From Methanobacteriota archaeon (GTDB lineage: Archaea > Thermoplasmatota > Poseidoniia > Poseidoniales > Poseidoniaceae): 35,945 bases of DNA. A program made the translations under genes and the position numbers. This document shows positions 1 through 35,945 of this stretch, piece by piece. Each line of letters begins with the position of its first letter. The first letter of the stretch is position 1. Location: positions 20,713 through 56,657 of the forward strand of contig PAJM01000032.1 in the NCBI GenBank assembly GCA_002706065.1. Reading direction: 5' to 3'. Below the pieces are notes generated by a model that was not told where the DNA came from, did no database searches, and saw only the letters and a list, made by a program, of their open reading frames with translations.

Positions 1-519
1 GATTGGACTCCACTACGAATTGCAAAAGATGGATGTGGGTTGCCGACCGTTTCGAACACAGTTGCTGAACTTGCGCAAATCTATGCCGGGCTTGTTCGCG
101 ACAAAAATGAAGATTGGATTTGGGAAGCCATGGTTCGCCATCCTGACCTCGTTGGTGGATTCAATCGCTTGGATTCTACAATTCTCAAAGCAGGCGATGG
201 CTTGGTTATCGCCAAAGAAGGTGCAGATGGGTTGCTTGGTTTGGCTATTGAACATCCAGACTATCCAAAAGGACTTGGCATTGTCGTTAAAATCGCACAC
301 GGATGGAACGCACAAGCAACATGGTATGTCGCTCGTGCCATTCTCGGTGTTCTTGGTATTGATTTGAGAAATCCGTACCCTCTGCATCGACAAAAAGCAT
401 TCATCGTTCCAGGAATCGTCCCTGAACGCTACATCAAGGTGCTTGAAACCATTCCGACTTGGGATGAATGGGATCCTGATCAAGACCGCTGGATGTACGA
501 TGCGGAGTTGAACCGATGA
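1..519 (+). CDS. L-asparaginase II family protein (COG4448-like), 5'-truncated by the window edge
   Basis: Frame is open from base 1 (DWTPLRIAKDGCGLPTVSNTVAELAQIYAGLV...); DGCGLPT and the FNRLDSTILKAGDGLVIAKEGADGLLGLAI pattern resemble asparaginase II. Stop overlaps the next start (ATGA). Confidence 0.75.
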   Translation, partial: DWTPLRIAKDGCGLPTVSNTVAELAQIYAGLVRDKNEDWIWEAMVRHPDLVGGFNRLDSTILKAGDGLVIAKEGADGLLGLAIEHPDYPKGLGIVVKIAHGWNAQATWYVARAILGVLGIDLRNPYPLHRQKAFIVPGIVPERYIKVLETIPTWDEWDPDQDRWMYDAELNR

Positions 520-1961
520 ATGCAATGAACTTCATCAACGGCATTTTCGTTGATGCCATCGATGGAGAGACCATTCCCAACATTAATCCTGCAACAGGGC
601 AAGCTATTGGAACATTATCACGTTCGAATCATCGTGATGTCGAGACCACAGTAAGAGCTGCCGCAACCGCACAGCAGGATTGGTCTGCGTTGAGCATGCT
701 CGAGCGTGCCGATTGGCTTGACCGTATCGCAGATGGACTGGAAGATAGGAAGGAAGAACTTGCACAACGGGAATCAACAGATACTGGCAAACCGTTGGCT
801 TTGGCACGTCGTGTTGATGCACAACGGTCGATCGATAACTTCCGATTCTTTGCAGATTTTGCTCGAAAACAGGCGCCAGAGGTGTTTGAAATGAGCGATG
901 CAACAAACATTGTTCATCGAAATCCCATTGGGACGGTTGGCTTGATTACACCCTGGAATCTTCCTCTCTATTTGTTGAGTTGGAAGGTTGCTCCAGCCCT
1001 GTTGATGGGAAATACAATCGTAGCCAAACCAAGCGAACTGACACCGTTAACAGCCACTCTCATGTGTGAAGTCGCCAGAGACGTTGGGCTTCCTTCTGGT
1101 GTTCTCAACGTTGTTCACGGATATGGACCCGAAGTTGGACAAGCGATTCTTGAACACCCCTCCATTCGAGCAATCTCGTTCACAGGAGGCACAGCAACGG
1201 GCCGTCATGTCGCAGCAACAGCAGCGCCGATGTTCAAGAAACTCTCATTGGAATTGGGTGGGAAAAATGCGACCATCATCCTTGAGGATGCAGATTTGGA
1301 TGTGGCAGTTGAGGGCTCCGTTCGAGCAGGATTCACCAATGGTGGGCAGGTTTGTTTGTGCGGTTCCAGAATACTTGTTCATGCATCAATTGCGGATGAG
1401 TTTACTGCAAAACTTGTTGAAGCCGTTGAATCGATGACATGCGGCGCCCCTGAACACGAGTCCACACAAATTGGTGCGTTGATTAGTCAAGATCATATGA
1501 AAAAAGTGGAATCGTACATTCAACTTGGAATTGAGGAAGGCGGTGTCGTTCTTACCGGTGGTACGTCTGAGATGACCGGTCAAGTTGGGCCCTCGCCTGA
1601 AGGGGCATTCCTAAGACCGACAGTTATCGATGGACTCAAATCTACCGCACGCACATCAACTGAGGAAATCTTCGGTCCTGTTGTGACCATTCACCGATTT
1701 AATTCGGATGATGAGGCCATTGAAATTGCGAATTCAACAGAATACGGCCTGGCTGGGTCGATATGGTCAAGCGATTCCAATCGAGCACACGAGATCGCGA
1801 AAAGGATTGAGACAGGGATCGTTTGGGTGAATACGTGGCTGCATCGAGATTTACGTACACCGTTTGGGGGCGTGAAAAACTCAGGAGTTGGTCGGGAAGG
1901 TGGAGCTTGGAGCCTTGGATTCTTCTCCGAACCATTGAATGTTTGCATTAAGCATGATTGA
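516..1961 (+). CDS. Aldehyde dehydrogenase, 2-aminomuconate/2-hydroxymuconate semialdehyde dehydrogenase type (ALDH8/AmnC-like)
   Basis: ALDH motifs TPWNLPLYLLSWKVAPALLMGNTIVAKPSELTPLTA, FTGGTATGRHV, LELGGKNATII, catalytic NGGQVCLCGSRI, EEIFGPVV; closely resembles the ALDH8A1/AMSDH subfamily (SPWNLPLYLLTWK..., ICLCTSRI). Confidence 0.85.
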   Translation: MNAMNFINGIFVDAIDGETIPNINPATGQAIGTLSRSNHRDVETTVRAAATAQQDWSALSMLERADWLDRIADGLEDRKEELAQRESTDTGKPLALARRVDAQRSIDNFRFFADFARKQAPEVFEMSDATNIVHRNPIGTVGLITPWNLPLYLLSWKVAPALLMGNTIVAKPSELTPLTATLMCEVARDVGLPSGVLNVVHGYGPEVGQAILEHPSIRAISFTGGTATGRHVAATAAPMFKKLSLELGGKNATIILEDADLDVAVEGSVRAGFTNGGQVCLCGSRILVHASIADEFTAKLVEAVESMTCGAPEHESTQIGALISQDHMKKVESYIQLGIEEGGVVLTGGTSEMTGQVGPSPEGAFLRPTVIDGLKSTARTSTEEIFGPVVTIHRFNSDDEAIEIANSTEYGLAGSIWSSDSNRAHEIAKRIETGIVWVNTWLHRDLRTPFGGVKNSGVGREGGAWSLGFFSEPLNVCIKHD

Positions 1962-2016
1962 TTTCTCTGGCGAGCCTTTGAAATGTAGAATTCAATCGGA
2001 AGCATGAGGCAGAACG

Positions 2017-2838
2017 ATGTCGGTTCACACTAAGGCGACGAAAGTAACAACGCATACGCTCCAAGAGATGAAGCGAGCGAACGAACCAATTACGATGTTA
2101 ACAGCATACGATTTTTCTTTGGCGCGTCTCGTTGACGCTGCTGGCGTTGACGTCATTCTCGTTGGTGATTCTGCATCGAATGTTATGGCCGGTCAGGTGA
2201 CGACCGTACCCATGACACTTGACCACATGATCTACCATGCACAGTGTGTTCAACGAGCCGTCGACCGTGCTCTCATCGTCGTCGATATGCCGTTTGGAAC
2301 CTACCAAGGAAATTCAAGGCAGGCGCTCGAGAGCGCAATTCGAATCATGAAAGAGGCAGAAGGCCATGCTGTCAAGCTCGAGGGAGGTTCAGAAATTGTT
2401 GAATCCATTGAGCGTATTTTGACAGCAGGAATTCCTGTGATGGGTCATCTTGGACTCACACCTCAAAGCATCTACAAATTCGGTACCTACACGGTTCGTG
2501 CGAAAGAGGATGAAGAGGCAGAGAAATTGATTGCTGATGCAAAGCTGCTCGAAGCAGCAGGCTGTTTCGCGATCGTCCTCGAGAAGATACCGAAGGAACT
2601 TGCCCAGCGCGTTCAACATGAGTTGAACATTCCAGTGATTGGAATCGGTGCAGGACCACACTGCGATGGTCAAGTTTTAGTTTTGCACGATCTTCTTGGA
2701 ATTACGATGGATTTCTCGCCCCGATTCCTTCGACGTTATCTGAATCTGGCCGAAGAAATTGATGGTGCCATTAAGTCATACTGCGATGATGTACGTTCTG
2801 GTGATTTCCCGAACGAGTCCGAATCGTATACTTCTTAG
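2017..2838 (+). CDS. panB: 3-methyl-2-oxobutanoate hydroxymethyltransferase
   Basis: MLTAYDFSLARLVDAAGVDVILVGDSASNVMAG, KLEGG, GIPVMGHLGLTPQS, IGIGAGPHCDGQVLVLHDLLGI: diagnostic PanB motifs. Confidence 0.95.
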   Translation: MSVHTKATKVTTHTLQEMKRANEPITMLTAYDFSLARLVDAAGVDVILVGDSASNVMAGQVTTVPMTLDHMIYHAQCVQRAVDRALIVVDMPFGTYQGNSRQALESAIRIMKEAEGHAVKLEGGSEIVESIERILTAGIPVMGHLGLTPQSIYKFGTYTVRAKEDEEAEKLIADAKLLEAAGCFAIVLEKIPKELAQRVQHELNIPVIGIGAGPHCDGQVLVLHDLLGITMDFSPRFLRRYLNLAEEIDGAIKSYCDDVRSGDFPNESESYTS

Positions 2839-3320
2839 AGGTAAATGAAGGCTAGAACGCCTCCGCAGAACCCACCAATGTTGACTGCCATACCATGCCA
2901 AAGGCCGTATCTGAAGGGTGGGAATTCAAATTGAAGCCAGAATGAGCTTATGAAAATCCAAGCAATGGTTGGAATAAATCCAGCAAGGTAAAGTGAAGAG
3001 GTACCAAACATCCAGGCCATCGACAGAGTACATGCAGTAACTGCAAAACCCATCGCATATTCACCTGCTCGCTCCATCTCCATTCCAACGAGTTGCTTGT
3101 AAAACAGTGGAGATACAAGAAGATACATTGCAAAGGCTCCGTGAACTGGATTTGGAACGAATGTATCGATTCGAGGCATGACTGTCAGTTGCCACAGAGC
3201 TCCAAATGCCATTCCAATAAGTAGAGGAGCCATCATGTGGCGAAGCATGTCTGAGAAGATTTCCTGACCGGAGACAGAACCCTCCTCAGATGGAACCGTA
3301 TCATTTGTGGTCTCCGACAT
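2835..3320 (-). CDS. Integral membrane protein of unknown function (about 4 TM)
   Basis: 161-aa ORF with several hydrophobic segments; stop codon overlaps the convergent panB stop. Confidence 0.6.
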   Translation of the reverse strand: MSETTNDTVPSEEGSVSGQEIFSDMLRHMMAPLLIGMAFGALWQLTVMPRIDTFVPNPVHGAFAMYLLVSPLFYKQLVGMEMERAGEYAMGFAVTACTLSMAWMFGTSSLYLAGFIPTIAWIFISSFWLQFEFPPFRYGLWHGMAVNIGGFCGGVLAFIYL

Positions 3321-3401
3321 GGGACGGACTCAATCCCTTCTCGTTTGAGGTTTAGCCTTGAGCAGCGATGCATCCATATGCCACCTCTGTTTGGTTCCAT
3401 C

Positions 3402-4298
3402 ATGGCCAAAGGTTCGATTGTAGCAGGCTGTCTTGCACCTCACCCTCCTCATCTTGTTTATGCGGAGAATCCTCCGCAAAATGAACCCACTTCAGAAGGA
3501 GGTTGGGAACAGTTGCGATGGGGTTATGAACGACTACGAGAATCGCTTTCAAACATCGATCACGATGTCCTTGTCATTCTTTCTCCACATTGGCAAACCT
3601 ATGTGGGGACTCACTTCCTTGGCCTCTCTCACTTTGAGGGACTTTCTGTTGACCCCATCTTTCCAAACCTGTTTCGATACTCCTACGATCTCAATATCGA
3701 TGTTGAACTAAGCAAAGCAATTCATGACAAGGCAGCCAACGCTGGTCTTGCTGTAAAAATGATGGAGAACCCAGATTTCCGTGTAGATTATGGAACCATC
3801 ACGACCGGGCACATGGTCAACCCTGCTTTTGATAAGCCAATGGTTGTGATTTCTTCGAACCGTTCAAGGCATTACTACTCGGTCGAGGTGATGCAAGAGA
3901 TGATGATGGAATTGGGTCGAGCAACTCGAGATGCAATTCTTGAAAGTGGAAAGAAAGCTGTTGTCCTTGCCTCTAATTCGCTTTCGCATCGACATTTTAC
4001 AACAGAGTCGGACGTTCCTGAAGACATGAGTAAAGAACACATTGCCAGTCATGCAATGCATCTTTGGGACATGCGAATTATAGACTACATGCGAACAGGT
4101 CAAGCCCAACGAATCATTGACGAGATGCCTGAATTTACGGAACAAGCCATCGCAGAATCGGACGGTGGAGGCCTTACTTGGCTCCTCAGTACGCTTACTG
4201 TCCCGTCCTATCCAGCCATCCTTCACGGATATGGGACCATCATCGGAACTGGAAACGCCATCGTAGAATGGCCGTGCTACCTGCATCAGGAGGTTTGA
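3402..4298 (+). CDS. amnB: LigB-family extradiol dioxygenase, 2-aminophenol 1,6-dioxygenase beta (catalytic) subunit-like
   Basis: From ATG 3402: IVAGCLAPHPPHLVY (H14), VILSPHW (H63), VDYGTITTGH (Y130), SNSLSHRHF (H196), AIAESDGGG (E252). Each is at a constant +1 offset from the residues I recall for AmnB (H13, H62, Y129, H195, E251). The ORF-track start at 3345 is an upstream extension. Confidence 0.85.
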   Translation: MAKGSIVAGCLAPHPPHLVYAENPPQNEPTSEGGWEQLRWGYERLRESLSNIDHDVLVILSPHWQTYVGTHFLGLSHFEGLSVDPIFPNLFRYSYDLNIDVELSKAIHDKAANAGLAVKMMENPDFRVDYGTITTGHMVNPAFDKPMVVISSNRSRHYYSVEVMQEMMMELGRATRDAILESGKKAVVLASNSLSHRHFTTESDVPEDMSKEHIASHAMHLWDMRIIDYMRTGQAQRIIDEMPEFTEQAIAESDGGGLTWLLSTLTVPSYPAILHGYGTIIGTGNAIVEWPCYLHQEV

Positions 4299-4300
4299 GC

Positions 4301-5695
4301 ATGGCGAACCCAATCGTCGCATCGTATGTTGTTCCAGTTCATCCACATCCGTTGCTCGTACCTGAGAAAAACGAAGGTTGGCAACGTCTTCGTAACGCGT
4401 TCGATGAAGCCCGAGAACACATCGCTCAAGGCGATGCTGACTTGATGATCATCTATTCAACAACATGGCCAAGCATCATTGGTCATCAGATACAGGCTGA
4501 TCCAAACCCAACGTGGACGCTCGTTGACCAAGATTTCCACGATTTAGGTTCAATGGACTATTCCTTTCGAATCGACACTGACTTTGCTGAGGCTTGGAAT
4601 TCGGCCAACCATGCCCGTGGTTTGCAAAGCCGAACAGTCGCCTACAACGGTTTTCCAATCGATGTGGGTTCGGTCGTCGCACTAAAATTACTCAATCCTG
4701 ACAATGCGATTCCAGCGGTGATTGTTTCATCGAATGTCTATGCAAACCGTTCAGAAACGACCATCTTGGCAAAATCATGCCTCGATGTGTTGAAATCAAC
4801 AGGGAAGAAGGCTGTGGCCGTCACTGCGATGTCAATGTCCAATCGAATGTTCACAGAATTTATTGATGCTGCTGACGATAAAATCCACTCGCTCAAGGAC
4901 GATGAATGGAATCGAAAAGTGCTACAATTCCTCGAAGAGGGACGACTCGAAGACGTAGCTCAGCTTTCTCGAACCATTCACCAACAAATACGTGTCCAGA
5001 AGGTTGTAACGTTCAAACCGATGTGGTGGTTGTCGGCCATGAACGACAATCGAAATGATTTGACGGGTAAGGTTCTTGCATACGAAGCCCTTCATGGCGC
5101 TGGTGGGGCAGTAGTCCATCTGGACCCAACATCAAATGGGATGGGAGACAAAGAATACGACGAAGATGATGTCGAGGTTTATCGGGGTGACCGAAACGTC
5201 CTCGATGCGGAAGACTCCACCGTACCTCATCCTGTAGATTCAACAAACGAAGGACCAGATTTGTGGGACCCTGCGGAAGGCGAGGGTGCTGTGAATACGG
5301 ATTCAGCACCGAAACCTGTCGGTTTGTATCCGCATGCTCGCCGTGTTGGTGACCTTCTGTATCTGTCAGGAGTCGGCCCCCGGCAGCCCGGTACGAATGC
5401 GATTCCTGGTGGGCCAATTCGTGATGCGGATGGTCAACCATTGGAATACGACATCAAGGCTCAAACACGAGCGGTTGTCGAGAACATTGCTCGAATTCTT
5501 GAGGAAGCTGGTTCTTCAATGGAGAAGGTGGTCGATGTGACATCCTTCCTCGTTGATATGGATCGAGACTTTACGGGTTACAACGAGGTGTGGGCCGAAA
5601 CCCTCGGTCACTACGGACCGACTCGAACAACACTGGCCATTCGAGCATTACCCACTCCAATCGCTGTTGAGATGAAGGTAATCGCAAAGATTTGA
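4301..5695 (+). CDS. Fusion: 2-aminophenol 1,6-dioxygenase alpha-like domain (N-term) + RidA/YjgF-type 2-aminomuconate deaminase domain (C-term)
   Basis: ATG 4301 preceded by aggagg. N-terminal LigB-like fold (ASYVVPVHPHPLLVPEKNEGW...); C-terminal KPVGLYPHARRVGDLLYLSGVGPRQPGTNAIPGG...VVENIARILEEAGSSMEKVVDVTSFLVDMDRDFTGYNEVWAE...RTTLAIRALPTPIAVEMKVIAKI is characteristic of AmnD-type RidA proteins. Confidence 0.85.
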   Translation: MANPIVASYVVPVHPHPLLVPEKNEGWQRLRNAFDEAREHIAQGDADLMIIYSTTWPSIIGHQIQADPNPTWTLVDQDFHDLGSMDYSFRIDTDFAEAWNSANHARGLQSRTVAYNGFPIDVGSVVALKLLNPDNAIPAVIVSSNVYANRSETTILAKSCLDVLKSTGKKAVAVTAMSMSNRMFTEFIDAADDKIHSLKDDEWNRKVLQFLEEGRLEDVAQLSRTIHQQIRVQKVVTFKPMWWLSAMNDNRNDLTGKVLAYEALHGAGGAVVHLDPTSNGMGDKEYDEDDVEVYRGDRNVLDAEDSTVPHPVDSTNEGPDLWDPAEGEGAVNTDSAPKPVGLYPHARRVGDLLYLSGVGPRQPGTNAIPGGPIRDADGQPLEYDIKAQTRAVVENIARILEEAGSSMEKVVDVTSFLVDMDRDFTGYNEVWAETLGHYGPTRTTLAIRALPTPIAVEMKVIAKI

Positions 5696-5804
5696 ATTCC
5701 GGAATCCGGTAATATGTATCCCAAAAAAATGCAAGAGAATATATCCTAAGTTTACTTGAAGGGGAATAGAAGCACCCTTTCTGCTGTAAATCGGGGATTT
5801 TGTT

Positions 5805-7223
5805 ATGGCGATTTCTAAACTCGATTCTCTCGTCGGCAAAGGTGCTGAAACAATTAAAAAGACGCTCAAACGGAGTGTCGGACTTTCAGGTGTTGTCATC
5901 ATCTCATTGTCTGCTATGCTTCCAGGAATTTTCGTCACACCTACGTTTGCGGCCGACATCATGGGCAACGAAGGTGCTGGAATTTGGTTGGCCTTCATCG
6001 TTGCAGCAGCAGTGGTACTTCCCGCTGCAATCTCCAAAGCAGAATTGTCTTCTGGAATGCCATCGAGTGGTGGATCGTACGTCTATCTTGAGCGGGTCTA
6101 TGGGCCACTGATTGGAACGATAAGCGGACTTGGACTATGGGCGTCATTTTTGTTGAAATCGGGTTTCGCCCTGATCGGTTTTTCTGCCTATTTCGTGGTT
6201 GTTACTGAGTACTTCGCCATCGAGATGGAAATGATGGTTCTATCCATGAGTGCCTTGGTCCTAATCACGATTGTGAACCTTCTTGGTGTCAAGAAGGTCA
6301 AGGCGATTCAAACACCTGTCTTACTCGTCACGCTTCTTATGTTGTTCATAACGTGCATCGCCGCCTTCTTCGTGGATGGTTTCGATGGCAGCCGTCCGGC
6401 CAAAGCAGCCTTTGATACGGATCTATGGACACTTGCTGAAGCCTCTGCCTTCGTATTTGTTGCCTATGCTGGGGTTACAAAAGTTGCAGCCATTGGTGGT
6501 GAGGTCAAAAATCCAGAAAAGAATCTTCCAGCAGGGATGCTTCTCTCCTTGCTTATCGCAACCATCCTTTACGCATCAGTTGCCTATCTGATGATGGCGG
6601 CAATTCCGGGTACATGGTGGGAAGATGGTGGAGAGATCGTCGAAAACCCAATCTTTGTCTTCGCAGAAAAAGTCGCTGGGACCGAATTTGGTATCTTTGC
6701 GGCTGTTATCTCGGTTCTTGCCATGATCTCCATGGCTCTTGCAGGTATCCTTGCCTCCTCTCGATTCTTGTTTGCGATGGGGCAAGACAAACTGCTTCCA
6801 CCTGCTCTTGAGGAAGTCAATGAAAAATATGGTACACCACATTGGCCGATTATTGTGACAAGTCTGGCGATGGGTCTTGCCATCTTCTTTGTACCACTCA
6901 AGGATGTTGTTAAATTGGCATCCGGTTTCAAAATCATGATCTTCATTATGATCAACACGTGTGTGATCATACTGCGCCAAACAAGTGACCGCCACGGTTG
7001 GAACCCGACCTACAAGGGAGCGTTGTACCCCGCCATGCAAATGTGGGGCATCCTTGCCGGATTGTTCCTAATCTACTTCATTGGTGAAAAAGCGTTTGTT
7101 GGTGCTACGGCTGCTATCGGAGCTGGTCTCGTAACGTACATTCTCTATGGGAAGATGTATGCAAAGCATGAGCGAACACCGTTCCAGACTCTTCGTCGTT
7201 CACTGACCAACAAATCAGAGTGA
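5805..7223 (+). CDS. APC superfamily amino acid permease
   Basis: 472 aa, ~12 TM; GLSGVVIISLSAMLPGIFVTPTFA, KAELSSGMPSSGGSYVYLERVYGPLIGTISGLGLW, ALAGILASSRFLFAMGQDKLLP typical of APC permeases. Confidence 0.85.
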   Translation: MAISKLDSLVGKGAETIKKTLKRSVGLSGVVIISLSAMLPGIFVTPTFAADIMGNEGAGIWLAFIVAAAVVLPAAISKAELSSGMPSSGGSYVYLERVYGPLIGTISGLGLWASFLLKSGFALIGFSAYFVVVTEYFAIEMEMMVLSMSALVLITIVNLLGVKKVKAIQTPVLLVTLLMLFITCIAAFFVDGFDGSRPAKAAFDTDLWTLAEASAFVFVAYAGVTKVAAIGGEVKNPEKNLPAGMLLSLLIATILYASVAYLMMAAIPGTWWEDGGEIVENPIFVFAEKVAGTEFGIFAAVISVLAMISMALAGILASSRFLFAMGQDKLLPPALEEVNEKYGTPHWPIIVTSLAMGLAIFFVPLKDVVKLASGFKIMIFIMINTCVIILRQTSDRHGWNPTYKGALYPAMQMWGILAGLFLIYFIGEKAFVGATAAIGAGLVTYILYGKMYAKHERTPFQTLRRSLTNKSE

Positions 7224-7237
7224 GTGCGAATCTTGTT

Positions 7238-8047
7238 TCAAATACTGCGCAAGCGCCCGCCATCGACAGGTAGTGAAACACCGCGAATTGCTCCTGCTGC
7301 GGGTGACGCCAAGAATGCGATAACGGTGGCTGTTTCGAGCGGATCGATGAGGCGTTCAATCGGAACTTGACTCATCCATCCATCATGAATCGATTCAATC
7401 GGTTGCCCAGTTCGCTCATGTATGGACTGTGCAAGACTGCCCAATCGTTCCGTATCTGTAAATCCAGGAAGGACGTTGTTGATGGTGATGGCTGGATGCA
7501 ATTCTCTTGACAATGATTTTGCCCAAGATGCCATGGCTCCGCGAAGTGTGTTGGACACGCCTAGGTTTGGAATCGGTTCACGCACGCTTGTTGATATGAT
7601 TTGGATGATTCTACCGTAATTTGCTCGAACCATGCCTGGTGTGAGTAATTTGACCAATGTATGCGCTGCATGAAGATGTCGAGTAAAGGGCTGAGACAAC
7701 TCATCCACGGTTGCATCCAGCAATGGTCCACCAGGTGGTCCGCCTGAATTGTTAACAAGAATGTGAATTGGCCCTTGGTCAAGAAGAGGTTGAATGCATT
7801 CTGCAATGGATTCAGTATCTTCCAAATCCATCACCAATGCTTGATGATGGCCGGTTCCCAGCGTAGGTAATTCTTGAAGCAACGATTTGAGTTGATCTTC
7901 GCTTCTTGATGCAACAATAACGTTCGCACCTGCCTTTGCCATGATCCTTGCAGTAGCAGCACCAATCCCTCGGCTTGCACCGCATACAAGTGCGGTTTTT
8001 CCTTCAAGTGCATTCGACTGAAGCACGGCATCAGTGAGGAGGTCCAT
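7238..8047 (-). CDS. SDR family oxidoreductase with atypical active site
   Basis: GASRGIGAATARIMAKAGANVIVASR Rossmann motif, LVNNSGGPP, C-terminal VDGGRLRSI; expected YxxxK replaced around PNLGVSNTLRGAM. Confidence 0.85.
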   Translation of the reverse strand: MDLLTDAVLQSNALEGKTALVCGASRGIGAATARIMAKAGANVIVASRSEDQLKSLLQELPTLGTGHHQALVMDLEDTESIAECIQPLLDQGPIHILVNNSGGPPGGPLLDATVDELSQPFTRHLHAAHTLVKLLTPGMVRANYGRIIQIISTSVREPIPNLGVSNTLRGAMASWAKSLSRELHPAITINNVLPGFTDTERLGSLAQSIHERTGQPIESIHDGWMSQVPIERLIDPLETATVIAFLASPAAGAIRGVSLPVDGGRLRSI

Positions 8048-8085
8048 GGCTGCTCGAGCAGCCGCTATATCTTAGTGGTTCGCTC

Positions 8086-8856
8086 TCACAACCAATCCAA
8101 AATAGCATCTTGTTGAACCAACCAATCATCACTTGCAGCATCGATAATGCTGAAATGATCTCCGGGTAGCCATAGCTTTTGGACATCACAACCCTTAGCG
8201 TTCATTGCTCGAGCATAAGTTTCACTTTGTTCGAGAGGTACGTCAACGTCGCGTTCTCCGTGAATCAGAAGGACCGGTGATTTCGGCGGTAGATCGATCG
8301 GGTTCACCTTTTTCCACAGATCTTCGTTTTCGTACGGAGAACAGCCCATCCACTTGCGGATTGCATCCCCATCATCACTGAGTTTTGCATCATCAGCACC
8401 AAACAAATCAGTGATCGGTGACTGCGCAATTGCCAACCACGGTTTTCGTTCGGCTTTACTTGCCATCAACAGGGCGAGATGGCCACCTGCTGAATGCCCC
8501 ATGACCATGCTTCTGGTAATGTCAATGCCGGGTAAGAGTGCGAGCTGTCCCCATGCACGTAGAACATCTGATAATGTGTCCATCCATACACCTTCATCGC
8601 CTTTTTCCCAGCGTCGAAATTCGATGTTCCAACTTGCAACACCCGCATCACTCAAGGCGTTTGCGATGGGTAGCATAAGTTCAGAGGTGTACTCTTTTTT
8701 CCAGAATCCACCATGAATCAACATAATGCATGGGACACCATGGTCGTTTTGGAAAGGAGATGGATCGGCTGGCATATGCAGATCAGCATATTGCCATGGT
8801 TCTGCGCCCCACTGCATTCGATCGATGGGCATAATGGCCAACTCATGGCGTAACAC
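8086..8856 (-). CDS. Alpha/beta hydrolase, kynurenine-formamidase (arylformamidase)-like
   Basis: HGGFW oxyanion motif, nucleophile elbow GHSAGGHLA, LIHGERDVDVP (Asp), GDHFSI (His); HGGxW is the hallmark of eukaryotic AFMID/BNA7. Confidence 0.7.
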   Translation of the reverse strand: MLRHELAIMPIDRMQWGAEPWQYADLHMPADPSPFQNDHGVPCIMLIHGGFWKKEYTSELMLPIANALSDAGVASWNIEFRRWEKGDEGVWMDTLSDVLRAWGQLALLPGIDITRSMVMGHSAGGHLALLMASKAERKPWLAIAQSPITDLFGADDAKLSDDGDAIRKWMGCSPYENEDLWKKVNPIDLPPKSPVLLIHGERDVDVPLEQSETYARAMNAKGCDVQKLWLPGDHFSIIDAASDDWLVQQDAILDWL

Positions 8857-10243
8857 GATGACGGTCGCGTGGGAACAAGACGGTTTCTCGAACGTTACGT
8901 GACCCGGTGAGCACCATCAAGAGACGTGCGACTCCGAGCCCCCACCCCGCATGAGGCGGCGCACCAAAGCGGAATCCATCGGTGTAAAAGGAGAACTCTT
9001 CGGGGTTGAGTCCTTTGCTACGAAGGTTCTCTTCCAACACGTCGACATTGTGTTCTCGCTGTCCGCCACTTGTCATTTCATCTCGACCGTAATTGAGGTC
9101 AAATCCTCGGCTGAGTTGTTCGCCCGTAACACCATTTTCGCCTGGAACGTGGTGGATGTAGAACGGTTTCATTTCCATTGGCCAGCGTGGCAAGAAATGG
9201 AAGCCAGGGTACTTGGCTGCGATAATATCGCAATGAGATGAATCAATATCATCTCCCCACTTGATTGTTTCACCCGCATCTTGAATCATTTGGATGGCCT
9301 CACAGTAGTCGATACGGGGGAAGGGAACACTCGGGACATCGACTGAAATTGGTTCCAACTCTTGTGTGATTCGATATTCGTTGATGATATCGATGTGTTC
9401 CTGATCGTGTTCAGCGACCGATTTCCATATGTGATGAATCATCCGTTCCTGAACCCCCATGACGTCTTCGTCCGTCATCCATGCTGCTTCGATATCAAAG
9501 GAGATGAATTCATTCAAATGTCGGTATGTGTCGTGGTTTTCAGCACGGAAGGCGGGCCCAATTTCGAACACTCGTTCCATGCCGCCAAGTACTGCAAGTT
9601 GCTTGTAGAGTTGTGGACTTTGCGAAAGGAAGGCTGGCGTATCGAAGTACATCATAGGGAAGAGGTTGGTTCCACCTTCTGAGGCTGAGGCGATGATCTT
9701 CGGTGTATTGATTTCTTTGAATCCTTCAGTGATGAGATGCTCTCTGCCGTATTGTAAAACTCGCGCACGCAATGTGAACATGGCATTAACATGTGCACGA
9801 CGGAGATCGAGGAAGCGGTTATCGAGACGTGTGTCAAGTCCAATTGAAACGGTGTCTGTAATGCCAAGGGGAAGAGGAACATTTGCTCGTGTCAAGACGT
9901 TCACTTCGCTGGCGACAATTTCGTATGCTGGCGGCGGTGCTGTTTCCCCTTCCTTGAGTTTTGGTGGGCGTTTCTGAGCGACAGTTCCCTTGAATTGAAG
10001 CGTCGATTCACGGGTCATCCGTTGGACAAGATCGAGATTCTCATCACCAATGGTGTCGCCTTTGAGGAACACTTGGAGTTTCCCGGTACCGTCGCGCAAG
10101 TCGACAAAGCAGATGGCACCCTTACCGCGATTCGCTTCCATGAAGCCGCAAACTGTAACTTCAGTCCCGACGAGTTCAATTCCTTTCTCTTGGATTTCGC
10201 CCAGCGTGTGGGTTCGGTATGCAGTAGGGTACCAGTCAGCCAT
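8843..10243 (-). CDS. aspS: Aspartyl-tRNA synthetase, archaeal type (class II)
   Basis: OB-fold N-term, FRAENHDTYRHLNEF motif 2, FDLNYGRDEMTSGGQREHN, GAPPHAGWGLGVARLLMVLTGSRNVRETVLFPRDRHRVTP motif 3; 466 aa without the bacterial GAD insertion. Confidence 0.95.
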   Translation of the reverse strand: MADWYPTAYRTHTLGEIQEKGIELVGTEVTVCGFMEANRGKGAICFVDLRDGTGKLQVFLKGDTIGDENLDLVQRMTRESTLQFKGTVAQKRPPKLKEGETAPPPAYEIVASEVNVLTRANVPLPLGITDTVSIGLDTRLDNRFLDLRRAHVNAMFTLRARVLQYGREHLITEGFKEINTPKIIASASEGGTNLFPMMYFDTPAFLSQSPQLYKQLAVLGGMERVFEIGPAFRAENHDTYRHLNEFISFDIEAAWMTDEDVMGVQERMIHHIWKSVAEHDQEHIDIINEYRITQELEPISVDVPSVPFPRIDYCEAIQMIQDAGETIKWGDDIDSSHCDIIAAKYPGFHFLPRWPMEMKPFYIHHVPGENGVTGEQLSRGFDLNYGRDEMTSGGQREHNVDVLEENLRSKGLNPEEFSFYTDGFRFGAPPHAGWGLGVARLLMVLTGSRNVRETVLFPRDRHRVTP

Positions 10244-10340
10244 GTCAATTCCTACGTGATGTTCCTAAAATAGCAATCGCAGAAAACAATTCCTTTCCAA
10301 AAACCAAACCTTTGATAATGTGAATCCAAGCGGTTGGAGC

Positions 10341-11585
10341 ATGACACAGCGGATGTTCAGCTCCGAATCAGTAACTGCAGGTCACCCAGACAAGGTCTGT
10401 GATGCTGTATCCGATGCCATTGTCGATGCCTGTTTGGAGCGAGATCCAAACGCCCGCGTCGCCGTTGAGACGTGTGTGAAAGGCACGCCCGAAAAAAGCG
10501 TGATTATCCTTGCTGGCGAAGTTTCTCTCGAAGGAGACACTCCTGATTATGCGGCCATTGCTCGAAAAGCCGCAGCGGATATCGGCTACACATCTCACGA
10601 GATTGGAATGGACGCAACAAATGAATCTCTCTGCGATGTTTTGGTGTATGTCACAACGCAATCCACATTCATCAATCAGGGTGTTGACAGAGACAACATC
10701 GACTCCCAAGGGGCAGGCGACCAAGGCCTGATGTTTGGTTATGCGTGCGATGAAACTGAGGCATACGATGATCTCAAAGGACGATACTTTCCGCTCGCAG
10801 CAGCCCTTTCTCAGCGCCTCTCTCGTCGACTGAAAACGGTTCGGGAAGACAACACCCTGCCATGGGCAAGGCCAGATGGAAAAACACAGGTGACGGTGGC
10901 GTACAACGAGGATGGGTCCATTCTCGGCGTGGACACCGTCGTCATTGCGATTCAACACGACAAGCATCTTAAAGACCGGTTTGAAGGGTCTGTGGAAGCC
11001 GAGCTTGCGCACATTCGTCAGGAGATTTCTAAGCACGTCGTCGAAACAACAATTCCCCAAGAATTGCTTCTTCCGGGATACAAATTGGTCGTCAATGGAA
11101 CCGGCCGCTTCGCAGATCCAGGTGGCCCCTACGCTGACGCTGGTCTTACGGGCCGCAAAATCATCGTCGACACTTACGGCGGTATGGGACGACACGGGGG
11201 TGGGGCATTTAGCGGAAAGGACCCTTCAAAGGTCGACAGAAGTGCTGCCTACGCCGCCCGTTGGGCTGCGAAACACGTCGTTGCAGCTGGATTGGCAACG
11301 AAATTTGAGATTCAATTGGCTTACGTCATCGGCGTCGCAGAACCTGTAAGTTTGATGGTTGATTCATTTGGAACCGGACGTGTTTCTGATGAATTACTTG
11401 CAAAGCGAGTTGAAGCAACCTTTGATTTCCGACCTGCGGCTATCGCCAGAGATTTGAATCTCCTGCGTCCAATCTACAGCGAAACATCATCAGGCGGTCA
11501 TTTCGGAAGAATTCCCACCGATGATGGTCATTTCCCTTGGGAGCGTATCGATTCGGCTCGCATTGAAAACTTGCTTCAATCGTGA
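10341..11585 (+). CDS. metK: S-adenosylmethionine synthetase, bacterial/eukaryotic type
   Basis: FSSESVTAGHPDKVCDAVSDAIVDA, GAGDQGLMFGYA, DTYGGMGRHGGGAFSGKDPSKVDRSAAYAARWAAKHVVAAGLA. ATG at 10341 preferred over the upstream GTG at 10320. Confidence 0.95.
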   Translation: MTQRMFSSESVTAGHPDKVCDAVSDAIVDACLERDPNARVAVETCVKGTPEKSVIILAGEVSLEGDTPDYAAIARKAAADIGYTSHEIGMDATNESLCDVLVYVTTQSTFINQGVDRDNIDSQGAGDQGLMFGYACDETEAYDDLKGRYFPLAAALSQRLSRRLKTVREDNTLPWARPDGKTQVTVAYNEDGSILGVDTVVIAIQHDKHLKDRFEGSVEAELAHIRQEISKHVVETTIPQELLLPGYKLVVNGTGRFADPGGPYADAGLTGRKIIVDTYGGMGRHGGGAFSGKDPSKVDRSAAYAARWAAKHVVAAGLATKFEIQLAYVIGVAEPVSLMVDSFGTGRVSDELLAKRVEATFDFRPAAIARDLNLLRPIYSETSSGGHFGRIPTDDGHFPWERIDSARIENLLQS

Positions 11586-11646
11586 ACTTTCAAGACCTGA
11601 AGCCGATTCGCTCAAGTGCTGTTAACACCTCGCAGGCATTGGTCCC

Positions 11647-14600
11647 ATGTCCAAACTCTCCGTTCGTGCGTTCGTTCTGGTCACAATAATGTTGCTTGCA
11701 AGCGCATCGCCTCTTGCACAATTTACCAAAGCAGACCCTGAAATCGAACTACAAGTCGACATGAGTCACATGATTCTCGTTCCTGGAGAATCAATGAACC
11801 TCACGCTAACCATTGAGAACAACGGTTCTTCGATTGAGACCTACGACATTGAAGTTGCATCCCCAGGTCTTTCCTCTTTGTGGGCTGCAACGCCTTCGGC
11901 TAATTCCGTGTCGAATGTGCTGCCGACGTACAACGCGACGACGACCATCGTTGTTCAACTGGCAGAAACAGCAACACCAAGCGATAACGGAATGTTCACA
12001 CTCTTCGCCAACGAGAGCGATGGCAGTGCTTCATCGTCGATTGATGTTTACGTTAGCGTCGCCATTGTCTACAACCCACACCTCGATGCAACCGGCGTTG
12101 GTGATCAAGGCTTGTTGGCTCTACAACCTGGACAAACGGTTGATTTGTCGATTCCAGTTAGTAATCATGGTTCCGTTATGGATTCCTATCTTCTTAACGT
12201 CGGAGAGGAGCCTGACCTTACAGGCTGGTGGGCAAATTATTCTTCAAGTGGCTCAACAAACACGACGAACGCTCCTCCAGCATGGTCGATCTCCGTGAGC
12301 GATGTCCTTACGTTTGGAAATTCATACACCTCTGCAAATGGCCTTTCATCCATGCTGGAAGAACTTCTACGTAGTGCGAACAGTCCAAGCAACACCTCGG
12401 ATTTTACCACTGGGGGATGGACGATTGCTGACCACTGGGATGATGTCAACACCTCTGGAAGCGCTCAAAACCTTTCACTCGCATCTGGCGTTTGGGATAC
12501 AGTAGTTGTTCAGGATCAGTCACAAATACCTGGTTTCCCAAGAACTCATTCCGATTGGTTAGCAAGCAAAAACGGTAGCATCAATCTCGCAGATCGCATC
12601 GATTCGGAAGGTTCTGCTATGATGCTGATGATGACGTGGGGTCGACGCAACGGTGATGCAAGCAACCCAACGCTCTATCCCAATTATACCGTTATGCAGG
12701 ATCGACTGGAAGAAGGTTACATCGATTATCGGGACAACATCTCGCTGTCAACATCTGCTGAAATTTACATCGCTCCAGTTGGCCTTGCATTCAAGCACAT
12801 CTACGATTCAATCATAGCATCAGGTGGCAACCCGCTCTCTCCGACATCAACTTTCCATGGGCTGTATGTTACAGATGGAAGCCACCCATCGACCTCAGGC
12901 TCGTACCTTACTGCATGCGTTCTATTTGCAGCATTGACAGGCGATTCCCCAGTTGGATTAACCGACAATACAACGATGGATGCGACTCTACGTCTAACGC
13001 TACAGCAGGCAGCAGCTGAAGTCGTATTCAATGGCTCTACTGCCTACAGTTATCCTTGGGAATCTTCGGGATCGATTCAGGCCACGAATCAGCATTCGAG
13101 TTTCCCAACCGGTTGGGAAGTTCGATGGCTAGATGACCAAATAGAGAATGTTTCAGCAAACAATCAAGAAACTGCAACCTTGCGTATCTCCATTCCTTCG
13201 GATGCCAGTCCAGGTGCAACCGGGGTGCGTCTCTATGCAGGATCACTGTTTGGAAATCTAACCACGTCAACGCTCATGGTGGTTGATGTTCAAGCAAATT
13301 ATGATTTGCAAGTCGATTTCCTCAACGGTGATGATGAATTCCTACCTGGTCAACAAACCAACTCATCGCTGCGGTTAACCAACATCGGTACAACCTCTGC
13401 TTCCTTTGACTATGCGTTAACCGTACTCTCAGGGCCGTGTACTGCAGCACTTTTGTCGTATGCATCAACGATCGATGTTGATGCAAACGATGACCTCCCC
13501 TTCCAGGTGGATGTTGGCTCAACAGCGAACGTTGGCGACGTTTGCTCCCTACGTGTGACGGCGACACTTGGCTCCGATTCTGCAGTCTCGTTCGTACGCG
13601 ATTTCTCATTCGAGGTGGACCGTGAAATCGCCTTCGTTCTCCAAGGTCCAAGTGGACCCTCTGTAATCGATCCAGATGTTGAATCCACCATCGAAGTTCG
13701 AGTGTTCAATACAGGTACAGAATCCGAGACCTTCTCATTGCAAATCAACAGCAACGCTTCTTCACCGGTTACGCTGGTCCTTGATTCTCCGTCCTCAGTT
13801 GCCGTAGCCGCTGATGCTTCAGCGGTTTGGACATTAACAGCAACTGCAACAGAAGGTTCACTCGGCATCTATGAACGCCTTGTCACCGTGACACATGATT
13901 CATTGCTTAGCCAAAACCTCACCTTGGAATTTGATGTTCAATCGTCGGCAAGTCTCGCTCTTCAAGGACCACTCGATGGAAGAATCGTCGTCCAGTCTGG
14001 AGAAGATTCATCCGTTACACTTCACATAGAAAACGATGGCACGTCAGACTTGCTGCTCGATACGTTCACCATTTCTGGATTGCCCGGTGGTGTCGATGCA
14101 GTATTGCCCGATGTTAACGGAATTCTTCTCGAAGCAGGAGCATCACAGAACGTTTCGCTCAGTGTGAGCGCTTCAGCAGCAACGAGCGCACGAACCGATT
14201 CGCTTACGCTTCGCTTGTATTCGGATGATGCAGAAGCGTTGCTTGTCATTGAATTGCAAGTTGTTGATCGAACACTTGCACAATTGAGCCCGAATACCAA
14301 CCAAATCATAGCCGGCCCATCAGCACCGACCAACGTCACCATTGAAGTCACGAACATAGGTACTTTGCAGGACACATTCCTCTTGTCAATCGGTGCAGGT
14401 GAAACATCGAATTACTTTGAACTCTCATTGTCGGCAACATCTGTGAACCTCGGAATTGGTCAATCTGAGACGGTGGTATTGAGTGTGCGCGAGACAGCAA
14501 TTGGTGCAAATGCCAACGGATTGCCAATCAACATTGTTGCCACATCGACACTCGACCCGTCATCGACCGATGTCACACTTCTCACCCTCATCCCAATGAC

Positions 14601-15633
14601 TGCAAGTTCCTCCTTGACCGTCCTTACCGATTCCTCATCGGCAGAGGCGTCGGGAACCATTGAAGGAACCTTGATCGTCACAAATACTGGTAACAGTGTC
14701 GACGTTTTCTCCCTTTCATCGGTTGGTCTCGATTGTGACCTTGAATCCTCAGTCCTGCTTCAACCGGGTTCATCAACTCTTGAACTTCCTTGGTCATGCG
14801 ACGTTCCATCCGATGCTCTTGCCGGAGCAAATGCCTTCAGTTTCAGAGCAGTATCGAGTGCTCGTTCGGACGCAATTGAAAACGAAGCAGTTGTCTACAC
14901 AATCGATGCAACATGGAACGTCGATTCGGTTGTTGCACTGTCGATTGACAACACCGACTTGCAGATTCCTTACTTAGGGGGTTCATCGCTGACGTTAACG
15001 GTCACCAACCTCGCAAACATCGCAATTTCTGGTAAACTCACAACGGTTGGTATTGGAGATGGCCTCCTTGACATTCGTTTGAACAACACATTGGGAGAAG
15101 TGACCGATTCCTTTGCTCTTGAACCTGGTGCATCAGAAATTTTTGTTCTTCGATTCAATTCCCTGACAACCGATCAATTGGATGCTGAACTTCGTGTTCG
15201 AGCTCTTGTTCAAATTGATGGAAGCAGTGAAAATGCGGAGTCTGAGGTCATCGAAATTACCGTAAGTGGAAAATCCGAGCCGCCTCAGGGTATCACGCTC
15301 GCTGGCATCGAACTCGGAAAAACCACGACGTTGCAACTCATCGCCTTCGGCTATGTTTTGTTTGGTCTTGCAGTCATGGTGATCCGACTTCGCAAACCAC
15401 GTGCACCGAGAACAGAAGATGAAGACGGGACTGAAGAGGAAGAGGAAGAGGCCAAACAGTACGCACTCGGACCAAATGAATGCCGTATGGATTCAAACCG
15501 TCGCATATCATGTCCATCCTGTGATGCTCGATTGGCGGTACCTGGTGGGAATGAACCACCGTTCCGCTTCCAATGTCCGACCTGTGATTCCAACATCAGA
15601 GTCGTGGAATATGGATCTTCACCCAAATTCTGA
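11647..15633 (+). CDS. Giant secreted/cell-surface protein: signal peptide, Ig-like/CARDB-like repeats, embedded SGNH-hydrolase-like domain, C-terminal TM and cytosolic zinc-ribbon tail
   Basis: N-terminal signal (VLVTIMLLASASPLAQFTKA); SGNH blocks VLTFGNSYTSANGL / VVVQDQSQIPGF / DGSHPS; repeated 'NxGtxxDtFxLs' modules; TM LIAFGYVLFGLAVMVIRLRK, then acidic stretch and CPSC...CPTC. Confidence 0.8.
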   Translation: MSKLSVRAFVLVTIMLLASASPLAQFTKADPEIELQVDMSHMILVPGESMNLTLTIENNGSSIETYDIEVASPGLSSLWAATPSANSVSNVLPTYNATTTIVVQLAETATPSDNGMFTLFANESDGSASSSIDVYVSVAIVYNPHLDATGVGDQGLLALQPGQTVDLSIPVSNHGSVMDSYLLNVGEEPDLTGWWANYSSSGSTNTTNAPPAWSISVSDVLTFGNSYTSANGLSSMLEELLRSANSPSNTSDFTTGGWTIADHWDDVNTSGSAQNLSLASGVWDTVVVQDQSQIPGFPRTHSDWLASKNGSINLADRIDSEGSAMMLMMTWGRRNGDASNPTLYPNYTVMQDRLEEGYIDYRDNISLSTSAEIYIAPVGLAFKHIYDSIIASGGNPLSPTSTFHGLYVTDGSHPSTSGSYLTACVLFAALTGDSPVGLTDNTTMDATLRLTLQQAAAEVVFNGSTAYSYPWESSGSIQATNQHSSFPTGWEVRWLDDQIENVSANNQETATLRISIPSDASPGATGVRLYAGSLFGNLTTSTLMVVDVQANYDLQVDFLNGDDEFLPGQQTNSSLRLTNIGTTSASFDYALTVLSGPCTAALLSYASTIDVDANDDLPFQVDVGSTANVGDVCSLRVTATLGSDSAVSFVRDFSFEVDREIAFVLQGPSGPSVIDPDVESTIEVRVFNTGTESETFSLQINSNASSPVTLVLDSPSSVAVAADASAVWTLTATATEGSLGIYERLVTVTHDSLLSQNLTLEFDVQSSASLALQGPLDGRIVVQSGEDSSVTLHIENDGTSDLLLDTFTISGLPGGVDAVLPDVNGILLEAGASQNVSLSVSASAATSARTDSLTLRLYSDDAEALLVIELQVVDRTLAQLSPNTNQIIAGPSAPTNVTIEVTNIGTLQDTFLLSIGAGETSNYFELSLSATSVNLGIGQSETVVLSVRETAIGANANGLPINIVATSTLDPSSTDVTLLTLIPMTASSSLTVLTDSSSAEASGTIEGTLIVTNTGNSVDVFSLSSVGLDCDLESSVLLQPGSSTLELPWSCDVPSDALAGANAFSFRAVSSARSDAIENEAVVYTIDATWNVDSVVALSIDNTDLQIPYLGGSSLTLTVTNLANIAISGKLTTVGIGDGLLDIRLNNTLGEVTDSFALEPGASEIFVLRFNSLTTDQLDAELRVRALVQIDGSSENAESEVIEITVSGKSEPPQGITLAGIELGKTTTLQLIAFGYVLFGLAVMVIRLRKPRAPRTEDEDGTEEEEEEAKQYALGPNECRMDSNRRISCPSCDARLAVPGGNEPPFRFQCPTCDSNIRVVEYGSSPKF

Positions 15634-16422
15634 TCAGTTTTTGCGTTGAGCGATTAAGAGAAATGCTGTGTGGCCGAACGGCCCGTTGACCGGGCGTACC
15701 CCTCCTTTGCTTGCTTTGCCCCATTCGCGTTCGATAACTTCGCCTGCCCATTCGATTTCAAGTCCAGATTCTTCGCATGCAGTCCATGCGTCCTCAAGTT
15801 GGCTTGAAACCGGGCAGTAGCATGAGATTCGAGCGCCGATTTTGAGGAGATGAGCCACTGACTTGATTGCAGCAGTGTGTTCTGGAAGGTCCAGTAAAAT
15901 AGCATCGACTTCGTTGACAACTGCTTCAATCTCACCAACCGAGGATTCAATCATCCCATGAATGTGTGAATGTTTTGGGAATTCCGTTAGGGCACGGGCA
16001 AGTGTTTGCAAATTTTCGAGACCAACACTGGAATGCTCTTCTCTTGGTTCAACCGTAATCAGATGGCCTGACCCCCCCATGACTCGTGCCAAATGCATGG
16101 ATTGTCCTGCTGATCCTAATCCTGCTTCGAGGACAACATCTGCAGGGCCAATTCCCAGGCGAGCGATAAGAACTCCTGCATCTTTTGAGCCAATTGTTTG
16201 TGCTCGCCGTTTCATGCCAAGAATTAATTCAGGTAAGCGCGGTGGGAGGTGTGTGAAAATCTTCGAGCCAATCTGGACCTCCTTCCCGTATTCAACGGTG
16301 TCAATTGTTGCCTTAGGATTGAACACTCCGATACCTTTGATTTTGACACTCTCATCAACAACTTCGACGATGAAGACACGACCATTTTCTTCAACCAAAG
16401 CCGTGATTGGAGGTTCTGCCAT
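15634..16422 (-). CDS. trmI: tRNA (adenine-N1)-methyltransferase, TrmI/Trm61-like
   Basis: Class I SAM MTase: ADVVLEAGLGSAGQSMHLARVMGGSGHLITVEPREEH, AILLDLPEHTAAI, ISCYCPVSSQLEDAW; TrmI family architecture with N-terminal beta domain. Confidence 0.85.
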   Translation of the reverse strand: MAEPPITALVEENGRVFIVEVVDESVKIKGIGVFNPKATIDTVEYGKEVQIGSKIFTHLPPRLPELILGMKRRAQTIGSKDAGVLIARLGIGPADVVLEAGLGSAGQSMHLARVMGGSGHLITVEPREEHSSVGLENLQTLARALTEFPKHSHIHGMIESSVGEIEAVVNEVDAILLDLPEHTAAIKSVAHLLKIGARISCYCPVSSQLEDAWTACEESGLEIEWAGEVIEREWGKASKGGVRPVNGPFGHTAFLLIAQRKN

Positions 16423-16510
16423 GGTTTGCCCGATGTCCCATTAGGCATCAGACTTTTCCAATATCTATCCTAAAATACGGATAAATTTGTCGAAACGGGA
16501 ACAGACTACC

Positions 16511-16520
16511 ATTATATAAT
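16511..16520 (+). promoter_or_regulatory. Archaeal TATA box for the 16540 gene, probably giving a leaderless transcript
   Basis: attatataat centred ~24-25 bp upstream of ATG 16540. Confidence 0.6.
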
Positions 16521-16539
16521 GTGTAGAAATGGGATTATT

Positions 16540-19500
16540 ATGCAAATCAGCACGCGAACAATGGCTCTTTCAATTGTCGTCATTTTTCTTGGTAGCTTAA
16601 TGGCAGGATTCACATCCGAATACAACGATGTGGAACCTGTGGTTCTTGAAGATGAACTTGTTGTTCAGAATCCATCACAGGCAACGAGTCCAGGCCACGT
16701 CGTCTTCGGACAGTACATCTCCTCCGACAACTGTGGCCATTGCTCCAAACAGGGAGGCGGCTCGGATGCACATCACTCAATCAAACAAAATCACCCTGAT
16801 GAGTATGTCTATGTCACATACATGTCTCAATCCTTCGGAGACACCGACAGTTCCCGTGCTGGCAACGTTGCACCATACAACTGGGTATGGACAACAAGTG
16901 GAGCTCCAGATGCTTACTTCGGAGATCGAACCGACCAGCGTCAAAGTGGTGCAAACTCCGCCTACACGACCTATGACCAAATCTTCTCAAGCGGTGGTGG
17001 AATGCACAGCACGGTCAACGACTATGGTATGACCGCAGCGATTAGCCAATCAGGGTCAAGTTACAACATCGACATTACCCACAAATACACAGGTCAAGGG
17101 AGTGCAGCAGGGAACATGAAACTCTACGCAGCCTTGGTTGACAAGGATTGCACAGGCTACTCCTACTCATCTGGTATTCCTCACGGTTACAACTGTTGGA
17201 TGGCGTGGCTCACAAGCGGTAATACCTTCAAATCCAAGAACCAAGGAACTGGAAGTTCATTTGCCAGTGTCGCCCCGACATCAACCTCGCAAACTGTTTC
17301 GTGGTCGAATGTTCCAGCATCTGTTGTCCCTGGCGGAATCAGTAAAGCAATCGTTGTTGGGGTGCTTATGAGTGGCAACAGCGTTTCTGTTGGAGGTTCA
17401 AGCGCACACGTATACCACGCCATTGACTCAACGATGGGGCCAAAGATGGACCTCTCCATTCCGAGTTTCACTGCAACAAGCCTAGCAGGATCATCGTACA
17501 TGCGTGGTGACATCGTTACCTTGGACGCAACCATTTCCAACACAGGGGACCTTGAGTACAACAGCGGTGGAACAGTAGATTTCTATTACCTCCTCAATGG
17601 AAACAAGAACTACATTGGGCAAGGGACTTCAATCGGAACAATGGCAACATCTGGTTCCACAAAAACCATGACTGCTCAACAGTCCTTTGATACCAGCGTA
17701 TTGCCTTCCAACAGCTGGAAGACGGTGTTCGGAGTAGAACTCTCCACCACGGGTGAAAGCGTAACATCAAACAATCAAGCAACGACTGATCTCGATCATG
17801 ACCGTCCTCCAAAATCTAAGACACCCCAGGTCATTGGGACGACTGAAATCAGCCGCGGAGAATACTTCTCCGTTCTCGCTAAAGGTAGCGCTGACGACAA
17901 CGTCGACAGCATCGACACCATGACATTCAACGTGGAGATTTCTCCAGCTGGCGCTAATCAGTGGTCCAGTGACGTCGTCACAGGTGGCCAAAACATTCTG
18001 TACTTGGGATCAGCAAACGAAGGCCGAGAGTATTCGCTCTTGCCAACCCTAGACATGGCTGCTGGCTTGTATGACCTGCGCACACGAACTGTGGATGGGC
18101 GTGGTCAAACCTCGGCTTTGTCCTATGCATACAATGCATTTGATTTGATGAATGCACCTCCATCCATCACGCCAAATCAGGTAAAACCTGTTCCTTGTGA
18201 CATCTCGACAAAGGTTGACATGACCGGTATCATTTCTGACCCAGAAACACCACTGTCCAACTTGGGAATTACGAGCAATGACCCAGCGTTTGTTGAGTGG
18301 CACCCATCGACTTCAGAGATTGAAGTTCTCTTCGCTTGGAGCCAGACACAAGGATGTCCTCTTGGGCAACAGGGTATTGAAATTTTCATGGATGATGGTG
18401 GCGACTATTCCGCTGAGGGTGAACTTCCGTACGGAACTATCCTCTTCAATGTCCTTGAAAATGGACAACCACGTTGGCAAGCATTGCCAACACAGATTGT
18501 AGATGAAGGTTCGATGAAGACACTCAGTCTCTTACCGTTTTTGTCCGACACGGATGATGAAGGAAACATGGTCTCCGCAGAAGAACTTGCTCTCGAGGTT
18601 GTACAAATGTCAACCGACGTTGTATTCGACATCACTCTTGACGGCACAAACATTGTGTTTACAACAATGGACGACGACGTCAATGGGGAAGTCTTGGTAA
18701 CCATCCGAGCAAGCGATGGTGAACAATTTGCTGATCAGACTCTCCTCGCCAAGGTGAATCCAATCAACGATGCACCTCGATTGGACCTCACAGGCCTTGA
18801 AGAAACCACCCTCAAACTTGGAACGCAGCGCGTCATCAACCTCATGGCCTTGTTGACCGATATCGATAACCCATCAAATGAGGCGTTCATCACCGTCTCT
18901 TCCGATGAGCAAGGTGCTGCAAAGTACAACCCAATCGACGGAACAATGACATTGAACTTCCAGACATCTGGCCTTCACATCGTCACAATCAACACAATTG
19001 ATCGTTACGACAGCAACACCTACACCATCACCGTTGACGTCTTTGACTCTTATCCGTTGTACATCACCAAAATCGATGATGGAAGCGGACAATTCTACGT
19101 CCACATGGAAGACACATACATCGATCAAATACCTACTGCAAACATTTTCCTGACAGACATTGCACCAACTTTCACTGTTATCGAAACCACGTGGAACATC
19201 TGCAATGACGAAACCGGTACATGTGACGGTTTGTACGAAGAAAATCTTGACATTACACGCTCGTTGGTTGGATGGTCGACACAATTGAACATCCCTTCGA
19301 TCTTTATGCCTGATCAATATGCTCGTCCGTCTGGTTCAACCTACAAGGACTACTACCAGCTTTCAATCAGTGCAGTTGATACCAATGGCGACGATTACAA
19401 AACCATTGCAAGTGTCAAATGGGACATTCTGGAAGAACTCCCTGCTCCTGCAGAAATGAACGATGAGATGCTCTTTGAGTACATTGCGGGACTGGCAGAA

Positions 19501-20016
19501 GAAATCGACGCACTCGAACTATCCTCCGCTGAGGCATTGAATGATGCCTACAAGGAAGAAGTCGCTGTGATTCTCGACGAAAAGCGCTCAAAGTACTCCA
19601 CTGCCTGTGAAGACCCACGTGCAGACTGTCCAAGCGAGCAAATACAATCTGATGGTACCTCACAAGGCGAATCTGAAAACACGAACTGGACACTCATTCT
19701 TACAATTGTTGCTGGTGTCCTTTTCGTTGCTCTTGCCTTTGGAATGATGGTTCGTCGTGGTGGGGATGCTAACCTTACTCAATCCGAACCAGCATGGACG
19801 CAGAATACGCTTCCAATTCATGACACGGTTGCCAACTCGATGTATGGTGGAGCAGCTCCAATCTTCCAGCAACAAATCCCTCAACCCGCTGCAATTCCCG
19901 CACCGCTACCTGTGCTTGCTGGACCTCCATTGCCGCCCGGTGGATTGCCTGCAGGCTGGACCATGGAACAGTGGCAATACTACGGCCAGCAGTATCTAGA
20001 TCGAATGCGACAGTGA
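16540..20016 (+). CDS. Large extracellular protein with N-terminal thioredoxin/Omp28-like CGHC domain, beta-sandwich repeats, C-terminal TM and proline-rich cytosolic tail
   Basis: Signal peptide MQISTRTMALSIVVIFLGSLMAGFTSE; HVVFGQYISSDNCGHCSKQGGG; CARDB/cadherin-like repeats (INDAPRLDLTGLEETTLKLG); TM WTLILTIVAGVLFVALAFGMMVRRGG; tail GLPAGWTMEQWQYYGQQYLDRMRQ. Confidence 0.8.
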   Translation: MQISTRTMALSIVVIFLGSLMAGFTSEYNDVEPVVLEDELVVQNPSQATSPGHVVFGQYISSDNCGHCSKQGGGSDAHHSIKQNHPDEYVYVTYMSQSFGDTDSSRAGNVAPYNWVWTTSGAPDAYFGDRTDQRQSGANSAYTTYDQIFSSGGGMHSTVNDYGMTAAISQSGSSYNIDITHKYTGQGSAAGNMKLYAALVDKDCTGYSYSSGIPHGYNCWMAWLTSGNTFKSKNQGTGSSFASVAPTSTSQTVSWSNVPASVVPGGISKAIVVGVLMSGNSVSVGGSSAHVYHAIDSTMGPKMDLSIPSFTATSLAGSSYMRGDIVTLDATISNTGDLEYNSGGTVDFYYLLNGNKNYIGQGTSIGTMATSGSTKTMTAQQSFDTSVLPSNSWKTVFGVELSTTGESVTSNNQATTDLDHDRPPKSKTPQVIGTTEISRGEYFSVLAKGSADDNVDSIDTMTFNVEISPAGANQWSSDVVTGGQNILYLGSANEGREYSLLPTLDMAAGLYDLRTRTVDGRGQTSALSYAYNAFDLMNAPPSITPNQVKPVPCDISTKVDMTGIISDPETPLSNLGITSNDPAFVEWHPSTSEIEVLFAWSQTQGCPLGQQGIEIFMDDGGDYSAEGELPYGTILFNVLENGQPRWQALPTQIVDEGSMKTLSLLPFLSDTDDEGNMVSAEELALEVVQMSTDVVFDITLDGTNIVFTTMDDDVNGEVLVTIRASDGEQFADQTLLAKVNPINDAPRLDLTGLEETTLKLGTQRVINLMALLTDIDNPSNEAFITVSSDEQGAAKYNPIDGTMTLNFQTSGLHIVTINTIDRYDSNTYTITVDVFDSYPLYITKIDDGSGQFYVHMEDTYIDQIPTANIFLTDIAPTFTVIETTWNICNDETGTCDGLYEENLDITRSLVGWSTQLNIPSIFMPDQYARPSGSTYKDYYQLSISAVDTNGDDYKTIASVKWDILEELPAPAEMNDEMLFEYIAGLAEEIDALELSSAEALNDAYKEEVAVILDEKRSKYSTACEDPRADCPSEQIQSDGTSQGESENTNWTLILTIVAGVLFVALAFGMMVRRGGDANLTQSEPAWTQNTLPIHDTVANSMYGGAAPIFQQQIPQPAAIPAPLPVLAGPPLPPGGLPAGWTMEQWQYYGQQYLDRMRQ

Positions 20017-20076
20017 CCCTCTACGTCCCCGTGGCTTATGCTAAAGTCCTAAAGGGGAGGAGAGCGAGGAAACATC

Positions 20077-22113
20077 ATGTCAGAAGCCGACCCCACAGAG
20101 GACGTCACTACCGAAGATGACTCTGAAATGGTCACTGTATGGGCCCCTGAGCCCACAAATGATGGAGATGGTCTTCTTTCGTCGAGCATTGACAATTGGA
20201 TTGATGAAGTCAAATTTGAAACGACAGAGGATGTTCCAATCCCCGACCGTCTGGTCGACCAAGTTATTGGACAAGAAGCAGGTTCTGTGGTCATCCGAAA
20301 AGCTGCTGAACAACGCCGACACATGCTCATGATCGGTGACCCGGGAACGGGCAAATCGATGCTTGCACGCTCAATGACAGATTTGCTGCCCCAGGATGCA
20401 CTTGAAGACGTTCTTGTGTATCCGAACGAGGACGATGAGAACGAACCTCGTGTTCGCTCAGTTCCTGCGGGACGAGCAGAGCGAATTGTACGCATTCAGA
20501 AAGAAGCCATCCGTGAACAGAAAGAGAAAGCGCAACGCATGCTCTTGATTGGATTCGGTGCTGTAGCCTTCTTGTTGGTCATTGTCGCAATACCCAGCGG
20601 TGACATCCTTACATTGCTCTTTGGTATGTTCCTCCTCATGTTCGGTTACATGTTCATTCGCAGCCGACTTGGCTCTGGAGACGAAGGGCGAATTCCGAAG
20701 GTCTTGGTTAAGCACGATATCGATGAGCGTCCACCGTTTGTTGATGCAACAGCAACGCTTTCGGGCTCGCTTTTGGGTGATGTCCGTCACGACCCATTCC
20801 AATCAGGTGGAATGGAAACACCTGCTCACGATCGAGTCGAACCAGGAGCAATCCACCGTGCCAACAAAGGCGTACTCTACATCGATGAAATCAATCTCCT
20901 ACGTTTGGAAGAACAACAGGCTCTTCTCACCGCCATGCAAGAGCGCGCTTTCCCAATTTCTGGAAGGTCTGAGCGCTCATCCGGGGCTCTTACCAAAACC
21001 GAACCTGTGCCTTGCGATTTCATACTGATCGCTGCAGGAAACTTAGATGCAATTCAGGGAATGCACCCAGCACTTCGCAGTCGTATTCGAGGGTATGGAT
21101 ATGAGGTCTACGTCAATTCAGAGATGCCAGATACCAACCGCAACCGAAAGCGGCTCATTCGATTCATTGCTCAAGAAGTCCGCCGTGACATGGGAAGCAC
21201 ACGAGAAATCCCTCACTTTGACAAGTCTGGTGTCTCTCTCATTCTCCGAGAAGCACAGCGCAGAGCAGGACGTCGTGGAAAACTCTCTCTTCGACTCCGT
21301 GAACTCGGAGGCTTGGTGCGAATTGCTGGTGACTTGGCTGCCGAAGACGGAGCACCGTACGTGACCGATGCGCACGTCCTTGCTGCACGTTCCATTGCAA
21401 AGCCACTGGAGCAGCAAGTCGCAGACCGAATGATTGAACGTCGATTGGATTACGCGCTCATCGTTAATTCAGGCAACCGTGTTGGTCGTGTCAACGGTCT
21501 TGCAGTCCTCGGTGCAAACTCAGGACTCTCGGATTTCTCAGGAATCATGCTCCCTGTTGAAGCTCTTGTTACTCCATCCCAAGGTGGTGGAGGTAAGATT
21601 CACGCAACAGGTGGATTGAGTGACCTCGCGAAGGAAAGCGTGACAAACGTCAGTGCAGTCATCAAGAAACTGACTGGCAAGGATGTATCTGATTATGACA
21701 TCCACATTCAGTTTGTTGATACACACGGTGTTGATGGCGATTCTGCATCCATCACCATCGCTACTGCGATCATCTCAGCACTTGAGAACATCCCAATACG
21801 GCAAGATCTTGCTATGACTGGTTCACTCTCTGTTCGAGGAGAAGTGCTCCCAATCGGTGGTGTAACGGCCAAGATTGAGGCTGCTGCACGTGCTGGCGTC
21901 AAGACCGTAATCATTCCTCGTTCAAACATGCAGGATGTTCTGCTTGACGAACAATTCGAGGGGAACGTCGAGGTCATTGCTGTCGATACATTGGATGAGG
22001 TCATGGAACATGCGCTCATCACTCATGAACAGAAGCAAAGTTTGGTTGAGCGATTAGGCTCGGTCATCGACCGTTTGACACCAGATCTATCAGGTCCAAC
22101 AACGTCGATTTGA
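20077..22113 (+). CDS. lonB: ATP-dependent membrane protease LonB (archaeal type)
   Basis: Walker [12 protein letters not shown], two-TM insertion ([39 protein letters not shown]) between Walker A and B, Walker [12 protein letters not shown], protease Ser in [12 protein letters not shown] and Lys in [14 protein letters not shown]. Confidence 0.95.
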
Positions 22114-22162
22114 TCTGTGTTCAGAAGCATGACTTCAAAGAGTGGATGTTCTCCATCTGTCT

Positions 22163-23509
22163 ATGGAAGACAAGGAATATCCATCTTCCAGTATCGATGC
22201 TGGCAAAGGTGCGTTGCTCGTCCTCTTTCTTGTCACAATGATCGACATGATTGGTTTTGGAATTGTTATCCCCTTTTTGACCTACCTTGTTGAAGATTTG
22301 GCGACCGATCAAAACATCACCGCTGTTGGCCTTTGGGTCGGTTTGCTGATGACGTCGTATTCCGCTGCGCAATTCATCTTCTCTCCCATTTGGGGCAGTC
22401 TAAGTGACCGGATTGGCCGTCGACCTGTGCTTATGATTGGGCTGGTCGGAAACACTGTGTTCTTCACTATGTTTGGTCTTGCAAACACGTTGATTATGGC
22501 CCTTGCAGCTCGATTTCTAGCAGGTGTTTTCAACGGTAACATTGCAGTGGCACGAGCGTACATTGGAGATGTAAGCAATCCGCAACAACTCGCTACTCGA
22601 ATGGGTTTAATCGGAGCTGCATTTGGTCTTGGTTTTACCATCGGGCCTTTCCTCGGAGGCGAATTGTCATCTCCAGCTGAACGATGGAACCTGTTTGTTG
22701 GCACCATTTTTGATGAACACCCCTACCTCCTGCCGTGCATTCTTGCCAGTGTACTTTCCATTTTCTCATTGCTGTTAGCATTCAGATATCTTCCCGAATC
22801 ACTGGCAACAGAATCACGTTCAAAACGTACATCACAAACCTGGGGTGAATCGATGAAGCGTACAGGTTTCAATGTCAAGCGTATGCTCGCAACGAAAAAC
22901 ATCGGCTCTCTCATGTGGGTTACCTTCCTGTACATGTTTGGGTTTACTGTGATGCATGCAGTATTCATTCTGTTTACGCAAATGGATCCTGCGCAGGGTG
23001 GATTAGGGTTTAGTGAGGCAGAAAATGGTCGAGTATTCGCTCTGATTGGTATCCTTGGAATTGTGACTCAAGGCGGACTTATCGGGCCGTTAACACGAAG
23101 ATATGGCTCGTTGTTCATTTTGCGCTTTGGCACTGTTTTATCTGGAATCGGTCTTGTGTTGATTCCGTATTCAAGTTTGGATTTTGCTTGGGTATGGATG
23201 ATTGTTATTACTGGATTCATTGCGATTGGTAATGGTTTATTCCAACCGTCCTCAAGTACGCTCCTGACTTCACTTGCACGTCAGACTGACTATGAATTGG
23301 GTGCCGTCATGGGTTCGCAAGAATCCCTCTCATCGTTCGCCCGAATTCTTGGTCCTCTAACTGGAGGATACGTGTGGACCATTACAGTTGATGGAAACGG
23401 ATTGTTTGACTACCACACCGCATTCCATATTTGCGGGATTCTGATGATGCTTGCGTTCTTTCTCTCATTCAAGGTTGAGTTCAAGACTCCAGAACATTCC
23501 TCACAATAA
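22163..23509 (+). CDS. Major facilitator superfamily transporter (TetA/multidrug-like)
   Basis: 12-TM pattern; GSLSDRIGRRPVLMIGL motif A, LAARFLAGVFNGNIAVARAYIGDV motif C-like. Confidence 0.85.
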   Translation: MEDKEYPSSSIDAGKGALLVLFLVTMIDMIGFGIVIPFLTYLVEDLATDQNITAVGLWVGLLMTSYSAAQFIFSPIWGSLSDRIGRRPVLMIGLVGNTVFFTMFGLANTLIMALAARFLAGVFNGNIAVARAYIGDVSNPQQLATRMGLIGAAFGLGFTIGPFLGGELSSPAERWNLFVGTIFDEHPYLLPCILASVLSIFSLLLAFRYLPESLATESRSKRTSQTWGESMKRTGFNVKRMLATKNIGSLMWVTFLYMFGFTVMHAVFILFTQMDPAQGGLGFSEAENGRVFALIGILGIVTQGGLIGPLTRRYGSLFILRFGTVLSGIGLVLIPYSSLDFAWVWMIVITGFIAIGNGLFQPSSSTLLTSLARQTDYELGAVMGSQESLSSFARILGPLTGGYVWTITVDGNGLFDYHTAFHICGILMMLAFFLSFKVEFKTPEHSSQ

Positions 23510-23539
23510 ATTCAAACGTGAAGTCTGTGAGAGCATCGC

Positions 23540-24964
23540 ATGGACGGACATGGGTCTGTGTTTGACAATGATACCTTCCATAAGCGATTGGGAGCACTCG
23601 CCTTCGCAACAATCATTCTCACTCTTCTAACAGTTTGGATGATTGAGCTGAAAAGCATCCTTCAACCGTTTTTTATTGCCTTAGGTATCTATTTCGTTCT
23701 CAAGCCAGGTTCAGATTATCTTTCGAAGAACGGTTTTCCGATTGGTTTGTCGTATCTTACAATGCTACTCTCCGCATTCTTAGTCATCGTTGCAGCAGGC
23801 TATCTCGCCTTTGACCAAGTCAGTGATCTTGCAGACGATGAAGATGAAATCAAGAAGTACAATCAAAAATTGGACAAACGCTGGAATCAACTCAAAGGTA
23901 CACCAATGATTGGCTCCTCCATTACAGAATCGCTGAATTCGACCAATGGAACCTTTACAGAAGATTTAGCTGAGATGGGCCTTTTGTCTGATGATTCAGG
24001 AATCGCAGATCTTGCGAGCGGTGTTGTTTCGAGCGTTGGTAGTCTGTTTGGGATGGGTCTTACAGTCTCTTTCTTCCTCATCTTCATCATTTTCGAAGCG
24101 AACTTTTTGCCAGGTCGCATTGAGCGCGCATGGCCGGGCGGTGTCTCTGGACGAGTGCAGGATATGCAAATCCAGATTCAAGAGAGCATCAACAAATATG
24201 TGATTGTCAAGACGGGCGTAGGTCTCGGTACGGCAGGAATTACTGGATTCATTTTGTTTATTTTTGGAATTGATCTTTGGTTTACGTGGGCCTTATTGAC
24301 CTTCATTCTCAACTATGTCCCGTACATTGGTTCCTTGATTGCTACGGTTCCTCCATTGATTCTTGGATTCGTTACACTCTCTCCTTTTGCTTGGTTTATC
24401 CTGTTGATTCTTCTTGTATCAAATCAGCAATTGTGGGGCAGCATCATCGAGACAAAATGGGCTGGACGAGCGTTGGACATTTCTCCCGTCTTGCTTTTGT
24501 TGACCACAGCGTATTCGTATTGGGTTTGGGGCATCCTTGGAATGGTCCTTGTTGTACCATTCACTGTAATTTTCAAGATTGTGTTGGAAAATATTGAACC
24601 TACTCGCCCAATTGCGATCTTGCTTGCAGAGCGGGCTCCTTCGATAGATGAGGCTTGGAGGGAGGCGATGAAAGATGGACGAATTTCAAGTCATGAAAGC
24701 CGTTCTTTGGAAGAACTTCAGAGAATTCTCGGCTTGAGTGATCGTCAAATGACCAAGGTTGCTGCAAAACATGCCATTGAGCGCGCACTCAAGCGAAACC
24801 GAATGACGCCAGAGCAGTACACTTACATCAAAGAAGCAGCATTACTGCAAGATGATGATGTCTATTCTTTACAATTGAATAACATTGACATTGAGTCTGG
24901 TCGATTAAAGAAGTCCAACAGGACTGTGTTGCAGTCGATGTACGAGCATCTTGAAGAAGAATAA
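23540..24964 (+). CDS. AI-2E transporter/PerM family membrane protein
   Basis: TM topology with FFIALGIYFVLKPGSDYL, FILNYVPYIGSLIATVPPLILGF, GRALDISPVLLLL: typical of the AI-2E/UPF0118 family. Confidence 0.85.
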   Translation: MDGHGSVFDNDTFHKRLGALAFATIILTLLTVWMIELKSILQPFFIALGIYFVLKPGSDYLSKNGFPIGLSYLTMLLSAFLVIVAAGYLAFDQVSDLADDEDEIKKYNQKLDKRWNQLKGTPMIGSSITESLNSTNGTFTEDLAEMGLLSDDSGIADLASGVVSSVGSLFGMGLTVSFFLIFIIFEANFLPGRIERAWPGGVSGRVQDMQIQIQESINKYVIVKTGVGLGTAGITGFILFIFGIDLWFTWALLTFILNYVPYIGSLIATVPPLILGFVTLSPFAWFILLILLVSNQQLWGSIIETKWAGRALDISPVLLLLTTAYSYWVWGILGMVLVVPFTVIFKIVLENIEPTRPIAILLAERAPSIDEAWREAMKDGRISSHESRSLEELQRILGLSDRQMTKVAAKHAIERALKRNRMTPEQYTYIKEAALLQDDDVYSLQLNNIDIESGRLKKSNRTVLQSMYEHLEEE

Positions 24965-25234
24965 TCACAGGATATCTGTGAGGATTTTCTCAAGTTCAGT
25001 ATTGATCATGAGGATAAGCGTTCCAAATTCAGGAGGAATGTTTGGGTCCTCGTACAACTCCTCAAGCTTCGATTGTGACATCGCAATACGAACATCGAGC
25101 TTTTTGCCCTTGTTCAACAACCAATTTTCGCAGGTCTCTTTTGCCTGCTTTCGGATGTTTCGAGGAACTTTTGGGTCATCGATTTGATTGATAACTGTAG
25201 CAACCTGTTGCAGCCTTGTTTCGACGTCCATCAT
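24965..25234 (-). CDS. UPF0147 family archaeal protein
   Basis: VATVINQIDDPKVPRNIRKQAKETCENWL...VRIAMSQSKLEELYEDPNIPPEFGTLIL matches the conserved archaeal UPF0147 pattern. Confidence 0.85.
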   Translation of the reverse strand: MMDVETRLQQVATVINQIDDPKVPRNIRKQAKETCENWLLNKGKKLDVRIAMSQSKLEELYEDPNIPPEFGTLILMINTELEKILTDIL

Positions 25235-25299
25235 AACAACTCCTCAGAATACCCACTGTAATCCCCTTAGCGTGGGCCGTCTTTAAGGTCATTGGCGAC

Positions 25300-26310
25300 A
25301 TGGACTCGTTTATGGATGTCAATTCGGACCTCATCCTTGGTTGGACTCGAATGGGCGTCCTTTTCCTTTGCATGGGATGGGCTGCATGGTTTGACCACAA
25401 AGAGCGACGAGTCTCGAATGATCACTGGATTGTATGGTCCAAGCCTGTTGTATTCATTTGGTCACTGGACTTGCTCATCCAGCAACCTCACTGGTCGGTC
25501 TGGTTGACAGCCTCTGCACTTCTTGCCTATGCGAGTGGCTCTGTCATCGGACGACCGACATTACACGATGCAAAAAAAGGAAATCGTTTGGATCAGTTTG
25601 TACTTGTATGGTACCTGATTTCATCGATTGGCCTCGTTGCAGCAGCGGTTCGTTTCGCATCCACTTCACCAATCGATGTGCTGGTAGGCGATGCATCCCA
25701 AGAAGCCACACTATGGTGGTCATACATTGGTGCATTGTTCACGCTTTTCCTGATTGATTTTGCCTGGAGATTCCGATTTATTCACGGCGGAGCAGATGCG
25801 AAAGCCTTGATGTGGGTGACGCTTCTTCTTCCATCATGGGACGCTGTACCTGTTCAATTTACTGCGTCCATGGATGAAATCATACTTCACCTACCTCCAT
25901 CGTTAAGCTTGTTGATTTGGGGCGGTTTCCTGTTCATTCTGATACCATTCATTCTTTTCTTCCGTAATGTAGCATCAGGTTCGGTAAGAAGCATCTCAGA
26001 CCTTGCGATGTCATGGATGGCATTGTCCATTCCATTGAATACAATCCAAGGGCGCCATGTGTGGATTTTAACCGATACGATGGAGATGCCAAATGGTGAA
26101 ACGGTACTGAATCACAAGAAACGTGCACCACGACAGACCCCCTCTCAAGAGGAAATGGACAGACACATTACCCGATTGGAAGCGTTTGGAGCCGATCGAA
26201 TTTGGGTCAGCCTGAAACTTCCACTTTTGTTGTTCTTATTCCCAGCCATCGTTCCGTTGTGGATGGTTGGAGATCCAATGGCGGCAATATTGCCATTGAT
26301 TCTACCGTGA
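25300..26310 (+). CDS. A24 family prepilin/prearchaellin peptidase (PibD/FlaK-like)
   Basis: Multi-TM; AAWFDHKERRVSNDHWIVW and FIHGGADAKALMWVTLL match the two catalytic-Asp motifs of archaeal A24 peptidases. Confidence 0.8.
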   Translation: MDSFMDVNSDLILGWTRMGVLFLCMGWAAWFDHKERRVSNDHWIVWSKPVVFIWSLDLLIQQPHWSVWLTASALLAYASGSVIGRPTLHDAKKGNRLDQFVLVWYLISSIGLVAAAVRFASTSPIDVLVGDASQEATLWWSYIGALFTLFLIDFAWRFRFIHGGADAKALMWVTLLLPSWDAVPVQFTASMDEIILHLPPSLSLLIWGGFLFILIPFILFFRNVASGSVRSISDLAMSWMALSIPLNTIQGRHVWILTDTMEMPNGETVLNHKKRAPRQTPSQEEMDRHITRLEAFGADRIWVSLKLPLLLFLFPAIVPLWMVGDPMAAILPLILP

Positions 26311-26313
26311 AGA

Positions 26314-26463
26314 TTAGTTGCCCTTACGCTCAACGTTCTTAGGGCGGAGTCCTTTGTAAGAGCACTTGCGGCAACGGGCAGCTCTCCAAGCGTTCCGAGC
26401 GTTGCACTTCATGCAAATTTTTACACGAAGCATTCGTTCCTCAGCTTCTGGGAATCGTGCCAT
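26314..26463 (-). CDS. rpl40e: Ribosomal protein L40e
   Basis: Manual reverse-strand translation: [49 protein letters not shown] with the L40e CxxC...CxxC zinc ribbon; only 49 aa, so absent from the ORF track. Confidence 0.93.
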
Positions 26464-26506
26464 GGCCTTGCGACCCACTCCCTGTATTTAACCGCAACCG
26501 CCAGAC

Positions 26507-27346
26507 TTGAGACAACTCGATGGCATGGTTCAAACACTTGAGAGGATAGCGTACCTCATGCGCATCGTTCGCCTCCCGGGGATTCACCACGATGCAAATG
26601 CAGTCTTGTTGATTGGTACTGAGGAAGCAGTACTCATTGATTCAGGCACTGCTTGGTATCAATTGTTGCAGCAAGAACGTATTGTTGGTCAATTGGGAGC
26701 GGACGTGAAATTGCGAGAGATTGTCCTCAGCTCTCGACGCTATCCGTTCAGTGGAGGCTGTTCGTTCATCTCGAATCACTTTGGAAACATCCCGATTTCT
26801 GCCCACACTTCTGCCCTCTCGTCTCTCGGAACGGGTGACTTCTTTACAACATGGGCCAACCGTTTTGATTCCGACATGCCAGTTGTAAATGCCTTGGAGT
26901 TGGATGTGGACAGCCCTATGCACCTTGGCGATGAATTGATTGAATTTATTGAAGCACCTGGTCCGAGTAGTTGCAATCTCTTGATCCACATCCCCTCTGC
27001 AAAGACGGTAATCGCAGGTGCTCTCTTACCACGAGCAGACCGTCCAATGCGATGGGATGTGCCTACGGGTAATCTTGTCGTTGCTCGAGAGAGTCTTCAC
27101 AATCTCTTGAAATTGGGTGCGGAAAAATTGATCCCAATGCATGGACCGAGTCTTCAAGGTCGAGAGCACATCACTGATACCATTCAACGTCACATGACGA
27201 TGGTCGATCAAATCATTGAAGCCAAAGGTGTTTTGCCAAAATCCTGGCCCAAGCCCGCTCATACCTCACTCTGGCATGAGCCCGTGCCTTCTTGGCCACG
27301 GCAAGAGCAAGAAACAAATCAAGCAGAAGGCAACAGTCGTAGTTGA
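26507..27346 (+). CDS. Metallo-beta-lactamase-fold protein with degenerate metal site (likely pseudoenzyme)
   Basis: MBL scaffold (NAVLLIGTEEAVLIDSG...IVLSSRRYPFSGGCSFISNHFG...IEAPGPSSCNLLIHIPSAKTVIAGALLP...PMHGPS) but HxHxDH is replaced by SRRYPF. True start uncertain (internal Met 'MVQTLERIAYLMRIVRL'). Confidence 0.7.
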   Translation: MRQLDGMVQTLERIAYLMRIVRLPGIHHDANAVLLIGTEEAVLIDSGTAWYQLLQQERIVGQLGADVKLREIVLSSRRYPFSGGCSFISNHFGNIPISAHTSALSSLGTGDFFTTWANRFDSDMPVVNALELDVDSPMHLGDELIEFIEAPGPSSCNLLIHIPSAKTVIAGALLPRADRPMRWDVPTGNLVVARESLHNLLKLGAEKLIPMHGPSLQGREHITDTIQRHMTMVDQIIEAKGVLPKSWPKPAHTSLWHEPVPSWPRQEQETNQAEGNSRS

Positions 27347-27912
27347 CCCTCAGCCTTTCGCCGTTGAGCTTCAAGGGCCTTTCTTTCTTTCATCCGACGT
27401 AGCATCAGATTCTCACCGAATGAATTGGATGCATCGTTTAAGTTGAACATTCGTCCATCCCAATTGTATGCACATTGTTCCCAACCAGATTGGACTTGTA
27501 TGGAATCGCCATCGATACGAATGGAAGAAATTGATCGGTGTGTTTCGAACATCAGTGTCGCCTTGCCTTGTTCAGTTACGCTGTACATTCGACCTTTGGC
27601 ATCGGCAAGAATCAGCATGCCCTTCTCGGTCATACACATGGCTCGCAACGCCACATCGCTCACTTCGACGCTATGGGACAAGACAAAACCGGGAAAATGA
27701 ATGACATGAAGTTGACCGTGTTTGTCGCCAACAAAGAGCTTTGAGACAGAAATGTTGTCTTCTTTCACACCAAGAAGTGCAGTTGCCATCGTTCTCAGTT
27801 GTAGGGTTTTACGATCAGAAGGTGTTTCCCAAACAATCATCCCGTCACTCATGGCGAGATACGTACCTTGGTTTGTCACAAGACTTCGGACAGTGGTTCG
27901 GTTGTTACGCAT
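27319..27912 (-). CDS. Hypothetical beta-propeller/PQQ-WD-like protein
   Basis: 197 aa with repeated beta-strand pattern (FVGDKHGQLHVIHFPG, MLILADAKGRMYSVTEQGKATLMF); overlaps the convergent MBL gene at its 3' end. Confidence 0.55.
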   Translation of the reverse strand: MRNNRTTVRSLVTNQGTYLAMSDGMIVWETPSDRKTLQLRTMATALLGVKEDNISVSKLFVGDKHGQLHVIHFPGFVLSHSVEVSDVALRAMCMTEKGMLILADAKGRMYSVTEQGKATLMFETHRSISSIRIDGDSIQVQSGWEQCAYNWDGRMFNLNDASNSFGENLMLRRMKERKALEAQRRKAEGQLRLLPSA

Positions 27913-27978
27913 ACCTTGTTGCTGAGAGCAGTCGGTATACCTCGTTTTTCTTGAGTCGAAACGAAAAGTGAAAGTGAA

Positions 27979-28251
27979 TCAATACATATCATCGTTTTTG
28001 TTCTCTTTCTTCCACGCACGGTAGCATGATTTGCAAACCCGAACCCGGCCCTTGGCTGAGACGAAACTGCCTGAGCCCCACATTTCGGTTGAGTCATCAA
28101 AAGAAAGGGATCGGCCACCGAGTTTCTTGTCAGCGAATTTATCGCACGACTTTAGTGCACAGGGGAGTTCTCCAGCACTGGACTTCTTCTTTTCGGCACC
28201 ATCAGTTTCGTTTTTTGATTTGTTTTTCCGTGCTTTGGCCTTGAATCCCAT
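27979..28251 (-). CDS. Small Lys-rich putative zinc-binding protein
   Basis: 90 aa with CALKSC and CKSCYRAW Cys pairs and a basic N-terminus; between the beta-propeller gene and tfb. Confidence 0.55.
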   Translation of the reverse strand: MGFKAKARKNKSKNETDGAEKKKSSAGELPCALKSCDKFADKKLGGRSLSFDDSTEMWGSGSFVSAKGRVRVCKSCYRAWKKENKNDDMY

Positions 28252-28290
28252 AAAGCAGCCACAGAATGGTGCTTCAAGAAACTTAGGGTC

Positions 28291-29280
28291 TTACTGTCGA
28301 GTGGCTTCACCGAGTTTGGTGAGCAATCCCTCAATCAATCGTAACAGTCCACGGAGAGTTACTTCAGAGACATTTGCGATGGAGCAAATCTCGGATTGTG
28401 TTCGTGGAGAACCGGATTCATTGCACGCCTTGTAGATCAAGGCAGCAGCAACGCCCATCGGTTTTTTGCCTTGCCAAACATCCTCGTGTGGCTTGATTAC
28501 GGCCCAGAGGTGCTGAACCTGACTTCGCATGGAAGGTGCAAGTTCGAGTTTGGACATGAATGGGTCGATGTATTGGTCCGGAGAGCTGATGGAATGCATG
28601 TTGAGCATTCGCGACACCTGACGAATCAAGCGAGACAGTTCTTTTTCCTCAATTGTGAATTGTTCAGCAATGTCCGGAATTTGGCGTGGAACGTTTTCTT
28701 CACGGGCTACAAGGTAGGTACACGCTGCTGCGACTCCAGCAATGGATCGTCCTGTCACGTATCCTTTATCTGAAAGGCGTCGATACAATCGAGCAACTTC
28801 CTCCTGCAACGCAACTGGAAGTCGGGAACGATCACGAATGAACTGATTTGCTTTGACGAGATTTCGCTCTCGAGACTTACGAGTCTTCGAGCGTTCATCG
28901 ATGATTCGTCGTCGACGCCACTCGCGACGGCTTTGATTCGAAATGCCATGTCGACTCGCAGCTCCTGTGTTGAGGTCACGCACGTCAATGGTTGTGTTGA
29001 GGCCACGATCTGCAAGTGTGTATGTCATTGGTGCACCAACACGAGAGCGGTCTTCTCCGCGGTCTCGTTGCGTCCATTCCGCTCCTGGGTCGGGCACGTT
29101 TTCTTCGACGACAAGTCCACAGCTGTTGCAAGTAACTTCTCCTCGAGTTGTGTCAAGACTCCAGTCGACTGCCGCACATTCTTCGCAGGGTCGAGTGTGA
29201 CCCTCAAGAACTCGGCGTTCGCTTGTTACGTTCATTTCCTCTTTGTTTCGTCCGCTTCCCTTATCAAAACTTGAACTCAT
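28291..29280 (-). CDS. tfb: Transcription initiation factor TFB
   Basis: Zinc ribbon CEECAAVDWSLDTTRGEVTCNSCGLVVEENVPDPGAEW, two cyclin repeats (SIAGVAAACTYLVARE, PMGVAAALIYKACNESG). ATG 29280 preceded by gaggag is preferred over the upstream TTG (29316). Confidence 0.95.
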   Translation of the reverse strand: MSSSFDKGSGRNKEEMNVTSERRVLEGHTRPCEECAAVDWSLDTTRGEVTCNSCGLVVEENVPDPGAEWTQRDRGEDRSRVGAPMTYTLADRGLNTTIDVRDLNTGAASRHGISNQSRREWRRRRIIDERSKTRKSRERNLVKANQFIRDRSRLPVALQEEVARLYRRLSDKGYVTGRSIAGVAAACTYLVAREENVPRQIPDIAEQFTIEEKELSRLIRQVSRMLNMHSISSPDQYIDPFMSKLELAPSMRSQVQHLWAVIKPHEDVWQGKKPMGVAAALIYKACNESGSPRTQSEICSIANVSEVTLRGLLRLIEGLLTKLGEATRQ

Positions 29281-29524
29281 CTCCTCAACTCCGGGTATAG
29301 TAATTGTTCTCTGCAATATATAAATGTTTGCTTAATGTGCATCAGGATTTTATCTTCGCATGGTTACGATTGTCCGTGAAAACACCTATTTCGTTCACTA
29401 TGGCGAGAAGATTGAACGACAGTATATCAACTTGTGTTCGATTGACCCATTCTGTCCCAAATGAATTGATGTATTCACATGGTATAGTTCAAAGACATTC
29501 GTGATTTCGTTAACCGTGAACAAT

Positions 29525-30826
29525 ATGCCAGCAACTGTCATTTTAGGAGCGCAATGGGGCGATGAAGGGAAGGGAAAACTTGTCGATCGACTCGCTGAAC
29601 AAGCGACGTGGGTTGCTCGTTTCCAAGGCGGCAACAACGCAGGACACACCGTCGTCATAGGAGACCGTGTTTTGAAATTCCATCTTTTGCCCTCTGGGAT
29701 AACACGACAGGAATGCTCCCTCGTTCTCGGCGATGGGATGGTCGTTGACCCGTGGGTTCTCAACACTGAAATCGAAAATTGGATTGAGACTGGAGGAGAT
29801 GACCCGAAAGGTCAGCGATTGTTTGTTTCGGAACGTGCACACATTATTCTTCCATACCACCGTGCAATGGATAGTTTGGACAAAACGATTGGAACCACGG
29901 GACGGGGTATTGGCCCGACGTATTCGGATAAAATCAACAGAATCGGGTTGCGATTTGGTGATGTAAATGAGGTCATCAATGATGCTTCGTGGGCTTCGAG
30001 AACTGCTGACCGTATGAACAAATCACTTGAGGCTGCTGGTTCAGAAGTTCGAATTGATGCTAGCGATCTTGCACGCGAAGTAAACTGGATTCATTCAACC
30101 TATTCAACAAGCATTGCGAACACCGGATTGATGCTCGACAATGCACTCAAACTCAATCAGCGTGTTATTCTTGAGGGTGCACAAGGTTGCCTCCTTGATA
30201 TCGATCAGGGAACGTTTCCATTCGTCACCTCTTCTGTAACTTCTCGTGGCAACGCAACGCATGGCGCAGGCATTCATCCCGGGCATGTCGACGATGTCAT
30301 CGGGATTACCAAGGCGTACATCACTCGAGTTGGAAACGGTGCAATGCCAACGGAATTGGAGGACAGTGTGGGGGAACATCTTGGAACGGTTGGACACGAA
30401 TTCGGAACGACAACGGGTAGGAAACGACGTTGTGGATGGTTCGATGCAGTTGTCATGCGTCATGCGCACCGTATCAACGGTTTCACTTCTCTGGCTTTGA
30501 CAAAACTCGATGTCCTTGGTGGATTGGATGAACTCAAGATTTGCGTGGCCTACGAACTTGACGGTGCTGAGATTACAGAAATGCCGAGCAGCGCATCTGC
30601 CCTTGCACGATGCAAACCAATCTACATGACCGTACCAGGATTTGAATCGAAATCCCTTGACGAATGGCTCATTGTAGCTAAACATGCCAATGAAAATGGG
30701 TTGGGACTCTCAACATTACCACAAGGTGCTCAGGATTACGTGCGTCAACTCGAATCAATTCTTGGAATTCCTTGCTCAAGTGTTGGTGTTGGTCCTGATC
30801 GTGATGCCACCATCGATTGCCTCTGA
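29525..30826 (+). CDS. purA: Adenylosuccinate synthetase
   Basis: MPATVILGAQWGDEGKGKLVDRLAE, NNAGHTVV, TTGRGIGPTYSDK, EGAQGCLLDIDQGTFPFVTSS, TTGRKRRCGWFDAV. Confidence 0.96.
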   Translation: MPATVILGAQWGDEGKGKLVDRLAEQATWVARFQGGNNAGHTVVIGDRVLKFHLLPSGITRQECSLVLGDGMVVDPWVLNTEIENWIETGGDDPKGQRLFVSERAHIILPYHRAMDSLDKTIGTTGRGIGPTYSDKINRIGLRFGDVNEVINDASWASRTADRMNKSLEAAGSEVRIDASDLAREVNWIHSTYSTSIANTGLMLDNALKLNQRVILEGAQGCLLDIDQGTFPFVTSSVTSRGNATHGAGIHPGHVDDVIGITKAYITRVGNGAMPTELEDSVGEHLGTVGHEFGTTTGRKRRCGWFDAVVMRHAHRINGFTSLALTKLDVLGGLDELKICVAYELDGAEITEMPSSASALARCKPIYMTVPGFESKSLDEWLIVAKHANENGLGLSTLPQGAQDYVRQLESILGIPCSSVGVGPDRDATIDCL

Positions 30827-30877
30827 GCAATCAGAATGAAACACTCAAAAGGAAGCGTCCACACGGACGGCTGTAAG

Positions 30878-30953
30878 GGGCGCTTAGCTCAGTTGGAAGA
30901 GCGTCTGGTTTGCAACCAGAAGGCCGGGGGTTCAAATCCCCCAGCGTCCACCA
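30878..30953 (+). tRNA. tRNA-Ala (anticodon TGC), CCA encoded
   Basis: Cloverleaf folds by eye: acceptor GGGCGCT/AGCGTCC with G3:U70, D-arm GCTCAGTTGGAAGAGC, anticodon TCTGG-TTTGCAA-CCAGA, T-arm GGGGG-TTCAAAT-CCCCC, discriminator A, CCA. Confidence 0.95.
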
Positions 30954-31047
30954 CCAATACGTCGATTACGAGCAATGGGCCTCAAGCATGAAAATTTGGA
31001 AATGCGTAGGAGGAGTTCTTTTAAGCCTTCATGCTGTAATCTGAATC

Positions 31048-32412
31048 ATGCAAAACCTGTGGTTGAGAGGACTTCGGGCTGCAATTTTCTTTTCTGCATT
31101 GGTTTTGATTCCAGTAGTTCGTGCTGAGGAAGGAATGGAAGAAGCAACGAATACACTTGATCTCGTGATTCTATCGATGGGCTTGAACATCTTGATTGCG
31201 CTGACGTTGCTTTGGTTTGTTATCAAACACAGAGAAAACTTCGTACAAAATCGACTTTTCCTAGCAATTATTTCTCTACTTTTCTTGGCGAATGGGATTC
31301 ATTTCGCTTGTGAGAGTTTCGTCCAATTACAGGGTTCATCTCTTTCAGAACGGTCAGTCGGATTTCTTTCAGCCACCTCAATCTTCATCAACTATTACAC
31401 TGCTTTGATTTTCCCGTTGATTTTCATCCTTTTTCCCTCGCCAATTTTCACAGAACGACATCATATGATTTGGGCAGGAGTTGTCGTGGCTGTGATGTAC
31501 CTGGTTTTGATCACCATTTCTACGTTTGAACTTCTCCCATTCAGCCTTGTCGTATTTTTATCGAACCTCTTTATGATTCTCTCATTTATGATTCCTGTAC
31601 GTTGGTATCTTCTCTACCGTGATAGTCCTGAACAGTTGGAACGCAATCATGCAGTTGCTGCCGGCATGCTTGGTATAGGTATCTTGGTTTCGCAAGGTAT
31701 GTTTTCGTGGCCATCACTGTTTATCTTTGGTGGAGAAACGCTCGTATCTACTGCTTCCGCAGGTGGGCTGACTTCGACTGCGGTCGCTGACACTGTTTCA
31801 TGGGAAGTGGTTTGGAACCACATGCGTTTCATCGTGTCGAGTATGTTCTTGCTCTACATCGTTTTCAAAGAGTTAACGGTTGCAAAAGAGATGGTAAGTG
31901 TACCATTGCGTTTTGTTGCTCTTGTTGTTTTCTTTATTGGTATTATCAACGCACTGGTGGCTGGTTTAGTTGAGGACTACTCGCTCTCAACGCTGTGGGA
32001 CTTCTTTGCCATACGAGGCACATATGGTCTTGTACGTCCGTTGATCATTGTCTATCTGTTGCTCAAATTCAACCTCATCGATATGGGTAATCCAAAAGTT
32101 CGGAAGGTCGCAAGACTTGTTGCCTTGGTCCTCATCAGCGTATGGGTTGCCATGGTGTTCGAGATTTTCCAAGCATTCTTGCCAATACCACAGTTGTTAT
32201 CTGCAGCCATTATTGGTGTAGTCCTTGCATTCCTGATCGGTTGGGAAGATCGAGTATTCGAGAACGTTGCGAAAGAATCTGAAGATTCTCAATTGTACTT
32301 GATTGATAATTTTGTTGAACAGGATGATGTATCTCGATTTATTGCGATTGGCCTCATTACGATGGTCATTGGTTGTTTCATGGCGTTTATCTACTCGGGG
32401 ATGATCCTATGA
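31048..32412 (+). CDS. Polytopic membrane protein of unknown function (sensor-like 7TM or more)
   Basis: 454 aa, many TM segments, signal-like N-terminus; no recognised catalytic motif; overlaps the downstream gene by ATGA. Confidence 0.65.
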   Translation: MQNLWLRGLRAAIFFSALVLIPVVRAEEGMEEATNTLDLVILSMGLNILIALTLLWFVIKHRENFVQNRLFLAIISLLFLANGIHFACESFVQLQGSSLSERSVGFLSATSIFINYYTALIFPLIFILFPSPIFTERHHMIWAGVVVAVMYLVLITISTFELLPFSLVVFLSNLFMILSFMIPVRWYLLYRDSPEQLERNHAVAAGMLGIGILVSQGMFSWPSLFIFGGETLVSTASAGGLTSTAVADTVSWEVVWNHMRFIVSSMFLLYIVFKELTVAKEMVSVPLRFVALVVFFIGIINALVAGLVEDYSLSTLWDFFAIRGTYGLVRPLIIVYLLLKFNLIDMGNPKVRKVARLVALVLISVWVAMVFEIFQAFLPIPQLLSAAIIGVVLAFLIGWEDRVFENVAKESEDSQLYLIDNFVEQDDVSRFIAIGLITMVIGCFMAFIYSGMIL

Positions 32413-33092
32413 TGAACGAGTTGTTCAGAGTCAAGACACCCGATGAAGGGGAATCGCTCTATCAAAAAGAACGCCGCACGATTGTCTTTGTTGTCATCTT
32501 TGTTCTAATCTTTGTATTTGATGCAGCTGTCCTTCGAACCATTGATCCCGAACGACTGATTGACCAAGATGAGACCAGCAAAGATTGGATGATTGAGATT
32601 TCGATGATGGAACAAACAGAAACTGTGAGTGAGGAATTGAGTGCCAATCAGATGATTGAGACGACAATTGACTTAGCCCTTTCAGAACAGGAATATCTCC
32701 AATCCGTTTCAATAATTATTCAATGCTCTGACGAAGACGAACCGGGCGAAGGTTTCTCGGATGAAATCAATGCTCGTACTGATCTCAGTGCCGTTGAAGG
32801 TGGCCCTGCTGATAAAGAAGAATCAGGTTCATGTCTTGAGAACACGGAGGATGATGTCGTCCTAACGTGGACGTTCATGAATGCCTCTTCGGTTGAGTCA
32901 AATCAATCAGATAAGACGCAATCTGAAGTGTGGCAATTGTTTGAACCAGGAAAAACTGGTACAGGTACATGGAGTGCAGAAATCGAACTTCAGGTCATTA
33001 CGGCAGGTGGTGTGACTGCACTGGATAGTGGCGAACAAGTGACCGTGACGTGGGTCATATCAACATTTGAGGTTGATCTCAGAGCGAGTTGA
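32409..33092 (+). CDS. Single-TM extracytoplasmic protein of unknown function
   Basis: MMNELFRVKTPDEGESLYQKERRTIVFVVIFVLIFVFDAAVLRTIDPE..., one TM then an acidic extracellular domain; ATGA overlap with the preceding gene. Confidence 0.65.
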   Translation: MMNELFRVKTPDEGESLYQKERRTIVFVVIFVLIFVFDAAVLRTIDPERLIDQDETSKDWMIEISMMEQTETVSEELSANQMIETTIDLALSEQEYLQSVSIIIQCSDEDEPGEGFSDEINARTDLSAVEGGPADKEESGSCLENTEDDVVLTWTFMNASSVESNQSDKTQSEVWQLFEPGKTGTGTWSAEIELQVITAGGVTALDSGEQVTVTWVISTFEVDLRAS

Positions 33093-33112
33093 TTCGCTGG
33101 GTAGAGGAACCA

Positions 33113-33340
33113 TTAGATCATGTCAATTCGCACCGGGCTCGGTGTTATGTTTTCTTTGCTCTGCTCTGCATTTTGTCGCGAGTTCACCAGCAATGCGCAA
33201 AATACAACGCACACTACAAGTGGCAACAACAAAGGCAAAAACATCGTAAGCGATTGTTGAATAAAGATTGCAACAACGCCCACCAAGCCAAAGATAAATC
33301 CTATTCCGTTAAGGAACGTGATTGAAGCATGGTCGTCCAT
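33113..33340 (-). CDS. Small two-TM membrane protein (tentative)
   Basis: From internal ATG: MDDHASITFLNGIGFIFGLVGVVAIFIQQSLTMFLPLLLPLVVCVVFCALLVNSRQNAEQSKENITPSPVRIDMI. The ORF-track start at 33499 reads through poorly coding sequence. Confidence 0.45.
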   Translation of the reverse strand: MDDHASITFLNGIGFIFGLVGVVAIFIQQSLTMFLPLLLPLVVCVVFCALLVNSRQNAEQSKENITPSPVRIDMI

Positions 33341-33582
33341 TTTATGTTTCAGCATAATACACATAGGATATCCAACCGTATATGACATTATGTTTTTGCG
33401 AACACGAAAATGTTGCAGTCGCATCTTCGACGTGTGCCTCTTTTTGATGAAAATGAGTAACAAATGGAGGCAGATTTCTTTCACTCCATTTCCCCCCAAA
33501 TTCGGCTTAATTTTTCAAATCGTCTTTGTTCTTCATGTGCTGACTCAATTGCAGTTAAGTAACAAAACTTAGAGGACTTTTT

Positions 33583-35340
33583 ATGTCGTACGCACCTACC
33601 GATTATGATTTTGGAAATTCATCCAACTATGCCTTTGCTGAAACAATAACCTGCGCCAATGATGAAGCACGAAAGATGTTCGTCGAAGCTTTTGGCCACA
33701 TGCTTAATTACAACCACGAACAAGCCATTGCTTGTTTTATGCAGTGTACCGAACTTGACCCGAATTGTGGGATGGCATGGTGGGGAATTGCATACTGTCT
33801 TTCTTCAAGCTACAATTGGTCGGCAGGTCTCGGTCCGGGTTATGATGCGATTCAACAGGCTATTTCGGTTAAAGACGGATGCAGTGAGTTGGAGCAAGAT
33901 CTGATTATGGCTCTTTCAACGAGGCACACCAAGGAGGCGCGAGATAATGCAAATCCTGCGGCCCTAAACATGGGCAACTCACCAGAGCTCAATCAAGCAT
34001 TTGCTGATGCAATGGCTCCATTGTATGAAAAATACAGCGGAAACCTCGATGTTACCGCAATATATGTTGAAGCACTGATGAATCTGAATCCATGGACCCT
34101 TTGGAACAAAGATGCTTCCACTGGTGAAATAACTCCAGTTGATGATAGCACATTGATGCTGATCAAGATCATGGAAGATGCCTTCGAAAGCAGTGACGAA
34201 GCCAAGGTCCATCCTGCGCTTTGCCACTTGTACTGCCACGCTTTGGAACTTTCACCGTTCCCAGAGCGAGCCCTTCCGGCAGCTGATGTTCTTCGAACAC
34301 TAATGCCTGGATGTGGACACTTGGTTCACATGCCATCTCACATTGATGCATGGGTTGGCCAATGGAAAGAAGCAATGGACTGCAACATTGCTGCAGTTGA
34401 GGCTGACGATCATTACGTCGAACTCACTGGTAACGAATCCCAATTCTACAAATTCTACCGCATGCACAACCATCACTTTGTGGTCTGGTGTGCTATGTTC
34501 GAAGGGCAATATGAGACTGCAATGAAGTATGCAAGAAAAGCCGCAGCTACCTTGCCAGCAGGTGATGAAAACCACGGTGTCCGATTTATGCTTGCGGGCG
34601 TAATCCCAATGGGTGCAATTTTCCTTGAATCCTATGTTACGATGCCTTGGCACGTCATGATTCGATTTGGTAAGTGGGATGAAATACTCGCTGAACCAAT
34701 GCATACCGAAAAAGATGCATTCCCAGCAACCATCGCAACACAGCATTATGCACGTGGCGTGGCCTATGCATCCAAGGGAATGGTTCCTGAGGCAGAAGCA
34801 GAGCAAGTACTGTTCAAGGAAGCACTAACAAATCCAGCATTGGCTGGGCGATTGATGCATAACAATTTGATGTACCAAGACCCAGCAGAAGGACCTTCAA
34901 TCCTCAATGTGAATGCGGCGATCTTGGAAGCGGAGATTGAATACCGTCGCCAATTCCTTGCAAAGAAGAACGGTGATGATTATGATTTCACAGCAGCCTT
35001 TGATGAGTTGCGACGAGGTGTTGATCTCTCGCTCAACCTTGCTTATAACGAACCATGGGGGCAGATGCAACCCGTACGCCATATTCTCGGTGCTCTGCTC
35101 TTTGAGCAAGGTCACATCGAAGAGGCGGAAGAAGTCTATCGTGCAGACATCAAACTCTGGAAGGACAACATGTGGGGTCTCCTCGGTCTGAAACTCTGTC
35201 TCGAAGCCCGTGGCGATGCTCCAGAAGAACTTGCAGAAGTGACTGCACTCTTCAACGAGCGCAGTTCACGAGCTGACATCATCCCAGCAAAGACATGCTT
35301 CTGTGCACAGGATGCACTCGCAAAGTCTTGTTGCGATTGA
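33583..35340 (+). CDS. Tetratricopeptide-repeat protein with conserved LYCHALELS / HMPSHIDAWVGQW motifs
   Basis: 585 aa with repeated A/L/Y/A TPR-like spacing (NYNHEQAIACFMQCTELDPNCGMAWWGIAYC; GQYETAMKYARKAAATLP; GHIEEAEEVYRADIKLWKDNMWGLLGL). Confidence 0.75.
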   Translation: MSYAPTDYDFGNSSNYAFAETITCANDEARKMFVEAFGHMLNYNHEQAIACFMQCTELDPNCGMAWWGIAYCLSSSYNWSAGLGPGYDAIQQAISVKDGCSELEQDLIMALSTRHTKEARDNANPAALNMGNSPELNQAFADAMAPLYEKYSGNLDVTAIYVEALMNLNPWTLWNKDASTGEITPVDDSTLMLIKIMEDAFESSDEAKVHPALCHLYCHALELSPFPERALPAADVLRTLMPGCGHLVHMPSHIDAWVGQWKEAMDCNIAAVEADDHYVELTGNESQFYKFYRMHNHHFVVWCAMFEGQYETAMKYARKAAATLPAGDENHGVRFMLAGVIPMGAIFLESYVTMPWHVMIRFGKWDEILAEPMHTEKDAFPATIATQHYARGVAYASKGMVPEAEAEQVLFKEALTNPALAGRLMHNNLMYQDPAEGPSILNVNAAILEAEIEYRRQFLAKKNGDDYDFTAAFDELRRGVDLSLNLAYNEPWGQMQPVRHILGALLFEQGHIEEAEEVYRADIKLWKDNMWGLLGLKLCLEARGDAPEELAEVTALFNERSSRADIIPAKTCFCAQDALAKSCCD

Positions 35341-35394
35341 CTTTGCCCTCCGTTCGGCTCAATCGATAAATAGCCGATATCAGGAATTGAACAT

Positions 35395-35565
35395 ATGGCA
35401 GGCGAAGCATTCACTGAACTCGCCCTCGTGGCTGTCAATGAAGAAACCCTGGAGGGGATCGGAAACAAAGTCGAAAAGGTCACAAAGCGATTCCCATACG
35501 TTCGATACGTAGTAGTGCCCTTCTTTTTCATTGGATGGGGAGCGTACTTTCTATGGTTTTCTTGA
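35395..35565 (+). CDS. 56-aa single-TM small protein
   Basis: Manual translation MAGEAFTELALVAVNEETLEGIGNKVEKVTKRFPYVRYVVVPFFFIGWGAYFLWFS*; TATA-like cgataaatag ~25 bp upstream; too short for the ORF track. Confidence 0.6.
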   Translation: MAGEAFTELALVAVNEETLEGIGNKVEKVTKRFPYVRYVVVPFFFIGWGAYFLWFS

Positions 35566-35628
35566 GTCATCGCTTGGGAGTTGACTTACAAGAAGACAGC
35601 AACACAACGAACGACCGACGTGGAGTGA

Positions 35629-35922
35629 TTACTCCTCTTCACTGAGTGCTGAGGAGAGTTCGCTCAGATCAATTCGGTTGTCTTCATTGGTATCCAGTGC
35701 GTTGATGATCATTGAGACCTGTCCGGGTGAAAGACGGTCTCCGAGATGCTCCAACAGGCCCTTGTACAGTTCGGGACCGTTGATTTCACCGTCACCATTG
35801 GCATCAATACTGGAGAACAAATCACTTGAGGACTGACCGCTCTCTTTCATTGCAGTTTTGAGGTTCTCAATCGCTTCGTCGACAGTCCATTCGTCATCGG
35901 TCATGGATTGCGGTTGAGTCAT
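35629..35922 (-). CDS. EF-hand (calmodulin-like) calcium-binding protein
   Basis: Two canonical EF loops DANGDGEINGPE and DTNEDNRIDLSE in a 97-aa protein. Confidence 0.85.
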   Translation of the reverse strand: MTQPQSMTDDEWTVDEAIENLKTAMKESGQSSSDLFSSIDANGDGEINGPELYKGLLEHLGDRLSPGQVSMIINALDTNEDNRIDLSELSSALSEEE

Positions 35923-35945
35923 GCGTTGAATAAATCTTCCGAACT

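Follow-up and report, generated by a model that had tools for sequence, protein, structure and literature searches.

The window analyzed here, a stretch of 35,945 nucleotides from a Poseidoniaceae archaeon (GenBank assembly GCA_002706065.1, contig PAJM01000032.1, forward-strand positions 20,713 to 56,657), carries a group of genes related to those of 2-aminophenol degradation. Its forward strand begins with the C-terminal part of an asparaginase-II-like hydrolase (AsnII; PF06089; positions 1..519), which starts just upstream of the window on the same contig (full gene in L041, 12222-13229). There follow an ALDH resembling the 2-aminomuconate semialdehyde dehydrogenases of the AmnC type (516..1961; 4u3w, E 3e-143), AmnB, the catalytic beta subunit of 2-aminophenol 1,6-dioxygenase (APD) (3402..4298; 8ihg_A, E 8.7e-113), the fusion gene described below (4301..5695), and an APC amino-acid permease (5805..7223), which comes after the fusion in most of the loci read from the same family. 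On the reverse strand are an SDR (7238..8047), homologous to the SDR at the head of the clusters in bacteria, and an alpha/beta hydrolase (8086..8856), syntenic in relatives, which is a weak candidate arylformamidase (E 0.016 only against the kynurenine formamidase 4e11). A luciferase-like monooxygenase (LLM) is located just outside the window on the same contig (G000:C32:18878-20083).

Other genes are interspersed with these. The gene panB (ketopantoate hydroxymethyltransferase; 2017-2838), which has no evident metabolic link, is found within the cluster or close by in most of the archaeal loci that were read. Just upstream of AmnB, a divergent gene (2835-3320, reverse strand) encodes a small hydrophobic protein that has no Pfam or NCBIfam match and whose homologues, at 28-38% identity, occupy the same place in several genomes of the family. 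Further along, two genes (11647-15633 and 16519-20016) encode putative surface or secreted proteins of very large size, 1328 and 1165 aa, which apparently have signal peptides and carry hydrophobic segments at the C-terminal end.

A dioxygenase alpha subunit fused to a RidA domain

The fusion gene, AmnA::RidA (4301..5695, forward strand), is a single stop-free ORF of 464 aa. Pfam recognizes LigB (PF02900) at residues 21-266 (E 1.1e-10) and Ribonuc_L-PSP/RidA (PF01042) at residues 334-463 (E 2.7e-25). The closest solved chain to the N-terminal part is the APD alpha subunit 3vsg_A (residues 5-273, E 1.2e-38), and the closest to the C-terminal part is the 2-aminomuconate deaminase 6izh (residues 333-462, E 4.7e-26 to 5e-25). 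The predicted model consists of two well-folded domains, with most blocks at pLDDT >90, and a disordered stretch between them. In Foldseek comparisons the LigB domain (aa 5-276; 4313..5128) matched 3vsg_A with a TM of 0.93, and the RidA domain (aa 330-464; 5288..5692) matched 6izh with a TM of 0.85-0.87 at 40% identity.

The assignment of the LigB half to the APD alpha subunit, made in the earlier note, is upheld, as its sequence and fold are both closest to APD alpha chains. Where the beta subunit has its active-site residues H13, H62, H195 and E251 (3vsg_B numbering), the alpha half of the fusion has V, T, N and Q, whereas AmnB next door keeps all four; the deaminase would therefore be tethered to the non-catalytic partner. 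On the basis of sequence and predicted fold, we identify the fusion chain as the non-catalytic alpha LigB partner of the neighbouring AmnB. Adjacent genes for a non-catalytic alpha and a catalytic beta LigB subunit, with the beta residues kept, are shared with the characterized AmnAB and CnbCaCb enzymes (3vsg, 8ihg, 7txy), but here the alpha subunit bears a C-terminal RidA domain, whereas the actinobacterial alpha genes in our set are unfused.

The two domains had been described as joined by an acidic linker, most of which turned out to belong to the alpha subunit itself, as its conserved C-terminal tail (aa 282-301; 5144..5203). This tail, GDKEYDEDDVEVYRGDRNVL, is strongly conserved across 30 proteins of the window's own family, and the segment formerly taken as linker, GDKEYDEDDVEVYRGDRN, has many positions identical in 30/30 of them. 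The same acidic tail precedes the stop codon of the split alpha gene in a locus of the sister family (L034). Because it is conserved in the one family and present before the stop in the other, the tail belongs to the alpha subunit. A true linker does exist, comprising ∼28 variable, disordered residues (about aa 302-329; 5204..5287). Over 38 fusions from several phyla, mean pairwise identity at aa 280-328 was 24%, with 58% and 63% in the two domains, and pLDDT in the predicted model fell below 50 at residues 298-322. Within the sister family, fused genes of one genus (g15; L030, L031, L062, L067) carry a Gly/Ala-rich hydrophobic stretch between alpha and RidA, e.g. SGAISAAAGAAIAGPVGGIAASIVAKK, which is missing from the linkers of the window's family; a similar stretch is found ahead of RidA in L032.

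Occurrence of the fused gene

More than 100 genomes of the window's own family matched the fusion over its full length with no internal stop. These rule out misassembly or a frameshift as the cause of the join, and the fusion is natural, as had been claimed. A stop and start between the two ORFs was seen in none of the own-family loci read, all of which are fused. Most of the loci read in the sister family were split, usually by an ATGA-type stop/start overlap, with several genomes (g15, g19) fused in frame; in a third family the alpha and RidA genes were split.

Searching 85,462 species genomes with an alpha-subunit alignment gave 515 matching stretches, of which the best 80 were kept. Among these best 80 of 515, most of those outside Actinomycetota carry RidA fused, in the order LigB then RidA. 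The search across archaea and bacteria proposed in the earlier note thus found the combination recurring in the same order in several bacterial phyla: fused single ORFs were present in Bdellovibrionota, Acidobacteriota, Planctomycetota, Myxococcota, Latescibacterota and Krumholzibacteriota, as well as in one Sericytochromatia MAG and another Thermoplasmata MAG. Neither this wide bacterial spread nor the tryptophan context described below had been seen in that note.

A tree of 89 alpha domains required seven changes between the fused and split states (bootstrap range 6-7), at least three of which are forced by well-supported branches, and a single clade for the fused forms of the own and sister families was rejected (p-AU 0.005). 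On these grounds fusion or fission happened repeatedly, and comparison of the sequences suggests a join that was made or broken several times, with adjacent separate genes persisting in neighbouring lineages. One sister-family sequence (L032, genome G052) was left out of the final tree as its AmnA frame, at ∼7530-8680, breaks after about residue 212, by frameshift or sequencing error. In some Bdellovibrionales (L152, L162, L164, L165) the asparaginase-like gene sits between unfused AmnA and RidA genes.

Predicted function of the RidA domain

The C-terminal domain is strongly supported as a predicted 2-aminomuconate deaminase. Across 109 RidA copies, R105 and E118 (E. coli-type numbering) were kept in all 109, and K stood at the E120 position in 107; 6izh has K there too, whereas E or A is found in general RidAs of solved structure. 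The cleft residues S35, G36, R117 and K135 of the characterized deaminase AmnE were kept in 107-109 of the 109 copies, while the position of its E88 was D in 107. Most copies have the long Lp2-type loop seen in AmnE, and M96 and P126 of AmnE are conserved in the cluster RidA. In the RidA tree the cluster sequences and AmnD stood apart from general RidA with an SH-aLRT of 99.7, but the rival grouping was not rejected (p-AU 0.43), so that the tree supports this placement short of proving it. The suggestion that this RidA is of the AmnD type is supported by the fold and residue comparisons, 6izh being the nearest among solved RidA structures. Likewise, its placement in a 2-aminophenol module, rather than in general enamine detoxification, agrees with the AmnC-type ALDH, AmnB and AmnA beside it. 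A general housekeeping role was also considered and rejected, as a separate RidA paralogue, ∼35-38% identical, is present in several genomes of the sister and third families.

The domain thus shares with AmnD/AmnE (6izh) the RidA fold, the long loop, K135, R117 and M96, and differs in being fused to a dioxygenase alpha subunit. It also differs at R56, which is Q in the window and N, E, Q or K in relatives. The characterized AmnE forms a hexamer from two trimers, for which this arginine is needed (PMC6742747). The earlier argument that a trimeric RidA could scaffold a larger complex has to be modified: the characterized deaminase is hexameric, yet the residue on which that state depends is not conserved here, and a trimer is the safer guess for the fused domain.

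Conserved gene cluster and a probable link to tryptophan

In bacteria the fusion lies in a cluster with the order SDR-LLM-AsnII-ALDH-AmnB-AmnA::RidA-KynB, where KynB is frequent but not constant. The sole NCBIfam match of KynB is arylformamidase, at ∼200 bits (195-202; model cut-off 223). No KynB was found in the archaea, nor in the stretch read from four Bdellovibrionota loci that carry the cluster (L116, L120, L131, L134). The most complete single cluster (L111:1-7900) comprises tryptophan 2,3-dioxygenase (TDO), SDR, LLM, AsnII, ALDH, AmnB, AmnA::RidA and KynB, and in two other loci (L192, L194) TDO adjoins SDR and LLM. TDO was detected in every cluster genome tested, archaeal (11/11) and bacterial (28/28), 39/39 in total versus 2/14 controls, counts that ignore shared ancestry.

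The LLM was found in 15/15 bacterial genomes with cluster-type AmnA, even when outside the 12-kb locus, and in 12/13 archaeal ones, both counts being uncorrected for shared ancestry. Two third-family genomes without AmnA, one of them 97% complete, had no LLM. Of four genomes whose AmnAB is unfused, three, with the classical actinobacterial type, also lacked it, and the fourth (L163) gave weak matches only. The LLM was present in one genome (G126) in which no AmnA was seen. In four genomes (G266, G268, G275, G287) the LLM was not beside AmnAB but 1-4 kb from TDO.

TDO and an arylformamidase-like enzyme are the steps shared with the classical kynurenine pathway (TDO, formamidase, kynureninase, 3-HAO, ACMSD), but beyond these, LLM and asparaginase-like genes are found here instead. 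No kynureninase scored above cut-off with the one HMM used in 13 archaeal and 28 bacterial genomes (0/41), and in the archaea tested ACMSD-family proteins were absent and 3-HAO gave only marginal cupin matches. The classical route to 3-hydroxyanthranilate was therefore rejected. Downstream of the deaminase, no 4-oxalocrotonate decarboxylase was identified in the archaea; each genome has one FAA-hydrolase-family protein, which is short and was not a convincing candidate.

A candidate kynureninase-free route

Based on gene content, tryptophan would be converted to kynurenine by TDO and arylformamidase. The LLM may then insert oxygen between the ring of kynurenine and its carbonyl in a Baeyer-Villiger reaction, giving a beta-aspartyl ester of 2-aminophenol, and the AsnII-like hydrolase may split this ester, or the anilide formed after an O-to-N shift, into aspartate and 2-aminophenol. 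By analogy to the characterized pathway, AmnB/AmnA would open the ring to 2-aminomuconate semialdehyde, the neighbouring ALDH would oxidize this to 2-aminomuconate, and the tethered RidA would free ammonia from it to give 4-oxalocrotonate. The Baeyer-Villiger reading explains the missing kynureninase and uses both of the otherwise unexplained enzymes, LLM and AsnII. Kynurenine is an aryl ketone. By sequence the archaeal LLM had no match in the PDB; its predicted fold was used instead, and the matches to it include luciferases, RutA and 4uwm, a type II Baeyer-Villiger monooxygenase, although 4uwm was not the top match. LLM folds also cover hydroxylases, desulfonating enzymes and ring-opening enzymes. 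A Baeyer-Villiger activity thus fits the luciferase-like fold predicted for the LLM, which does not single out the reaction. Among 50 relatives of the asparaginase-like protein, all have RSxxK, SHN and K.GA.G and 44 have DGC, but only 9 have CxGKH.

The best explanation of these data, and one we consider probable, is that the fusion is a chain of an aminophenol-cleaving complex with a tethered deaminase, and that its 2-aminophenol most likely comes from tryptophan. A new, phylum-spanning tryptophan pathway, free of kynureninase and running via LLM and the AsnII-like hydrolase to the fusion complex, is about as likely as not. A search of open-licence papers found none describing a Baeyer-Villiger route from kynurenine, aminophenol in these archaea or a RidA-extradiol fusion.

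Two other readings deserve weighing against this one. The same set of AmnAB, ALDH and deaminase degrades 2-aminophenol in known bacteria (PMC3790839), and the module could serve exogenous aminophenols or another aminophenol-like substrate, with TDO co-occurring for other reasons. This seems unlikely, given the TDO counts (39/39 against 2/14), the presence of TDO within the L111 cluster, the arylformamidase-like gene adjoining the fusion in many bacteria, and the LLM adjoining TDO when it is away from AmnAB. Flavin hydroxylation is the standard kynurenine step, and the LLM might instead hydroxylate kynurenine, or a derivative of it, on the ring, with an unrecognised enzyme removing the alanine side chain and AsnII acting as the formamidase where KynB is missing, as in the archaea. 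We regard this too as unlikely: AsnII is kept also in loci with KynB, kynureninase was not found in the genomes tested, and the archaea tested have no ACMSD-family proteins and at most marginal 3-HAO matches.

The gene neighbourhood points to a new way of degrading tryptophan, one that can be tested, in many bacteria and in a large archaeal group that is probably the abundant marine Poseidoniales. Obligate predatory bacteria have been reported to possess TDO with no recognised next enzyme, and an unknown route was suggested for them in 2015 (PMC4646340). The bacteria concerned include Bdellovibrionota, and the pathway, if true, would supply that route.

Tethering of the predicted deaminase to the dioxygenase

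The fusion had been taken to suggest channelling of unstable intermediates between its two activities, a claim that found no support in the analysis. Direct transfer is not supported because the dehydrogenase step between dioxygenase and deaminase is performed by a separate protein; furthermore, RidA sits on the non-catalytic alpha subunit, and the linker, besides being long, is disordered and varies in sequence. We interpret the fusion as co-localisation of the deaminase with the dioxygenase rather than channelling. The semialdehyde product of ring cleavage can form picolinic acid by cyclisation, a compound that inhibited the growth of Burkholderia (PMC3790839), and 2-aminomuconate proved too unstable to obtain (PMC6742747). 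The tether would hold the deaminase at the dioxygenase, where intermediates prone to picolinate cyclisation or decay arise.

An inverted order of steps would account for the deaminase, and not the dehydrogenase, being fused to the dioxygenase: RidA would hydrolyse 2-aminomuconate semialdehyde to 2-hydroxymuconate semialdehyde before picolinate could form, and the ALDH would then oxidize that product. The best NCBIfam model for the ALDH is indeed 2-hydroxymuconic semialdehyde dehydrogenase, but the match is below cut-off, the best solved relatives of the ALDH are 2-aminomuconate semialdehyde dehydrogenases, and the characterized deaminase 6izh acts on 2-aminomuconate (PMC6742747), all of which make this order doubtful. 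The join might also be without functional meaning, neighbouring genes having been united by loss of a stop codon and the product tolerated. The adjacency of the two genes in split lineages, the unconserved linkers and the seven state changes in the tree are in keeping with such an origin; we nevertheless think it somewhat unlikely, since the fusion is kept in more than 100 own-family genomes and in several bacterial phyla. Co-localisation by tethering remains our preferred reading, with the deaminase and dioxygenase of an aminophenol module held together across distant lineages.

In Actinobacteria the ARO microcompartment co-localises the early enzymes of 2-aminophenol degradation, including the dioxygenase and the aminomuconate deaminase (PMC10470539). 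The tether between dioxygenase and deaminase may, by analogy, serve a similar end, with a covalent fusion here where a protein shell is used there; the LLM of the cluster was not found in the three genomes with that actinobacterial type of AmnA.
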